Source: Fulvimonas soli
GTDB taxonomy: Bacteria; Pseudomonadota; Gammaproteobacteria; Xanthomonadales; Rhodanobacteraceae
Direction: 5' to 3'
Length of the DNA stretch: 64,000 bases
Assembly: GCF_003148905.1 (NCBI RefSeq)
Contig: NZ_QGHC01000005.1
Span: 62,001-126,000 of the forward strand
Shown here: positions 1 through 64,000 of the stretch, piece after piece
How positions within the stretch are numbered: position 1 is the first letter of the stretch
How the letters are laid out: the number at the start of each line of letters is the position of its first letter
Notes under the pieces: model-generated
The model's database searches: none
What the model was told of the DNA's origin: nothing
What the model saw: only the letters and a program-made list of their open reading frames with translations
Position numbers and translations under genes: made by a program

Positions 1-860
1 GCGAGAGCGAGATGCACGTGCTGGCCTCCTCCGGGATGGGGCCGCGCGGGCTGCTCAAGCCGATCGCGCTGCTCGCCCTCGCGCTGGCGCTGCTGGTGGG
101 CCTGCTCTCGCTGTGGCTGGGGCCGTGGGCGGCGCGCACCTCCGACGCGCTGGTGGCGGCGGCCAACCGCTCGGTGATCGCCGCCGGCCTCGACGCCGGC
201 CGCTTCACCGAGCTGCCCGGCAAGGGCGGCATCATCTTCGTCGACTCGCTCAGCCGCGACGGCAGCGTGCTCGGCAAAACCTTCGTCGCCGCCGAGCGCA
301 GCGCCAAGGACGGCACGCGCAACCTCAAGCTGGTCACCGCCAGGCGCGGCCAGCTGTACCAGGAGAGCAACGGCGACAACCGCTTCATCGCGCTGTACGA
401 CGGCTGGCAGTACGAGATCCCGCTGGGCGGCGACAACTGGCGCAAGATGCGCTACGAGCGCAACGACACCTCGCTCTCCAGCATCCAGAACGACGACAGC
501 GACGAGGACCCGGCGCACAACCTCGACATGGCCGCGCTGCTGCGCGCCGACAGCGCCGACGCGCGCGCCGAGCTGGCCTGGCGCGCCATCGCGCCGGCGA
601 TGATGCTGGTGCTGGTGATGCTGGCGCTGCCGATGGCGCGGCAGAGCCCGCGCGAGCCGCGCTTCGGCCGCCTGCTGCTGGCGGTGCTGAGCTTCTACCT
701 CTACTACCTGCTGCTGGCGGTGTGCCGCGGCCAGCTGATGAAGGGCCACTGGCACCACGCCACGCCGATGTGGGGCGTGAGCCTGCTGGTGTTCGCCATC
801 GCGGCGTGGATGTTCCGCAGCCAGTACGCCGCGCGCCGGCCGCGCAAGGCGGGCGCCTGA
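1..860 (+). CDS. lptF: LptF, LPS export ABC permease (5' end outside window)
   Basis: This is one of the two inner-membrane permeases of the LptB2FG transporter, which extracts lipopolysaccharide from the inner membrane and feeds it to the periplasmic LptC/LptA bridge. The reading frame is open through the left edge (Glu-Ser-Glu precede the first visible Met at 12), and the visible 282 residues are shorter than the usual 350-370, so the N-terminus is missing because of the window, not because the gene is broken. Visible membrane segments lie at about residues 15-37, 192-209, 220-238 and 250-267, with the periplasmic beta-rich domain between the first two. The stop codon overlaps the lptG start by one base (TGATG), so the pair is an operon. 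Identification rests on this topology and on the lptG partner. Confidence 0.9.
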   Translation, partial: ESEMHVLASSGMGPRGLLKPIALLALALALLVGLLSLWLGPWAARTSDALVAAANRSVIAAGLDAGRFTELPGKGGIIFVDSLSRDGSVLGKTFVAAERSAKDGTRNLKLVTARRGQLYQESNGDNRFIALYDGWQYEIPLGGDNWRKMRYERNDTSLSSIQNDDSDEDPAHNLDMAALLRADSADARAELAWRAIAPAMMLVLVMLALPMARQSPREPRFGRLLLAVLSFYLYYLLLAVCRGQLMKGHWHHATPMWGVSLLVFAIAAWMFRSQYAARRPRKAGA

Positions 861-1960
861 TGGACGCCTTGCGCATCAAGCGGGTCGACTGGCTGGTCGG
901 CGCCAGCGTGCTCGGCGCGGTGCTGATGGTGTGGCTGGTGCTCACCGGGCTGGACGCGGTGATGCAGTTCGTGCGACAGCTCACCCAGGTCGGCAAGAAC
1001 GGCTACACCGTCACCGGGGCCATGGTCTACGTGCTGGTGACGGTGCCGCGCCGCCTGTACGAGATGTTCGGCAACGCCGCGCTGATCGGCGGCCTGATGG
1101 GGCTGGGCGGCCTGGCCGGCAGCGGCGAGCTGACCGCGCTGCGCGCCTGCGGGCTGTCCAAGCTGCGCATCGCCGGCTCGGCGGTGGGCGTGGTGGCGGT
1201 GCTGATCGCCGGCGTGGTGGTCCTGGGCGAGACCGCCGCGCCGTGGGGCGACCAGCGCGCGCAGGCGATGCAGCTCAAGCTCAAGGCCAACAACATCGGC
1301 ATGGCCGGCAACACCGGCCTGTGGGCGCGCGACGGCGAGCGCATCATCAACGCCAAGGCCGCGCTGGCGCGGCAGACCGCCACCCACGCCAGCGTGCAGC
1401 TGGCCGACGTGCGCGTGTTCACGCTCACGCCGGACGGCCAGCTCGCGCGCTTCGACTGGGCGCGCACCGCCGAGCACGACGGCCGCAGCTGGGTGCTCGG
1501 CGAGGTGCGCAGCACCACGCTGGACGAGCAGGGCGTGCACAGCACCACCCGGGCCAGCGAGCGCTGGGACTCGGGGCTGGACCCGCGCATCCTGGAGCAG
1601 TCGGTGATCCATCCCGAGTACCTGCCGATGCGCGACCTGCGCCGCAACATGGCCTACCTGGAGGCCAACGGCGAGAGCCCCGGCGTGTACGCGCTGGCGT
1701 TCTGGGCGCGCGCGCTGTACCCGGTCAACGTGCTGGTGCTGGTGCTGTGCGCGATGCCGTTCGCGTTCGGCGCGCTGCGCTCGGGCGGCCTGGGCAAGCG
1801 CATCTTCCTGGGCATGCTGCTGGCGATCGGCTGGTACTTCCTGCAGAAGGCGATGGTGAGCTTCGGCACCGTCTACGGCATCCCGCCGATGCTGGCCAAC
1901 CTGCTGCCCTCGGTGCTGCTGGCGCTGGCCGCGTGGCTGTACTTCCGCCGGTTCGCCTGA
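860..1960 (+). CDS. lptG: LptG, LPS export ABC permease
   Basis: Second permease of the LptB2FG complex, 366 residues, the normal family length. The start ATG overlaps the lptF stop, indicating translational coupling. An N-terminal membrane segment (about residues 12-32) is followed by a second and third one near 50-115. A periplasmic jellyroll-like domain spans about 130-270, and three C-terminal helices fill 275-360. The conserved Glu-Leu-Thr-Ala-Leu-Arg-Ala cytoplasmic coupling region, which contacts LptB, lies near residues 88-96. No lptB or lptC is nearby, as in many gammaproteobacteria. The reading frame continues upstream only as an overlap with lptF in another frame, so the start at the overlap is the sensible one. 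Confidence 0.95.
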   Translation: MDALRIKRVDWLVGASVLGAVLMVWLVLTGLDAVMQFVRQLTQVGKNGYTVTGAMVYVLVTVPRRLYEMFGNAALIGGLMGLGGLAGSGELTALRACGLSKLRIAGSAVGVVAVLIAGVVVLGETAAPWGDQRAQAMQLKLKANNIGMAGNTGLWARDGERIINAKAALARQTATHASVQLADVRVFTLTPDGQLARFDWARTAEHDGRSWVLGEVRSTTLDEQGVHSTTRASERWDSGLDPRILEQSVIHPEYLPMRDLRRNMAYLEANGESPGVYALAFWARALYPVNVLVLVLCAMPFAFGALRSGGLGKRIFLGMLLAIGWYFLQKAMVSFGTVYGIPPMLANLLPSVLLALAAWLYFRRFA

Positions 1961-1987
1961 GCGGCGCGACGATGGGGCGCGCGGGCC

Positions 1988-2668
1988 ATGGCTGACGCGG
2001 GCGTGCCGGCGCCCTTCGCGCTGGTGATCTTCGATTGCGACGGCGTGCTGGTGGACAGCGAGACGATCATCAACCGCGTGTTCGCGCGGATGCTGGGCGA
2101 GCACGGCTTGGCGCTGACGCCGCAGGAGACGGCGGAGCTGTTCACCGGCAAGGCCAACGCCGAGTGCCTGGCGCTGGCCGGCGCGATGCTGGGCCGGCCG
2201 CTGCCGGCCGGCTTCGCCGCGGACTACGACGAGCGCGCCCGCGCGGCGCTGGCCGCCGAGGTGCGCGCGATGCCGGGCATCGCCGAGGCGCTGGACGCGC
2301 TGGACGTGCCCTGCGCGGTGGCCTCCAACGGCGGGCACGCCAAGATGCGCGTCACGCTGGGCCGGGCCGGCCTGCTGCACCGCTTCGAGGGCCGGCTGTT
2401 CGGCGTGGAGGACGTGCCGCGGCCGAAGCCGGCGCCGGACCTGTACCTGCACGCGGCGCGCACCCTGGGCGTCCCGCCGGCCGCGTGCGCGGTGGTGGAG
2501 GACTCGCCCACCGGCGTGGCGGCCGGCGTCGCCGCGGGCATGACCGTGTTCGGCTTCGCCGCGCACACGCCGCGTGCGCGCCTGCGCGAGGCCGGCGCGC
2601 ACGCGGTGTTCGACGCGATGGCGGGGCTGCCGGCGCTGCTGCGCGCGGCGCCGGCGCGGCCCGGCTAG
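1988..2668 (+). CDS. HAD-superfamily phosphatase, beta-phosphoglucomutase-like
   Basis: A 226-residue haloacid-dehalogenase hydrolase of subfamily IA. Motif I is Asp16-Cys-Asp18 followed by Gly-Val-Leu-Val-Asp-Ser-Glu. Motif II is the Ser of Ala-Ser-Asn-Gly near residue 113. Motif III is the Lys in Arg-Pro-Lys-Pro-Ala-Pro near 145, and motif IV is the Glu-Asp in Val-Val-Glu-Asp-Ser near 168. The helical cap between motifs I and II is of the phosphosugar type, similar to YieH and beta-phosphoglucomutases. The substrate is probably a phosphorylated sugar, but the sequence does not say which. It starts 27 bases after lptG and may be co-transcribed with it. It converges with the reverse-strand PhnD-like gene across only 10 bases. 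Confidence 0.85.
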   Translation: MADAGVPAPFALVIFDCDGVLVDSETIINRVFARMLGEHGLALTPQETAELFTGKANAECLALAGAMLGRPLPAGFAADYDERARAALAAEVRAMPGIAEALDALDVPCAVASNGGHAKMRVTLGRAGLLHRFEGRLFGVEDVPRPKPAPDLYLHAARTLGVPPAACAVVEDSPTGVAAGVAAGMTVFGFAAHTPRARLREAGAHAVFDAMAGLPALLRAAPARPG

Positions 2669-2678
2669 GCGGCCGCGC

Positions 2679-3764
2679 CTACGGGCTGTCGCTGCGCTGC
2701 GACGGCGGCAGCGGCCGGTGGTCCTGTAGCTGGCGCACCAGCTCGCGGTGGTCCTCCTCGATGCGCTGCAGGCGCGCCTGCAGCGCCGTCGCGCTGACCC
2801 ATTGCGCGCCCAGCGCGCGGCGCCGCTCCAGGCTGTACTCGATGTCGGCGAACGGCACCAGGGTGTCGTTGCCGGCCGGGGCGAAGCCGCTGATGTCGTG
2901 GATCAGGTGCAGCTTGGCCAGCTCGGCCGCGGCGCCGCGCCCGCGCTTGGCGTAGTGGGTGATGAAGTCGACGACGCGCGCGCGCAGCTCGGGCGCGAGG
3001 GCGCTGCGCACCACGATCACCGCGTGCGGGATCAGCGCGGACTTCCACAGCACGCGCAGCCGCGCGTACTGCTCGGGGAAGTGGTCGCGGAAGCGCTCGA
3101 GATCGGCGGTGTTGTTGCTGGCCACGTCCACCTCGCCGTTGGCCACCGCCAGCGCGTTGTTCTGGTGATTGTTCACCGCGACGCTGGCGAAGAAGGTGTC
3201 CGAGTCCAGCCCGCGCGGGGCGAACAGCTGCGTCTCCGGCACCAGGTAGCCGGAGACGGAGAGCGACTCGCCGCGCCCGTAGCGCCAGTGGTTGGGCCGG
3301 CGCAGCAGGTCGTCGACGCCGCGGATCGGCGAGTCCTTCTCCACCAGCAGCACCGCGCAGTAGCCGCGCGAGCCGTCGCCGCGGGTGAGCTGGGCGATCA
3401 CCTGCATGCGGTCGTGCAGCACCGCGTCCAGCGCCATGCGGCCGGAGACGAAGGCCATGTCCACGCGGTCCTCGGCCAGCGCCTGCGCCAGGCCCTCGTA
3501 GGTGCTCACCGAGATGCTGCGCACCGGCCGCTGCAGGGCCAGCTGCATGTCGTCCAGCATCGGGCGCCAGGCTTCCAGCGATTCGGACGGGCCGCCGATC
3601 GGTAGGATGCCGAAGGTGAGCGGCTTGCCGGCCGGCGCGGGCTCGCCGGCGCGGCCGGGGGCGATGCCGGCGCCGGCCAGGCCGAGCGCGAGCAGCAGGC
3701 CGAACAGGCGCCACCTCGCGGGCGCGCGGCGTCGGGGCGGTGGCGTTCGGGCGATCCGTTCCAT
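2679..3764 (-). CDS. PhnD-like periplasmic phosphate/phosphonate-type binding protein
   Basis: A 361-residue exported protein with a basic N-terminus and a hydrophobic signal segment at about residues 18-38. It is followed by a bilobed binding-protein fold of the PhnD/phosphite family; the segment with Asn-Asn-His-Gln-Asn-Asn-Ala-Leu-Ala-Val-Ala-Asn-Gly near residue 195 matches the family's ligand-site region. The C-terminal 35 residues are charged and helical (repeated Arg, Glu and Gln), unlike plain transport binding proteins. No ABC ATPase or permease gene is next to it. Instead it is the last gene of a reverse-strand run with a response regulator and hybrid histidine kinase, 100 bases downstream of the regulator. 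I infer a sensory accessory role, delivering ligand information to the kinase rather than to a transporter. The ligand is unknown. Confidence 0.8.
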   Translation of the reverse strand: MERIARTPPPRRRAPARWRLFGLLLALGLAGAGIAPGRAGEPAPAGKPLTFGILPIGGPSESLEAWRPMLDDMQLALQRPVRSISVSTYEGLAQALAEDRVDMAFVSGRMALDAVLHDRMQVIAQLTRGDGSRGYCAVLLVEKDSPIRGVDDLLRRPNHWRYGRGESLSVSGYLVPETQLFAPRGLDSDTFFASVAVNNHQNNALAVANGEVDVASNNTADLERFRDHFPEQYARLRVLWKSALIPHAVIVVRSALAPELRARVVDFITHYAKRGRGAAAELAKLHLIHDISGFAPAGNDTLVPFADIEYSLERRRALGAQWVSATALQARLQRIEEDHRELVRQLQDHRPLPPSQRSDSP

Positions 3765-3864
3765 GCGGGCCTTTTCCCCTGCCGGCCCCGGACGGTCGCG
3801 TTGACCGGGCCGGCCCCGCGGGGGAGCATACGCTTCCTGCGCGCGCGTGGCGTGACAGGCGGTG

Positions 3865-4527
3865 TCAGAAGTCGTTGAGACGGCGCGAGGCGACCACCGC
3901 CTCGACGCGGTTGCGCACGTTGAGCGCGCGGAAGATCGCCGCCAGGTGGATCTTCACGGTGCCCTCGCTGATGCCCAGGTCGCGCGCGATCACCTTGTTC
4001 GGCTTGCCCTGCGAGAGCAGCCGCAGCACGTCGATCTGCCGCTCGGTGAGCAGCTTGCGCAGGCGCTCCTCCAGCGAGGCCGGCGTGGCGCGGGCCGGCG
4101 CGCCGTCGAGCGGCGCGGGCGCCGGGCGCGCCGGCTCCAGCATCATCGGCGGCACGTACACGCCGCCGGCCAGCGCCAGCCGCACCGCCGAGAGCATCAC
4201 GTCGGAGGAATAGGCCTTGGGGATGAAGCCCTGCGCGCCGGCGGCCAGCAGTTCCTGCATCAGCGCCGGGTCCTCCGAGCCGGACAGCACCAGCACCGGC
4301 ACGCCCGGCAGCTGCCGGATCGCCTCGTGCACGTGCTCGTGGCCCTGCGCGCCGGGCATCGCCAGGTCGACCAGCGCCAGCGCCGGCGGCGGCTCCTCGC
4401 GCAGCCGGCGGCGCAGCTCCTCCACGTCGGCCGCCACGGAGAACTCGGTGTCCGCGCCGAGCTCGGCCAGCTTGAGCTTCACGCCCTCGACGATCAGCCG
4501 ATGGTCATCCGCGATCAGTATGCGCAT
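3865..4527 (-). CDS. NarL/FixJ-type response regulator
   Basis: A 220-residue two-domain regulator. The receiver domain (residues 1-120) has the acidic pair in Ile-Ala-Asp-Asp-His near residue 6-8, the phospho-acceptor Asp in Leu-Val-Asp-Leu-Ala-Met-Pro near 56, and the Lys of Ile-Pro-Lys near 107. The C-terminal LuxR-type helix-turn-helix occupies about 155-220, with the usual Leu-Thr-Glu-Arg-Gln start and a Gly-Thr-Val-Lys-Ile-His recognition helix. The start was set at the ATG in front of the receiver domain, because the frame upstream merely reads through the kinase gene. It lies 140 bases downstream of the hybrid kinase gene on the same strand, so it is the likely output of that kinase. 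Confidence 0.93.
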   Translation of the reverse strand: MRILIADDHRLIVEGVKLKLAELGADTEFSVAADVEELRRRLREEPPPALALVDLAMPGAQGHEHVHEAIRQLPGVPVLVLSGSEDPALMQELLAAGAQGFIPKAYSSDVMLSAVRLALAGGVYVPPMMLEPARPAPAPLDGAPARATPASLEERLRKLLTERQIDVLRLLSQGKPNKVIARDLGISEGTVKIHLAAIFRALNVRNRVEAVVASRRLNDF

Positions 4528-4667
4528 GGGTCTTTCCGTCCCGGCGGCGGCGCGCCGCGGCGTCCGGCCGCGACCTGCGTGCCTGGCAACATAGCTACAG
4601 CCTGCGCCGCCGGCAACCGCGCCGGCACTGCACGGATGGCCTAGGCTGTCCGGCGTAGCGCGCCGCG

Positions 4668-6560
4668 CTACGCCGCGCTGCGCGCGGCCGTCCAGGCGGC
4701 CATCATCGCCTCGCGCAGCTGCTGCGGCGAGACCGGCTTGTACAGCACCGGGATGCGCGCGGCGCGGATCTCGCGCAGGCTGTCGCTGCGCGTCTCGCCG
4801 GTGATCAGCAGGCGCGGGAAGGCGGGGCCGCCGTCGCGGCGGTAGTAGCGGTCCAGCGCGGCGAGCACGTCCAGGCCGCTCTCGCCGTCGCGCAGGCGCA
4901 GGTCGGAGATGACCAGGTCCGGCGGCTCGGGCCAGTCCTCGGCGGCCTCCACCGCCTGCGCGCCGTCCTCGGCGGTGGCCACCTCGCAACCCCAGCTGCG
5001 CAGCAGGTAGCGGATGCCGGAGAGGATCGCCGGCTCGTCGTCGATCACCAGCACGCGCAGGCCGGAGACGTCCGCCGGCGGCTCCGGCGCGGCCAGGCTG
5101 TCGTAGCCGGCGCGCGCGGCCACCACCGGCAGCTCGAAGCTGAACACGCTGCCGCGGCCGTGGCGCGACTGCAGCCGCACGCGCGTGCCCAGCAGCTCGG
5201 CCAGGCGCTGCACGGTGGCCAGGCCCAGGCCCAGCCCGCGGCGCGGGCCGTCGTCGCGGTCGCCGGCGGGGTTCTCCACGCGGTAGAACTCGTCGAACAC
5301 GCGCGCCTGGTGCTCGGGCGCGATGCCGCTGCCGGTGTCCCACACGTCCACCCGCACGTTGCCGTCGAGCCGGCGCCGCGCCACCACCAGCACGCCGCCC
5401 TCGCGGGTGTAGCGCAGCGCGTTGCTGACCAGGTTGTTGAGGATGCGCGCCAGCATCGTGCGGTCGCTGCGCACCCACAGCGCGGTGGGCCGCACCACCA
5501 GGCGCAGGCCGTGCTGCTCGGCCAGCATGCGGAAGTTGCGGCTGACCTCGTCGAACACCTGGTCGAGCGGGAACTCGCCGATCTCCAGCTGCATCGCGCC
5601 GGTCTCCAGCCGCGACAGGTCGAGCAGCTCGCCGAACAGGTGGTCGAGCGCGTCCACGCATTCCTGGATGTGCGCGATGCGGTCCAGCCGCACCGGGTCG
5701 TGCTCGTCCACCGCCAGCGCGGAGGAGAACAGGGTGAGCGCGTACAGCGGCTGGCGCAGGTCGTGCGAGGCGGCGGCGAGGAAGCGCGCCTTGGCCACGC
5801 TGGCCGCCTCCAGCGCCGCGTTCTTGCGCGCCAGCTCCTGCGTGGCCTGCTCGATCTGCCGCTCCATCCCGCTGTGCATGTCGTGCAGCGCGGCGGAGGC
5901 GGCGTTGAAGCCGCGCTGCAGCTCGCCGATCTCGGTGTCGTCGGTGACCGCCACCGCCACCGCGCGCTCGCCGCTGCCCAGCCGATGCACCGCGGCGGCG
6001 AGCCGGCGCAGCGGCGCGCTGATCCAGCGCGCCGCCTGCCAGCCGACCACCAGCGCGACGAACAGGCTGAGCACGAGCGCGATCAGCGCGTTGCGCAGGC
6101 TCGAGCGCTGCGCCGCGATCGCCTCGGCCAGGCTCACGTCGACCAGCACCGAGCCGATCGGGTGATGCGGGTCGTCGCGCGGCGCGATGTCGCGCAGCAC
6201 GGTCAGGCTCTCGTGGCGGGACGCGGCGCCGGCCTGGCTCTCGGCCAGGATCTCGCCGTCGGCGGCGCGGATCTGCACGTGCGAGACGTGCGGCAGCTGC
6301 ACCACCGACTGCGCGATGCGCACCAGCTCGCGGCGCTGCATGTTGCGCAGCGGCTCGGCCGAGATCGTGGCGGCCTGGGTGGCGATGGCGTCGGCGGCGT
6401 TGCGCGCCATGCCGTGCAGCGCGGCCAGCTGGTGGCGGGTCAGCATGGTGACCAGCAGCACCGCGGTGACCAGGGTCGGCACCAGCGCGATGAACGCCAG
6501 CCGCTGCGTCAGCGTGGTGCGCCGCCACAGCCTCACCAGCCAGGAATCGGCCTGTGCCAT
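4668..6560 (-). CDS. Hybrid sensor histidine kinase with C-terminal receiver
   Basis: A 630-residue membrane kinase. A first membrane helix at about 22-42 and a second at 157-177 enclose a periplasmic sensor of roughly 115 residues. HAMP follows at 178-232 and a coiled coil at 233-258. The DHp helix carries His266 in Ser-His-Asp-Leu-Arg-Gln-Pro, and the ATPase domain spans 365-480 with the N box at Asn375-Asn376 and the Gly-Leu-Gly-Leu-Gly-Leu box near 442. A receiver at 500-625 has Asp507-Asp508, acceptor Asp553 and Lys608. No HPt domain is visible here or nearby. It heads the unit with the NarL-type regulator and PhnD-like protein. The His-Asp-Leu-Arg-Gln-Pro type of kinase is commonly paired with LuxR-family regulators, which fits. 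Confidence 0.93.
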   Translation of the reverse strand: MAQADSWLVRLWRRTTLTQRLAFIALVPTLVTAVLLVTMLTRHQLAALHGMARNAADAIATQAATISAEPLRNMQRRELVRIAQSVVQLPHVSHVQIRAADGEILAESQAGAASRHESLTVLRDIAPRDDPHHPIGSVLVDVSLAEAIAAQRSSLRNALIALVLSLFVALVVGWQAARWISAPLRRLAAAVHRLGSGERAVAVAVTDDTEIGELQRGFNAASAALHDMHSGMERQIEQATQELARKNAALEAASVAKARFLAAASHDLRQPLYALTLFSSALAVDEHDPVRLDRIAHIQECVDALDHLFGELLDLSRLETGAMQLEIGEFPLDQVFDEVSRNFRMLAEQHGLRLVVRPTALWVRSDRTMLARILNNLVSNALRYTREGGVLVVARRRLDGNVRVDVWDTGSGIAPEHQARVFDEFYRVENPAGDRDDGPRRGLGLGLATVQRLAELLGTRVRLQSRHGRGSVFSFELPVVAARAGYDSLAAPEPPADVSGLRVLVIDDEPAILSGIRYLLRSWGCEVATAEDGAQAVEAAEDWPEPPDLVISDLRLRDGESGLDVLAALDRYYRRDGGPAFPRLLITGETRSDSLREIRAARIPVLYKPVSPQQLREAMMAAWTAARSAA

Positions 6561-6850
6561 GCCTGCCCTCCCGCGGCGCCCGGCGCCGGCGCGACGAGCC
6601 TAGCGCGATCGCGCCGCGGCGGCAGCTAGGCCATTGGCGAGGGGCGGGCCGGACCTCCGGCGTAGGGCGGGCCCGGGCTCCCGGTGCCTGTTCGCGGGTA
6701 CCCCGTGCTCCCCGCCGGGAGCCGCCTGCGCGCGGGCCGGGGGAGAAGGAGTGGATGATGGTGCGTGATGGCGCGGCATGGGGTAGGGCGATGGTCGGGG
6801 CATCGCGGCCTCCGGCCGCGACCGGCCCGGCGCGAAGCCGCCCCAGGCCC
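6561..6850. other. Intergenic region, 290 bases, with a partial REP-type repeat
   Basis: No convincing gene. It must hold the promoter of the hybrid-kinase unit near 6561-6650, although I could not pick out clear -35/-10 boxes. The right part carries one arm of the REP-like repeat family together with its extended flank (see 6761-6822). Confidence 0.5.
6761..6822 (-). repeat. REP-type repeat, single arm plus shared flank
   Basis: Positions 6800-6822 contain the palindromic core CGCGGCCTCCGGCCGCG. Read on the reverse strand, the next 40 bases match the flank of the copy at 33862-33975: both have a GACCATCGCCC block followed by a CATGCCGCGCC block at similar spacing. The repeat unit is therefore longer than the palindrome alone. 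Only one arm is present here. Confidence 0.6.
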
Positions 6851-7552
6851 TCAGCCGGGCCGCCGGCGCCGCAGCAGCCGCTGCGCCAGCAGCGGCAGCA
6901 GCACCAGCACGGCGATCGCGCCCAGCGGCAGCAGCACCTGGCGGTGCAGCAGCAGGCCGAAGCCGATGCGGTCGCTCTGGCGCAGCGCGTCGCCCAGGCC
7001 GGCGCCGATCGAGGTCTCGAACACCAGCGACACCGTGCCGCCCAGCCAGGTGGCGCCGAGGAACAGCCACAGCGGGCAGCGCAGCCAGGCCAGGCAGATC
7101 GTCACCAGCCCGAACGGCGCCACCGGGATGAAGCGCAGGAACAGCGTGTAGCTGACCGGATGGCGCTCGAAGCCGTGGTGCAGCCGCTCCACCAGCCGCG
7201 GCGGATGGCGGCTGCCGGCGCCGAAGGCGTAGCGGCTGGCCAGGTAGAGGATCAGCGAGCCCAGCGTCAGCGCGACCGAGGACAGCGCCGTGCCCTCCGC
7301 CACGCCGAAGGCGAAGCCGCCGGCGAAGATGACCAGCACGGTGCCGGGCAGGCCGGTGGACACCGCCAGGGTGAGCAGGCCGACGTAGGCGGCGCGGCCC
7401 AGCCAGGGGTTGTCGGCCAGCTGCGCCTTGAGCTCCTGCTGGTGCGCGACCAGCTCGGCCGGGTGCAGCCGGTCCAGCACGCCGGAGGCGAACAGCACGA
7501 TGCCGGCGGCGACCAGCAGCAGCAGCGGCAGCGCGGCGCGCAGCCGGTTCAA
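6851..7552 (-). CDS. TVP38/TMEM64 (DedA-superfamily) membrane protein
   Basis: A 233-residue polytopic protein with five to six hydrophobic segments and the SNARE-associated/DedA-type core. Conserved blocks are Ser-Thr-Gly-Leu-Pro-Gly-Thr, Phe-Ala-Gly-Gly-Phe-Ala-Phe-Gly, and Phe-Leu-Arg-Phe-Ile-Pro-Val-Ala-Pro-Phe. Relatives are linked to lipid scrambling or membrane homeostasis; the specific role here is unknown. I start it at a TTG at 7552 that overlaps the stop codon of the upstream deaminase (TATTGA). No ATG or GTG occurs before the first membrane segment in this frame, and the overlap implies translational coupling. It is the last gene of the run glnS, deaminase, TVP38. The tail is arginine-rich, as expected for a cytoplasmic end. 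Confidence 0.85.
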   Translation of the reverse strand: MNRLRAALPLLLLVAAGIVLFASGVLDRLHPAELVAHQQELKAQLADNPWLGRAAYVGLLTLAVSTGLPGTVLVIFAGGFAFGVAEGTALSSVALTLGSLILYLASRYAFGAGSRHPPRLVERLHHGFERHPVSYTLFLRFIPVAPFGLVTICLAWLRCPLWLFLGATWLGGTVSLVFETSIGAGLGDALRQSDRIGFGLLLHRQVLLPLGAIAVLVLLPLLAQRLLRRRRPG

Positions 7553-8106
7553 TAGCTCGGCCCGCTTTCGCCGTAGGCGGCCAGCACCGCGCGCGCCTGC
7601 GCGCGCAGGATGTCGCGCCGCACGGCGATGCCGCGGCGCTCCAGTTCGCCGGTCCAGTCGGCGGGCAGCGGGCCCTCGTCGAAGTCGGTCAGCTCCCCGA
7701 CGTCCTCGGCGCGCGCGCCGATCAAGAGCTCGTCGATGCCCGCCCACACGGTGGCGCCGTAGCACTGGCAGCACGGCTGCGCGCTGGTGGCCAGCGCGTA
7801 GCGGCCGCCGGCCTCGTTGAGGCGGTGGGCGGCCAGGCGCTGCTGCGCGGCCATGTAGGCCATCATCTCCGCGTGCGCCACCGAGCAGGCCTGCGGCACC
7901 ACGCGGTTCACCCCGGCCGAGACCAGCCGGCCGTCCTGGTTGAACACCGCCGCGCCGAACGGGCCGCCGTGGCCGCGCGCCACGTTCTCGCGGGCGAGCG
8001 CGATGGCCAGCCCGACGCGCTCCTCGTCGGTCAGGTAGCGGCGGCGCTCGTCCGCCACCTCGCCGATCCACGGCGGCAGGGTGAGGTGGATCTGCAGTCG
8101 CAGCAT
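7549..8106 (-). CDS. Zinc-dependent nucleoside/nucleobase deaminase
   Basis: A 185-residue cytidine-deaminase-fold enzyme. The zinc site is complete: His78 and the proton-shuttling Glu80 in His-Ala-Glu, then Cys112 and Cys115 in Pro-Cys-Cys-Gln-Cys. The order and spacing fit the guanine deaminase/tRNA-adenosine deaminase branch. The N-terminal extension of about 25 residues before the core and the C-terminal extension after it make it longer than TadA, which argues against it being the essential tRNA editor. It probably acts on a free base or nucleoside. It lies 17 bases downstream of glnS and overlaps the following TVP38 gene, so the three are likely one transcript. Confidence 0.82.
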   Translation of the reverse strand: MLRLQIHLTLPPWIGEVADERRRYLTDEERVGLAIALARENVARGHGGPFGAAVFNQDGRLVSAGVNRVVPQACSVAHAEMMAYMAAQQRLAAHRLNEAGGRYALATSAQPCCQCYGATVWAGIDELLIGARAEDVGELTDFDEGPLPADWTGELERRGIAVRRDILRAQARAVLAAYGESGPSY

Positions 8107-8123
8107 GGGTGCCCTCCGTGGCC

Positions 8124-9908
<1,785 letters not shown>

Positions 9909-9975
9909 CGGCGAAGCTCGGGCGTGGCGGAAACGCCCAAGTTTACCCTGTCGCCGCCGGCGCGCGGCGCGGCGT

Positions 9976-11040
9976 TCAGCCGCCGCCCGCGGCGTGCGGG
10001 CGGCGCGGCAGGCCCACGCGGTTGCGGCCCTGCAGCTTGGCGCGGTACAGCGCCTCGTCGGCCTGGTGCATCCAGGCGCCCAGGTCGGCGGTGCCCGCGT
10101 CGAGCCCGGCCACGCCCAGGCTCAGCGTCCAGGCCTGCGCGCCGCCGGGATCGTCCGCGGGGCGGCCGGCACGGCAGCGGATCCGCTCGGCCACCGCCAG
10201 CGCCTGCGCCAGCCCGGTTTCCGGCAGCACCACGCCGAACTCGTCGCCGCCGAGGCGGCCGGGCGTGTCGACCTCGCGCAGGTTGTCCTCCAGCAGGCGC
10301 GCCAGCTCGCACAGCACGGCGTCGCCGGCGGCGTGGCCGCGGCTGTCGTTGACCTGCTTGAAGTTGTCCACGTCCAGCAGGATCAGCGCGGCCGGGCGCT
10401 GGTTGCGCTGGTAGCGGCGCAGCTCCAGCGCGGCGGCTTCCAGCCAGTGCGTGCGGTTGGGCAGGCCGGTGAGGCTGTCGGTGCGGTTGAGGCGGTCGAG
10501 CAGGCGGTTCTGTTCGCGCACGCGCTGGCTCAGCGCGTGGTTCACCGTGCTCACCCAGACCGGGTAGAGCATCAGCATCGGCAGGCAGGCGAACACGTTG
10601 AGCGTGTCGCTGTGCCATTGCACCGGGAAGCCGAGCAGCCCGCCCACCGCCACGCAGGCGACGGCCTCCAGCAGCAGCGACAGGCCGAACAGGCGCCAGC
10701 CGCCGGCGCCGACCCGGTCCATCGCCAGCATGGACAGCAGCAGCGCGCTGGGCAGCAGGTTGAAGCGCATCAGCGCCACCCATGCGCCGGCGGACGCCGC
10801 GTCGAGCAGCAGGTTGCGCTGCTCGGTGCGGTTCGGCTGCCTACTGCGCGTGGAGATCAGCCAGGCCAGGTGCGGCCAGGCGTAGCCGTTCAGCGCGAGC
10901 AGCGCCCACAGCCAGCCCGGCGCGCGCTGCTGCCACAGCACGCTGGCCACCGGCAGCGCGGCCAGCGCCAGGCCCAGCGTGCGCAGGCGGTGGACCAGGC
11001 GCACGAAGCCCAGGCATTTGTCGTGTTCGCGGACGGCCAT
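9976..11040 (-). CDS. Membrane-bound diguanylate cyclase, MASE2-like sensor
   Basis: A 354-residue enzyme predicted to make cyclic-di-GMP from two GTP. The N-terminal ~170 residues form about six hydrophobic helices resembling the MASE2 sensor domain, and the catalytic domain fills about 185-345. The active-site motif is intact (Gly-Gly-Asp-Glu-Phe). An inhibitory I-site Arg-Glu-Val-Asp lies exactly five residues before it, so product feedback is expected. The metal-binding Asp is in Leu-Leu-Asp-Val-Asp-Asn-Phe-Lys. I chose the ATG at 11040 because the frame upstream is Ala/Arg-rich and would put 54 atypical residues before the sensor. It is divergent from the DUF2007 gene at 11161. Confidence 0.92.
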
Positions 11041-11160
11041 GCTCCCCCATGAGTCGTCGTCGCAGCTCGGCAGGGCGGACGATAAGGCCGCGGCGGCGGC
11101 CGCGCCAGCCGTTCGCCGCCGCGCTTGCCTCGCGGCCGGCGCGGGGCTAGCGTGCGGGCC

Positions 11161-11433
11161 ATGCGTACCGTCTACCTGGCCGAGACCCTGATCGACGCGC
11201 ACCTGGTGAAGGATGCGCTCGAGCGCGCCGAGATCCCCGCCTTCGTCGCCGGCGAATACCTCACCGGCGGGGTCGGCCAGCTGCCCGCGCGCGACTTCGT
11301 GGCGGTGCAGGTGCCGGCGGCGGCCGTGCCGGCGGCGCAGGCGGTGGTGCGCGAGATCGCCGCGCGGCTGGCCCAGGCGCGCGAGGCGGCTGCGGAGCCG
11401 GCCTGCGGCCTGGCCGGGCAGCCGGCGTCCTGA
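11161..11433 (+). CDS. DUF2007-family small protein
   Basis: A 90-residue protein with the pattern of the DUF2007 family (putative signal-transducing protein). It opens with a short beta-strand Met-Arg-Thr-Val-Tyr-Leu-Ala, then a helix containing Ala-His-Leu-Val-Lys-Asp-Ala-Leu-Glu. A Gly-Glu-Tyr-Leu-Thr-Gly-Gly loop and a strand ending Val-Ala-Val-Gln-Val follow, then a C-terminal helix. Family members are ferredoxin-like folds with no established biochemical role, so I do not assign one. The start ATG is the one closest to the conserved first strand. It stands 48 bases before apt and could share its transcript. Confidence 0.75.
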   Translation: MRTVYLAETLIDAHLVKDALERAEIPAFVAGEYLTGGVGQLPARDFVAVQVPAAAVPAAQAVVREIAARLAQAREAAAEPACGLAGQPAS

Positions 11434-11480
11434 ATCTCCTCCCGCCGGCGCGCGGCGCCGGCCGCCACCTCTGGAACCGC

Positions 11481-11999
11481 ATGAACGACCTGGCCCGCCT
11501 GATCCGCGCCGTGCCCGACTTCCCCCGGCCCGGCGTGCTGTTCCGCGACATCACCCCGCTGCTGGCCGACGCCGGCGCGTTCGCCCGCTGCATCGACCTG
11601 CTGGCCGAGCCGTGGCTGGGGCAGGGCGTGCGGGCGGTGTGCGGGATCGAGTCGCGCGGCTTCATCTTCGGCGCCGCGCTGGCGCAGAAGCTCGACGCCG
11701 GCTTCGTGCCGCTGCGCAAGCCGGGCAAGCTGCCGCCGCCGCTGGTGGAGGTGGACTACCGGCTGGAGTACGGCACCGACCGCCTGCAGGCGCGCGACGA
11801 CGCGCTGCGCCCCGGCGAGCGCACGCTGGTCGCGGACGACGTGCTGGCCACCGGCGGCACCCTCGCCGCCGCGCGCGAGCTGGTGGCGCGGCTGGGCGGC
11901 GAGCTGGCCGGCGCCGCGGTGGTGATCGAGCTGGGCGCGCTGGGCGGCCGTGCGCGCTGGGGCGATGGCCCGCCGCTGCACGCGCTGGTGCGCTACTGA
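11481..11999 (+). CDS. apt: Adenine phosphoribosyltransferase
   Basis: A 172-residue type I phosphoribosyltransferase that salvages adenine to AMP using PRPP. The PRPP-binding motif Val-Ala-Asp-Asp-Val-Leu-Ala-Thr-Gly-Gly-Thr sits near residues 114-124. The N-terminal Ile-Arg-Ala-Val-Pro-Asp-Phe-Pro-Arg-Pro-Gly-Val-Leu-Phe-Arg-Asp-Ile-Thr-Pro block and the Gly-Ile-Glu-Ser-Arg-Gly-Phe-Ile-Phe-Gly block are diagnostic for Apt. Length is slightly below the E. coli enzyme (183). It is cytoplasmic. It may be expressed with the DUF2007 gene upstream. The region after it holds a REP-type repeat before the next, oppositely oriented gene. Confidence 0.95.
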   Translation: MNDLARLIRAVPDFPRPGVLFRDITPLLADAGAFARCIDLLAEPWLGQGVRAVCGIESRGFIFGAALAQKLDAGFVPLRKPGKLPPPLVEVDYRLEYGTDRLQARDDALRPGERTLVADDVLATGGTLAAARELVARLGGELAGAAVVIELGALGGRARWGDGPPLHALVRY

Positions 12000-12078
12000 G
12001 CGGCGCTCGCCCACCCGGCGCCGGGGGCGGCCTGGGCGGGCCTGGCATCGGGGCCTTGGCGGTCTCGCGTCAGGTCGA

Positions 12079-12190
12079 CCGCGGCCGGAGGCCGCTCCCC
12101 CAGGGAGCCTCGCAAGCCTTTGTGGAAGCGGCCTGCGGCCGCGATGCCTCGACCTCGCTCCCCGCCATGCCGAGCCGTCGCGGACCGGGC
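12079..12190 (+). repeat. REP-type inverted repeat with extended flank
   Basis: Two imperfect inverted arms, GCGGCCGGAGGCCGCTCCC at 12080-12098 and AAGCGGCCTGCGGCCGCGAT at 12125-12144, are separated by about 26 bases. The following CCATGCCGAGCCGTCGCGGACCGG block resembles the flank of the copies at 33862 and 6761. It fills most of the apt to 12207 intergenic space. Confidence 0.8.
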
Positions 12191-12206
12191 GCGCGTGAAC
12201 GGGTCC

Positions 12207-12803
12207 TCAGGGCGTCGCGGTCTCCGCGCGTTCCACGTACACCAGCTCGCAGGCGCCGTTGCCGGTGTCCTCGCGGCTGAGCGAGCTGTGCCACTGCCAG
12301 CCGTCGGCGCGGCTGGCGTCGACCAGGAAGCCCTCCAGGTGCACCAGCTGGCCGCGGCGCACGCGCTCCAGCGCGTCGCGCACCTGCCCGTCGGCCGGGA
12401 TCAGGTGCATGTTGGCGCTGTGCGTCTCGATCTCGCGGCGCGGGATCGGGAAGTCGTCCGCGTGCCACCAGTAGAAGCGGCCGGACTGGCTGACCTCGAT
12501 GCGCGCCAGCACCGCGCTGTCGGACATGCGGCCCCAGCCCAGCGCCAGGTCGAGCGGGGCGAGGAAGGCGCCGGCGTCGTGGTAGTCCTCGCGCGCGAGC
12601 ACGCGCGCGGTGAGCGCGAAGTGCGCGCGCGTGCGCAGCGTGACGTCGCCGCGCCGCAGGACGGCGCCGTCGTCCAGGTCCACCTGCTCGGGGTCGTCCG
12701 GCGCCAGCACGCCGGGCGGCGGCGTCACCGCGCGGTGCTTCCACGCCGAGGCGGCGCCCCACAGCACCAGCAGCGCCAGCGCGACGAGCGCGAGCCGGCG
12801 CAT
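12207..12803 (-). CDS. Unknown membrane-anchored protein
   Basis: I do not recognise this 198-residue protein. It has an N-terminal hydrophobic anchor or signal at residues 3-20, then a soluble domain that would lie in the periplasm. The soluble part contains Phe-Tyr-Trp-Trp-His-Ala-Asp-Asp-Phe-Pro-Ile and, near the end, Trp-Gln-Trp-His-Ser-Ser-Leu, plus a single Cys in Gly-Ala-Cys-Glu-Leu-Val. The alternating charged and hydrophobic strands suggest a small all-beta (OB-like) fold, but that is inference. Codon use matches its neighbours and there is no sign of damage. It lies 22 bases downstream of oxyR on the same strand, so it may be co-transcribed and respond to oxidative stress. Confidence 0.75.
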   Translation of the reverse strand: MRRLALVALALLVLWGAASAWKHRAVTPPPGVLAPDDPEQVDLDDGAVLRRGDVTLRTRAHFALTARVLAREDYHDAGAFLAPLDLALGWGRMSDSAVLARIEVSQSGRFYWWHADDFPIPRREIETHSANMHLIPADGQVRDALERVRRGQLVHLEGFLVDASRADGWQWHSSLSREDTGNGACELVYVERAETATP

Positions 12804-12825
12804 CAGCGGCGTTCCGCGGCTGGCG

Positions 12826-13770
12826 TCATGCGCGGGCCCGCGCCTTCGGCGGGGCCGGCTGGGTGGCCGGGCGCAGCAGCTCGGCGGGCATGCCGCGGAT
12901 CATCTCGGCGAAGCGCTGCAGGAACGGGCCCATCGAGGAGCTCTTGCGCCACACCAGCGCGATCCGCCGGCTCGGCGGGTGGCCGGCGAATTCCAGCAGC
13001 TGCACGTTGCCGGTGCGCGGCACCGGCGGCTTGATCGCCAGCGTCGGCAGCAGGGTGATGCCCACGTCGGCGGCCACCATCTGCCGCAGCGTCTCCAGGC
13101 TGGTGGCGCGGAAGCCGGCCTTCTCGCCGGCGCCGGCCAGCTGGCACACCTCCAGCGCCTGGTCGCGCAGGCAGTGGCCGTCCTCCAGCAGCAGCAGGTT
13201 CTCGTCCTCCAGGTCGCTCAGCTTCAGGCGGCCCTTGTGCTGCGCCAGCGGGTGGCGCTCGGGCACCGCCAGCACGAACGGCTCCTCGAACAGGAACTCG
13301 GCGTGCAGGCTGTCCTCGTGCAGCGGCAGCGCCAGGATGCCCGCGTCCAGCGCGCCCTCGCGCAGCATCTTCACCACCTGCTCGGTCTTCTCCTCGGTGA
13401 GCAGCAGCTCCAGCCGCGGGAAGCGCCGGCGCACCAGCGGCACCAGGTGCGGCAGCAGGTAGGGCCCGAGCGTGGGGAAGATGCCCAGCCTGAGCTTGCC
13501 CGCCTCCGGGTCGCGCGTGCGCTGCGCGATCGCCTTGATCTCCTCGATCTCGGCCAGCACGCCCTTGGCGCGGCGGGCGATCTCGCGGCCGGTCTCGGTG
13601 AGCAGCACCTTGCGCGGCGTGCGCTCGACCAGTGCCACGCCCAGCTCGTCCTCCAGCTTCTTGATCTGGGTGGACAGGGTGGGCTGGCTGACGAAGCTCG
13701 CCTCGGCGGCGCGGCCGAAGTGGCGGTGCTCGGCCAGCGAGACGAGGTAGTGCAGGTCGCGCAGGTTCAT
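12826..13770 (-). CDS. oxyR: OxyR, peroxide-sensing LysR-family regulator
   Basis: A 314-residue LysR-type activator. The winged helix-turn-helix occupies residues 1-60 and the effector domain about 90-300. Both redox cysteines of OxyR are present in the diagnostic Gly-His-Cys-Leu-Arg-Asp-Gln-Ala-Leu-Glu-Val-Cys motif (Cys200 and Cys209, equivalent to Cys199/Cys208 of E. coli), so it should form the peroxide-induced disulfide. The start ATG gives the canonical N-terminus Met-Asn-Leu-Arg-Asp-Leu. It is divergent from the M1 aminopeptidase gene, with a likely OxyR operator 19 bases upstream of the start. The unknown gene at 12207-12803 follows closely downstream. Confidence 0.97.
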   Translation of the reverse strand: MNLRDLHYLVSLAEHRHFGRAAEASFVSQPTLSTQIKKLEDELGVALVERTPRKVLLTETGREIARRAKGVLAEIEEIKAIAQRTRDPEAGKLRLGIFPTLGPYLLPHLVPLVRRRFPRLELLLTEEKTEQVVKMLREGALDAGILALPLHEDSLHAEFLFEEPFVLAVPERHPLAQHKGRLKLSDLEDENLLLLEDGHCLRDQALEVCQLAGAGEKAGFRATSLETLRQMVAADVGITLLPTLAIKPPVPRTGNVQLLEFAGHPPSRRIALVWRKSSSMGPFLQRFAEMIRGMPAELLRPATQPAPPKARARA

Positions 13771-13788
13771 GGGGCGTCTTCGGCTTCC

Positions 13789-13803
13789 ATAGTTGCCGTC
13801 TAT
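13789..13803. promoter_or_regulatory. Candidate OxyR operator upstream of oxyR
   Basis: The sequence ATAG-N7-CTAT (ATAGTTGCCGTCTAT) is an exact dyad with the spacing of the OxyR half-site core. It is 19 bases upstream of the oxyR start codon, which fits autoregulation, and it is also in the 236-base region shared with the divergent aminopeptidase gene. A second half-site, which full OxyR operators have, was not obvious. Confidence 0.55.
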
Positions 13804-14006
13804 GATTGTGGTGGCTGCCATCGGCCGGAACAATCCCCGGCATCCGCGCCTCCGCCGTCGTGCACCGCATCGACCGCGCGGGCGGCCCGCTCCCGCGCCG
13901 CGCCGCCGGGCGGCGACGGGCCCCGCCATGCCTTCTGGCACTGTGCCGCAAGTCATGCCGGAGCCTAGCTTGCAGGCCCGTTTCCGTTGTCCCAGGGAGT
14001 TCCCCG

Positions 14007-16685
14007 ATGCGAGGCCTAGCCCGTCCCCTGCTGCTCACCGCGCTGGCCGCCTGCTGCGGCGCCGCGCTCGCCGCCCACGCCGACGAGGTGCCGCACGGCA
14101 AGCTGCCGCGCTGGGCGATCCCCGAGCACTACCAGCTCGCCTTCAAGGTGGACCCGCGGCAGCAGGACTTCTCCGGCACCACCACGATCAAGGTGAAGCT
14201 CACCCAGGCTTCCGACCACGTGTGGCTGCACGGGCACGACCTGAAGGTCGCCAAGGTGGTCGTCACCGACGCCGCCGGCAAGCGGCACGCCGGCAAGTAC
14301 GTGGACGCGGCGCCCAAGGAGGGCGTGGCGCGCATCGACTTCGGCAGCACGCTCGAGCCGCAGGAGATCACCCTGGCGATCGACTACAGCGCGCCGCTCA
14401 ACCTGCAGCTGCAGGGCCTGTACAAGGTCAGCCACAAGGGCCAGCCCTACGCGATGACGCAGATGGAGCCGATCAGCGCGCGCTACGCCTTCCCCGGCTT
14501 CGACGAGCCCGGCTTCAAGACGCCCTACGACATCAGCCTGACCATCCCGAAGGACGAGGTCGGCGCGGCCAACACCCCGCAGGTCAGGGAAACCCCCGCC
14601 GGCGACGGCTGGAAGACGCTCACCTTCGCGCGGACGCCGCCGCTGCCGACCTACCTGGTCGCCTTCGGCGTCGGCCCGTGGGACGTGCAGCCCGGCCCGA
14701 CCATCCCGGCCGGCGCGTACCGCAAGGAGCCGATCGAGCTGCGCGGCATCGCCGCGCGCGGCGAGGGCCACCGCATGCAGCACGTGCTGAGCGAGACGCC
14801 CAGCATCATCAAGACGCTGGAGGACTACTACGGCTTCGGCTACCCGTTCGGCAAGCTCGACCTGGTCGCCGCGCCGGACTTCTCCGCCGGCGCGATGGAG
14901 AACCCCGGCTTCGTCACCTTCCGCGACTGGCTACTGCTGCTCGACCCGGATTCGCCGGCGCAGTACGTGCGCGGCTCCTTCAACGTCACCGCGCACGAGC
15001 TGGCCCACCAGTGGACCGGCGACACCGTGACGCTGGCCTGGTGGGACGACCTGTGGCTCAACGAGGCCTTCGCCACCTGGATGCAGCAGAAGGTCACGCA
15101 GAAGGTGCACCCGGAATACCGCGCCGACCTCGACCGCGTGCGCGGCGCCGAGGGCGCGATGAACGGCGACAGCCTGGTCACCACGCGCAAGATCCGCCAG
15201 CCGATCACCGGCAACGGCGACATCGAGACCGCCTTCGACGGGATCACCTACCAGAAGGGCGCGGCGGTGCTGGGCATGTTCGAGGGCTACGTGGGCGAGG
15301 CCACGTTCCAGAAGGGCATGCGCGCGTACATCCAGCAGCACAAGTTCGGCAACGCGACGGCGGACGACCTGATCGACGCGATCGCTCTGGCGGCGGACAA
15401 GGGAGCGGACTTCAAGCAGGCGTTCCGCAGCTTCCTCGACCAGCCGGGCGTGCCCTACGTGCAGACGAAGCTGGCGCAGCAGGGCGGCAAGACGGTGCTG
15501 GAGCTGAGCCAGAGCCGCTACCTGCCGGTGGGGAGCAAGGGCGACGCCAACCACGTGTGGGGCGTGCCGGTGTGCGTGCGCTACGGGGTGGCGTCGGGCA
15601 GCAAGGTGAGCTGCGAGCTGCTGGACAGGCCGCGGGGCACGATGGTGCTGGAAGGCGCCACCGCGTCGAGCTGGGTGCTGCCCAACGCCAACGGCAGCGG
15701 CTACTACCGCTTCGGCATGGCCAAGGCGGACCTGGCGGCGCTCGGCAGGCGGATCGGCAAGCTCGACGACGCCGAGCAGCTGGCCTACGCCGACGCGGTG
15801 GGCGCCGCCTTCCGCCACGGCGACCTCGACGCGGGCGACGTGCTGGCCGCGCTCAAGCCGCTCACCGCCTCCAAGGTGCGCGAGGTGGCCACCGCGCCGA
15901 TCGGCACGATCGGCTGGATCTACCACCAGGAAGCGCAGACCGACGCCCAGCGCGCGCGCATCGTCGCCTGGATGAAGGACGCCTACCTGCCCGAGCTGCG
16001 GGCCCTCGGCTACCGCCGCAAGGCCGGCGAGGCCGACGGCGACTCGCTGATGCGCAGCACGCTGGCCGAGCTGCTCGGCCTGGACTACAAGCTGCCGGAA
16101 GTGCGCGCCGAACTGCTCAAGCAGGGCGACGCGGCGCTGAAGGCGAAGGACGGCCGCCTCGACTTCGCCGCCGCCGATCCGGACCTGCTCGGCGCCGCGC
16201 TGGGCGTGGCCGTGCAGGAGCGCGGCAAGGGCGCGGTGGACGCGCTGATCGCCGAGCTGCCCAAGACCAGCGACCCGGCGCTGCGCAACGCCATCCTCGC
16301 CGGCCTGTCCGAGGCCGACGACCCGGCGCTGGCCGAGCAGGTGCGCAACTTCGCGCTCGACAAGCAGGTGAAGGTGGGCGAGATGGCCGCGCTGCTGCGC
16401 GGCGGCCGCGACACCCAGGCGCAGCGCGACGCGGTGTGGAACTGGTCGGTGGCCAACTACGACAGGATCCTCGCCCGTACCGGCAGCTTCGCCGGCGGCC
16501 GCCTGCCGGCGATGATGGGCGGCGGTGGCTGCTCGCAGGCCGAGGCGGAACGTCTGCAGGCGTTCTTCAAGACCCGCGCGAAGGACGTCGCCGGCGCCGA
16601 GCGCGGCCTGGCGCAGACCACCGAGTCCACGCTGCTGTGCGCGGCGCTGAAGGCCAGGCAGGACCCGGCGGCGATCCTGCGCTGA
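14007..16685 (+). CDS. Exported M1-family zinc aminopeptidase
   Basis: An 892-residue gluzincin peptidase that removes N-terminal residues from peptides. A Sec signal peptide (residues 1-25, ending near Ala-Leu-Ala-Ala-His-Ala) places it in the periplasm or outside. The exopeptidase motif Gly-Ala-Met-Glu-Asn-Pro-Gly near 296 and the zinc site His-Glu-Leu-Ala-His-Gln-Trp with the downstream Asn-Glu-Ala-Phe-Ala glutamate near 355 are intact. The C-terminal half is the alpha-helical ERAP1-like domain. The ATG at 14007 follows a good ribosome binding site (CAGGGAG). The long in-frame stretch before it is Arg/Pro-rich and is not counted. It ends at a strong hairpin terminator. Confidence 0.93.
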   Translation: MRGLARPLLLTALAACCGAALAAHADEVPHGKLPRWAIPEHYQLAFKVDPRQQDFSGTTTIKVKLTQASDHVWLHGHDLKVAKVVVTDAAGKRHAGKYVDAAPKEGVARIDFGSTLEPQEITLAIDYSAPLNLQLQGLYKVSHKGQPYAMTQMEPISARYAFPGFDEPGFKTPYDISLTIPKDEVGAANTPQVRETPAGDGWKTLTFARTPPLPTYLVAFGVGPWDVQPGPTIPAGAYRKEPIELRGIAARGEGHRMQHVLSETPSIIKTLEDYYGFGYPFGKLDLVAAPDFSAGAMENPGFVTFRDWLLLLDPDSPAQYVRGSFNVTAHELAHQWTGDTVTLAWWDDLWLNEAFATWMQQKVTQKVHPEYRADLDRVRGAEGAMNGDSLVTTRKIRQPITGNGDIETAFDGITYQKGAAVLGMFEGYVGEATFQKGMRAYIQQHKFGNATADDLIDAIALAADKGADFKQAFRSFLDQPGVPYVQTKLAQQGGKTVLELSQSRYLPVGSKGDANHVWGVPVCVRYGVASGSKVSCELLDRPRGTMVLEGATASSWVLPNANGSGYYRFGMAKADLAALGRRIGKLDDAEQLAYADAVGAAFRHGDLDAGDVLAALKPLTASKVREVATAPIGTIGWIYHQEAQTDAQRARIVAWMKDAYLPELRALGYRRKAGEADGDSLMRSTLAELLGLDYKLPEVRAELLKQGDAALKAKDGRLDFAAADPDLLGAALGVAVQERGKGAVDALIAELPKTSDPALRNAILAGLSEADDPALAEQVRNFALDKQVKVGEMAALLRGGRDTQAQRDAVWNWSVANYDRILARTGSFAGGRLPAMMGGGGCSQAEAERLQAFFKTRAKDVAGAERGLAQTTESTLLCAALKARQDPAAILR

Positions 16686-16706
16686 TCCTTCGCCGGGTCG
16701 CCGGCG

Positions 16707-16740
16707 ATGCCGGGCGGTGCAGGCCGTCCGGCATTTCTTT
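16707..16740 (+). terminator. Intrinsic terminator after the M1 aminopeptidase
   Basis: An 11-base stem with one mismatch (ATGCCGGGCGG and CCGTCCGGCAT) and a 6-base loop, followed by TTTCTTT. It lies 22 bases after the stop codon. Confidence 0.75.
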
Positions 16741-16838
16741 GCCTCCGGCGTCCGGCCGATCCCGTGCCGCCGCGCGCTCCGCTTCGGCCCGCGCGCGGCG
16801 CAGCGTTGCCCCGCCGGAGCGGCCGCCCGCGGCGGCGT

Positions 16839-18737
16839 TCAGCCGTCCAGTTCCGCCCAGCGCGCGTAGGCGGCGTCGAGCTCGGCCTGCAGCTTCGCCA
16901 GCTCGGCGTTCGCCGCGGCGATGGCCGCGCCGCCCTGCTGGAAGAAGGCCGGGTCGTTCATCGCCTCGCCGCGCGCGGCGATCTCCGCCTCCAGCTGCTC
17001 GATGCGCGCGGGCAACCGTTCCAGCTCGCGCTGGTCCCTGTAGCTCAGCTTGCGCTTCGGGCCGTCGCCTGCGCGCGCGCCGGCGTCCGGCGGCGGCACG
17101 GCCGGGGCCTCGGCGGCGGCCGCGGCGGGCGGGTTCCGCCCCTCGCCGGGGCGGCGGTCGCCGGCCGGGCGCTGCCGCAGCCAGTCGCTGTAGCCGCCCA
17201 CGTACTCGCCCACCCTGCCGTCGCCCTCCAGCACCAGCGTGCTGGTCACCACGCTGTCGAGGAAGTCGCGGTCGTGCGAGACCAGCAGCAGGGTGCCGGG
17301 GTAGCCGGCCAGCAGCTCCTCCAGCAGCTCCAGCGTCTCCACGTCGAGGTCGTTGGTGGGCTCGTCCATCACCAGCAGGTTGGACGGCTGCGCGAACAGC
17401 TTGGCCAGCAGCAGGCGGTTGCGCTCGCCGCCGGACAGCCGCGTGATCGGCGCGCGGGCGCGCGCGGGCGTGAACAGGAAGTCCTGCAGGTAGCCCAGGA
17501 TGTGCTTGCGCTGGCCGTCGAGCTCGATGTACTCGCGGCCCTCGGCCACGTTGTCCAGCGCGCTGAGGCGGTCGTCGAGCCGGCTGCGGTGCTGGTCGAA
17601 GTAGGCCACCTGCAGGCCCGTGCCCAGCGTCACCTCACCGCGCTCGGGCTTCAGCTCGCCGAGCAGGATCTTCAGCAGCGTGCTCTTGCCCGCGCCGTTG
17701 GGGCCGACGATGCCCACGCGGTCGCCGCGCAGGACGGTGGTGGAGAGGTCGTCGACCAGCACGCGGCCGCCGTAGGACTGGCGCACGCGGCTGGCCTCGA
17801 TCACCTTGCGGCCGGAGGCCTGCGCCGCGGCCAGGGTGATCCGCGCGTTGCCGGCCAGCTCGCGTCGCTCGGCGCGCTCGCGGCGCATCGCCTTGAGCGC
17901 GCGCACGCGGCCCTCGTTGCGCGTGCGGCGGGCCTTGATGCCCTGGCGGATCCACGCCTCCTCCTGCGCCAGGCGTTTGTCGAACAGCGCGTTGGCCTGC
18001 GCCTCGGCGTGCAGGCGCTCCTCGCGCCGGCGCAGGTAGTTGTCGTAGTCGCCGGGCCAGCTGGTGAGGCGGCCGCGGTCGATCTCGACGATGCGGGTGG
18101 CCAGCGCGCGCAGGAAGGCGCGGTCGTGGGTGACGAACACCAGGCTGCCGGCGAAGGACTTGAGGAAGCCCTCCAGCCAGCCGATCGCCTCGATGTCCAG
18201 GTGGTTGGTCGGCTCGTCCAGCAGCAGCACGTCGGGCTGGCGCACCAGCGCCTGCGCCAGCAGCACGCGGCGCTTCATGCCGCCGGAGAGCGCGGCGAAG
18301 TCGAGGTCGCCCGGCAGCTCCAGGCGCGCCAGCACGTCGCCCACGCGGCGGTCGATGTCCCAGCCGTGGCGCGCCTCGATCTGCGCCTGCACCGCGCCGA
18401 GCGCGTCCAGGTCGCCCTCGTGCAGCAGGTGGTGGTAGCGCGCCAGCAGGCGGCCGAGGTCGCCCAGCCCCGCGGCGACCACGTCGAACACGCTGCCGCG
18501 CGTGTCCTGCGGCACCTCCTGCGCCATGCGGGCGACCACCACGCCGTCCTGCGCGCGCCGCTCGCCGTCGTCGGGCTTCAGCTCGCCGGCGATCAGCCCG
18601 AGCAGGGTGGACTTGCCCTCGCCGTTGCGGCCGACGATGCACACGCGCTCGCCGGCCTCGATCGACAGGTCGACGCGTTCGAGCAGGAGGGGGCCGCCGA
18701 CGCTGAAGTCGACGCGCTGGAGCTGGATCAGGGACAT
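16839..18737 (-). CDS. uup: ABC-F ATPase, Uup type
   Basis: A 632-residue soluble protein with two ABC ATPase domains and no membrane part. The first Walker A is Gly-Arg-Asn-Gly-Glu-Gly-Lys-Ser-Thr near 37-45, with signature Leu-Ser-Gly-Gly-Met-Lys. The second is Gly-Pro-Asn-Gly-Ala-Gly-Lys-Ser-Thr near 350, with signature Leu-Ser-Gly-Gly-Glu-Arg. The charged linker (P-site tRNA interaction motif) lies between them at about 240-300. The C-terminal ~80 residues form the Uup coiled-coil domain after an Ala/Pro-rich spacer. ABC-F proteins act on the ribosome, and Uup also affects DNA stability, probably through the C-terminal domain. It is transcribed alone and converges with the M1 peptidase gene. 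Confidence 0.93.
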
Positions 18738-18819
18738 CGGGGCATTGTACCGGGACGGCGCCGCCGGCCCGCCCGCGGCGGCGGCATGAACGCGCTCTGA
18801 ATGCGGCGCGTGCGACCGG

Positions 18820-18848
18820 CTTGAACGCGGCGCGTGCGTTCCCCATTA
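18820..18848 (+). promoter_or_regulatory. Sigma-32 (heat-shock) promoter for hsp20
   Basis: CTTGAA at 18820-18825 and CCCCATTA at 18841-18848 are separated by 15 bases. This matches the heat-shock sigma consensus CTTGAA-N13-17-CCCCATnT at all but the last base. The predicted transcript starts near 18855 and leaves a 5' leader of about 195 bases before hsp20, with no convincing gene in it. The -35 box lies inside one copy of a 17-base direct repeat (18798-18814 and 18822-18838). Confidence 0.7.
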
Positions 18849-19050
18849 GGGGCGTCGCCAGCGCCGCGGGGCGGTTCCCCGCGACGGCGCGAGGCGTTCC
18901 GTATCGAGCGGCGGATGCGGTTCGTCCGCGGGCCATGCGCCCGACTGCCGGTGACTCCGGCGCATCCGCATCCTTGCCCTCGTGCCGGCCCGCCCGCGCG
19001 CCGCGACCCCGCGGCGGCTGCGCGCATGTGAGTTCTGCGAGGTGATACCG

Positions 19051-19560
19051 ATGAGCATCAGCCAGTTGATCCCCTGGAACCGCGAGCGCTCTTCCAGCGC
19101 GTTGATGCCGAGGGAGACGCGCGATCCCTTCCTCGCCCTGCACCGCGAGGTGAACCGCCTGTTCGACGACCTCTGGCGCCAGTTCGACATGCCGATGGGC
19201 CGGCTCGATGCCGGCATCGGCGCCGGCTGGCCGCAGGTGCAGCTGGACGAGGGCGACAAGGAATTCGTGCTGACCGCCGAGCTGCCCGGCATGAGCGAGA
19301 AGGACGTCGAGGTGCTGTTCGCCGACCACGCCGTGATCCTGCGCGGCGAGCGCCGCGCCGAGCGCGAGGACAAGAACCGCAACCAGCGGCTGAGCGAGCG
19401 CTACTACGGCCGCTTCGAGCGCCGCATCCCGCTCGACGTGGAGATCGAGCCGGACAAGGCCAAGGCCGAGTTCCGCAACGGCGTCCTCAGCGTGACGCTG
19501 CCCAAGACGCCGCAGGCGCAGACCGAGACGGTGCGCATCCCGATCGCCCGGGCTGCCTGA
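19051..19560 (+). CDS. Hsp20-family small heat-shock protein
   Basis: A 169-residue ATP-independent holdase that binds unfolding proteins. The alpha-crystallin domain spans about 65-160 and contains the usual Glu-Leu-Pro-Gly-Met segment and the late Arg/Asn-Gly-Val-Leu-Ser-Val-Thr-Leu-Pro-Lys strand near 150. A C-terminal Val-Arg-Ile-Pro-Ile motif (IxI) is present for oligomer contacts. The N-terminal arm, 60 residues, includes Asn-Arg-Leu-Phe-Asp-Asp-Leu-Trp-Arg. The ATG at 19051 is preceded by GAGGTGAT. A sigma-32-like promoter lies 200 bases upstream and a terminator immediately downstream, so it is a single-gene heat-shock unit. Confidence 0.95.
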   Translation: MSISQLIPWNRERSSSALMPRETRDPFLALHREVNRLFDDLWRQFDMPMGRLDAGIGAGWPQVQLDEGDKEFVLTAELPGMSEKDVEVLFADHAVILRGERRAEREDKNRNQRLSERYYGRFERRIPLDVEIEPDKAKAEFRNGVLSVTLPKTPQAQTETVRIPIARAA

Positions 19561-19625
19561 TCGCCGCGCCCCCCGCACGGCGATCCCTGCGGACGCTCTC
19601 CTGGCGCCAGGGACGGCGCCGCGCC

Positions 19626-19661
19626 GCCGGCGGCGGACGACAGCGCCGCCGGCGCTTCTTT
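19626..19661 (+). terminator. Intrinsic terminator after hsp20
   Basis: A 10-base perfect stem (GCCGGCGGCG / CGCCGCCGGC) with an 8-base loop is followed by GCTTCTTT. It separates hsp20 from the glycosyltransferase gene 70 bases further on. Confidence 0.65.
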
Positions 19662-19730
19662 GCCCCGAACGACAACGCATGCGTCCGCGGCGCCGGCGCG
19701 CCCGCGGACCGCCGCGGAGGAAACCATCCC

Positions 19731-20804
19731 ATGCGAATCGCGCAGATCGCGCCCCTGTACGAAGCCGTGCCGCCGCGCCTGTACGGCGGCACCGAACGCA
19801 TCGTCGCCTACCTGTCCGATGCCCTGGTGGAGCTGGGCCACGAGGTGACCCTGTTCGCCGCCGCCGATGCCGGCACCCGCGCGCGCCTGGCGCCGGTGCG
19901 CGACCAGGCGATCCGGCTCGACCCGGCGCCGCTGAAGTCGGACCTGGCCGCGCACCTGTCCATGCTGCAGGAGGTGCGCCGCCGCGCCGGCGAGTTCGAC
20001 GTGCTGCACTTCCACGTCGACCTGCTGCACTTCCCCTTCTTCCAGGACATCGCCGCGCGCACGCTGACCACGCTGCACGGGCGGCTGGACCTCAAGGACC
20101 TGCCCGAGGCCTACCGGCGCTGGCCGCAGTTCCCGCTGGTGTCGATCTCCGAGCAGCAGCGCAGGCCGCTGCGCTTCGCGCACTGGGTCGGCACCGTGCC
20201 GCACGGCCTGCCGGCCGCGCTGTACCGCCCGCCCGCCGCGCCGGCGGGCGACTACCTGGCCTTCCTCGGCCGCATCTCGCCGGAGAAGCGGCCCGACCGC
20301 GCGATCGCCATCGCGCGCCGCGCCGGCGTGCCGCTGAAGCTGGCGGCCAAGGTGGACGCCGCCGACCGCGACTACTTCCACGGGACGATCCGCCCGCTGC
20401 TCGACGCCGCGGGCGCGGGCGCGCAGTTCGTCGGCGAGATCGGCGATGCGCGCAAGCAGGACTTCCTGGGCCATGCCCGCGCGCTGCTGTTCCCGATCGA
20501 CTGGCCCGAGCCGTTCGGCCTGGTGATGATCGAGGCGATGGCCTGCGGCACGCCGGTGATCGCCTGGGACTGCGGCTCGGTGCGCGAGGTGGTCGAGCAC
20601 GGCGTGACCGGCTTCGTGGTGTGCTCGGAGGAGGAGGCCGCGGCGGCGGTGGCGCGCCTGCACGAGCTGGACCGCGCCGCCATCCGCCGGGTGTTCGAGC
20701 GGCGCTTCTCCGCCACCGCGATGGCCGAGCGCTACCTGGCGCTGTACCGCCGCCTCGGCGCGCCCGGCGACGCCGGCGCGCCGACGCTGGCACGCACCGC
20801 CTGA
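19731..20804 (+). CDS. GT4-family glycosyltransferase
   Basis: A 357-residue retaining GT-B glycosyltransferase of family 4. The N-terminal Rossmann half begins Ile-Ala-Gln-Ile-Ala-Pro and has the acceptor-site Tyr-Gly-Gly-Thr-Glu near 22-27. The C-terminal nucleotide-sugar half contains the E-x7-E motif in Glu-Pro-Phe-Gly-Leu-Val-Met-Ile-Glu near 262-270, followed by Ala-Cys-Gly-Thr-Pro-Val. The protein is cytoplasmic with no signal peptide. It is followed after 8 bases by a glycogen-debranching-like glucosidase, and this pairing suggests work on an alpha-glucan or related storage or stress carbohydrate. Donor and acceptor sugars cannot be read from the sequence. It has a ribosome binding site (GCGGAGGAA) 11 bases before the ATG. 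Confidence 0.88.
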   Translation: MRIAQIAPLYEAVPPRLYGGTERIVAYLSDALVELGHEVTLFAAADAGTRARLAPVRDQAIRLDPAPLKSDLAAHLSMLQEVRRRAGEFDVLHFHVDLLHFPFFQDIAARTLTTLHGRLDLKDLPEAYRRWPQFPLVSISEQQRRPLRFAHWVGTVPHGLPAALYRPPAAPAGDYLAFLGRISPEKRPDRAIAIARRAGVPLKLAAKVDAADRDYFHGTIRPLLDAAGAGAQFVGEIGDARKQDFLGHARALLFPIDWPEPFGLVMIEAMACGTPVIAWDCGSVREVVEHGVTGFVVCSEEEAAAAVARLHELDRAAIRRVFERRFSATAMAERYLALYRRLGAPGDAGAPTLARTA

Positions 20805-20812
20805 GCGCCGCC

Positions 20813-22951
20813 ATGGCCTACGGACTTCCCGCCGAGGACACCGCCGCGACGGCGCCGGCCACGGCCGCCGGCCACGCGCGCCATGCGCTCAAGGACGGCG
20901 ACAGCTTCCAGGTGTGCGACGCGGCCGGCGACATCGCCGGCGCCGCCGACGGGCTGTACCGCGACGGCACCCGCGTGCTGTCGCGCTTGGTGCTGCGCCT
21001 GGACGGCGAGGCGCCGGTGCTGCTCAGCGCCGCGGTCGGGCGCGACAACGTGTTCTTCACCGCGCATCTCACCCATCGCCCGCTGACCCCGCTGGGCGCC
21101 AGCGCCGGCGGCGACGTGATCCACCTGGAGCGCACCCGCTTCCTGTGGCAGGCACGGCTGTTCGAGCGCATCGCCTGCGTCAACTACGGCGAGGCGCCGG
21201 CGCAGCTGCGGCTGGAGGTCGGCTTTGCCGCCGACTTCCGCGACATGTTCGAGGTGCGCGGCGCGCACCGCGCCGAACGTGGCCGCATGCATGCGCCGGC
21301 GGCGGTCGACGGCGGCATGCTGCTGCGCTACGAGGGGCTGGACGGCCTGCTGCGCGACAGCGCCGTGGTCTTCTCCGAGGCGCCGCAGACGCTGGCGCCG
21401 GAGCGGGCGGTGTTCGCGCTGCAGCTGCCCGCGCATGGCCGCCGCGAGCTGTACCTGGAGGTGGGTGCCGAGCCGGCGCGGCCGGGTCGCGCGCGCTTCC
21501 GCCACGCCGCCGCGCAGGCGCTGCGCGCGATGCGCCGCCGGCGCCGCTCCGGCGCGCGCCTGCGCAGCAGCGGCCGGCTGTTCAACGCCTGGCTGGAGCG
21601 CTCGCGCGCCGACATCGCGCTGCTGGTGAGCAAACTGCCGACCGGGCCGTACCCGTACGCCGGCATCCCGTGGTTCTCCACGCCGTTCGGGCGCGACGCC
21701 ATCGTCACCGCGTTGCAGACGCTGTGGCTGGACCCGGCGCTGGCGCGCGGCGTGCTGGCCTTCCTGGCGCGGCACCAGGCGCACGAGACCTCCGCCTTCC
21801 GCGACTCGGCGCCGGGCAAGATCATGCACGAGACGCGCAAGGGCGAGATGGCGGCGATGGGCGAGCTGCCGTTCGGGCTGTACTACGGCGGCATCGACAC
21901 CACGCCGCTGTTCGTGATGCTGGCGGGCGCCTATGCCGAGCGCACCGCGGACGACGCCTTCGTCGATGAGCTGTGGCCGGCGCTGCTGGCCGCCACCGCG
22001 TGGATCGAGCGCAGCTGCGACGCCGACCCGGACGGCTTCCTCGCCTATGCGCGCGGGCAGCAGGGCGGGCTGGTCAACCAGGGCTGGAAGGACAGCGCCG
22101 ACTCGGTGTTCCACGCCGACGGCGGCGAGGCGCCCGGGCCGATCGCGCTGGTCGAGGTGCAGGGCTACGCCTTCGCCGCGCTGCATGCGATGGCCGCGCT
22201 GGCCGGGCGGCGCGGCGAGGCGGCGGCCGCCGCGCGCTGGCGCGCGCGCGCGCAGGCGCTGCGCGCGGCGGTGGAGCGGCGGCTGTGGGACGAGGCGCTG
22301 GGCTACTACGTGCTGGCGCGCGACGGCCGCGGCGCGCCGTGCCGCGTGCGCGCCTCCAACGCCGGGCACCTGCTGTACGCCGGCCTGCCCGAGGCGGCGC
22401 GCGCGCGGCGGGTGATCGAGCAGCTGCGCTCGCGCGCCTTCGACGGCGGCTGGGGCGTGCGCACCCTGGCCGGCGACCAGCCGCGCTTCAACCCGATGTC
22501 CTACCACAACGGCTCGGTGTGGCCGCACGACGTGGCGCTGTGCGCGGCCGGCATGGCGCGCTACGGCGCGCGCGCCGAGGCGGTGCGCCTGCTCGCGGAG
22601 ACCTTCGAGGCGGCGGTGCACTTCGGCATGCGCCTGCCGGAGCTGTATTGCGGCTTCCTGCGCGCGCCGGGCGAGCCGCCCATCGCCTATCCGGTGGCCT
22701 GCCTGCCGCAGGCCTGGGCGGCCGGCGCCGTGTTCATGCTGCTGCAGGCCTGCCTGGGCCTGCACGTCGATGCTTGGCGCGGCGAGGTGGTGATCGACCG
22801 GCCGCAACTGCCGGTGGGCGTGGACCGCCTGCTGGTGCGCGAGCTGGAGGTGGCCGGCGCGCGCGTGGACCTGGCCTTCGAGCGGGTCGGCGGCCGCGTG
22901 CTGGCCGCGCGCACCGGAGGCGCGGACGTGCGGGTGGTGGCGCGGCTGTGA
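20813..22951 (+). CDS. Amylo-alpha-1,6-glucosidase-like debranching enzyme
   Basis: A 712-residue protein with an N-terminal beta-rich domain typical of bis-type glycogen debranching enzymes. This domain spans about 20-235 and contains Phe-Gln-Val-Cys-Asp-Ala-Ala-Gly-Asp-Ile and Gly-Leu-Tyr-Arg-Asp-Gly-Thr-Arg. A C-terminal (alpha/alpha)6 barrel of the GH63/GH133-like clan occupies about 270-710. In the barrel, Trp-Phe-Ser-Thr-Pro-Phe-Gly-Arg-Asp near 287 and Ser-Tyr-His-Asn-Gly-Ser-Val-Trp-Pro-His-Asp near 562 match the catalytic-site segments. No signal peptide, so it should act on an intracellular glucan. It forms a two-gene operon with the GT4 gene. Some relatives act on sucrose-like or glucosylglycerol compounds instead, so the substrate is open. 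Confidence 0.85.
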   Translation: MAYGLPAEDTAATAPATAAGHARHALKDGDSFQVCDAAGDIAGAADGLYRDGTRVLSRLVLRLDGEAPVLLSAAVGRDNVFFTAHLTHRPLTPLGASAGGDVIHLERTRFLWQARLFERIACVNYGEAPAQLRLEVGFAADFRDMFEVRGAHRAERGRMHAPAAVDGGMLLRYEGLDGLLRDSAVVFSEAPQTLAPERAVFALQLPAHGRRELYLEVGAEPARPGRARFRHAAAQALRAMRRRRRSGARLRSSGRLFNAWLERSRADIALLVSKLPTGPYPYAGIPWFSTPFGRDAIVTALQTLWLDPALARGVLAFLARHQAHETSAFRDSAPGKIMHETRKGEMAAMGELPFGLYYGGIDTTPLFVMLAGAYAERTADDAFVDELWPALLAATAWIERSCDADPDGFLAYARGQQGGLVNQGWKDSADSVFHADGGEAPGPIALVEVQGYAFAALHAMAALAGRRGEAAAAARWRARAQALRAAVERRLWDEALGYYVLARDGRGAPCRVRASNAGHLLYAGLPEAARARRVIEQLRSRAFDGGWGVRTLAGDQPRFNPMSYHNGSVWPHDVALCAAGMARYGARAEAVRLLAETFEAAVHFGMRLPELYCGFLRAPGEPPIAYPVACLPQAWAAGAVFMLLQACLGLHVDAWRGEVVIDRPQLPVGVDRLLVRELEVAGARVDLAFERVGGRVLAARTGGADVRVVARL

Positions 22952-23005
22952 GCCCGGCTCGGGCGCGCCGGAGCGGTCGCCGCGGCCCGCAGGGCGGCGC
23001 TGGAA

Positions 23006-23038
23006 CGCGAACGGGCCGCGCAGGGCGGCCCGTTCGCG
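23006..23038. terminator. Bidirectional hairpin between converging genes
   Basis: A perfect 12-base stem (CGCGAACGGGCC / GGCCCGTTCGCG) with a 9-base loop lies between the converging glucosidase and metK genes. No T-run follows on either strand, so its termination strength is uncertain. Confidence 0.5.
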
Positions 23039-23059
23039 TGTCGCGCGGCAGAACCGCGC

Positions 23060-24259
23060 CTACCTCAACTTGGCGTCCGCGCGCAGCGCCTCGGCCCTGT
23101 CGGTCTTCTCCCACGAGAACGCGGTGAAGCGGGTGCCGTCGGCGCCCTTGACCTCGTGCGGGCTGCGGCCGAAGTGGCCGTAGCTGGCGGTCTGCTGGTA
23201 CATCGGGTGGATCAGGTCGAGCATCTTGATGATGCCGTACGGGCGCAGGTCGAAGTGCCTGCGGATCAGCTTCTCGATCTTGTCGTCCGGGATCCGGCCG
23301 GTGCCGAAGGTGGTCACCGAGATCGAGGTGGGCTCGGCCACGCCGATGGCGTAGCTCACCTGCACCTCGCAGCGGTCGGCGAGGCCGGCGGCCACGACGT
23401 TCTTGGCCACGTAGCGCGCGGCGTAGGCGGCCGAGCGGTCCACCTTGGACGGATCCTTGCCGGAGAACGCGCCGCCGCCGTGGCGGGCCCAGCCGCCGTA
23501 GGTGTCGACGATGATCTTGCGGCCGGTCAGGCCGCAGTCGCCCACCGGGCCGCCGATCACGAACTTGCCGGTCGGGTTGATGTGGAACTTGGTGCCCTTG
23601 TGCAGCAGCTTGGCGGGCAGCACGGGCTTCAGGATGTGCTCGCGCACCGCCTCGATCAGGTCCTTCTGCCGGATGTCCGGGTCGTGCTGGGTGGACAGCA
23701 CCACCGCGTCGATGGCGGTGGCCACGCCGTTCTCGTAGCGCAGGGTGACCTGGCTCTTGGCGTCCGGGCGCAGCCACGGCAGCGGCGAGTTCTTCTTCTT
23801 GCGGATCTTGGCCTGCTGCTCGACCAGGCGGTGCGAGTAGTAGATCGCCGCCGGCATGAAGTCGCGCGTCTCGTTGGTGGCGTAGCCGAACATCAGGCCC
23901 TGGTCGCCGGCGCCCTGCTCCTCGGGCTTCCTGCGGTCCACGCCCTGGTTGATGTCCGGCGACTGCTTGCCGATCAGGTTGAGCACGCCGCAGGTTTCGC
24001 CGTCGAAGCCCACCTCGGAGCTGTCGTAGCCGATGTCCACGATCACCTTGCGGACCAGCGCCTCCAGGTCGACCCACGCGCTGGTGGTGATCTCGCCGGC
24101 GACGATCGCCACGCCGGTCTTCACCATGGTTTCGCAGGCCACGCGGGCGCGCGGGTCCTGCGCCAGGATCGCGTCGAGCACGGCGTCGGAGATCTGGTCG
24201 GCCACCTTGTCCGGATGGCCTTCGGACACCGACTCGGAGGTGAAGAGGTAGTTGCTCAT
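23060..24259 (-). CDS. metK: S-adenosylmethionine synthetase
   Basis: A 399-residue enzyme making S-adenosylmethionine from ATP and methionine. The N-terminal [12 protein letters not shown] signature holds the ATP-binding His and Asp. The flexible-loop region, [10 protein letters not shown] near 127, and the phosphate-binding glycine-rich segment Gly-Gly-Gly-Ala-Phe-Ser-Gly-Lys-Asp near 270 are conserved. Length is slightly above E. coli MetK (384). It stands alone on the reverse strand. A palindrome overlapping the ribosome binding site lies only 8 bases before the start codon and is a candidate control site. Confidence 0.98.
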
Positions 24260-24266
24260 CGCGGCA

Positions 24267-24289
24267 TTTATCCTTCTTTACGGATAAAG
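24267..24289 (-). promoter_or_regulatory. Palindromic control element over the metK ribosome binding site
   Basis: Two overlapping dyads are present: TTTATCC-N8-GGATAAA (24267-24288) and CTTTA-CGGA-TAAAG (24276-24289). On the metK strand, the Shine-Dalgarno-like AAGGA lies inside the dyad, 11 bases before the ATG. It could be a repressor operator (for example for an S-adenosylhomocysteine-responsive ArsR-type regulator, known to control metK in some proteobacteria) or an RNA hairpin hiding the ribosome binding site. It does not match the SAM riboswitch folds I know. Confidence 0.45.
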
Positions 24290-24418
24290 AGATGGAAGTT
24301 GAAACGGGCCATGATACACGCGCCCGGCCGGGTTTGCATGCGGCAAGTCTGGCACAGGCGTGTGGCAGCGGGGCGCGGTTCAGCCGCCGCGGCGGGCGGG
24401 CGCGCCGCCGGAATGGCG

Positions 24419-24486
24419 GGATCGCGGCCGCAGGCCGCTCCCGCCAGGCTGCCGCAGCTCGTGGGAGCGGCCTGCGCCGCGATGCC
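24419..24486 (+). repeat. REP-type inverted repeat
   Basis: The arms ATCGCGGCCGCAGGCCGCTC at 24421-24440 and GGGAGCGGCCTGCGCCGCGAT at 24463-24483 are imperfect inverted copies, about 22 bases apart. The arm sequence belongs to the same family as the copies at 12079 and 33862. Confidence 0.8.
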
Positions 24487-24716
24487 AGTCCTCGACCAGA
24501 CGCCAGCTCCACCATCGCCTGGGCGCGGGCATCGCCTCGTCCGGGTGCGGGCGTCCAGACCGCCGCGGGTGCGGGCTCGCCGCGGCCGCACCAGGCCCGG
24601 CATTCCACCAGTCGGGCGAAGGCGCTGCCGCGCGGATCGGCCGTCTGGACGTCCATCACCAGGCGCAGGCGATCGGCGCCCCATGCGGCGCGGGACTGCG
24701 ACGCCGCGGCGCTTGC

Positions 24717-24738
24717 TTGATAGGAATCGTTCTCAAGC
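24717..24738. promoter_or_regulatory. Fur-box-like palindrome
   Basis: On the reverse strand the sequence reads CTTGAGAACGATTCCTATCA followed by AG. The outer CTTGA/TCAAG arms are perfect, and the GAGAA-n-GATT core resembles the 7-1-7 Fur box. No intact iron-related gene is adjacent, so its target may be the possible gene remnant on the reverse strand, or the match may be chance. Confidence 0.35.
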
Positions 24739-25039
24739 GCATATTCCCGCGACGTCCGCAGCGGGCCGCGTGAGGCGGCATCGCCGGACCTTTTTTGGCG
24801 AGCGCGAGCGGATGTGGCCGGGCATCACCCCGTCGAGGACGGCGCGACGCCGTAGCCGTGCGGCGGGAGCGACATGACGTCTGCATCGCGCCGTCCTGCG
24901 CGAGCGTGGCATGCGCGATGGTCAGGCATCGTGCGGCCGCGTTGCACGCGCGCCGCGCGGAGCATTCGCCCCATGGTCCCGCGGCTTCCATAATGCGTTG
25001 AGGCCGCGTCGTGCGGCTGTCGCGGATGGAGGATGGACG

Positions 25040-25744
25040 ATGACGATGAACCCACGCACCGCCGGGTGGCGCCGGGTCTGGCTGCTGCTGGTCCTGCTGC
25101 TGGGCGCGGGCCTGGTGCAGGCACAGGACGCCGGCCCCGCGCAGTGGAAGCCGGCGATGGACGCCTTCGCGGCGCAGGACCGCCTCCATCCGCCGTCGCA
25201 GCACGGCGTGCTGTTCATCGGCAGCTCCTCGATCAACTACTGGCATTCGCTGGCGGCGGACTTCCCCGGCGTCCCGGTGATCAACCGCGGCTTCGGCGGC
25301 TCGGCGATCGAGGATTCCGCCTACTACGCCGACCGCATCGTGACGCCCTACCACCCGCGCCTGATCGTGATGTACGCGGGCGACAACGACGTCTTCGAGG
25401 GGCACTCGCCGCAGCGCGTGGCGCGGGATTTCGAGGCCTTCGTGGCGCGCGTGCGGCGCGACCTGCCCGGCGTGCCGGTGGCGTACATCTCGATCAAGCC
25501 CAGCGTGGCGCGCTGGTCGCTGTGGCCGGCGATGCGCGAGGCCAACGGGCTGATCCGCGCCTGGGCGGCGACGCAGCGCGACGTGCGTTTCGTGGACATC
25601 GCGCCGCGCATGCTCGACGCGCAGGGCAAGCCGCGGCCGGAGCTGTTCCGCGAGGATGGCCTGCACATGAAGCCGGCCGGATACGCGCTGTGGATCGAGG
25701 CGCTCAAGCCGGTGCTGGCCGACTACGGCTTCCGCACGCGCTGA
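25040..25744 (+). CDS. Secreted SGNH/GDSL-type hydrolase
   Basis: A 234-residue esterase-like protein with a Sec signal peptide (residues 1-27, ending near Leu-Val-Gln-Ala-Gln). The SGNH blocks are present: the nucleophile Ser in Phe-Ile-Gly-Ser-Ser-Ser-Ile-Asn-Tyr-Trp near 65 and the oxyanion Gly in Arg-Gly-Phe-Gly-Gly-Ser near 85. The Asn is in Tyr-Ala-Gly-Asp-Asn-Asp near 115, and the catalytic Asp/His are in Asp-Gly-Leu-His near 209-212. Start at 25040 is set by GGAGG seven bases upstream; earlier in-frame starts would precede the signal peptide. The substrate may be an acyl or acetyl ester of a sugar, but it is unknown. A second SGNH hydrolase sits at 28419-29204 on the other strand. Confidence 0.88.
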   Translation: MTMNPRTAGWRRVWLLLVLLLGAGLVQAQDAGPAQWKPAMDAFAAQDRLHPPSQHGVLFIGSSSINYWHSLAADFPGVPVINRGFGGSAIEDSAYYADRIVTPYHPRLIVMYAGDNDVFEGHSPQRVARDFEAFVARVRRDLPGVPVAYISIKPSVARWSLWPAMREANGLIRAWAATQRDVRFVDIAPRMLDAQGKPRPELFREDGLHMKPAGYALWIEALKPVLADYGFRTR

Positions 25745-25830
25745 TGCCGCATCGGCCCCCGGTCCACGGGACTTGGGTCTTCTTCCTCCGGGAGAAGTGA
25801 AAAAAAAGCCGGACCCTTTCGCATTTGCCT

Positions 25831-25950
25831 CCCTCTCCCACTGGGAGAGGGTGCCGGCAGGCGGGCGAGGGGTTCGGTCAGCGCGGGGCGTCGAGGCTTC
25901 GCCGTACCCGCATCCGGCCCTGCGGGCCACCTTCTCCCGCAGGGAGAAGG
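25831..25950. repeat. Intergenic palindrome pair, CTCTCCC/GGGAGAG family
   Basis: Two small perfect palindromes, CCCTCTCCCACTGGGAGAGG(G) at 25831-25851 and CCTTCTCCCGCAGGGAGAAG(G) at 25930-25950, flank a spacer of about 80 bases. The same architecture is at 32239-32373. The pair fills most of the space between the SGNH gene and the converging dusB. Confidence 0.7.
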
Positions 25951-25963
25951 GAGAGAATCTGGC

Positions 25964-26950
25964 CTACGCCGCCAGCGCCACGCCCGCGGCCAGCGCGTCG
26001 AAGTAGTCGCGGGTCAGGCGCAGCTGCTCGGCCGCCGTCTCCGCGCGGTTGACCACGTGGCGGAAGGCGGCGTTCTCCGGCCGGTCCTTGGCGTACCAGC
26101 CGAGATGCTTGCGCGCGATGCGCACGCCGGCCTGCCCGCCGTAGAAGGCGTACAGCTGCTCCAGGTGGCCCAGCAGGATCGCGGCCACCTCGGCGGGCGA
26201 AGGCTCCGGCAGCGTCTCGCCGGTGGCGAGGTAGTGCGCGATCTCGCGGAAGATCCACGGCCGTCCCTGCGCGCCGCGCCCGACCATCACCGCGTCTGCG
26301 CCGGTGGCGTCGAGTACCTGCTTCGCCTTCCGCGGCGTCGTGATGTCGCCGTTGGCCAGCACCGGGATGCGCACCGCGGCCTTCACCGCGGCGATGGTCT
26401 CGTACTCGGCCTCGCCCTCGTACTTGTCGGCGCGGGTACGGCCGTGCACCGCCAGCGCGGCGATGCCGGCGTCCTCGGCGATGCGCGCGATGGTCAAGGC
26501 ATTCTTGTGCTCGCGGTCCCAGCCGGTGCGGATCTTCAGCGTCACCGGCACGTCCACCGCCGCGACCACCGCGCGGCAGATGCGCGCCACCAGCGGCTCG
26601 TCCTGCAGCAGCGCGGAGCCGGCCCACACGTTGCACACCTTCTTCGCCGGGCAGCCCATGTTGATGTCGACGATCTGCGCGCCGTTGGCGACGTTGAAGC
26701 GCGCGGCTTCCGCCTGCATCGCCGGGTCGTAGCCGGCGATCTGCACGCTCACCGGCTCGGGCTCGCCGGCATGGTCCATGCGCCGCAGCGACTTGCGCGT
26801 GTGCCACAGCCTCGGGTCGGCGGTGGTCATCTCCGACACGGCCAGGCCCGCGCCCAGCCGCTTGCACAGCAGGCGGAACGGCTTGTCGGTGACGCCGGCC
26901 ATGGGCGCCAGCACCACGGGCGGGTCGATGCGGTAGGGGCCGATCTGCAT
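25964..26950 (-). CDS. dusB: tRNA-dihydrouridine synthase B
   Basis: A 328-residue FMN-dependent TIM-barrel enzyme that reduces uridine to dihydrouridine in tRNA. The N-terminal Ala-Pro-Met-Ala-Gly-Val-Thr-Asp motif and Cys100 in Asp-Ile-Asn-Met-Gly-Cys-Pro-Ala-Lys-Lys-Val are present; this is the proton-donating cysteine position. The FMN-site Gly-Arg-Thr near 173 and Ala-Asn-Gly-Asp-Ile near 203 also match DusB. The ATG at 26950 gives the standard N-terminus. In many gammaproteobacteria fis follows dusB, but here a repeat pair follows instead. It lies 92 bases after nupG on the same strand, but a terminator separates them. Confidence 0.95.
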   Translation of the reverse strand: MQIGPYRIDPPVVLAPMAGVTDKPFRLLCKRLGAGLAVSEMTTADPRLWHTRKSLRRMDHAGEPEPVSVQIAGYDPAMQAEAARFNVANGAQIVDINMGCPAKKVCNVWAGSALLQDEPLVARICRAVVAAVDVPVTLKIRTGWDREHKNALTIARIAEDAGIAALAVHGRTRADKYEGEAEYETIAAVKAAVRIPVLANGDITTPRKAKQVLDATGADAVMVGRGAQGRPWIFREIAHYLATGETLPEPSPAEVAAILLGHLEQLYAFYGGQAGVRIARKHLGWYAKDRPENAAFRHVVNRAETAAEQLRLTRDYFDALAAGVALAA

Positions 26951-27012
26951 CCGGCCATTGTAGCCGCCCGCCGCAGGCGCGGCGTGGTCGGCCCGGAAGT
27001 GGCGGAACGGAA

Positions 27013-27034
27013 AAGGGCGGCCGGAGCCGCCCTT
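27013..27034 (-). terminator. Intrinsic terminator after nupG
   Basis: A perfect 9-base stem (AAGGGCGGC / GCCGCCCTT) with a 4-base loop; on the reverse strand it is followed by TTTT. It sits 8 bases after the nupG stop codon. Confidence 0.7.
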
Positions 27035-27041
27035 CCGTCGT

Positions 27042-28295
27042 TCAGTGCGCCACGGCGCCCCGCAGTCCCTCGGGCTCGTGCCTGTGGCGGAACAGCACCG
27101 CGAACAGCACCGCCACCACCAGCGCGTAACCGGCGAAGCTGAGCCAGATGCCATGCCACTGCAGCGCACCGTCGGGCGCGGTGAAGCAGCGCTCGATCAC
27201 CAGCCCGCTGATCGAGCTGCCCAGCACCGCGCCCACGCCGTTGGTCATCAGCATGAACAGACCCTGCGCGCTGGCACGGATCTTCGGGTCGGCCTGGCCC
27301 TCGACGAACAGCGAGCCGGAGATGTTGAAGAAGTCGAACGCCATGCCGTAGACGATGTTGGACAGCACCAGCATCCACAGCAGCTCCGCCGGGTTGCCGT
27401 AGGCGAACAGGCCGAAGCGCAGCACCCAGGCGACCATGCTGATCAGCATCACCTTCTTGATGCCGAAGCGCTTGAGGAAGAACGGGATGGTGAGGATGAA
27501 CAGCGTTTCCGACATCTGCGAGATCGACAGCACGATGTTCGGGTAGCGCACCGTGAGCAGGCCCTGGTACGCGGGCACCTTGCCGAAGTCGTGCAGGAAG
27601 GTGTCGCCGTAGGCGTTGGTCAGCTGCAGCGCGGCGCCCAGCGCCATCGCGAACAGGAAGAACACCGCCATCTTGTAGCTCTTGAACAGCGCGAACGAGC
27701 GCAGCCCCAGCACGTCCACCAGCGAGGAATGGCGCGTGTCGCGCGGCGGGCAGGGCGGCAGGGTGAAGGCGTACAGGCCCAGCAGCGCCGCCGCCACGCC
27801 GGCCACGTGGAACTGCGCGGGACTGGTCTCCAGGTGCAGCAGGCTGGTGGTCCACATCGCCACGATGAAGCCCACCGTGCCCCACACGCGGATCGGCGGG
27901 TACACCGCCACGATGTCCACGCCCTCGGTCTTGAGCGCGTTGTAGGCCACCGTGATCGACAGCGCGATGGTGGGCATGTAGCAGCACATGTTCACCAGCA
28001 TCACCCAGAACAGCGTGCCGGGGTTGTCGATCGTGGGCACGACGAACAGCATCGCCGCGCCGGCGAGGTGCAGCGCGCCGTACAGGCGCTCGGCGTTGAT
28101 CCACTTGTCGGCGACGATGCCGGCGATGGCGGGCATGAACAGCGAGGCCAGCCCCATGGTGGAGAAGATCGCGCCGAACTGCGCGCCGCCCCAGTGGCGG
28201 GTCTGGAACCAGTACGCGCCGATGGTGGTGAGCCACGAACCCCACACGTAGAACTGCAGGAAGTTCATCACGACGAGGCGGAGCTTGAGGCTCAT
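27042..28295 (-). CDS. nupG: Nucleoside:H+ symporter, NupG family
   Basis: A 417-residue major-facilitator transporter, essentially the same length as E. coli NupG (418) and recognisably similar along its whole length. Examples are Phe-Tyr-Val-Trp-Gly-Ser-Trp-Leu-Thr-Thr near 14-23, Gly-Ile-Val-Ala-Asp-Lys-Trp near 60, Tyr-Pro-Pro-Ile-Arg-Val-Trp-Gly-Thr-Val-Gly-Phe near 135, Ser-Glu-Thr-Leu-Phe-Ile-Leu-Thr-Ile-Pro-Phe-Phe-Leu near 258, and Phe-Asp-Phe-Phe-Asn-Ile-Ser-Gly-Ser near 325. It should import nucleosides across the inner membrane using the proton gradient. The start at 28295 matches the family N-terminus Met-Ser-Leu-Lys-Leu. Xanthomonadales often place such permeases with nucleoside hydrolases, but none is adjacent here. 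Confidence 0.93.
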   Translation of the reverse strand: MSLKLRLVVMNFLQFYVWGSWLTTIGAYWFQTRHWGGAQFGAIFSTMGLASLFMPAIAGIVADKWINAERLYGALHLAGAAMLFVVPTIDNPGTLFWVMLVNMCCYMPTIALSITVAYNALKTEGVDIVAVYPPIRVWGTVGFIVAMWTTSLLHLETSPAQFHVAGVAAALLGLYAFTLPPCPPRDTRHSSLVDVLGLRSFALFKSYKMAVFFLFAMALGAALQLTNAYGDTFLHDFGKVPAYQGLLTVRYPNIVLSISQMSETLFILTIPFFLKRFGIKKVMLISMVAWVLRFGLFAYGNPAELLWMLVLSNIVYGMAFDFFNISGSLFVEGQADPKIRASAQGLFMLMTNGVGAVLGSSISGLVIERCFTAPDGALQWHGIWLSFAGYALVVAVLFAVLFRHRHEPEGLRGAVAH

Positions 28296-28418
28296 GGGCG
28301 AAGGTCCGGCATGTGTTTCCCCTTGGAGATCAGGCCGGGGAATCGCCCGCAGCCGCAAACCGGCGCAGGGTAGAGGAAGCCGCCGGGCACGGGCAAGGCG
28401 CGCCGCGGCGGGCGCCGG

Positions 28419-29204
28419 TCAGCGGCCCAGCGCCCTGGCGATGGCGGCCTCGGCCAGCGGCGCCATCAGCGCGTAGCCGGCCGCGGTGGGATGCACGCCG
28501 TCGGAGGACAGCCCCGGGCGCATGCCGCCGCCGGCGTCGGCCAGGGCCGCGTGGTAGTCGAGGTAGACCAGTCCCTCGCGGGCGCAGTAGTCGCGGATCC
28601 AGCCGTTGATCTGGCGGATCTCCGCGGCCGGCCGGATGCCCGGTCGCCACGGGTAGGCCGCCGCCGGCAGGATCGAGGCCAGCACCACCTTGATGCCGTG
28701 CTGGCGCGCGATCGCCGCCATCGCGGCGAGGTTGTCCTCGATCATCCGCGGCGTGGCCGGGCCGGTGTTGCCGGCGATGTCGTTGGTGCCGGCCAGGATC
28801 ACCACCGCGGCCGGGCGCAGCCGCACCACGTCGGGCATGAAGCGCACCAGCATCTGCGGCGTGGTCTGCCCGCTGATGCCGCGGTTGACGTAGGGCTTGC
28901 CGGGGAAGAACGCGCCGACCTGGCGGCCCCAGGCGTCGGTGATCGAGTCGCCCATGAACACCACGCGCCGCTCGCCCGGCGCGGGCGGCGGCAGCGCCGC
29001 GTTCTCCGCGCGGTAGCGCGCGAGGTTCGCCCAGTCGGCGAGCTGGGCGCGCATGGCCTCGACCGGCATCGGAGGCGCGGCGGCGGGCGTGGCGGTGCTC
29101 GACGGCGGGACCGGCGCGTCGGCGGCGCGGGCGGACGGTCCCGCCGGGGCGCCGCAGGCGACGCCTGCAAGAGCGAGACAAGCGGCAAGCGTGCGGCGCG
29201 TCAT
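28419..29204 (-). CDS. Secreted SGNH-type hydrolase, second copy type
   Basis: A 261-residue exported esterase-like protein. A hydrophobic signal is at residues 5-20, followed by an Ala/Pro-rich linker to about residue 55. The SGNH blocks are Phe-Met-Gly-Asp-Ser-Ile-Thr-Asp near 90 (catalytic Ser), Asn-Arg-Gly-Ile-Ser-Gly-Gln near 112, Ala-Gly-Thr-Asn-Asp near 143, and Ser-Asp-Gly-Val-His-Pro near 238 (Asp and His). This arrangement is of the lysophospholipase/acetylhydrolase-like type, and differs from the other SGNH protein at 25040, which has Ser-Ser-Ser in block I. The signal segment contains a Cys at 17, but the residues before it do not make a good lipobox. The substrate is unknown. Confidence 0.87.
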   Translation of the reverse strand: MTRRTLAACLALAGVACGAPAGPSARAADAPVPPSSTATPAAAPPMPVEAMRAQLADWANLARYRAENAALPPPAPGERRVVFMGDSITDAWGRQVGAFFPGKPYVNRGISGQTTPQMLVRFMPDVVRLRPAAVVILAGTNDIAGNTGPATPRMIEDNLAAMAAIARQHGIKVVLASILPAAAYPWRPGIRPAAEIRQINGWIRDYCAREGLVYLDYHAALADAGGGMRPGLSSDGVHPTAAGYALMAPLAEAAIARALGR

Positions 29205-29312
29205 CGAAAGCCTCCATCGGCAGGGCGCGGGTTCCCGAAGAGTACGTCCCGGCGCAGCGGGGCGCACGCGGCCATGCGATGGCGCCACGCGGCCCGTGCG
29301 CCTAGACTGGTC

Positions 29313-29338
29313 GCCCGTTCTCCATTCCCCGTTCGCGG
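29313..29338 (+). repeat. Single arm of the GTTCCCCGTTCCC-type repeat
   Basis: GCCCGTTCTCCATTCCCCGT (29313-29332) resembles the right arm of the repeat at 50193-50226. It directly precedes the LysE-family gene and may overlap its promoter. Confidence 0.5.
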
Positions 29339-29347
29339 AGTCCGTCC

Positions 29348-29971
29348 ATGGGCCTCTACCTCACCATCGCACTGGTGCAGCTGATCGCGCTGATGAGTCC
29401 GGGGCCGGACTTCTTCTTCGTCTCGCAGACCGCGGTGAGCCGCTCGCGCCGGCAGGCGCTGTTCGGCGTCGCCGGCATCGCGCTGGGCGTGGCGGTGTGG
29501 GCGGCGCTGGCGCTGCTCGGGCTGCAGCTGCTGCTGCACCGGCTGGCCTGGCTGGAGCGGCTGATCGCGCTGGCCGGCGGGCTCTACCTCGCCTGGATGG
29601 GCCTGCGCATGCTGCACGGCGCCTGGCGCGGCGGCGCGGGCCACGGCCACGCGCCCGCGCTGCAGCAGGGCGACTGGCGCTGCCTGCGCGCGGGGCTGCT
29701 CACCAACCTGTCCAATCCCAAGGCGGTGGTGTACTTCGGCAGCGTGTTCTCCGCGTTGCTGGGCGACGGCGTCGGCGTCGCCGCGCGCTGGGGCCTGTGG
29801 CTGCTGGTGACGGCGGAGACCTTCGTCTGGTTCGCGGTGGTCGCGCTGTGCTTCGGCCTGCCGGCGGTGCGCCGCGGCTACCTGCGCCTGTCGCGCTGGA
29901 TCGACGGCCTGGCCGGCGCGGTGTTCGTCGCGTTCGGGCTGCACCTGATCCTGGCGCGGCGCAGCGCCTGA
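29348..29971 (+). CDS. LysE/RhtB-family amino-acid exporter
   Basis: A 207-residue membrane protein with six hydrophobic segments. The family block Met-Ser-Pro-Gly-Pro-Asp-Phe-Phe-Phe-Val lies near residues 16-25, and Leu-Thr-Asn-Leu-Ser-Asn-Pro-Lys-Ala-Val-Val-Tyr-Phe near 118-130. These are the two proline-containing half-repeats of LysE transporters, and the Pro-Gly-Pro-Asp form is like RhtC. Family members export amino acids such as threonine or homoserine lactones; which one cannot be told. It is a single-gene unit, divergent from the SGNH gene. No LysR-type regulator of its own is beside it. Confidence 0.9.
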   Translation: MGLYLTIALVQLIALMSPGPDFFFVSQTAVSRSRRQALFGVAGIALGVAVWAALALLGLQLLLHRLAWLERLIALAGGLYLAWMGLRMLHGAWRGGAGHGHAPALQQGDWRCLRAGLLTNLSNPKAVVYFGSVFSALLGDGVGVAARWGLWLLVTAETFVWFAVVALCFGLPAVRRGYLRLSRWIDGLAGAVFVAFGLHLILARRSA

Positions 29972-30097
29972 GCGAGGGGCAGGCGGCGTAGCCGCGTCGC
30001 TCGGCCACGGCGGTCGCGCCGCCGCCGGCGCTTCCGGCGCGTGCCGATTTCGTGGCGAAGGCACGGGATCACACGCTGCGATGTGCGCCGCGCATTT

Positions 30098-30691
30098 TCA
30101 GGGCGTGGCCAGCAATGCAGCGACCCGCCGGCGCAGCTCCGGCAGCAGTTCCGCCTCGAACCACGGGTTGCGCTTCAGCCATAGCCGGTTGCGCGGGCTG
30201 GGGTGCGGCAGCGGCAGCACGCCCCGCGCCAGGTGCTCGCGCCAGGCCAGCACGGTGCCGGTGAGCGTGCGGCCGCGGCGTTCGCCGGGCAGGCCGGCCT
30301 GCGCGTACTGGCCGATCGCCAGCGTCAGCCGCACCTGCGCCAGCCGCGGCAGCAGGCGCGGATGCCAGGCCGGCGCGCACTCCGGGCGCGGCGGCAGGTC
30401 GCCGCCCTTGCCGGTGCCGGGAAAGCAGAAGCCCATCGGCACGATGGCGATGCGCCGCGCGTCGTAGAACGCGGCGCGGTCCACGCCCAGCCACGCGCGC
30501 AGGCGGTCGCCGCTGGCGTCGTTGAACGGGATGCCGGTCTCGTGCGCCTTGCGCCCCGGCGCCTGGCTGACGATCAGCAGCCGCGCCGTGGCCGCGGCCT
30601 GCAGCACCGGGCGCGGCCCGAGCGGCAGTTGCGCCGCGCACAGCCGGCAGGCGCGGGCCTCGGCGAGCAGGGCGTCCAGGGCTGCCGTCAT
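30098..30691 (-). CDS. Fe-S uracil-DNA glycosylase-superfamily protein
   Basis: A 197-residue member of the uracil-DNA glycosylase fold. Motif A is Ser-Gln-Ala-Pro-Gly-Arg-Lys-Ala-His-Glu-Thr-Gly-Ile-Pro-Phe-Asn-Asp near 42-58, and motif C is His-Pro-Ser-Pro-Arg-Asn near 167. Four cysteines are spaced as in family-4 iron-sulfur enzymes: Cys15-x2-Cys18 and Cys89-x15-Cys105. A 4Fe-4S cluster is therefore likely. The active-site segment differs from classic family 4 (Gly-Glu-Ala-Pro-Gly), so the base specificity may differ. It would excise uracil or another damaged base from DNA. It is transcribed alone on the reverse strand. Confidence 0.85.
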   Translation of the reverse strand: MTAALDALLAEARACRLCAAQLPLGPRPVLQAAATARLLIVSQAPGRKAHETGIPFNDASGDRLRAWLGVDRAAFYDARRIAIVPMGFCFPGTGKGGDLPPRPECAPAWHPRLLPRLAQVRLTLAIGQYAQAGLPGERRGRTLTGTVLAWREHLARGVLPLPHPSPRNRLWLKRNPWFEAELLPELRRRVAALLATP

Positions 30692-30817
30692 GGGGCGGGC
30701 CGTTGCGTTGCGACGTGCCGCTTCACCGGCTTCCGGCCCGTGCCGGAACGATGCCGCGCGCGTTGCGTGCGTGGCGGCCGCTCGTATCCGTATCCATGGG
30801 GACCATGCCCGGAACGC

Positions 30818-32191
30818 TCACGGCAGCAGCTTGCCCGGATTGAGGATGCCGTCCGGGTCGAAGGCCTGCTTCACCGCACGCATCAGCCCCAGCGTGGACG
30901 GCTGCAGCGCCAGCGGCATGAACGGCCGCTTGGCGATGCCGATGCCGTGCTCGCCGGACAGCGTGCCGTCGAGTTCCACCACCAGCGCGAACACCTCGGC
31001 CAGGCAGGCATGCGCGCGCTCGCGCTCGGCGGCGTCGCGCGGCAGCAGATTCACGTGCAGGTTGCCGTTGCCGGCGTGGCCGAAGCTGACGATCAGCACG
31101 TCGTGCTGCGCCGCCAGCCGCTTGATGCCGGCCACCAGCTCGGGCAGCCGGCTCACCGGCACCACCACGTCCTCGTTGATCTTGTCCGGCGCGATGGTGC
31201 GCTGCGCGGGCGAGAGCGCCTTGCGCGCCGACCACAGCGCCTGCGTCTCGACGGCGTCCCGCGCGATGCGCAGCTCCTCCAGCCCGTCGCCGCGCGCCGC
31301 GCGCGCCACCGCCTCGGCCGCGGCGGGCAGCGCGTCCGGCTCGCCGTCCACCTCGATCATCAGCAGCGCGCCGGCCAGCGGCACGCCGGCGTCCGGCGCG
31401 TAGTCGTGGGCGAGCCTGAGCGCCACGCCGTCGATGAACTCCAGCGCGCACGGCGTCGCCGGCTGCGCCATGATCCGCGCCACCGCCCGCGCCGCGGCGT
31501 CGACGTCGCGGTAGGTGGCGCGCAGGGTGCGGATCGCCGAGGGCCTGGGCGTGAGCTTGAGCGTGGCTTCGGTGACGACCGCCAGCGTGCCCTCGGAGCC
31601 GATCAGCAGGCGGGTGAGGTCGTAGCCGGTGGCGCCCTTGCTGGTCCAGGTGCCGCAGCGGAAGCCCTCGCCGGTGCCGGCCACCGCGCGCAGGCCCAGG
31701 GTGTTCTCGCGCGGCGTGCCGTACTTCACCGCGCGCGGGCCGGCGGCGTTGCAGGCGAGGTTGCCGCCGATGCTGCACCAGGGCGCGGAGCTGGGGTCGG
31801 GCGGCCAGAAGAAGCCGTGGGCGATGAGCGCCTTCTGCAGGTCGCCGTTGAGCACGCCCGGCTCGACCACCGCGAGGCGGTTGTCCGGGTCGATGCGCAG
31901 GATGCGGTTCATCCGCTCGAAGCTCGCCACCACGCCGCCCGCGACCGGCACGGTGGCGCCGGTGGTGTTGCTGCCGCGGCCGCGCGCGACCAGCGGCGCG
32001 CGGTGCTCGCGGCAGGCGCGCACCAGCGCCTCCACCTGCGCGTGCCCGGTGGGGAACACCACCGCGTCGGGCAGCGCGTCGAGGCGCGAGTTGTCGTAGG
32101 CGTAGGCGAGCCGGCTGGCCTCGTCGGCGGCGCAGGCGGCGGGGCCGAAGATCTCGCGCAGGCGGTCGAGCAGCGGTGAGTGCAGCGGCAT
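30818..32191 (-). CDS. FAD-linked oxidase, GlcD / D-lactate dehydrogenase type
   Basis: A 457-residue flavoprotein of the vanillyl-alcohol-oxidase fold. The FAD-binding half (residues 35-215) has Ala-Arg-Gly-Arg-Gly-Ser-Asn-Thr-Thr-Gly near 70 and Ser-Ile-Gly-Gly-Asn-Leu-Ala-Cys-Asn-Ala-Ala-Gly-Pro near 140. The substrate-cap half has the conserved His residues in Phe-Gly-His-Ala-Gly-Asn-Gly-Asn-Leu-His near 365 and Gly-Glu-His-Gly-Ile-Gly near 414. The C-terminal Asp-Pro-Asp-Gly-Ile-Leu-Asn-Pro-Gly-Lys is typical. It should oxidise a 2-hydroxy acid such as glycolate or D-lactate. There are no glcE or glcF genes beside it, so a stand-alone D-lactate/D-2-hydroxyglutarate-type dehydrogenase is as likely as glycolate oxidase. 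Confidence 0.87.
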   Translation of the reverse strand: MPLHSPLLDRLREIFGPAACAADEASRLAYAYDNSRLDALPDAVVFPTGHAQVEALVRACREHRAPLVARGRGSNTTGATVPVAGGVVASFERMNRILRIDPDNRLAVVEPGVLNGDLQKALIAHGFFWPPDPSSAPWCSIGGNLACNAAGPRAVKYGTPRENTLGLRAVAGTGEGFRCGTWTSKGATGYDLTRLLIGSEGTLAVVTEATLKLTPRPSAIRTLRATYRDVDAAARAVARIMAQPATPCALEFIDGVALRLAHDYAPDAGVPLAGALLMIEVDGEPDALPAAAEAVARAARGDGLEELRIARDAVETQALWSARKALSPAQRTIAPDKINEDVVVPVSRLPELVAGIKRLAAQHDVLIVSFGHAGNGNLHVNLLPRDAAERERAHACLAEVFALVVELDGTLSGEHGIGIAKRPFMPLALQPSTLGLMRAVKQAFDPDGILNPGKLLP

Positions 32192-32238
32192 GGGATGAAG
32201 TATGCCGGTTTTCGCCAGCCGCCAGCGCCGGTTCGACT

Positions 32239-32373
32239 CCTTCTCCCCTCCGGGGAGAAGGTCGGGATGAGGGGTCAATCTTGCGGAAGCGCTTGTTGTT
32301 GGAAGCGCGCCCCGTTCCAGCATCGTCGCAAGGTCGGCCCCTCGCCCCGGCCCTCTCCCCGGAGGGGAGAGGG
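32239..32373. repeat. Intergenic palindrome pair, CTCTCCC/GGGAGAG family
   Basis: The palindromes CCTTCTCCCCTCCGGGGAGA(AGG) at 32239-32261 and CCCTCTCCCCGGAGGGGAGA(GGG) at 32351-32373 bracket a spacer of about 90 bases. This matches the layout at 25831-25950. It fills the space between the DAHP synthase stop codon and the FAD oxidase start. Confidence 0.75.
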
Positions 32374-32382
32374 AGCAAGCGG

Positions 32383-33474
32383 TCAGGCGGCCGCGGCGTC
32401 CGCCGTGGCGCCGCACGGGGTGGCGTCGCGCCGGCGCCGCACCGCCTCGGCCAGGCGATCCAGCACCTCGACCGTGGTGTCCCAGCCGATGCAGCCGTCG
32501 GTGATGCTCTGGCCGTAGACCAGCGGCACGCCGGGCAGCAGCGACTGCTGGCCGGCGACCAGGTGGCTCTCCACCATCGCGCCGACGATGCGCCGCTCGC
32601 CGGCCTCGATCTGCGCGGCGATCGCCTCGACCACCGCCGGCTGGTTCTCCGGCTTCTTGCGGCTGTTGGCGTGGCTGGCGTCGATCATCACGCGCGCGGG
32701 CAGCCCGGCGCCCTCGAGCACGGCGCAGGCCTGCGCCACGCTGGCCGCGTCGTAGTTGGGCTGCGGGCCGCCGCGCAGGATCACGTGGCAGTCGGCGTTG
32801 CCGGTGGTGGCGGCGATGGCGGTGCGGCCCTCCTTGGTCACCGCCATGAAATGGTGCGGCTGCGCGGCGGCCAGCACCGCGTCCACCGCGACGCGCACGC
32901 TGCCGTCGGTGCCGTTCTTGAAGCCCACCGGGCAGGACAGCCCGCTGGCCAGCTCGCGGTGCACCTGGCTCTCGGTAGTGCGCGCGCCGATCGCGCCCCA
33001 CGCCACCAGGTCGGCGATGTACTGCGGGGTGACCATGTCGAGGAACTCGGTGCCGGCCGGCAGGCCCAGCGCGTTGATGTCCAGCAGCAGGCGGCGCGCC
33101 AGGTGGAGGCCCTTGTCGATGCGGAAGCTGCCGTCCAGGTCGGGGTCGTTGATCAGGCCCTTCCAGCCCACCGTGGTGCGCGGCTTCTCGAAATACACGC
33201 GCATCACGATCTCCAGCTCGCCGGCCAGCCGCCCGCGCTGCGCGGCGAGGCGGCGGGCGTAGTCCAGCGCGGCGGCGGGGTCGTGGATGGAGCAGGGGCC
33301 GACCACCACCACCAGGCGGTCGTCGCGTCCCTGCAGGATGCGGTGCACGGCGCGCCGCGCGGCGGCCACGGTGTCGACCGCGCGCGGCGGCGCGGGCAGG
33401 TGGGCGATCAGCGCGGCGGGCGCGATCAGCTCCTGCAGGGCATGGATGCGGAGGTCGTCGTTGGGCTGGGGCAC
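32383..33474 (-). CDS. 3-deoxy-7-phosphoheptulonate (DAHP) synthase, class I
   Basis: A 363-residue AroF/AroG/AroH-type enzyme that joins phosphoenolpyruvate and erythrose-4-phosphate in the first step of aromatic amino-acid synthesis. The Val-Gly-Pro-Cys-Ser-Ile-His metal/PEP motif (Cys near 61), the Lys-Pro-Arg-Thr motif near 97 and Gly-Phe-Lys-Asn-Gly-Thr-Asp near 188 are intact, as is the metal-binding His in Asp-Ala-Ser-His-Ala-Asn near 270. The start is GTG at 33474, with AAGGA upstream. Which aromatic acid inhibits it cannot be read safely. A leader peptide with consecutive aromatic codons plus a terminator lies directly upstream, so transcription attenuation is likely. Confidence 0.95.
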   Translation of the reverse strand: MPQPNDDLRIHALQELIAPAALIAHLPAPPRAVDTVAAARRAVHRILQGRDDRLVVVVGPCSIHDPAAALDYARRLAAQRGRLAGELEIVMRVYFEKPRTTVGWKGLINDPDLDGSFRIDKGLHLARRLLLDINALGLPAGTEFLDMVTPQYIADLVAWGAIGARTTESQVHRELASGLSCPVGFKNGTDGSVRVAVDAVLAAAQPHHFMAVTKEGRTAIAATTGNADCHVILRGGPQPNYDAASVAQACAVLEGAGLPARVMIDASHANSRKKPENQPAVVEAIAAQIEAGERRIVGAMVESHLVAGQQSLLPGVPLVYGQSITDGCIGWDTTVEVLDRLAEAVRRRRDATPCGATADAAAA

Positions 33475-33508
33475 GGCTGCGGTTCCTTGTCGGTGGTCCG
33501 GCGGCCAT

Positions 33509-33537
33509 GAAAAAAGCCGCCAGGGTGGCTGGCGGCT
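33509..33537 (-). terminator. Intrinsic terminator (attenuator) before DAHP synthase
   Basis: On the reverse strand a perfect 8-base stem (AGCCGCCA / TGGCGGCT) with a 7-base loop is followed by six T residues. It lies between the leader peptide stop codon and the GTG start of DAHP synthase, about 35 bases before the latter. The GGCGGC in the leader (reverse strand, near 33590-33597) could pair with GCCGCC of the stem and act as antiterminator. Confidence 0.75.
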
Positions 33538-33564
33538 CTTCGAGGGATTCGGTGTGACCTGGTG

Positions 33565-33651
33565 TTACTGGGGTCGCGCGCTCGCCTCCGCCGCCGGCAT
33601 CGGATAGCCGTAAAACCAGAAGTAGCAGCGGCGGGTGGCGAAGGTGATCAC
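33565..33651 (-). CDS. Aromatic-rich leader peptide of DAHP synthase
   Basis: A 28-residue open frame with GTG start ends 28 bases before the attenuator stem. Residues 10-16 read Tyr-Phe-Trp-Phe-Tyr-Gly-Tyr, that is six codons for the three aromatic amino acids within seven. A ribosome stalled there by lack of charged tRNA-Tyr, tRNA-Phe or tRNA-Trp would leave the downstream GGCGGC free to disrupt the terminator, raising DAHP synthase expression. The start codon is uncertain: no strong ribosome binding site is visible before the GTG at 33651, and the frame is open further upstream (TTG near 33690 is an alternative). The aromatic cluster and its position are what support the call. Confidence 0.65.
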   Translation of the reverse strand: MITFATRRCYFWFYGYPMPAAEASARPQ

Positions 33652-33861
33652 GCGGCCATTGGTAACACCATCGGCGCGGTATTGCAACGCCGCATGGCGG
33701 ATGCCGCCTCTCGGGGCCGGCCCAAAGTCTTCCGGGGAAGAGCGCCAGGAAGGCCGGCGGACGAAGCGAGGGTGGGTGTGGGGCAGCGCTCGCCGCTCTT
33801 CCCCTCGTGCATGCTTCTTCGGCCAGGCAAAGCCGGGTTCGACCACACACACGGTGGATTT

Positions 33862-33975
33862 GTCGCGGCCGGAGGCCACTCCCACAGGGGCCTCGCCAGC
33901 CTTGTGCGAGCGGCCTCCGGCCGCGATGCGCGGACCATCGCCCCACGCTCACCATGCCGCGCCGTCGTGGACCGG
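33862..33975 (+). repeat. REP-type inverted repeat with extended flank
   Basis: Inverted arms GTCGCGGCCGGAGGCCACTC (33862-33881) and GAGCGGCCTCCGGCCGCGAT (33908-33927) are followed by a flank with GGACCATCGCCCCACGCTCA and CCATGCCGCGCCGTCG. The flank is shared with the copy at 6761 and partly with that at 12079. It occupies the centre of the 394-base gap between the DAHP synthase leader and yraN, where I see no gene. Confidence 0.8.
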
Positions 33976-34045
33976 CGCTCATCCCTTCGCTCTTCCCTGG
34001 TCCGCCCGCGGACGGCTCGGGGCACAGGCGGATCGCTAACGTCGC

Positions 34046-34402
34046 TCAGGCGACCTCGAAGGCGCCGCGCAGCCAGTCCATCCGCGCCGACTCGCCGGGG
34101 CCGTCGAAGCTCACCACGTCGAAGCGGCAGGCGCGCTGCGCGTGCTGCGGGTGGGCGGCGAGCCACAGTTCGGCGGTGCGGATCAGCCGGTCCTGCTTGG
34201 CCCGGGTGACCGAGGCGGCGGCGTCGCCGTGGCCGGCCCGCGCGCGGTGGCGCACCTCGACGAACACCACGGTGTCGCCCTCGCGCATCACCAGGTCGAG
34301 CTCGCCGTGGCGGGTGGCGTAGTTGCGCGCCAGGAGCGCCAGGCCCGCGCGTTCGAGCGCCGCGCAGGCGCGCCGCTCGAAGACGCCGCCGGCGGCGCGC
34401 AT
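34046..34402 (-). CDS. yraN: YraN, UPF0102 family nuclease-like protein
   Basis: A 118-residue protein of the UPF0102 family, with an endonuclease-like fold. The N-terminal Gly-x3-Glu-Arg-Arg-Ala-Cys-Ala-Ala-Leu helix, the Asn-Tyr block, and the Gly-Glu-Leu-Asp-Leu-Val / Val-Phe-Val-Glu-Val-Arg motif near 40-58 match the PD-(D/E)xK-like core. A later Lys (Thr-Arg-Ala-Lys-Gln-Asp) completes the usual pattern. The cellular role is not firmly established. The start ATG overlaps the stop of lpoA by one base (TGATG), and the rsmI-lpoA-yraN neighbourhood is the same as in many gammaproteobacteria. Confidence 0.92.
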
Positions 34403-36315
34403 CAGGACTTGCCGCCGTCCTGCGGCGCGCCGTTGCCGGCCGGCGCCGGCGGGGTGCCCGCGGGCGCGTTGTCCAGCTCCAGGCTGCCGCCCAGCGGGCG
34501 CGCCAGGCCGTCGACGAACTTGGCCCAGACCAGCACGCGGCGCACGCGGCCGAACTGGTCGGCGGTGAGCTGGCCGCTGGCGCCGGGCAGGTAGCTGCCC
34601 GGGTGGCCGCGCAGCCAGTCCAGGTAGGGCACCAGGCTCCAGGCGTCCATGCCGAAGGCGAACAGCCGCGCCAGGGTGCCGCGCGCGCTCGGCAGCGCCG
34701 CGGCGATCTGCGCGTGGCTGGGCAGGCCGGGCTGCGCGTCGAACAGCCACGGCGCGTCGCAGAACTCCACGCCGTTGAGGTCGTTGTCGGCGCCCGCGTC
34801 GTCGACGCCGGCGTACACGTGCGAGGTGCCGAACACCGGCAGCGCGACGCGGGCGAGCTGCAGCTGCGGCAGCAGCAGGCGCGCGTCCTGCGGGCGCATG
34901 CTGATGAAGATGCCGGCGTCGCCGGTCCCGGCGGCGGTCTCGCCGGGCGGGGCCGCGGCCGCGCCGGTCGGCGTCGACGCGGCCGGCGCCGGGGCGGGGT
35001 CCGATGCCGGCGCCGCGGGCGGAATGTGCAGGCCGGCGATGGTGGCGGCGTAGTTCACGCCGCCGGCCGGCAGCGTGGCCATGCCGGCGACGCTGCCGCC
35101 GCGCGCCTCCAGCTCGGCCTTGAACGCGCTGGCCGCGCGCTGCGCGAAGTCCGCGCCGGAGACGATCACGTAGGCGCGGTGCAGGCCGCGCTCGACCAGG
35201 TGGTCGGCCGCCTGCGCGCCCTCGGTTTCCGGCAGCAGGCCGAACTCGCTGGCGCCGCTGGCGGGCAGGCTGCGGTCGTCGGGATGGTTGAGCGCGAGCA
35301 GCGGCACCGGCAGCTGCGCCTGGCCGAACACTGCGGACACCTCGGCGCGGGTCAGCGGGCCGACCACCAGCTGGGCGCCGTCGTTCACCGCCTGCTGGTA
35401 GGCCTGCACCGCGCCGGCCGCGTCGCCGCGGCTGTCGTACACGCGCACCTCGGCGCGCGGCGCGTGGTTGTGCGCGTCGTCGGCGTAGGCGGCGAAGAAG
35501 CCCTCGCGGATCGCGTTGCTGGCGTCGCCGAACGCGCCGTCGAGCGGCAGCAGCAGCGCCACCTTGGCCGGCATGCGGAAGCCCTCGCGCACGGTGGCCT
35601 CGGCGCCGGGCAGCAGCGTGCCGACCGGCTGGTTGAGTTCCGGCTGCGGTCGCGCCACCGCCACGCCGAGCCGGCTGAGCGCCTCGTTCACCCAGGTCAG
35701 CATGCGGTCGTCCGGCTGCATCGCGCCGGCGCGCTGCTTGAGCGCCGGCACGCCGAGCCCGGCCAGCAGGTCGATGATCTGCTTGCGGTTCTGCGTCTGG
35801 TCCAGGCCGCTCAGCTGCTCGTCCATCTCCACCCGCGTGCGCGCGGCGCCCCAGTCGTCGTGGCTGGCCTCCATCGCGCGGGCGCGCAGCTCCAGCAGGC
35901 GCAGGCGCAGGGCGTCGGGAACCTGCAGGCCCGGCTGCGTGGTGAGCTGCAGCGCGGTGGCGGCGTCGCCCTGCTGCAGCGCGGTCTCCGCGCGCAGCAG
36001 CGCGTAGCGCGCCGGCTCGTCGCCCTGCAGGCGGTCGGCGCGGATCCTCGCCAGCAGCGGCGCGGCGCGGTCGAGCGCGCCTTCCTGGCGGTAGGTCTCG
36101 GCGGCCAGCAGCAGGTAGCGGTCCGGCTCGCGCGACTGCTGCGCGAGGCTGAGGTAGGCCTGCGCCGCCTGGTCGAGCTGGCCCTGGCGGGCGAGGTCGG
36201 CGGCCGCCTGTTCGGCGGCGACCTCGGCGGGCGTGTGCACCACGGCGGTAGGCACGCAGCCGCTCAGCAGGAGGGCGATCAGCAGGCCGGTGCCTGCGGC
36301 GCGGTACGGGCGCAT
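34402..36315 (-). CDS. lpoA: LpoA (LppC family) penicillin-binding protein activator
   Basis: A 637-residue outer-membrane lipoprotein that activates the class A synthase PBP1A from the outside. The lipobox Leu-Leu-Ser-Gly-Cys puts the lipidated residue at Cys20. The N-terminal half (30-240) is helical and TPR-like (repeated Ala/Leu/Glu-rich helices), and the C-terminal half (270-600) has the periplasmic binding-protein fold with Val-Ala-Leu-Leu-Leu-Pro-Leu near 285. An Ala/Pro/Gly-rich insertion at about 440-470 is low in complexity and may be a species-specific loop. Start was placed at 36315 so that the signal peptide is N-terminal. It is divergent from rsmI and coupled to yraN. Confidence 0.93.
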
Positions 36316-36398
36316 GAAAGGTCCTCGGCGCGTTGGCGTGGCAAGTGCGCGATCATAGCCGATCGGATCGCCGCGCCGCGGCCAGGGAAACGTCGCCG

Positions 36399-37226
36399 AT
36401 GTCACAAGTCCAGCCGGGCTGCCTGTGGGTGGTCGCCACGCCGATCGGCAACCGCGACGACCTCTCCGCGCGCGCCGTCGAGACGCTGCGCGGCGTGGCG
36501 GTGATCGCCGCCGAGGACACCCGCCACAGCCGCCCGCTGCTGCTCCACCACAACATCGCCACGCCGCTGCTCGCGCTGCACGAGCACAACGAGCGCGAGG
36601 CGGTGGACGCGATCGTGCGGCGCCTGCTCGGCGGCGAGTCGGTGGCGCTGATCTCCGACGCCGGCACGCCGCTGGTCAGCGACCCCGGCTTCCGGCTGGT
36701 GCGCGCGGCGCGCGCGGCGGGCATCCGCTGCATCCCGGTGCCGGGCGCCTGCGCCGCGATCGCGGCGCTGTCGGTGGCCGGCCTGCCCAGCGACCGCTTC
36801 GTGTTCGAGGGCTTCCTGCCGCCCAAGGCCGCGGCGCGGCAGGCGCGGCTGCGCGAGCTGGCGGGCGAGGCGCGCACGCTGATCTTCTACGAGTCCTCGC
36901 ACCGCGTGGCCGAGAGCCTGGCCGACATGCGCGACGCGTTCGGCGCGCCGCGCGAGGCGGTGCTGGCCCGCGAGCTGACCAAGCTGTTCGAGACGGTGCT
37001 CGGCGAGCCGCTGGGCGAGCTCGCCGCCCGCGTGGCCGCCGACCCGGACCAGCAGCGCGGCGAATGCGTGATCCTGGTCGCCGGCCGCGGCGAGGAGGCC
37101 GACGCGCGGCTGGCCGAGGGGCAGCGCGTGTTCGCGATCCTGCGCGAGGAGCTGCCGCCGGCGAAGGCGGCCAAGCTGGCGGCGGCGATCAGCGGGGCGC
37201 CGCGCAAGGCGCTGTACCAGGGGTGA
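36399..37226 (+). CDS. rsmI: RsmI, 16S rRNA C1402 2'-O-methyltransferase
   Basis: A 275-residue tetrapyrrole-methylase-fold enzyme that methylates the ribose of C1402 in the ribosomal decoding centre using S-adenosylmethionine. The N-terminal Val-Ala-Thr-Pro-Ile-Gly-Asn-Arg-Asp-Asp-Leu-Ser block, Ala-Glu-Asp-Thr-Arg-His, and Ile-Ser-Asp-Ala-Gly-Thr-Pro-Leu-Val-Ser-Asp-Pro-Gly are diagnostic. The ATG at 36399 gives the standard start. It is divergent from lpoA across 83 bases. Its stop codon falls inside the left arm of a palindromic repeat, so the last residues before it (Tyr-Gln-Gly) may have been trimmed or set by repeat insertion. Confidence 0.95.
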   Translation: MSQVQPGCLWVVATPIGNRDDLSARAVETLRGVAVIAAEDTRHSRPLLLHHNIATPLLALHEHNEREAVDAIVRRLLGGESVALISDAGTPLVSDPGFRLVRAARAAGIRCIPVPGACAAIAALSVAGLPSDRFVFEGFLPPKAAARQARLRELAGEARTLIFYESSHRVAESLADMRDAFGAPREAVLARELTKLFETVLGEPLGELAARVAADPDQQRGECVILVAGRGEEADARLAEGQRVFAILREELPPAKAAKLAAAISGAPRKALYQG

Positions 37227-37316
37227 GGGGCGAGTGGCGAGGGCGCCAGCCCGCGATGCGTCGCCCGGCTCGCTGCCGAGAACGGCCGTCGCGCCCTCGC
37301 CACTCGCCCCTCATCC
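37223..37316. repeat. Long inverted repeat, GAGGGGCGAGTGGCGAGGGCGC family
   Basis: The left arm at 37223-37246 and right arm at 37291-37316 are near-perfect inverted copies around a 44-base spacer. The family has two further copies, at 59518-59670 and 61791-61925. The left arm contains the rsmI stop codon, and the right arm reaches to within 4 bases of the rnpB -10 box, so the rnpB -35 region lies in the repeat. Confidence 0.85.
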
Positions 37317-37319
37317 CTC

Positions 37320-37325
37320 TACAAT
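37320..37325 (+). promoter_or_regulatory. rnpB promoter -10 box
   Basis: TACAAT lies 6 bases upstream of the predicted 5' end of the RNase P RNA. A consensus -35 was not found at the usual distance, since that region is repeat sequence. Confidence 0.6.
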
Positions 37326-37331
37326 GTCACG

Positions 37332-37692
37332 TGGAGTCGGCCGGACAGTCGCGTCGCACATGCTGCGTCGAGGAAAGTCCGGGCTCCGCAGGGCAGGGTG
37401 CCAGGTAACGCCTGGGCGGCGCGAGCCGACGGCCAGTGCAACAGAGAGCAGACCGCCGATGGCCCGCAAGGGCACAGGCAAGGGTGAAACGGTGCGGTAA
37501 GAGCGCACCGCGTGCGGGGCCAACGCCGCACGGCACGGTAAACCCCACCCGGAGCAAGACCGAATAGGGGAACGATAACGCGGCCCGCGTTGTTCCCGGG
37601 TAGGTCGCTGGAGCCAGGCGGCGACGCCTGGCCGAGAGGAATGACTGTCGCGCCGCAAGGCGTACAGAACCCGGCTTACAGGCCGACTCCAC
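37332..37692 (+). ncRNA. rnpB: RNase P RNA (class A)
   Basis: This is the catalytic RNA of RNase P, which cuts the 5' leader from pre-tRNAs. The ends GGAGTCGGCCGGACAGTCGC (from about 37333) and CAGGCCGACTCC (ending about 37691) pair to form P1. The conserved CR-I sequence GAGGAAAGTCCGGGCTCC follows near 37370, the ACAGAGAGCAGACCGCCGAT stretch near 37441 and GGTAAGAGCGCACC near 37496 mark the catalytic core, and the universal AGAGGAATGACTGTC lies near 37635. GGTAAACCCCACC near 37538 and the pre-tRNA CCA-binding loop region are also present. Length, about 360 bases, is typical of gammaproteobacteria. Position between rsmI and mraZ is characteristic of Xanthomonadales. Confidence 0.96.
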
Positions 37693-37710
37693 CTTTTCCC
37701 GCCGTTCCTT

Positions 37711-37733
37711 CCCCGGCCCCGGCAGGGCCGGGG
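37711..37733 (+). terminator. GC hairpin after rnpB
   Basis: A perfect 9-base stem, CCCCGGCCC / GGGCCGGGG, with a 5-base loop lies 19 bases after rnpB. No T-run follows, so it may instead protect or help process the RNA 3' end. From here to the mraZ promoter at 37924 I see nothing else. Confidence 0.5.
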
Positions 37734-37923
37734 CGGGCGCGCGCCGGCCAGGTGAATGGCCCGTTCATGCCGTGCCCGCGCGCGGCGCCGGGGTGGCGAC
37801 CGGCGGGTACAGGCGTCTGCGCAAAAAAGCTCCAGCTTTCAAGCACCTCTGGAGGCTTCCTCGAAAATGCTGGAATTTCTGCCCCAGCTTCGCCTTTCTC
37901 CTTGATTCACAAAAGAAAATCGC

Positions 37924-37952
37924 TTGACAGTCTCAGGCGGCGAGACTATCGT
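37924..37952 (+). promoter_or_regulatory. Promoter of the mraZ/dcw operon
   Basis: TTGACA (perfect -35) at 37924-37929 and TATCGT at 37947-37952 are separated by 17 bases. Transcription would start near 37959, giving a short leader that contains the MraZ pentamers. Confidence 0.75.
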
Positions 37953-37996
37953 GGCATTCAGTGTGAAATCGTGGGAATTAGTGGAGTCACTTGGGT
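37952..37996 (+). promoter_or_regulatory. MraZ operator, five 10-base-phased pentamers
   Basis: TGGCA, TGTGA, TGGGA, TGGAG and TGGGT start at 37952, 37962, 37972, 37982 and 37992, each exactly 10 bases after the previous one. MraZ is known to bind direct TGGGN repeats spaced by 5 bases in front of its own operon. The last one ends 2 bases before the GTG start of mraZ, and the first overlaps the -10 box. Confidence 0.8.
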
Positions 37997-37997
37997 C

Positions 37998-38444
37998 GTG
38001 TTCCAGGGCGAGACCGCCATCACCGTCGACGACAAGGGCCGGCTGGCCATCCCGACCGCGTATCGGGAGCTGGTCGCCGGCGCGTGCGCGAACCGGCTGG
38101 TGATCACCTACAACCCCTTCGAGACGGGCTGCCTGTGGCTGTTCCCGTACGCGGAGTGGGAGCAGGTGCGCGACCAGGTGAACGCGCTGCCCAAGGTCAA
38201 GGCGGCCCATCGGGACATGCAGATGAAACTGGTCGGCGCCGCGGCGGTGGTCGAGCCGGACGGCGCCGCGCGCATCCTGCTGCCGGCCAGCCAGCGCGCG
38301 ACCACGGGCATCGAGAAGAAGGCGGTGCTGCTGGGCATGGGCAACAAGTTCGAGCTTTGGAGCGAACAGGCCCACCTGGCCAAGATCCGCCAGACCATCG
38401 GCGAAGACGAGATCACCGACGAAATGGCCGAGCTGCGCCTGTAA
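37998..38444 (+). CDS. mraZ: MraZ, dcw-operon transcriptional regulator
   Basis: A 148-residue AbrB-fold DNA-binding protein that represses the division/wall cluster. It carries two copies of the MraZ half-repeat: residues 1-50 with Asp-Asp-Lys-Gly-Arg-Leu-Ala-Ile-Pro, and residues 75-130 with [11 protein letters not shown]. These are followed by Gly-Asn-Lys-Phe-Glu-Leu-Trp. The start is GTG at 37998, giving Met-Phe-Gln-Gly-Glu like the family; the longer in-frame extension would read through the promoter and operator. It binds as a ring to the phased pentamers immediately upstream, so autorepression is expected. It is the first gene of the 16-kb cluster. Confidence 0.95.
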
Positions 38445-38485
38445 GGGCGCGGCGCGGATGTGCGGGACGGGAGCGGGAGTGCGGC

Positions 38486-39412
38486 ATGGCCGAGCGTGAG
38501 TTGCGGCACATCCCGGTGATGCTGGGCGAAGCAGTGGAGGGACTCGCCGTGCGGGCAGGCGGGCGTTATCTCGATGGCACCTTCGGACGCGGCGGCCACG
38601 CCCGCGCCGTGCTGTCGCGCCTGGGCCCCGCCGGCCGCCTGCTGCTGATGGACCGCGACCCGCAGGCGGTCGCCACGGCGCGCGCCGAGTTCGGCGCCGA
38701 CCCGCGCGTGGCGATCCGCCACGCCAATTTCTCCTCCATGGCCGAGTGGGACGAGACCGCCGGCGGCCTGGACGGCATCCTGCTCGACCTCGGCGTGTCC
38801 TCGCCGCAGCTGGACGAGGCCGCGCGCGGCTTCAGCTTCATGGCCGACGCGCCGCTGGACATGCGCATGGACCCCACCCAGGGCGAGAGCGCGGCCGACT
38901 TCCTCGCGCGCGCCGGCGAGCGCGAGATCGCCGACGTGCTGTGGACCTACGGCGAGGAGCGCTTCAGCCGGAAGATCGCCCGCGCCATCGTCGCGCAGCG
39001 CGCCGAGCGGCCGATCACCCGCACCGGCGAGCTGGCCGCGCTGATCGAGCGCGCCGTCGGCCGCCGCGAGCCGGGCAAGCACCCGGCCACGCGCAGCTTC
39101 CAGGCCCTGCGCATCCGCGTGAACGGCGAGCTGGAATCGCTCGGGCGGGGCCTCGACGCGGCGCTGTCGCTGCTCAGGCCGGGCGGCCGCCTGTCGGTGA
39201 TCAGCTTTCATTCGCTGGAGGACCGCGCGGTCAAGCGCTTCATCCGCGACCACGAGGGCCGCGTGCAGGGCAGCCGGCGCGGCCCGCCGGTCGCCGCGGC
39301 GCCGGCGCGGCTGAAGGCGGTGGGCAAGCCGTGCTTCCCCGCGGAGGCCGAGCTGGCGGCCAACCCGCGCGCCCGCTCGGCGGTGCTGCGCGTGGCGGAG
39401 AAGCTCGCATGA
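38486..39412 (+). CDS. rsmH: RsmH, 16S rRNA C1402 N4-methyltransferase
   Basis: A 308-residue S-adenosylmethionine-dependent methyltransferase (formerly MraW). It modifies the same rRNA base as RsmI, encoded 2 kb upstream, so both C1402 enzymes lie in one neighbourhood. The N-terminal His-Ile-Pro-Val-Met-Leu block, the SAM loop Asp-Gly-Thr-Phe-Gly-Arg-Gly-Gly-His near 33-41, and [11 protein letters not shown] near 95 are characteristic. The ATG follows a GGGAG ribosome binding site. Its stop codon overlaps the ftsL start (ATGA). Confidence 0.97.
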
Positions 39413-39681
39413 AGGCCGCCGGCGCGGTGGCCCTGGTGGTGCTGCTGCTGGCCGTGCTGGCCAGCGCGATCGGCGTGGTGTGGGCGCGCCACGAGAGCCG
39501 CGTGCTGTTCGTGCAGCTGAGCGGGCTGCAGAACCAGCGCGACGAGCTCAACATCGAGTACGGCCGGCTGGAGCTGGAGCAGGCCACCTGGGCCGAGCCG
39601 CGCCGCATCGACGAGGAGGCGCGCAGCAAGCTCGGCATGGTCATGCCGCGTCCGCAGGACGTCCAGCTGGTGCGCCGATGA
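39409..39681 (+). CDS. ftsL: FtsL, cell division protein
   Basis: A 90-residue bitopic membrane protein of the FtsQLB divisome subcomplex. It has a very short cytoplasmic start, a membrane helix at about 5-26, then a periplasmic coiled coil (residues 30-68, leucine-rich with Leu-Gln-Asn-Gln-Arg-Asp-Glu-Leu). It ends in a conserved Glu-Glu-Ala-Arg-Ser-Lys-Leu-Gly-Met tail. Sequence conservation in this family is low, and position between rsmH and ftsI adds support. The start overlaps the rsmH stop, and the stop overlaps the ftsI start. Confidence 0.92.
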
Positions 39682-41495
39682 CCCTGCGCCCCCGTCCCGT
39701 CGCCCTCACCCAGTCGAGCCGCCGCCGTGTCGCCGCGCCAAGCGCGCGGCGCCGCATGACGGTGGTGGTGGCCGTGCTGGTGCTGGCCGCGCTGGGCCTG
39801 CTCGCGCGCGCGTTCGACCTGCAGGTGGTGCGCAAGCAGTTCTACCAGGAGCAGGGCGAGGCGCGCTTCCTGCGCGAGATGCCGATCGCGGTGTCGCGCG
39901 GCACCATCTTCGACCGCAACGGCGAGCCGCTGGCGGTATCCACCCCGGTGGTCTCGATCTGGGCCAACCCGCCGGAGGTGCTGGAGAACGAGGAGCGCAT
40001 CCCCGAGCTGGCGCGCGCGCTGGGCGTGGACGCGGCCGAGCTGAAGGAACGGCTGGCGCAGCGCTCCGACCGCGAGTTCGTCTACCTGCGCCGGCAGATG
40101 CCGCCGGAGGCGGCGCAGGCGGTGCTGGACCTGGGCATCCCCGGGGTCAACGGCCAGCGCGAGTACAAGCGCTACTACCCCTCGGGCGAGGTGACCGCGC
40201 ACGTGCTCGGCTTCACCAACATCGACGACCACGGCCAGGAGGGGCTGGAGCTGGCCTTCGACGACTGGCTGGCCGGCAAGCCCGGCGCCAAGCGGGTGAT
40301 CCGCGACCGCATGGGCCACGTGGTGGAGGACGTCGAGCTGGTGCGCGAGCCCAAGCCGGGCAAGAGCCTCACGCTCAGCATCGACCGGCGCATCCAGTTC
40401 CTCGCCTACAACGAGCTGAAGAGCGCGCTGGAGCAGTTCGAGGCCGAGTCCGGCTCGATGGTGATCCTCGACGCGAAGAGCGGCGAGGTGCTGGCGATGG
40501 TCAACCTGCCCACCTACAACCCCAACGCGGTGCGCGGCAGCTCGGCCGCGCAGCGGCGCAACCGCGCGATGACCGACGTGCTGGAGCCCGGCTCCACGGT
40601 CAAGCCGATCCTGATGACCGCGGCGCTGGCCAGCGGCAGGTTCACCCCGACCAGCCCGCTGATCGACACCGGCGGCGGGCACTGGTTCTTCCAGGGCCAC
40701 GACATCCACGACACGCACAACTGGGGCGTGCTGACGCCCACCGGGGTGATCACCAAGTCCAGCAACGTGGGCGCGGCGCACATCGCGATGCAGCTGGACA
40801 CCGCGCTGATGTACGACACCTACCGCGCGTTCGGCTTCGGCAACAGCACCAACAGCGGCTTTCCCGGCGAGGCCTCCGGCTACCTCAAGGTCGGCCGCGA
40901 CTGGCGCCCGCTGGAGAAGGCGATCATGGGCTACGGCTACGGCCTCAACGTGACCCCGCTGCAGCTGGCCAACGCCTACGCCACGCTGGCCGACGGCGGC
41001 GTGATGCACTCGCCCACCTTCGTCAAGGACGCGATCAACGAGCCCAGAGCCATCGTCACACCGGAGATCGCCGCGCAGGTGGTGAAGATGATGGAGACGG
41101 TGACCGCGCCGGGCGGCACCGCCACCGCGGCGCAGGTGGCCAACTACATCGTCGCCGGCAAGACCGGCACCGCGCACAAGGCCTCCGCCGGCGGCTACGC
41201 CAAGAACAACTACACCGCCGCCTTCGCCGGCATGGTGCCGGCCACCGACCCGCGCCTGGTCGGCGTGGTGATCATCGACGACCCGAAGAAGCGCAGCTAC
41301 TACGGCGGCATGGTCTCCGGCCCGGTGTTCGCCAAGGTGATGGAGGGCGCGCTGCGCCTGCTCGACGTGCCGCCGGACAACATCGGGCGCTGGTACGCGG
41401 GCGGCCCGCTGCAGGGCCAGGGCGGCTTGGTCGGCGCCAAGCCGAAGGACGACGTGTCGATCGACGACGAGCCGATCGAGGACCCGAACCCATGA
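39678..41495 (+). CDS. ftsI: FtsI (PBP3), septal peptidoglycan transpeptidase
   Basis: A 605-residue class B penicillin-binding protein that crosslinks septal peptidoglycan. A membrane anchor lies at about 28-48 and the pedestal domain at 65-235. The transpeptidase domain follows, with Ser306-Thr-Val-Lys309 as the acylated motif, Ser-Ser-Asn near 361, and Lys-Thr-Gly-Thr near 494. The C-terminal tail after 575 is acidic (repeated Asp) and short. It works with FtsW, encoded 4 kb downstream, as a glycosyltransferase-transpeptidase pair. Start and stop codons overlap the neighbouring ftsL and murE genes. Confidence 0.97.
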
Positions 41496-42961
41496 CGGCG
41501 CGCCCGCTCTCCCAGCTGCTCGCCGGCATCGCCGACCCCGCCGGGCTCGGCGACCTGGCCGTTTCGGGGCTCGCGCTCGACTCGCGCCAGGTGCGCGAGG
41601 GCGACGCCTTCCTGGCCCTGCGCGGCACCCGCGAGCACGGCATCGCCTTCGCGCCGGGCGCGGTGCGCCGCGGCGCGCGGGTGGTGCTGGCCGAGGCGCC
41701 GCCGCAGCCGGCGGACGAGGCCGGCGCGCCGCTGCTGTGGATCGACGGCCTGCACCGGCAGGTCGGCGAGATCGCCGCGCGCTTCTACGGTCGCCCGTCC
41801 GAGGCGATGCACGTGGTCGGCGTCACCGGCACCAACGGCAAGACCTCCACCGTGCAGCTGCTGGCGCAGGCGCTGAGCCGGCTCGGCCACCGCGCCGCCA
41901 CCATCGGCACGCTCGGCGCCGGCCTGCACGGGCAGCTGCGCGAGGGCGAGCGCACCACGCCGGACGCGATCAGCGTGCAGCGCCTGCTGGCGGACTTCCG
42001 CGCGCAGGGCGCCACCCACGTGGCGATGGAGGTGTCCTCGCACGCGCTGGAACAGGGCCGCGTGGGCGCGGTGGCGTTCCAGGTGGCGGTGTTCACCAAC
42101 CTCACCCGCGACCACCTGGACTACCACGGCAGCATGGAGGCCTACGGCGCGGCCAAGGCGAAGCTGTTCGCCTGGCCGGGCCTGCAGGCCGCGGTGGTGA
42201 ACGTCGACGACGCCTTCGGCCGCACGCTGGCCGCAGGATTGGCGCCGGGCGTGCGCGCGCTGCGCTACAGCGCCGCGGGCGACGCCGGCGCCGAGCTCGC
42301 CGCGCGCGACGTCGCCACCTCCACCGAGGGGCTGGCCTTCACGCTGCGCACGCCATGGGGCGAGCGGCCCCTGCGCAGCCCGCTGCTGGGGCGCTTCAAC
42401 GTGGCCAACCTGCTCGCCGTGGCGGGCGCGCTCGGCGCGCTGGAGATGCCGTTCGCGCGGATCGCGGACACGCTGGAGGCGCTCGGGCCGATCCCCGGCC
42501 GCATGAACCGCCTGGGCGGCGGCGCGGAGCGGCCGCTGGTGGTGGTCGACTACGCACACACGCCCGACGCGCTGGAGCAGGCGCTGTCCGCGCTGCGCGC
42601 GCACTGCGCGGGACGGCTGATCTGCGTGTTCGGCTGCGGCGGCGAGCGCGACGCCGGCAAGCGCCCGCAGATGGGCGCGATCGCCGAGCGGCTGGCCGAC
42701 GTGGCGATCGTCACCGACGACAACCCGCGCGGCGAGGACGGCGACGCCATCGTGGCGCAGATCCTGGCCGGCATGGCCCGGCCCGCCACGGTGCTGCGCG
42801 ACCGTGCCGCGGCGATCGGTCACGCGCTGGCGCAGGCGCGGCCGGGCGACGTGGTGCTGGTCGCCGGCAAGGGCCACGAGACCTACCAGGAAGGCCCGGG
42901 CGGCAAGCGCCCGTTCGACGACCTCGCGGTGGCGCGCGCTCTGCTGGAGAAGAACGCATGA
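41492..42961 (+). CDS. murE: MurE, UDP-MurNAc-tripeptide synthetase (meso-DAP adding)
   Basis: A 489-residue Mur ligase that adds the third residue to the peptidoglycan stem. The ATP loop is Gly-Thr-Asn-Gly-Lys-Thr-Ser near 112. The substrate-binding motif Asp-Asn-Pro-Arg near 411 is the form that selects meso-diaminopimelate rather than lysine. The carbamylated-lysine region and Asp-Tyr-Ala-His-Thr-Pro near 352 are conserved. The protein is cytoplasmic. Its start overlaps the ftsI stop and its stop overlaps murF, so synthesis is probably coupled. The neighbouring murF completes the pentapeptide. Confidence 0.97.
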
Positions 42962-44325
42962 TGCGGCTGAGCGCCATCGCCTTGTGGACCCACGGCCGCC
43001 TGCTCGGCGCCGACGCGGACGTCGCCGGGGTGGCGATCGACACGCGCAGGCTGCGCCCGGGCGACCTGTTCGTGGCGATCAAGGGCGAGCGCGTGGACGG
43101 CCACGACTTCCTCGCCGACGCCGCCGCGCGCGGCGCGGTGGCCGCGCTGGTCGAGCGCCGGGTGGACGGCCCGCTGCCGCAGGTGCTGGTGGGCGACAGC
43201 GCGCTGGCGCTGGGCGACCTGGCCAGCGCGGTGCGCGCGCAGCGCAGCGCGCGCGTGGTCGGCATCACCGGCTCCAACGGCAAGACCACGGTGAAGACGC
43301 TCGCCGCCTCGATCCTCTCGCGCCACGGCCGCACCCACGTCAACGCCGGCAACTACAACAACGAGCTGGGCCTGCCGCTGACCCTGCTGGCGATGCCGGA
43401 GGACGCCGAGTACGCGGTGCTGGAGATGGGCGCGGGCAAGCCCGGCGACATCGCCTACCTCGCCGCCATCGCGCGGCCCGACATCGGCCTCGTCAACACC
43501 ATCGCGCCGGCGCACCTTGAGCGCATGGGCAGCGTGGAAGGCGTGGCCGAGACCAAGGGCGCGCTGTACCAGGCGCTGCCCGCGGACGGCGTGGCGATCA
43601 TCAACGCGGACGACGCCTTCGCCGGCTTCTTCGCCGGCCTGGCCGGCGCGCGCCGCACGCTGCGCTTCGGGCTGGACCACAAGGCCGACGTCGGCGCCGA
43701 CATCGTGGCGCTGCGCGTGGACGGCTCGGACTTCGTGCTGAGCACGCCGCAGGGCGACGCCGAGGTGGACCTGCCGCTGCCGGGCCGCCACAACGTCGCC
43801 AACGCGCTGGCCGCGGCGGCCATCGCGCTGGCGCTGGAGGTGCCGCTGGCCGCCATCGTGGAAGGGCTGGAGCAGGCGCCCGGCGTGGCCGGCCGGCTGC
43901 GCGCCGAGGCGATGCCCGGCGGCTGGACGCTGATCGACGACAGCTACAACGCCAACCCCGGCTCGGTCGGCGCGGCGATCGACACGCTGGCGCTGGCGTC
44001 CGGCGAGCGCTGGCTGGTGCTGGGCGACATGGCCGAGCTGGGCGCCGGGGCGCGCGCGCTGCACGCGGGCATCGGCGCGCGCGCGAAGGCGGCGGGGATC
44101 GAGCGGCTGTTCGCCGCCGGCCCGCTGGCCGCGGCGGCGGCGGAAGCCTTCGGCGCGGGCGGCGAGCACCACGCCGACAAGGCGGCGCTGGCGGCGTCGC
44201 TGAAGCGGCAGCTGCACGCGGGCGTCACCTGCCTGGTCAAGGGCTCGCGCTCGGCCGGCATGGAGCAGGTGGTGGCCGCGCTGAAGAACGGCGGGCAAGG
44301 GGAGGGCGCATCCGATGCTGCTTGA
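42958..44325 (+). CDS. murF: MurF, UDP-MurNAc-pentapeptide synthetase
   Basis: A 455-residue Mur ligase that attaches D-Ala-D-Ala to UDP-MurNAc-tripeptide. The ATP loop is Gly-Ser-Asn-Gly-Lys-Thr-Thr near 108. [11 protein letters not shown] near 132 and Asp-Asp-Ser-Tyr-Asn-Ala-Asn-Pro near 322 are MurF hallmarks. Two adjacent ATG codons (42958 and 42961) could start it; I use the first because it overlaps the murE stop codon as at the other junctions of this operon. The 3' end overlaps mraY by 11 bases. Its dipeptide substrate is made by DdlB, encoded further down. Confidence 0.96.
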
Positions 44326-45415
44326 ACTGGCGGACTGGATGGCGCGGCACTTCACCGCCCTGCACCTGTTCCAGTACATCACCTTCCGCACGATCATGGC
44401 CGCGCTCACCGCGCTGGCGCTGTCGCTGCTGTTCGGGCCGCGCATGATCAACGAGCTGGCCGCGCTCAAGGCGGGCCAGGTGGTGCGCAAGGACGGCCCG
44501 CAGAGCCACCTGTCCAAGGCCGGCACGCCGACCATGGGCGGCGTGATGATCCTGCTCGCGGTGGCGATCAGCACGCTGCTGTGGACCGACCTGCACAACC
44601 GCTACGTGTGGACGGTGCTGGCGGTGCTGGTGTGCTTCGGCGCGATCGGCTTCTACGACGACTACAAGAAGCTGGTGCTGAGGGACAGCCGCGGCCTGGC
44701 CTCGCGCTGGAAGTACTTCTGGCAGTCGGTGTTCGGCCTGGCGGCCGCGCTGTTCCTCTACCACACCGCGCCGCACGCCACCGGCCTGGCGCCGGTGCCG
44801 GAGACGGCGCTGTTCGTGCCGCTGTTCAAGCAGGTGGCGGTGCCGCTGGGGCTGTTCTTCGTGGTGATCGCCTACTTCATGATCGTGGGCTTCTCCAACG
44901 CGGTGAACCTCACCGACGGCCTGGACGGCCTGGCGATCATGCCGACCGTGCTGGTCTCCGGCGCGCTGGGCGTGTTCGCCTACCTGGCCGGCAACCGGGT
45001 GTTCTCCGAGTACCTGGGCATCCCGCCCATCCCCGGCGCGGGCGAGCTGGCGATCGTGTGCGGCGCGCTGTCCGGCGCGGGGCTGGGCTTCCTGTGGTTC
45101 AACACCTACCCGGCGCAGGTGTTCATGGGCGACGTCGGCGCGCTGGCGATCGGCGCGGCGCTGGCGACCGTCGCGGTGATCGTGCGGCAGGAGATCGTGC
45201 TGATCGTGATGGGCGGCGTGTTCGTGATGGAGACGGTCTCGGTGATGCTGCAGGTGGCCAGCTTCAAGCTCACCGGCAGGCGCATCTTCCGCATGGCGCC
45301 GATCCACCACCACTTCGAGCTGAAGGGCTGGCCCGAGCCGCGGGTGATCGTGCGCTTCTGGATCATCAGCGTGGTGCTGGTGCTGGTCGGCCTGGCGACG
45401 TTGAAGGTGCGCTGA
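44315..45415 (+). CDS. mraY: MraY, phospho-MurNAc-pentapeptide translocase
   Basis: A 366-residue integral membrane enzyme with ten predicted helices that links phospho-MurNAc-pentapeptide to undecaprenyl phosphate, forming lipid I. Conserved cytoplasmic-loop residues are present: Lys-Ala-Gly-Thr-Pro-Thr-Met-Gly-Gly near 68, Phe-Tyr-Asp-Asp-Tyr-Lys-Lys near 113 (Asp pair), Asn-Leu-Thr-Asp-Gly-Leu-Asp-Gly-Leu near 198, and the His-His-His-Phe-Glu motif near 329. It is followed after only two bases by ftsW. In E. coli and many other bacteria murD lies between these two genes, and here it is absent. Confidence 0.97.
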
Positions 45416-45417
45416 CG

Positions 45418-46641
45418 ATGTTCGGCTTCGGTTCCAGCCAGGCGATCAAGCGGCACGGCCCGCGCGGCAGCTTCGACCTGCCGCTGCTGGTCGCGCTGGT
45501 CGGCCTGGCCGGCCTCGGCGTGGTGATGGTGGCCTCCAGCTCGATCGCGGTGGCCGACAGCCAGCACGTCGGCGCGCTCTACTACCTCAAGAAGCACCTG
45601 TTCTACCTCGGCCTGGGCCTGGTGCTGGCCGGCGCGGCGATGCGCACCGAGCTGAAGCTGCTGGAGAAGTACTCGCTGCCGCTGCTGCTGCTCGGCGGCC
45701 TGCTGCTGCTGGCGGTGTTCGTGCCGCACGTGGGCATGCGCATCAACGGCGCGCGGCGCTGGCTCAACCTGATCGTGCTGAGCTTCCAGCCGGTGGAGGC
45801 GATGAAGCTGATCCTGGTGATGTACGTGGCGAGCTTCCTGGTGCGCCACCGCGAGAGCGTGGAGACCAAGTTCTGGGGCCTGCTGCGGCCGATCATCGTG
45901 GCCGGCGCGATCGTCGTGCTGCTGCTGCTGCAGCCGGACTTCGGCTCGGCCACGCTGGTGATCGCGGTCACCATCGGCATGGTCTGGCTGGGCGGCGCGC
46001 GGCCGCTCTACCTGTTCCTGATGGGCCTGCCGCTGATGCCGGCGCTGGTGGTCGCGGCGACCAGCGAGAGCTACCGCATGAAGCGGCTGACCTCGTTCAT
46101 GGACCCGTGGAAGGACCCGTTCAACGACGGCTTCCAGCTCACCCAGTCGCTGATGGCGATCGGCCGCGGCGAGTGGACCGGGGTGGGGCTGGGCTCGAGC
46201 GTGCTCAAGCTGTCCTACCTGCCCGAGGCGCACACCGACTTCATCCTCGCGGTGATCGGCGAGGAGCTGGGCCTGGCCGGCATCGCGCTGGTGATCGGCC
46301 TGTTCGCGCTGGCGGTGGGGCGCGGGCTGTACCTGGGCCTGAAGGGCGTGGAGCTGGGCCAGCGCTTCGCCGGCTACGTGGCCTTCGGCATCTCGCTGAT
46401 GCTGGGCCTGCAGGCGATGGTGTCGATCGGGGTGAACCTCGGCGCGCTGCCGACCAAGGGCCTGACCCTGCCGCTGATCAGCTCGGGCGGCTCCTCGGTG
46501 CTGCTCACCTGCGCGATGGCCGGCGTGCTGCTGCGCGCCACCTTCGAGATCAACCGCGCGCTCGACGCGCGCCAGATGGCCACCCGCGTGCCGGCGCTGG
46601 CGGTGCCGGGCGCGGCCCTGCGCGAAGGAGCGGCGGCATGA
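45418..46641 (+). CDS. ftsW: FtsW, septal peptidoglycan glycosyltransferase
   Basis: A 407-residue SEDS-family membrane protein with ten predicted helices. It polymerises lipid II at the septum together with FtsI. The catalytic-loop region [11 protein letters not shown] near 228, Leu-Pro-Glu-Ala-His-Thr-Asp-Phe-Ile near 268, and [10 protein letters not shown] near 350 are diagnostic; the last distinguishes FtsW/RodA. It directly follows mraY with a two-base gap and overlaps murG by four bases (ATGA). Confidence 0.96.
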
Positions 46642-47711
46642 GCGGCCAGCGGCCCGTGCTGATCATGGCCGGCGGCACCGGCGGCCACATCTTTCCCGGC
46701 CTGGCCGTGGCCGAGACGCTGCGCGCGCAGGGCGTGCCGGTGGCCTGGCTGGGCGCGGCCGGCGGCATGGAGACGCGCGTGGTGCCGGCGCACGGCATCG
46801 AGCTGCACACCGTGGCGGTCGGCGGCCTGCGCGGCAAGGGCCTGAAGACGCGGCTGCTGGCGCCGCTGATGCTGGCGCGTTCGCTCGCCGCCTCGCTCGG
46901 CGTGCTGCGCCGGCTCAGGCCGCGCAGCGTGCTGTCGATGGGCGGCTACGTGGCCGGTCCCGGCGGCGTGGCCGCGCGCCTCACCGGCGTGCCGCTGCTG
47001 GTGCACGAGCAGAACCGCGTGGCCGGCTTCACCAACCGCAAGCTGGCCCACCACGCGCGCCGCGTGCTGGCCGGCTTCGCCGACGCGCTGCCCGGCGCCG
47101 AGTGGGTGGGCAACCCGGTGCGCGCGGCGATCGCCGCGCTGCCCGCGCCCGCGCAGCGCCTCGCCGGCCGCGCGGGCCGGCCGCGCCTGCTGGTGCTGGG
47201 CGGCAGCCTGGGCGCGCGCGCGCTCAACCTCGCGCTGCCGAAGGCGCTGGCGCTGCTGCCGCCGGAGCGCCGCCCGGAGGTGCTGCACCAGTGCGGCCAG
47301 CGCGGCCTCGACGAGGCGCGCGCGGCCTATACACAGGCCGGCGTCGAGGCGCAGGTGGTGCCCTTCGTCGAGGACATGGCCGGCACCTACGCCTGGGCCG
47401 ACCTCGCGGTGTGCCGCGCCGGCGCGCTGACCCTCGCCGAGCTCACCGCCGCCGGGCTCGGCGCGGTGCTCGTGCCCTTCCCGCACGCGGTGGACGACCA
47501 CCAGACCCGCAACGCCGAGGCGCTGGTCGCCGCCGGCGCCGCCGAACTGATCCAGGAACGCGATTTGGACCTACAGCAACTCGCGCAGCGCCTCGACGCG
47601 CTGCTGCACGACCGCGCGCGCCTGCGCGCGATGGCCGAGGCCGCGCGCGCGCTGGCCAAGCCCGACGCCGCGCAGGCGATCGCGCGCGCCTGCCTGGAGG
47701 TGGCCGCATGA
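46638..47711 (+). CDS. murG: MurG, lipid II-forming GlcNAc transferase
   Basis: A 357-residue GT-B glycosyltransferase (family 28) that adds GlcNAc to lipid I at the inner face of the membrane. The N-terminal glycine-rich [10 protein letters not shown] near 12-21 and the second loop Met-Gly-Gly-Tyr-Val-Ala-Gly-Pro near 101 are present. Gly-Gly-Ser-Leu-Gly-Ala near 190 and the UDP-GlcNAc site [11 protein letters not shown] near 258 follow. There is no membrane span, consistent with peripheral association. It overlaps both ftsW and murC by four bases. Confidence 0.97.
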
Positions 47712-49150
47712 CGCCGCGCCGCCTGCTCGCGCACGAGGACCTCATGAGCACCTTCCGCCGCGTGCACTTCATCGGCATCGGCGGCGTCGGCATGAGCGGC
47801 ATCGCCGAGGTGCTGCACAACCTGGGCTACACCGTGTCCGGCTCGGACAAGGCCAACTCGCCCACCGCGCAGCGGCTGGCCAAGCTCGGCATCGCCGTGC
47901 ACGTGGGCCACGCGGCCGGGCACGTGGGCGACGCCGACGTGGTGGTGACCTCCAGCGCGATCCGCCAGGACAACCCGGAGCTGGTCGCCGCCCGCGCCGC
48001 GCGCATCCCGGTGATCCCGCGCGCGGAGATGCTGGGCGAGCTGATGCGCTTCCGCCGCGGCATCGCCATCGCCGGCACGCACGGCAAGACCACCACCACC
48101 AGCCTGGTCGCCAGCGTGCTGGCCGAGGCCGGCTACGACCCCACCTTCGTGATCGGCGGCCAGCTCAACGCCGCCGGCGCCAACGCGCGGCTGGGCACCG
48201 GCCAGTACCTGGTGGCCGAGGCGGACGAGTCGGACGGCTCCTTCCTGCTGCTGTCGCCGGTGATCGCCGCGATCACCAACATCGACGCCGACCACCTGGA
48301 GAACTACCACGGCGACTTCGCCGAGGTGAAGAAGGCCTTCGCCGACTTCCTGCACCGCCTGCCGTTCTACGGCCTGGCCGTGCTGTGCGTGGACGACCCC
48401 GAGGTGGCGGAGCTGGCCAGGGACACCACGCGCCGCGTGACGACCTACGGCATCGACGCGGCCGACGCCGACGTGCGCGCCAGCCGCATCGAGCAGCACG
48501 GCTTCCGCATGCACTTCGACCTGCACCTGCCGGGCCGCGACAGCGCGCTGCCGGTGGAACTCAACCTGCCGGGCCGGCACAACGTGCTCAACGCGCTGGC
48601 CGCCGCCAGCATCGGCTGGCAGCTCGGCGTGGAGCCGGTGGCGATCGCCCGCGCGCTGGCCAGCTTCCAGGGCGTGGGCCGGCGCTTCCACCGCCGCGGC
48701 GAGCTGGCGCTGGACCAGGGCAGCGTGCTGCTGGTGGACGACTACGGCCACCATCCGCGCGAGCTGGCCGCGGTGTTCGCCGCCGCGCGCGGCGGCTGGC
48801 CGGAGCGCCGGCTGGTGGTGGCCTTCCAGCCGCACCGCTACAGCCGCACGCGCGACCTGATGGACGACTTCGCCAACGTGCTGGCCGAGGCCGACGTGCT
48901 GGTGCTCACCGACGTCTACCCGGCCGGCGAGGCGCCGATCGCCGGCGCCGACGGCCGCGCGCTGGCGCGCGCGGTGCGCGCGCGCGGCAAGGTCGACCCG
49001 GTGCTGGTCGAGCACCCGCGCGAGTTCAAGGACACCCTGCCGGCGCTGCTGCGCGACGGCGACCTGCTGCTGCTGCTCGGCGCCGGCGACATCGGCGCGG
49101 CGGCGGTGGAGCTGGCGCAGGCCGGCCAACTGAAGACGGGCAAGGCATGA
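47708..49150 (+). CDS. murC: MurC, UDP-MurNAc:L-alanine ligase
   Basis: A 480-residue Mur ligase adding the first stem-peptide residue. The N-terminal Rossmann motif Gly-Ile-Gly-Gly-Val-Gly-Met-Ser-Gly lies near 22-30, the ATP loop Gly-Thr-His-Gly-Lys-Thr-Thr near 123, and Tyr-Gly-His-His-Pro near 346, all MurC-specific. The overlap with the murG stop favours the ATG at 47708; a second ATG 12 codons later (Met-Ser-Thr-Phe) would give a length closer to other family members and cannot be excluded. It overlaps ddlB by four bases. Confidence 0.96.
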
Positions 49151-50253
49151 GCAAGACGATTACCGATCCGGCACAGTTCGGCCGCGTCGCGGTGGTGATG
49201 GGCGGCAGCTCCGCCGAGCGCGAGGTGTCGCTGGACTCCGGCCGCAACGTGCTGGCGGCGCTGCGCTCGCGCGGCGTGGACGCGCACGCCATCGACGGCA
49301 TCCCGGCGCTGCTCGACGCGCTGCGCGCCGGCCACTTCGCGCGCGTGTTCAACATCCTGCACGGCCAGCACGGCGGCGGCGAGGACGGCGTGCTGCAGGG
49401 CGCGCTGGAATCGCTCAACGTGCCCTACACCGGCTCGGGCGTGCTCGGCTCGGCGCTGTCGATGGACAAGGTGCGCGCCAAGCGCGTGTGGCAGTCGATG
49501 GGCCTGCCCACGCCCGGGTTCGCGGCGCTGCCGCGCGGCGCGGACGCCGCCGCGGTGCACGCGGCGGCGCGCGAGGTCGGCTACCCGCTGATCGTCAAGC
49601 CCGCCTGCGAGGGCTCCAGCGTGGGCGTCACCCGCGTGTTCGAGGAGGCGCGGCTGGACAGCGCGGTCGAGCTGGCGGCGAGGTACCCGGGCGACCTGCT
49701 GATGGAGACGCTGATCGAGGGCGACGAGCTCACCGTCGGCATCCTCGGCCGCCAGGTGCTGCCGTCCATCCACATCGTGCCCAAGGGCGCGTTCTACGAC
49801 TACGACGCCAAGTACGTCGCCGAGGACACCCAGTACCTCTGCCCGGGCCTGCAGGGCGAGGCCGAGCAGGAGATCCGCCGCCTCGCGCTGGCCGCGTTCG
49901 ACGCGCTGGGCTGCTCCGGCTGGGGCCGCGTGGACGTGATGCGCGACCGCCAGGGCCGCAACTGGCTGCTGGAGGTGAACACCGCGCCGGGCATGACCTC
50001 GCACTCGCTGGTGCCCAAGGCCGCGGCGGCGGCCGGCATCGACTACGCCACGCTGTGCTGGCGGGTGCTGGAGACGAGTTTCAAGGAGCAGGGAGCGGGG
50101 AACGGCGAACGGGGAACGGGCGGTTTCCATGACGTCGCAGGCCGCGCTCCGGTCGGCTCGTCCGGGTCCGGAACCCCCCATCCGCCGGATACTGCCCGTT
50201 CCCCGTTCCCCGTTCCCGGTTCCCGGACCGGCTCCGCAGGAGACGGTCCATGA
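49147..50253 (+). CDS. ddlB: DdlB, D-alanine:D-alanine ligase with repeat-derived tail
   Basis: An ATP-grasp ligase producing D-Ala-D-Ala for MurF. The catalytic core is complete. It includes [11 protein letters not shown] near 19-29, [10 protein letters not shown] near 72, the ATP-site Val-Lys-Pro-Ala near 151, and the metal-binding Glu-Val-Asn-Thr-Ala-Pro-Gly-Met-Thr near 277. Enzymes of this family end about where this one reads Thr-Leu-Cys-Trp-Arg-Val-Leu-Glu (near residue 310). Here about 50 extra residues follow, rich in Gly, Pro, Ser and Thr, and they are encoded by a palindromic intergenic repeat (50091-50226) that has entered the reading frame. The stop still overlaps the ftsQ start. 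The tail probably does not affect catalysis, but this is inference. Confidence 0.95.
50091..50226. repeat. Inverted repeat, GGGAACGGGGAACGGG family, inside ddlB 3' end
   Basis: The left arm at 50091-50123 contains GGGGAACGGCGAACGGGGAA, and the right arm at 50193-50226 contains CCCGTTCCCCGTTCCCCGTT. They are inverted copies around a spacer of about 70 bases. The element is translated in frame as the C-terminal tail of DdlB. A similar single arm precedes the LysE-family gene at 29313. Confidence 0.85.
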
Positions 50254-50990
50254 GGGGCGCCATCCGCCTCCTCGCCTGGTGCCTGGCGATCGCGCTGGTC
50301 GCGCTGCCGGTGGTCGGCGTGCTGCGCGGCTGGTTCGCCGCCAACCGCTGGCCGGTGACCCGGCTCACCGTGCAGGCCGAGTTCAAGCACGTCGGCGCCG
50401 AGCAGATCCGCGCCGCGATCCTGCCGCGGCTGGGCCGGGGCTTCTTCGCGCTGGACCTGGATGCCGTGCAGAAGGCGGTCGCCGCGCTGCCGTGGGTGGA
50501 GTCGGTGGAGGCGCGCAAGCGCTGGCCGGACACGCTGATCCTGCGCGTGTACGAGCGCCAGCCGTTCGCGCGCTGGAACGACAAGCAGCTGATCAGCCGC
50601 CAGGGCCAGGTGTTCGACGCCCCGCAGGACGCCGAGGCCGCCGGCCTGCCGGCGCTGCGCGGCCCCGACGCGCGCCTGGCCGAGGTGGTGAGCTTCTACG
50701 CCGAGGCGCAGAAGGCCTTCGCCGGCACCCGCCTGAGGATCACCGGCGTGGCGCTCACCGAGCGCGGCAGCTGGAGCCTGGCCACCGCCGACGGCGCGCA
50801 GATCGTGCTCGGCGACCGCGAGCAGGCCGGCCGCCGGCTGCGCCGCTTCCTCGACGTCTACCCGCAGCTGATGGCCGGCCACGCGGACAACTTCCTCTAC
50901 GCCGACCTTCGCTACACCAACGGTTTCGCCGTGCGGTGGCCGCCGCAGGCGCCGGCCGCCGCACCCTCCGGAGGCACGCCCCGCACATGA
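50250..50990 (+). CDS. ftsQ: FtsQ, cell division protein
   Basis: A 246-residue bitopic membrane protein that links early and late divisome components with FtsL and FtsB. A short cytoplasmic start and membrane helix (residues 5-27) are followed by a periplasmic POTRA domain at about 35-105 ([10 protein letters not shown]). The beta domain to about 230 contains [13 protein letters not shown]. The C-terminal Ala/Pro-rich end is weakly conserved. The start overlaps the ddlB stop, and a GGAG ribosome binding site lies just downstream of the repeat. It overlaps ftsA by four bases. Confidence 0.94.
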
Positions 50991-52219
50991 AGACCCGCAA
51001 CGACAAGCAACTCGTGGTCGGCCTGGACATCGGCACCTCCAAGGTGACGGCGATCGTGGGCGAGTACGAGCCGGGCGAGCCGATCGAGGTGATCGGGCTG
51101 GGCTCGCACGTCTCGCGCGGCATGAAGCGCGGCTCGGTGGTGGACATCGAGTCCACCGTGCACTCGATCCAGCGCGCGGTGGAGGAGGCCGAGCTGATGG
51201 CCGGCTGCGACATCCGCTCGGTGTACGCCTCGATCTCCGGCAGCCACCTGGAGACCAAGAACTCGCACGGCACCGCGGCGATCCGCGACCGCGAGGTCAC
51301 CCCCGGCGATTTGGAGCAGGTGCTGGAGGCGGCCAGCGCGGTGGCGATCCCGGCCGACCGCAAGGTGCTCTACAAGGAGTCGCAGGAGTACCGCATCGAC
51401 GGCCAGGACGGCATCCGCTCGCCGGTGGGCATGAGCGGCGTGCGCCTGGAGGCCAGCGTGCACCTGGTCACCGGCGCCGCGGCGGCGGTGCAGAACATCA
51501 CCAAGTGCATCCAGCGCTGCGGGCTGTCGGTGGACGAGCTGGTGCCCTCGGCGGTGGCCAGCAGCAAGTCGGTGCTCACCGACGACGAGCGCGAGCTGGG
51601 CGTGTGCCTGGTCGACATCGGCGCCGGCACCACCGACATCGCCATCTACACCCAGGGCGCGATCCGCTACACCAAGTCGCTGCCGGTGGGCGGCGACCAG
51701 GTCACCAACGACATCGCCTACGGCGTGCACACGCCGACCGCGCACGCCGAGGAGATCAAGATCAAGTACGCCTGCGCGCTGGCCCAGCTGGCGCACGCGG
51801 AGGAGACCATCCAGGTGCCCAGCGTGGGCGACCGCCCGCCGCGCCGGCTGGCCCGCCAGTCGCTCGCGCAGAGCGTGCAGGCGCGCTACGAGGAGATCTT
51901 CGAGATGGTGCAGGACGAGCTGCGCCGCTCCGGCTACGAGAGCCTGGTGGCGGCCGGCGTGGTGCTCACCGGCGGCGCCGCGCGGATGGAAGGCGCGCTG
52001 GAGCTGGCCGAGGAGATCTTCCACAAGATGGTGCGCGTCGGCGTGCCGCAGCACGTCACCGGCCTGGGCGAGGTGGTCGCCAACCCGCTGCACTCCACCG
52101 GCGTGGGCCTGCTGCTGCACGGCGCGCGCGCCGGCGGCATGCGCGTGAGCGGCCCGGCCGGCGGCAGCGTGGGCGGGCTGGTCGGCAAGCTGCGCAACTG
52201 GGTCACCCGGAATTTCTAG
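50987..52219 (+). CDS. ftsA: FtsA, actin-like divisome protein
   Basis: A 410-residue actin-fold ATPase that tethers FtsZ filaments to the membrane. The phosphate-1 motif Val-Gly-Leu-Asp-Ile-Gly-Thr-Ser-Lys near 11-19 and phosphate-2 Val-Asp-Ile-Gly-Ala-Gly-Thr-Thr-Asp near 208 are present, as is the adenosine motif Leu-Thr-Gly-Gly-Ala-Ala near 328. The C-terminal amphipathic membrane-targeting helix (Leu-Val-Gly-Lys-Leu-Arg-Asn-Trp) ends the protein. The 1C subdomain lies between 85 and 165. It overlaps ftsQ and is followed by 154 bases without a gene before ftsZ, in which an additional ftsZ promoter would be expected but is not clear. Confidence 0.97.
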   Translation: MKTRNDKQLVVGLDIGTSKVTAIVGEYEPGEPIEVIGLGSHVSRGMKRGSVVDIESTVHSIQRAVEEAELMAGCDIRSVYASISGSHLETKNSHGTAAIRDREVTPGDLEQVLEAASAVAIPADRKVLYKESQEYRIDGQDGIRSPVGMSGVRLEASVHLVTGAAAAVQNITKCIQRCGLSVDELVPSAVASSKSVLTDDERELGVCLVDIGAGTTDIAIYTQGAIRYTKSLPVGGDQVTNDIAYGVHTPTAHAEEIKIKYACALAQLAHAEETIQVPSVGDRPPRRLARQSLAQSVQARYEEIFEMVQDELRRSGYESLVAAGVVLTGGAARMEGALELAEEIFHKMVRVGVPQHVTGLGEVVANPLHSTGVGLLLHGARAGGMRVSGPAGGSVGGLVGKLRNWVTRNF

Positions 52220-52373
52220 GCCGGGACGGGGCGCGGACCCCGTTCCAGGCCGCAAGGCTTCCGGCGGCAGGGAGCGCCGCCACGGGCGAATGGAGGTTCG
52301 CCCACCGCCCCGGTCCGGCAGGAGCCGCGCCCGGGGATACAACGACAACGTAGCGCTCTACGGAGGACGGGAA

Positions 52374-53555
52374 ATGTTCGAACTGATCGAAAAACTGGCA
52401 CCAAACGCGGTCATCAAGGTCATCGGCGTGGGCGGCGGCGGCGGCAACGCCGTGGCGCACATGCTCAACGCCAACATCGAGGGCGTCGAGTTCGTCGTCG
52501 CCAACACCGACGCGCAGGCGATGAAGAGCTGCGCCGGGCGCACCACCCACCTGCAGCTGGGCGCCAACGTCACCAAGGGCCTGGGCGCGGGCGCGAACCC
52601 CGAGGTCGGCCGCCAGGCCGCGCTGGAGGACCGCGAGCGCATCGAGGAGGTGCTCGACGGCGCCGACATGGTGTTCATCACCGCCGGCATGGGCGGCGGC
52701 ACCGGCACCGGCGCGGCGCCGGTGGTGGCGCAGCTGGCCAAGGAGAAGGGCATCCTCACCGTGGCGGTGGTCACCAAGCCGTTCCCGTTCGAGGGGCGCC
52801 GGCGCATGCAGGTGGCGCTGAAGGGCATCGAGGACCTGTCCCAGCACGTGGACTCGCTGATCACCGTGCCGAACGAGAAGCTGCTGTCCGTGCTCGGCCG
52901 CGAGGTCACCCTGCTCAACGCCTTCAAGGCCGCCAACGACGTGCTGCAGGGCGCGGTGCAGGGCATCGCCGACCTGATCACCGCGCCGGGCCTGATCAAC
53001 GTCGACTTCGCCGACGTGCGCACGGTGATGAGCGAGATGGGCATGGCGATGATGGGCTCGGGCACCGCCCGCGGCGACGACCGCGCGCAGGCCGCGGCCG
53101 AGGCGGCGATCAACAACCCGCTGCTGGAGGACGTCAACCTCAACGGCGCCTGCGGCATCCTGGTCAACGTCACCGCCGGCCCCAACCTCACCATGCGCGA
53201 GTTCGACGAGATCGGCCGGGTGATCCACGACTTCGCCAGCGAGGACGCCACCGTGGTGATCGGCACCTCGCTCGACCCGGAGATGCAGGACGACGTGCGC
53301 GTCACCGTGGTGGCCACCGGCCTCAACCGCGCCGCCGGCCGCCAGCCGGTGCGTCCGGTCGCCACCCAGCAGGTGGAGATGCGCCAGCGCCCGCGTCCGG
53401 TGGTGCTGCGCACCGGCACCGGCAACGAGGTGGTGGATTACGCCCAGCCGGAGGTGGTGGCCAGCACCGCGCGCGGCGACGGCGGCGCCAAGCCGGTCGA
53501 CCCGAACCTGGACTACCTGGACATCCCGGCCTTCCTGCGCCGCCAGGCCGACTGA
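52374..53555 (+). CDS. ftsZ: FtsZ, tubulin-like cell division GTPase
   Basis: A 393-residue GTPase that polymerises into the Z ring. The tubulin signature Gly-Gly-Gly-Thr-Gly-Thr-Gly-Ala-Ala-Pro is near 107-116 and the N-terminal Val-Gly-Gly-Gly-Gly-Gly-Asn near 20. The T7-loop residues Asn-Val-Asp-Phe-Ala-Asp near 207 are intact, so GTP hydrolysis should be normal. A linker of about 60 residues leads to the C-terminal peptide Leu-Asp-Ile-Pro-Ala-Phe-Leu-Arg, which binds FtsA and ZipA. The ATG at 52374 follows CGGAGGA. The downstream spacer is long and highly structured. Confidence 0.98.
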   Translation: MFELIEKLAPNAVIKVIGVGGGGGNAVAHMLNANIEGVEFVVANTDAQAMKSCAGRTTHLQLGANVTKGLGAGANPEVGRQAALEDRERIEEVLDGADMVFITAGMGGGTGTGAAPVVAQLAKEKGILTVAVVTKPFPFEGRRRMQVALKGIEDLSQHVDSLITVPNEKLLSVLGREVTLLNAFKAANDVLQGAVQGIADLITAPGLINVDFADVRTVMSEMGMAMMGSGTARGDDRAQAAAEAAINNPLLEDVNLNGACGILVNVTAGPNLTMREFDEIGRVIHDFASEDATVVIGTSLDPEMQDDVRVTVVATGLNRAAGRQPVRPVATQQVEMRQRPRPVVLRTGTGNEVVDYAQPEVVASTARGDGGAKPVDPNLDYLDIPAFLRRQAD

Positions 53556-53613
53556 GCGGCGCCGTCCGGCGGAAGGTGAAAAGTGTAAAAACCGATTGAA
53601 CGAATCGCCCGGT

Positions 53614-53796
53614 CGGCGTGTCAGTGTGAGGACACGCCGGTGCGGTCGGGCCCGCAAGGCCCGGCCGGGGCGGTCGTCGATCGGCCCATGGCAGGCTGCG
53701 TGCCGGGCTTCCGGCCACGCGACCGGCTGGCAGGAACGCCAGCCGGAAAGGCTCCCCCCGCGCCGGCTTCCCGTCCCGGCGGCGGGGGTGTTTTCT
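53614..53796 (+). ncRNA. Candidate structured RNA in the ftsZ-lpxC spacer
   Basis: Within the 413-base spacer, three perfect hairpins follow each other: CGGCGTGTC/GACACGCCG (53614-53639), CGGGCC/GGCCCG (53647-53663) and CCGGCTGGC/GCCAGCCGG (53723-53746). An intrinsic terminator ends the series at 53754-53796. No open frame there looks coding. It may be a small RNA with its own promoter, or a folded 3' end of the ftsZ message. I found no clear promoter before it. The rest of the spacer (53797-53968) is AT-richer and should hold the lpxC promoter; a TTAGCAT near 53919 is a possible -10. Confidence 0.35.
53754..53796 (+). terminator. Intrinsic terminator downstream of ftsZ
   Basis: CCCCCCGCGCCGG and CCGGCGGCGGGGG form a long GC stem with one internal irregularity, followed by TGTTTTCTT. 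It would end the dcw transcript about 240 bases after ftsZ, so lpxC probably has its own promoter. Confidence 0.7.
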
Positions 53797-53968
53797 TGCA
53801 AGCAATTGATGGAAAAGGGCTTGTTCGTGAGATGTGACGCCCTTCACGGATGAAGGAAACATGAAAGCGTGGACAGACTGTACGGTACGGTTTGCTTTTT
53901 TCTCAGGTTAAGACTGTGTTAGCATCCGTCCCCTGTTGGCTGCTGCCTCTCAACGAGTACCTACCGAA

Positions 53969-54883
53969 ATGATCAAGCAGCGTACGCTCAAGAACATCAT
54001 CCGGGCGACCGGCGTGGGCTTGCACACCGGTGACAAGGTCTACATGACGCTGCGTCCGGCGGCGCCGAACACCGGCATCGTGTTCCGCCGCACCGACCTC
54101 AACCCGCCGGTGGAGATCCACGCGCGGCCCGACAACGTCGGCGACACGCGCCTGTCCACCACCCTCGTCAACGGCGACGTGCGCGTCTCCACGGTCGAGC
54201 ACCTGCTCTCGGCGATGGCCGGCCTAGGGATCGACAACGCCTACGTCGACCTGTCCGCGCCGGAGGTGCCGATCATGGACGGCAGCGCCGGCCCCTTCGT
54301 GTTCCTGCTGCAGTCGGCGGGCATCGAGGAGCAGAACGCGGCCAAGCGCTTCATCCGCATCAAGAAGCCGGTGAAGGTGCAGGACGGCGACAAGTGGGCC
54401 CGCTTCGAGCCGTTCGAGGGCTTCAAGGTCGGCTTCTCGATCGAGTTCAACCACCCGATCATCTCCAAGCGCACCTCGCAGGCGGAGATCGACTTCTCCA
54501 CCACCTCGTTCGTGAAGGAAGTCAGCCGCGCACGCACCTTCGGCTTCATGCGCGACATCGAGATGCTGCGCGAGCACAACCTGGCGCTGGGCGGCTCGAT
54601 GGACAACGCCGTGGTGCTGGACGACTACCGCGTGCTGAACGAGGACGGCCTGCGCTACGAGGACGAGTTCGTCAAGCACAAGATCCTCGACGCCATCGGC
54701 GACCTCTACCTGCTCGGCCACAGCCTGGTCGGCGCCTACTACGCGCACAAGTCCGGCCACGAGCTCAACAACAAGCTGCTGCGCACGCTGATGGCCGACG
54801 CCACCGCGTGGGAAGAGGTCAGCTACCAGGACGACCCGGCCACGGCGCCGATTTCCTACGCGCATCCGGCCCAGGCGATCTGA
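53969..54883 (+). CDS. lpxC: LpxC, UDP-3-O-acyl-GlcNAc deacetylase
   Basis: A 304-residue zinc enzyme that performs the committed step of lipid A synthesis. The zinc ligand His78 is in Ser-Thr-Val-Glu-His78-Leu-Leu-Ser, and the other two ligands are His and Asp in [11 protein letters not shown] near 237-241. The catalytic-site His is in Ser-Gly-His-Glu-Leu-Asn-Asn near 264. The ATG at 53969 gives the standard N-terminus Met-Ile-Lys-Gln-Arg-Thr-Leu. It is separated from ftsZ by a terminator and a structured spacer, and ends at its own strong terminator. Confidence 0.98.
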
Positions 54884-54912
54884 CGCGCCGCGCCCGCTGC
54901 GACGACGGCTTG

Positions 54913-54948
54913 GCGGCCGCATCCTCCGGGATGCGGCCGCTTTGCTTT
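54913..54948 (+). terminator. Intrinsic terminator after lpxC
   Basis: A perfect 12-base stem (GCGGCCGCATCC / GGATGCGGCCGC) with a 4-base loop, followed by TTTGCTTT, 30 bases after the lpxC stop. Confidence 0.85.
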
Positions 54949-55195
54949 GGGGCCGCGGCAGGCCGGGCGATGGCCTGCCCGGCAGGCCGGTCCGTCCAAC
55001 CGGACAGGCCCGGTGCGGAGACGGCGCGAGCAATTTGCGGACGACATCACGCCCCGGCCGGACTTGCCGCACGCCCCGGGGAAAGGCCCAACTTTCCCTT
55101 AACCTTCACGTGCTATAAACACTCGCCGGCGCGCCGGGGGCAGTGAGGCCCATGCCGCCGGCAGGACCGGATGCCGCCCATCCGCGTCCTCGGCA
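54949..55195. other. Gap between lpxC and dciA with promoter-like TATAAA
   Basis: No gene is evident. Further small GC hairpins occur near 54950-55015. A local AT-rich island at 55088-55122 contains TTAACC and TATAAA (55114-55119), unusual in this GC-rich context, but only dciA on the opposite strand follows, so what it would transcribe is unclear. Confidence 0.4.
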
Positions 55196-55663
55196 TCAGG
55201 GGGAATCAGCAGTTTCGGCGAGGGACGCCAGCTGAAGGAACAGTGCCCGCATCTCGGGGTCTGTGACTGAAGCTGCGGCGGCTTTGAGATGGATGGCCGC
55301 GGCAGGCGAAAGCGGTTTGGGCCGTTCCGGCGACGTTGCCGCCGGCGGCCGGGGGACCACTTTCACGGTGACCGAACTGGCGCGTGCGCCGAGGGCGCGC
55401 GCGGTGGCGAGAATCTGCGCCTGCAGCAGGCGCAGGCGCGACGCCCAGGCCGGTGAGGAAGCCAGGAAGACGAGGCGGTCGTTGCGCAGGTCGGCGAATT
55501 GCACCTGCTCGCGCAGCGGCGTCGGCAGCGTCTGGCGCAGGGCGCGGTCCAACGCATCCCGCTCGCCGGCCTTCCGGGCCAGCGAGGCGAAGGAGCCGCA
55601 TTCGCCCAAGGGCCTGGGGCCCGGGGCGGTGCGGCGAGGGGCGGGTGGATCGGCGCGCTGCAT
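55196..55663 (-). CDS. DciA-like (DUF721) replicative helicase loader
   Basis: A 155-residue protein of the DUF721/DciA family, which loads the DnaB helicase in bacteria that lack DnaC/DnaI. The core is seen at Leu-Arg-Gln-Thr-Leu-Pro-Thr-Pro-Leu-Arg-Glu-Gln-Val followed by Ala-Asp-Leu-Arg-Asn-Asp-Arg-Leu-Val-Phe-Leu-Ala-Ser-Ser-Pro-Ala-Trp-Ala-Ser-Arg-Leu. This strand pattern is the KH-like DciA domain. It lies between lpxC and secA, the same place as in related genomes. Two starts are possible, 55693 and 55663. I use 55663 because the longer form would begin inside the start codon of the divergent M23 peptidase gene. Confidence 0.78.
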   Translation of the reverse strand: MQRADPPAPRRTAPGPRPLGECGSFASLARKAGERDALDRALRQTLPTPLREQVQFADLRNDRLVFLASSPAWASRLRLLQAQILATARALGARASSVTVKVVPRPPAATSPERPKPLSPAAAIHLKAAAASVTDPEMRALFLQLASLAETADSP

Positions 55664-55691
55664 GGGCCGGCATCTTCGAAGTTGAGCAGGC

Positions 55692-56624
55692 ATGCAAATC
55701 ATACTCGTCTCCCGCACCAAGACGGTGCCACGAACGCTGGACCTGGCCAGCCGGCGCATGCGCTGGCGGGTCGGCGCGATGCTGGCGGCGGCCGTCCTGG
55801 GCTGCGCGGGCCTGGGTGCGGCGCTGGCGCTGACCGTGGCCAGCCCGCGCGACCGCGCGCTGGCCGAGATCGGCGAGCTGAAGCGCCAGGTGCGCCAGCA
55901 GGACGCGCAGCTGGCGGCGGTGAAGCAGGACGCGCAGCGCAGCCTCGACGCCCTGGCGATGAAGCTCGGCCAGCTGCAGTCGCAGTCGACCCGCCTCAAC
56001 GCGCTCGGCGAGCGCCTGGTCCAGGCCGGCAAGCTCGACGAGAGCGAGTTCAACTTCGACCGCGACCCGCCGGTCGGCGGCGTCGAGGACACCGCCGACA
56101 GCACCGCCTACACGCTGCCGCAGTCGCTGGAGGCGGGCATCGACCAGCTCGCCCGCCAGTTCGACGCCCAGCAGGCCCAGCTGAGCGCGCTGCAGAGCCT
56201 GCTGCTGGACGCCAAGATCGAGTCCGGCCTCAAGCCCACCGGGATGCCGGTGCAGGGCTACATCTCCTCCTACTTCGGCGGCCGGCCGGACCCGTTCAGC
56301 GGGCACAGCGCCCGCCACACCGGCATCGACATCGCCGCCGACGCGGGCATGCAGGTGCATGCGGTGGCCGAGGGCATGGTCACCTACGCCGGCGTGCGCA
56401 GCGGCTACGGCAACGTGGTGGAGATCGACCACGGCAACGGCTACATGACCCGCTACGCGCACAACAGCGCCCTGCTGGTGCATCCGGGCCAGCGCGTGCA
56501 CATCGGCGACGCCATCGCCAGGGTGGGCTCCACCGGCCGCTCCACCGGCCCGCACGTGCATTTCGAGGTCTGGTACGGGGGCCGCGTGGTGAACCCGCTG
56601 GCCTACGTGCGCAGCCACCGCTGA
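55692..56624 (+). CDS. M23-family (LytM domain) peptidoglycan endopeptidase
   Basis: A 310-residue membrane-anchored protein. A signal-anchor helix lies at about 26-49 and a periplasmic coiled coil at about 55-112. The M23 metallopeptidase domain fills 185-300, with the first zinc pair His209 and Asp213 (His-Thr-Gly-Ile-Asp) and His290 in His-Val-His-Phe-Glu. The active site appears complete, so it is likely an active endopeptidase that cuts stem-peptide crosslinks rather than a degenerate EnvC/NlpD-type activator. Its location beside lpxC, secA and the dcw cluster suits a role in wall growth or division. It is divergent from dciA. Confidence 0.92.
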   Translation: MQIILVSRTKTVPRTLDLASRRMRWRVGAMLAAAVLGCAGLGAALALTVASPRDRALAEIGELKRQVRQQDAQLAAVKQDAQRSLDALAMKLGQLQSQSTRLNALGERLVQAGKLDESEFNFDRDPPVGGVEDTADSTAYTLPQSLEAGIDQLARQFDAQQAQLSALQSLLLDAKIESGLKPTGMPVQGYISSYFGGRPDPFSGHSARHTGIDIAADAGMQVHAVAEGMVTYAGVRSGYGNVVEIDHGNGYMTRYAHNSALLVHPGQRVHIGDAIARVGSTGRSTGPHVHFEVWYGGRVVNPLAYVRSHR

Positions 56625-56764
56625 CCGCCGGGCCGCGGCCCGGCCGCGGGACTCTTGAATCGGCCCCGCCGCGCCGCCATCCGGGGAGTCCGGGCCGGGT
56701 GTAGTACCATGCCCGTTTGGCCGCGCCCGGGCGCGGCGCCCCGTTTCCCCAATCCGGAACACCG

Positions 56765-59500
<2,736 letters not shown>

Positions 59501-59517
59501 CGGGGCGGGGCCAGCCT

Positions 59518-59670
59518 GGGGCGAGTAGCGGGTAGCGAGGGCGCGCTTCGGCCGGGGGCTCTCGCTGCCCTGCGCGGCGCCGTTGGCGATGCGGCAGGCA
59601 TTCCTCGCGCAGGCGGCCACTCGGGGCGCCGCGCTTTTTGCGCCCTCGCTACTCGCCCCTCATCCCTCTT
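59518..59670. repeat. Long inverted repeat, GAGGGGCGAGTAGCGAGGGCGC family
   Basis: The left arm at 59518-59545 (with an internal 10-base duplication of GCGAGTAGCG-like sequence) and right arm at 59640-59670 surround a spacer of about 95 bases. It lies exactly between the converging ends of secA (59500) and apaH (59675) and may act as a bidirectional terminator. Confidence 0.85.
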
Positions 59671-59674
59671 CGGC

Positions 59675-60526
59675 TCAATCGCCGCCGCCGGGCGGCCGCG
59701 TGCGGTGCGGCTCGGCGTCCACCGCGACGTACTGCGGCTCCTCGGCATCCAGCCGCAGCGCGGTGAGCTGGCCGCCCCACACGCAGCCGGTGTCGATGGC
59801 GTAGACGCCCAGGCCCGCGAAGCGGCCCAGCGCCGACCAGTGGCCGCAGACGATGCGCGTCTCGCGGCGGCGCATGCCCGGCACCTCGAACCAGGGATAC
59901 ATGCCCGGCTTCTGCGTGCCGGGGATGCCCTTGCTCTCGAAGTCGATGCGGCCGTTGACGTCGCAGTAGCGCATGCGGGTCAGCGTGTTGATCGCAGCGC
60001 GCTGGCGCTCGATGCCCTGCAGGCGGTTCGACCAGCCGGCGGGGCGGTTGCCGAACAGGTTCTTCAGCAGCCTCGCGTGGTGCGGCCCGGCCAGCTCGCG
60101 CTCGACGTCCTGCGCGACGCGCTGCGCCTGGCGCAGCGTCCACGAGGGCGCCAGCCCGGCGTGCACCATGGTCCAGCCCAGCGCCTCGTCGTGGTGCAGC
60201 AGCTTCTGCCCGCGCAGCCAGTCCAGCAGCGGGGGGGCGTCGTCGGCGAACAGCACCGCGCGCAGCTCGGGGTTCACCTTGGCCTGCGCGTCGGGCCGGC
60301 GCTCGGCGATGGCGAGCAGGCTGAGGTCGTGGTTGCCCAGGGTGACGACGACGTGGTCGCGCAGCGCGTGGATCAGCCTGAGCGTCTCCAGCGACTGCCC
60401 GCCGCGGTTGACCAGGTCGCCGCAGAACCACAGGCGGTCCTGCGCGGGATCGAAGCGCAGCTTGTCGAGCAGGCGCTGGAGTTCGGGAAGGCAACCCTGC
60501 ACGTCGCCGATCGCATAGGTGGCCAT
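59675..60526 (-). CDS. apaH: ApaH, symmetrical diadenosine tetraphosphatase
   Basis: A 283-residue metallophosphoesterase that cleaves Ap4A to two ADP, and also removes Np4 caps from RNA. The metal-site motifs are Tyr-Ala-Ile-Gly-Asp-Val-Gln-Gly near 4-11, Cys-Gly-Asp-Leu-Val-Asn-Arg-Gly near 35-42, and Leu-Gly-Asn-His-Asp near 63-67. A further His is in Val-His-Ala-Gly near 120, with the late Gly-His-Trp segment near 228. The start overlaps the apaG stop by one base. It is the last gene of the surA-pdxA-rsmA-apaG-apaH operon. Confidence 0.97.
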   Translation of the reverse strand: MATYAIGDVQGCLPELQRLLDKLRFDPAQDRLWFCGDLVNRGGQSLETLRLIHALRDHVVVTLGNHDLSLLAIAERRPDAQAKVNPELRAVLFADDAPPLLDWLRGQKLLHHDEALGWTMVHAGLAPSWTLRQAQRVAQDVERELAGPHHARLLKNLFGNRPAGWSNRLQGIERQRAAINTLTRMRYCDVNGRIDFESKGIPGTQKPGMYPWFEVPGMRRRETRIVCGHWSALGRFAGLGVYAIDTGCVWGGQLTALRLDAEEPQYVAVDAEPHRTRPPGGGD

Positions 60527-60909
60527 CAGTGCAGGGTTCGCGGGATCGACAGGGTGAACGGCGGGATCGGCGCCTCGAAGCGCGTGCCGTCGTCGGCCAG
60601 CATCTGGTAGCTGCCGCGCATGGTGCCCACCGCGGTCTCCAGCACCGCGCCGGAGGTGTACTGGTAGTCGTCGCCGGGGCGCATCCACGGCTGCTCGCCG
60701 ACCACGCCGTCGCCGCGCACTTCCTCCACCTTGCCGTTGGCGTCGGTGATGATCCAGTGCCGCGTGAGCAGGCGCGCGGGCACCGCGCCCGCGTTGCGCA
60801 GGGTCACGGTGTAGGCGAACACATAGCGGTTGTCGTCGGGCTTCGATTGGTCGGGGACGAAGCGCGTCTCGACCTGCACGTCGATCGTGTAGGAGGACTT
60901 GTCGTTCAT
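60526..60909 (-). CDS. apaG: ApaG
   Basis: A 127-residue all-beta protein (fibronectin III-like fold) of the ApaG/F-box-associated family. The conserved Tyr-Val-Phe-Ala-Tyr-Thr-Val-Thr-Leu-Arg-Asn and Leu-Leu-Thr-Arg-His-Trp-Ile-Ile-Thr-Asp-Ala-Asn-Gly segments, then Gly-Val-Val-Gly-Glu-Gln-Pro and Gly-Thr-Met-Arg-Gly-Ser-Tyr-Gln-Met, cover the entire protein. Binding of Co2+ or Mg2+ and nucleotides has been proposed for the family, but the precise cellular function remains unsettled. It lies 44 bases after rsmA and is coupled to apaH. Confidence 0.96.
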   Translation of the reverse strand: MNDKSSYTIDVQVETRFVPDQSKPDDNRYVFAYTVTLRNAGAVPARLLTRHWIITDANGKVEEVRGDGVVGEQPWMRPGDDYQYTSGAVLETAVGTMRGSYQMLADDGTRFEAPIPPFTLSIPRTLH

Positions 60910-60953
60910 GGGCGGATTGTAAGGCCTGCCGCCGCGGCTGGGGCGCACGGCGT

Positions 60954-61757
60954 TCAGTCGCCCGGCGCGCCGGCCTCGAGTTCGGCCAGGCGGACGAAGT
61001 CCAGCGGCGAGAGCGTTTCGGCGCGCGCCCTGGGGTCGACGCCGGCGCGCGCGATCGCCTCGGCGTCGAGCAGGCCCTTCAGCCCGTTGGCGAGCGTCTT
61101 GCGCCGCTGCGCAAAGGCCGCCTTCACGAGGGCGTGCACGCGCTGCGGGTCGGCGCCGTGGCGCTCGTGGGCGGCCAGCGGCACCAGCCGCACCGCCGCC
61201 GAGTCCACCTTCGGCGGCGGGCGGAACGCGCCCGGCGGCACGGTGAACAGCGGCTCGACGCGGCAGGCCAGCTGCAGCATCACCGAGAGCCGGCCGTAGA
61301 CCTTGCTGCCCGGCTCGGCGGCCATGCGGTCGACCACCTCCTTCTGCAGCATGAAGTGCATGTCCTCGATCGCCGCGGCGTGCTCGACGCAATGGAACAG
61401 GATCGGGCTGGAGATGTAGTAGGGCAGGTTGCCGGCCAGGCGCAGGCGCTCCGCGCCGTGGCGGTGCGCCAGCGCGGTGAAGTCCACCTTGAGCACGTCG
61501 GCGTGGATCACCGCCAGCTCGCCCACGGCGGCGGCGCGCGCCTTGAGGTCCGGGATCAGGTCGGTGTCCAGCTCGATCGCGGTGAGCCGGCCGGCGGCGG
61601 CGAGCAGCGGCAGGGTGAGCGCGCCCTCGCCGGGGCCGATCTCGACCACGAAGTCGCCGGCGCGCGGCGCGATCGCGGCGACGATGCGCTCGATGTAGCG
61701 CTGCTCGTGCAGGAAGTGCTGGCCGAAGCTTTTCTTGGGGCGGGCGGGATGGTCCAT
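60954..61757 (-). CDS. rsmA: RsmA (KsgA), 16S rRNA A1518/A1519 dimethyltransferase
   Basis: A 267-residue methyltransferase that dimethylates two adjacent adenines near the 3' end of 16S rRNA; its loss gives kasugamycin resistance. The N-terminal Lys-Ser-Phe-Gly-Gln-His-Phe-Leu, the SAM loop Val-Glu-Ile-Gly-Pro-Gly-Glu-Gly-Ala-Leu-Thr near 37, and the catalytic Asn-Leu-Pro-Tyr-Tyr near 107 are present. The late Phe-Arg-Pro-Pro-Pro-Lys-Val-Asp-Ser-Ala segment completes the match. The ATG at 61757 gives the family start; the 42 codons before it in the frame are repeat sequence. A palindromic repeat separates it from pdxA. Confidence 0.97.
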   Translation of the reverse strand: MDHPARPKKSFGQHFLHEQRYIERIVAAIAPRAGDFVVEIGPGEGALTLPLLAAAGRLTAIELDTDLIPDLKARAAAVGELAVIHADVLKVDFTALAHRHGAERLRLAGNLPYYISSPILFHCVEHAAAIEDMHFMLQKEVVDRMAAEPGSKVYGRLSVMLQLACRVEPLFTVPPGAFRPPPKVDSAAVRLVPLAAHERHGADPQRVHALVKAAFAQRRKTLANGLKGLLDAEAIARAGVDPRARAETLSPLDFVRLAELEAGAPGD

Positions 61758-61790
61758 GGGGGGGCGGCCGGATGGGGGCGGTGGAAGAAC

Positions 61791-61925
61791 GAGGGATGAG
61801 GGGCAAGTAGCGAGGGCGCAGGTGCGCCGGGTGTCGTGGATGGTGTTCGTGCGTGAGCCTGTCGCGGCATGGGTGGCCTGCACGAGTAGTCGGGTCCGCG
61901 CCCTCGCTACTCGTCCCTCGCCCCT
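61791..61925. repeat. Long inverted repeat, GAGGGGCGAGTAGCGAGGGCGC family
   Basis: The left arm at 61791-61819 and right arm at 61898-61925 flank about 78 bases between pdxA and rsmA. The right arm encodes the last residues of PdxA (Pro-Gly-Ala-Arg-Asp-Glu) and its TAG stop codon. This is the third copy of the family in the window. Confidence 0.85.
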
Positions 61926-62908
61926 GGGGCACGCGCGGCCAGCTCCAGCGCCAGCCTCGCCGCAGCCAGCATGCTGGACGGATCGGCGCGCCCCGTGCCG
62001 GCCAGGTCCAGCGCGGTGCCGTGGTCGACCGAGGTGCGGACGAAGGGCAGGCCCAGGGTGAGGTTGACGGTGCGGTCGAAGGCCTCGCTCTTGAGCACCG
62101 GCAGCGCCTGGTCGTGGTACATCGCCAGCACCGCGTCGTAGCGCGCGCGCTGCGCGGGCACGAAGGCGGTGTCGGCGGGCAGCGGGCCGAGCAGCTGCAT
62201 GCCCTCGGCGCGCAGCCGGTCCAGCAGTGGGACGATGGTGTCGATCTCCTCCCGCCCCAGGTGGCCGCCCTCGCCGGCATGCGGGTTGAGGCCGAGCACG
62301 GCGATGCGCGGCCGCGCCAGGCCGAACTTGGCCCCGAGCTCCGCGTGCACGATGCGCAGCGTGCGCTCCAGCGACGCGGCGGTGATCGCCGCCGGCACCG
62401 CGGCCAGCGGCAGGTGGGTGGTGGCCAGCGCCACGCGCAGCTCGGGGCTGGCCAGCATCATCACCACCCCGGCGCGCGCGCGCGCGGCGAAGAACTCGGT
62501 GTGGCCGCTGAAGCGGATGCCGGCCTCGTTGATCGAGGACTTCTGCAGCGGCGCGGTGACCACCGCGTCGTAGCGGCCGGCCAGGCAGCCGTCGGCGGCC
62601 TCGGCGAGGGTGGCGAGCACGTGGGCGGCGTTGCGCGGGTCGGGATGGCCGGGCCGTTCCTCCGCGCCGAGCGGCACGTGATGCACGCGCAGCGCGCCCG
62701 GCGCGCGCGCGCGGACGCGCGCGCCGTCGTCGTCGGACAAGGCGACGGCGGCGCCGCAGCGCGCGGCGGCGCGGCGCAGCAGGTCGCGGTCGGTGATCGC
62801 CACCAGGTCGGCCGCCAGCGGGCCGGCGGCCAGGCGGATCAGCAGCTCGGGGCCGACGCCCGCCGGCTCCCCCGCGGTGACGGCGAGCCGGGGCAGCGCG
62901 GCGTCCAA
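61907..62908 (-). CDS. pdxA: PdxA, 4-hydroxythreonine-4-phosphate dehydrogenase
   Basis: A 333-residue NAD-dependent enzyme of pyridoxal 5'-phosphate synthesis. Typical blocks are Val-Thr-Ala-Gly-Glu-Pro-Ala-Gly-Val-Gly-Pro-Glu near 10-21, Thr-Ala-Pro-Leu-Gln-Lys-Ser near 130, Gly-His-Thr-Glu-Phe near 145 (metal-binding His), and Leu-Asn-Pro-His-Ala-Gly-Glu-Gly-Gly near 207. A metal His lies in Tyr-His-Asp-Gln-Ala near 268. The start is a TTG at 62908, 7 bases after the surA stop, with GAGG upstream; there is no ATG or GTG before the first conserved block. The C-terminal six residues and stop come from the palindromic repeat. Confidence 0.95.
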   Translation of the reverse strand: MDAALPRLAVTAGEPAGVGPELLIRLAAGPLAADLVAITDRDLLRRAAARCGAAVALSDDDGARVRARAPGALRVHHVPLGAEERPGHPDPRNAAHVLATLAEAADGCLAGRYDAVVTAPLQKSSINEAGIRFSGHTEFFAARARAGVVMMLASPELRVALATTHLPLAAVPAAITAASLERTLRIVHAELGAKFGLARPRIAVLGLNPHAGEGGHLGREEIDTIVPLLDRLRAEGMQLLGPLPADTAFVPAQRARYDAVLAMYHDQALPVLKSEAFDRTVNLTLGLPFVRTSVDHGTALDLAGTGRADPSSMLAAARLALELAARAPGARDE

Positions 62909-62915
62909 GCGGGCC

Positions 62916-64000
62916 TCAGGAGGACTTGCCCGCGTTGCCGGGCTCGCGCAGCTCGGGCACCAGGATGTCGACGTAGGCGTCGGCGCGGAGCTGGCGCAGG
63001 AAGTCGTCGTAGGCCTGCTCGGCCTTGCGGTTGCCGATCGCCTGGCGCGCCTGGTTGCGCTCGATGTCCTCGGTGCGGTCCTGCTGGCGGGTGCCCTCCA
63101 GCTGCAGGATGTGCCAGCCGGCCTCGGTCTGGAACGGCTGCGAGACCTGGCCTTCCTTGAGCTGGCCGACCTGCTGGGCGATCACCGAGCCCCAGTCGTT
63201 CTGGGCGAACCAGCCCATGTCGCCGCCGGCGTTGGCGGTGGTCGGGTCCTTGGAGTAGTCCTTCGCCAGCTTGGCGAAGTCCTCGTGCTTGTTGACGATG
63301 CGGTTGTACAGGTCGCGCGCCTGCTGCTCGGCCTGCGCGGGAGTGACCAGCTCGCTGGGCTTGATCAGGATCTGCCGCGCGTGGAACTCGGTGACCACCT
63401 GGCGGTCCGGCTGGCGCTGGCCGACCAGCTTGAGGATGTGGAAGCCGGTGGGGCCGCGCAGCGCCGGGGTGACGTCGCCCGGCTTCATCGCGGCGACGGT
63501 GTCGGCGAAGGCCGGCGGGATCTCGTCCAGCCGGCGCCAGCCCAGGTCGCCGCCGTCGAGGGCGTCCTGCGCGTCGGAGTAGCGGATCGCCGCGGCGTTG
63601 AAGTCCATGCCGCCCTTGATCGCGTTGAGCGCCTGCTCGGCCTTGGCCTGCGCGGCCTGGATGTCGGCGGCGCCGCCGCCGGCGGGGATGCTGACCTGGA
63701 TGTGCGCCAGGTGCACCTCGCCGGCCTTGTAGGTGGGGCTGGCCAGCAGGTTGTTGATCTCGCTGTCGGTGATGCTCACCGAGTCGCGCACCACGCTGTC
63801 GTGCAGGCGCTGCACCACGAGCTGGTCGGCGAGCTGGGCGCGGAAGGCGGCGAACGAGCCGCCCTGCTGCTCCACCGCGGCGCGCAGCTGGTCCGGCGAC
63901 ATCTGGTTCTGCTGCGCCACGCCGGCCACGGCCTGGTCGACGTCGGCGTCGGCGACGCGGATGCCCTGCTCGTCGGCCTTCTGCACCTGCAGGCGCATCA
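62916..64000 (-). CDS. surA: SurA, periplasmic chaperone/peptidyl-prolyl isomerase (5' end outside window)
   Basis: The visible 360 or so residues are the C-terminal part of SurA, which delivers outer-membrane proteins to the BAM complex. The end of the N-terminal chaperone domain (Gln-Asn-Gln-Met-Ser-Pro-Asp-Gln-Leu) is followed by parvulin domain 1 (from Val-His-Leu-Ala-His-Ile-Gln-Val), parvulin domain 2 (from Phe-His-Ala-Arg-Gln-Ile-Leu-Ile-Lys-Pro) and the C-terminal helix (Gln-Ala-Tyr-Asp-Asp-Phe-Leu). The frame is open through the right edge, so the signal peptide and the first ~70-90 residues are simply not included. It leads the surA-pdxA-rsmA-apaG-apaH operon; lptD usually precedes it. 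Confidence 0.95.
   Translation of the reverse strand, partial: MRLQVQKADEQGIRVADADVDQAVAGVAQQNQMSPDQLRAAVEQQGGSFAAFRAQLADQLVVQRLHDSVVRDSVSITDSEINNLLASPTYKAGEVHLAHIQVSIPAGGGAADIQAAQAKAEQALNAIKGGMDFNAAAIRYSDAQDALDGGDLGWRRLDEIPPAFADTVAAMKPGDVTPALRGPTGFHILKLVGQRQPDRQVVTEFHARQILIKPSELVTPAQAEQQARDLYNRIVNKHEDFAKLAKDYSKDPTTANAGGDMGWFAQNDWGSVIAQQVGQLKEGQVSQPFQTEAGWHILQLEGTRQQDRTEDIERNQARQAIGNRKAEQAYDDFLRQLRADAYVDILVPELREPGNAGKSS

Follow-up and report, generated by a model that had tools for sequence, protein, structure and literature searches.

The aroG gene of Fulvimonas soli, which encodes a class I DAHP synthase, is very probably controlled by a classical ribosome-mediated transcription attenuator. 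We located its elements on the minus strand of contig NZ_QGHC01000005.1, within a stretch of 64,000 nucleotides (hereafter the window); its anatomy, conservation, constraint at the RNA level and alternative pairings come directly from the computations described below, and its elements are collected in Table 1. An earlier note, made from the letters of the window alone, had pointed to a reverse-strand frame reading Tyr-Phe-Trp-Phe-Tyr-Gly-Tyr, to a terminator hairpin with a T-run behind it and to a GTG-started class I DAHP synthase gene behind the terminator, and all three are present at the positions given in the table, the gene product matching both PF00793 and TIGR00034. The same note had the frame stop 28 bases before the terminator: the order is as it described, and 27 nt separate the stop codon from the stem. 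The pairing that it saw between a leader GGCGGC and the terminator stem was recovered, 33595-33590 being complementary to GCCGCC at 33536-33531, and it was right that the leader start has no clear ribosome binding site, for which a leaderless start is the likely explanation. The terminator hairpin is visible on folding of the window RNA; a generic promoter and terminator scan of the window returned no promoters and no terminators, the latter probably because the hairpin stem can extend into the T-run.

Table 1 Elements of the aroG leader region in the window (positions are those of the window)
Feature	Position	Strand	Remarks
-35-like element TTGCAA of the leader promoter	33682..33687	-	17-nt spacer
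Extended -10-like element TG-T-TACCAA	33659..33664	-	7 nt from its end to the leader start codon
Leader peptide ORF	33651-33565	-	GTG start, 28 aa, VITFATRRCYFWFYGYPMPAAEASARPQ; TAA stop at 33567-33565
Segment 1, CCGCCGC, protector	33628..33634	-	Partner 33594-33588 in the absence of a covering ribosome
Regulatory codons TAC TTC TGG TTT TAC GGC TAT (Tyr Phe Trp Phe Tyr Gly Tyr)	33624-33604	-	
Segment 2, GGCGGCGG, antiterminator 5' strand	33588..33595	-	Within the 3' part of the leader ORF
Segment 3, AGCCGCCAG, terminator 5' arm and antiterminator 3' strand	33529..33537	-	
Segment 4, CTGGCGGCT, terminator 3' arm	33515..33523	-	Covaries with segment 3
T-run of the intrinsic terminator	33510..33515	-	Same alignment columns hold a T-run in relatives
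Whole intrinsic terminator, AGCCGCCAG-ccacc-CTGGCGGCT plus T-run	33537-33510	-	
AAGGA ahead of aroG	33488-33484	-	
aroG, class I DAHP synthase	33474-32383	-	GTG start, 363 aa; PF00793 1.7e-93, TIGR00034 aroFGH 3.4e-159

The arrangement recurs well outside the lineage of the window. We sampled 110 aroG loci, composed of the best 80 of 592 matches and 30 of the 40 matches from further relatives, with the window included, and detected a terminator upstream of aroG in 89 of them; the 21 others, one of which has just 64 nt of upstream sequence (L078), were excluded from all leader statistics. The 89 loci are divided into 39 from Xanthomonadales, 16 from alphaproteobacteria (e.g. Bradyrhizobium, Mesorhizobium, Devosia, and Leisingera) and 34 from a beta/other group (Burkholderia, Bordetella, Massilia, Cupriavidus and others, Burkholderiales among them). 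None of the 11 enteric AroG loci in the sample (Citrobacter, Serratia, Erwinia, and others) yielded the element, and no terminator was detected in loci of the Azoarcus, Thauera, and Ferrovum type; both sets count among the 21/110. All 89 leaders contain an ORF with at least four aromatics in eight codons ending 18-50 nt before the terminator, a count that 6.7% of shuffles reach, and a score of at least six aromatics is found in 70/89 leaders versus 1/4450 shuffles. Phe, Tyr, and Trp all occur in the run in 39/39 Xanthomonadales and 16/16 alphaproteobacterial leaders; in the beta/other group, 14/34 runs combine the three, 19/34 hold Phe and Tyr only, and one holds Phe and Trp, and the 19/89 leaders with a run devoid of Trp codons all belong to this group. 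The segment-2 motif follows the aromatic codons in 89/89 leaders, as GGCGG in 84 and as GGTGG or GGCAG in 5. Alignment with relatives, proposed in the earlier note as the way to check its reading, did not refute it: the aromatic run, the antiterminator motif, and the terminator are kept far beyond Xanthomonadales. The codons of the run are themselves biased: Phe is encoded by TTT in 174/220 cases in the leaders versus 74/439 in aroG of the same loci, with a positive difference in 70/74 loci, and Tyr by TAT in 100/191 versus 139/431. This preference may reflect slower decoding or a run that is kept unpaired.

A covariance model of the region from the run to the terminator (R1, 33 sequences) was searched in 197 genomes of the window's family and in 398 of its phylum. 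Among the 59 family genomes common to the R1 and AroG searches, as counted by hand, a match at E <= 1e-6 was found in 34/34 genomes with this AroG, many of which had served to train R1 and seven of which had not themselves been fetched beforehand, near relatives of these possibly being included, and in 0/25 genomes without it; weak matches (E 8.5e-4 to 0.0098) were seen in 7 of these 25. The own genome gave a single match in the family and phylum searches, the aroG leader itself. The association of run, motif, and terminator with aroG bears on the possibility that the terminator merely ends the transcription of lppC/yraN, which share the leader's strand, lie upstream of it and extend as far as 34046, the aromatic ORF then being a chance frame. 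Intergenic intrinsic terminators are common, and pattern and covariance-model scans also catch unrelated ones. However, the three elements accompany aroG in all 34 family genomes and across classes, the antiterminator is weakened by synonymous recoding (see below), and dinucleotide shuffling of the 200 nt preceding the terminator never gave six aromatics in eight codons in the matching place, as in the window ORF (0/3000; five aromatics in 1/3000), so that we regard this possibility as highly improbable.

In the phylum set, R1 matched at E <= 0.01 in 150/398 genomes, mostly weakly and often partially, and at E <= 1e-7 in 40 genomes (hand count); the 30 best places all adjoin AroG. Among 20 weaker places that were fetched, 12 lie before AroG, three are a branched-chain leader, two are phe-type-like, and three are chance-like. 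The branched-chain cases come from three genomes of the same order (family f2, L183-L185) with a full-length second match, and a second R1 target was rejected there, as the match corresponds to a leader reading ILVLVLITQ with a terminator before a gene named by eye as ilvC-like. Two places have the look of phe-type attenuators, with gene names taken from translations: an FFFYF leader before a pheS-like gene (L201) and an aromatic leader before a chorismate mutase-like gene (L194). The matches in L186, L187, and L202 look like chance terminators. Simpler patterns were less specific: one search matched 36 of 274 class genomes, mostly at terminators that appear unrelated by eye, and a run plus GGCGG pattern matched in 37/61 genomes, with many matches also in the reversed control and the aroG leaders recognised by eye; in the own genome, the latter pattern gave four matches, one being the aroG leader.

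One family (f118; L188-L193, L196-L198, and L200) displays its own leader type before AroG, e.g. FYFWFSVPGGREA. Its leaders carry CC before GGCGG in segment 4 and G after CCGCC in segment 3 in 10/10 loci, and CC before GGCGG in segment 2 in 8/10. The differences in segments 2, 3, and 4 amount to a lineage-wide compensated change. Compensatory changes in the antiterminator had been called for in the earlier note, and changes of the terminator are in fact partly compensated there.

For the covariation analysis, 15 of the 89 leaders were removed as near-duplicates, and the remaining non-redundant set of 74 was aligned (A1) and compared with shuffles that ignore relatedness. The terminator stem, formed by segments 3 and 4, is paired in 93.9% of the cells and shows 49 double changes versus 12.4 in shuffles, none of 500 being as high. 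The antiterminator, formed by segments 2 and 3, is paired in 79.2% of the cells with 25 double changes versus 9.3 (0/500); when pairs are counted instead of cells, those of 2:3 with double changes show no excess over shuffles (4 versus 3.2; 173/500). Sliding the alignments by 1-3 columns lowered the scores of both 3:4 and 2:3. The base beside the core of segments 2 and 3 is paired in 66/98 loci versus 57.0 expected (0/5000) and unpaired in 32/98, in a test for which one of the 89 leaders was dropped and two of 12 extra loci (L195 and L199) were left out. No covariation of the protector 1:2 was found in A1.

The switch predicted for the window RNA follows from the order in which its segments are made. 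In the free leader RNA before segment 4, segment 2 is held in a 5' hairpin (P 0.90), and the probability of 2:3 is 0.00. With a footprint of about 12 nt beyond the A site, a ribosome placed on TGG or on the second TAC raises the probability of 2:3 to 0.96-0.98 before segment 4 exists; placed on the first TAC, it gives 0.56-0.61 or 0.33-0.36, depending on the register. When the ribosome is positioned at the leader stop codon, the terminator alone can form. When the full window RNA is taken to equilibrium, the terminator is the predicted fold in every state, including under the stalled-ribosome mask, which implies that antitermination must be kinetic, settled before segment 4 emerges.

The same folding was applied to the 74 loci, with a null of synonymous recodings in which codons were drawn from local aroG usage (15 per locus). 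Under a stalled ribosome, the mean probability of 2:3 is 0.90 for the real leaders versus 0.40 for the recoded ones; the real value is higher in 72/74 loci (Wilcoxon 1e-13), and it exceeds 0.5 in 68/74. The duplex energy of 2:3 beats the null mean in 88% of the 74 loci, individually at < 0.05 in 12, and that of 1:2 in 74%, individually in 6, a less sharp result than that of folding and a weak one for the protector. Support for the antiterminator is moderate by covariation and strong versus synonymous recoding. The protector 1:2 is not above synonymous recodings in the folding test (28/74, p 0.36); its probability is greater than 0.5 in 21/74 loci and 0.90 in the window (L083). In free RNA before segment 4, 2:3 is above 0.5 in 31/74 loci, and stalling lifts its probability by more than 0.2 in 42/74. 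From the free-RNA pairing, termination by way of a protector is not to be expected of the untranslated leader in many relatives, where termination would mainly depend on a ribosome that has reached the stop codon. Taken with the conservation and the terminator covariation, the antiterminator pairing relative to synonymous recodings supports the ribosome-mediated layout that had been proposed.

The position of the segment-2 motif within the leader ORF is instructive as to what is conserved. The motif is distributed over the three reading frames in 80, 7, and 2 of the 89 leaders, which indicates that the RNA is kept rather than the tail of the peptide. This observation is relevant to the idea that stalling acts on the translation of aroG or the stability of its mRNA, or that the leader peptide works in trans, rather than on termination in cis. 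Trans roles have been reported for both the leader peptide and the attenuated leader RNA of the trpL of Sinorhizobium meliloti (PMC7298713). Nevertheless, the layout is that of transcriptional control, with a terminator that has a T-run and a covarying stem and competes with an antiterminator, and the RNA motif stays while the surrounding peptide differs, in 9/89 leaders even by frame, so that the peptide tail is not a conserved product; an effect of these other kinds is quite unlikely.

We also considered an RNA that senses otherwise, either a riboswitch that binds an amino acid or a leader bound by a protein, with the aromatic peptide being secondary. A region of 241 nt folds more stably than shuffles (z -4.96), which could speak for such a structure. 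However, part of this fold involves bases that precede the probable transcription start, and the consensus fold of the 74 leaders predicts the terminator and nothing besides. The aromatic codons are conserved, and no cis-regulatory leader of Rfam fits: searched against Rfam 15, the leader matches no leader family, with 15 matches up to E 10 that are all far below the cut-offs, and the models overlapping it are two for microRNAs and none for a bacterial leader family. A sensor of this sort is very unlikely. A long-range stem of the 241-nt fold, GGTGTTACC/GTAACACC, is a probable artefact and was set aside, because the -10 region, which should not be transcribed, supplies its 5' arm.

Translation of the leader is indicated indirectly, by its conserved start codon and by the promoter spacing. 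A simple test for an SD-like site was positive in 0/39 Xanthomonadales, 0/16 alphaproteobacterial and 2/34 beta/other leaders. In 39/39 Xanthomonadales leaders (30 non-redundant), an extended -10 of the TGnTA type ends 6-9 nt before the start codon, the expectation from mononucleotide shuffling being 1.5%, a value that is not an independent-sample probability since the sequences are related. The spacing between the best -35-like hexamer of these 39 leaders, which is often TTTGCA or TTTGCG, and the -10 measures 17 nt in 26 cases, 18 nt in 10, 16 nt in 2, and 19 nt in 1, and the window conforms with TTGCAA-17-TACCAA-7-GTG. In the alphaproteobacteria, GTGACA or TCGACA, 17 nt, TAnnnn, 6-8 nt, and the start codon follow one another in 14/16 leaders (raw count); TGnTA at such a distance is present in 2/34 beta/other leaders. 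With a -10-like box only 6-9 nt from the start codon, the leader mRNA is probably leaderless, and the leader is probably translated from it as such. The start codon is ATG in 38/39 Xanthomonadales leaders and GTG in the window alone; initiation may be weak where a leaderless mRNA begins with GTG.

In the attenuator model that we infer, the transcription start, the translation of the leader, and the response to each amino acid are the predicted parts. RNA polymerase would start at the leader GTG or within a few bases of it, and a ribosome would load on the leaderless leader mRNA. A shortage of charged Tyr-, Phe-, or Trp-tRNA would stall this ribosome in the YFWFYGY run, where it would cover segment 1 and leave segment 2 free to form the 2:3 antiterminator, so that aroG would be transcribed. 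When charged aromatic tRNAs are available, the ribosome would reach the stop codon and cover segment 2, and the 3:4 terminator would form and stop transcription before aroG. If no ribosome translates the leader, segment 1 would occupy segment 2 in the window organism, again giving termination.

The own genome encodes two PF00793 proteins, the second being KDO8P synthase, together with a class II DAHP synthase, so the leader would control one of two DAHP synthases; no leader before the class II gene was seen by eye in the upstream 39 nt or so. A TrpR homologue is also present in this genome, and TrpR control is thus possible as well. Upstream of the aroG promoter, an imperfect palindrome (33865-33924) belongs to a dispersed repeat, GCGGCCGGAGGCCGCTCCCACA, which matches 123 times forward and 108 times in reverse across the own genome when up to 2 mismatches are allowed, versus none for the reversed control; it looks like a REP-type element, and another copy precedes trpR (L144). 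After aroG, on the same strand, 30818-32185 encodes a GlcD/FAD-linked oxidase-like protein that falls below the curated NCBIfam GlcD cut-off.

An AroG tree was built from 79 rows, 58 of them with the element and 21 lacking it; on this tree, the presence label needs 4 changes versus 18.9 when shuffled, and the rows largely follow taxonomy, two Leisingera rows excepted. The pattern is compatible with an old origin of the element and its loss in enteric and Azoarcus-type groups, the midpoint root leaving the direction unset. The two Leisingera AroG sequences (L057 and L063), both with a leader, lie inside Xanthomonadales on a long branch; horizontal transfer of the gene with its attenuator and a long-branch effect are both possible readings of this placement. 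Another row, from a contig labelled Candidatus Melainabacteria (L061), has its AroG among beta- and gammaproteobacterial sequences, and the contig is possibly misbinned or its AroG transferred.

The E. coli trpL and pheL leaders follow a four-segment scheme, each sensing one amino acid, controlling trp or pheA, and starting from a Shine-Dalgarno site. The aroG element resembles them by the codons for end products in the leader and by the alternative terminator and antiterminator; it differs by its three aromatics, its probable leaderless start, and the lack of a general protector helix. A parallel by target is AroR/aroF of Corynebacterium glutamicum, whose attenuation is reportedly the subject of an original study by Neshat in 2014. 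The AroR leader with Phe-Tyr-Phe is described as acting by ribosome-mediated attenuation (PMC11802643, PMC4046766) and as responding to Phe and not to Tyr (PMC11802643), the latter source describing trpL and pheL as well. By these descriptions, which are the basis of the comparison, AroR/aroF likewise has an aromatic leader peptide before a DAHP synthase gene, but it belongs to another phylum and its stated run is without a Trp codon. A leaderless attenuator leader in a proteobacterium is exemplified by the trpL (rnTrpL) of S. meliloti, where the leader RNA reportedly starts at the leader ATG (PMC7298713); it differs in sensing Trp and controlling trpE(G).

Control of DAHP synthase by a uORF or an attenuator has been put forward elsewhere. 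A uORFC-13-1 motif precedes aroF of Acholeplasma, and attenuators have been proposed for aroF of E. coli and Shewanella (PMC8632094, PMC2659441), with the aroF and aroH leaders of Shewanella being predictions. The Acholeplasma uORF concerns another organism and gene and, by its description, contains at least one Phe codon; the E. coli and Shewanella aroF cases concern other genes and are hypotheses or predictions. The automatic predictions of Merino include attenuators of the aroA-tyrA operons of Vibrio (PMC1173090). In R. solanacearum, aroG1 and aroG2 are stated to be repressed by Phe and to rise 10-20-fold on deletion of the other gene (PMC6379268), a behaviour that would fit attenuation by a putative leader; a plasmid search for other AroG copies showed no Ralstonia among the 30 listed of 476 matching records. 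A regulon survey found TyrR and TrpR conserved in many gammaproteobacterial groups and absent from other classes (PMC5343134). Among the papers that our literature search listed, mostly ones outside subscription, no attenuator of a proteobacterial aroG came up; Panina 2001, Vitreschak 2004, and Lopatovskaya 2010 may hold a prediction. As far as could be seen, then, the mechanism is of a known kind, and the element is widespread and apparently undescribed for proteobacterial aroG.

As a tentative proposal, with the balance leaning slightly against it, the element may be an ancient sensor of Phe, Tyr, and Trp that predates the split of the alpha-, beta-, and Xanthomonadales AroG and was lost in enterics. 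A shortage of any one of the three would stall the ribosome and open the common pathway, and in two lineages the leader would be leaderless and translated through leaderless (70S) initiation. If true, this mode of initiation may couple aromatic synthesis to circumstances under which leaderless translation is favoured. The up to three sensed amino acids and the probable leaderless start are the parts that merit the attention of specialists, and the element would lend itself well to work on how attenuation operates on leaderless mRNA and to the engineering of aromatic production. The attenuator offers a concrete, testable answer to the question of how bacteria other than enterics regulate an entry step into aromatic synthesis: from the conservation of the arrangement in many alpha-, beta-, and gammaproteobacteria, it is very likely that the cell switches aroG on when aromatic amino acids are short.
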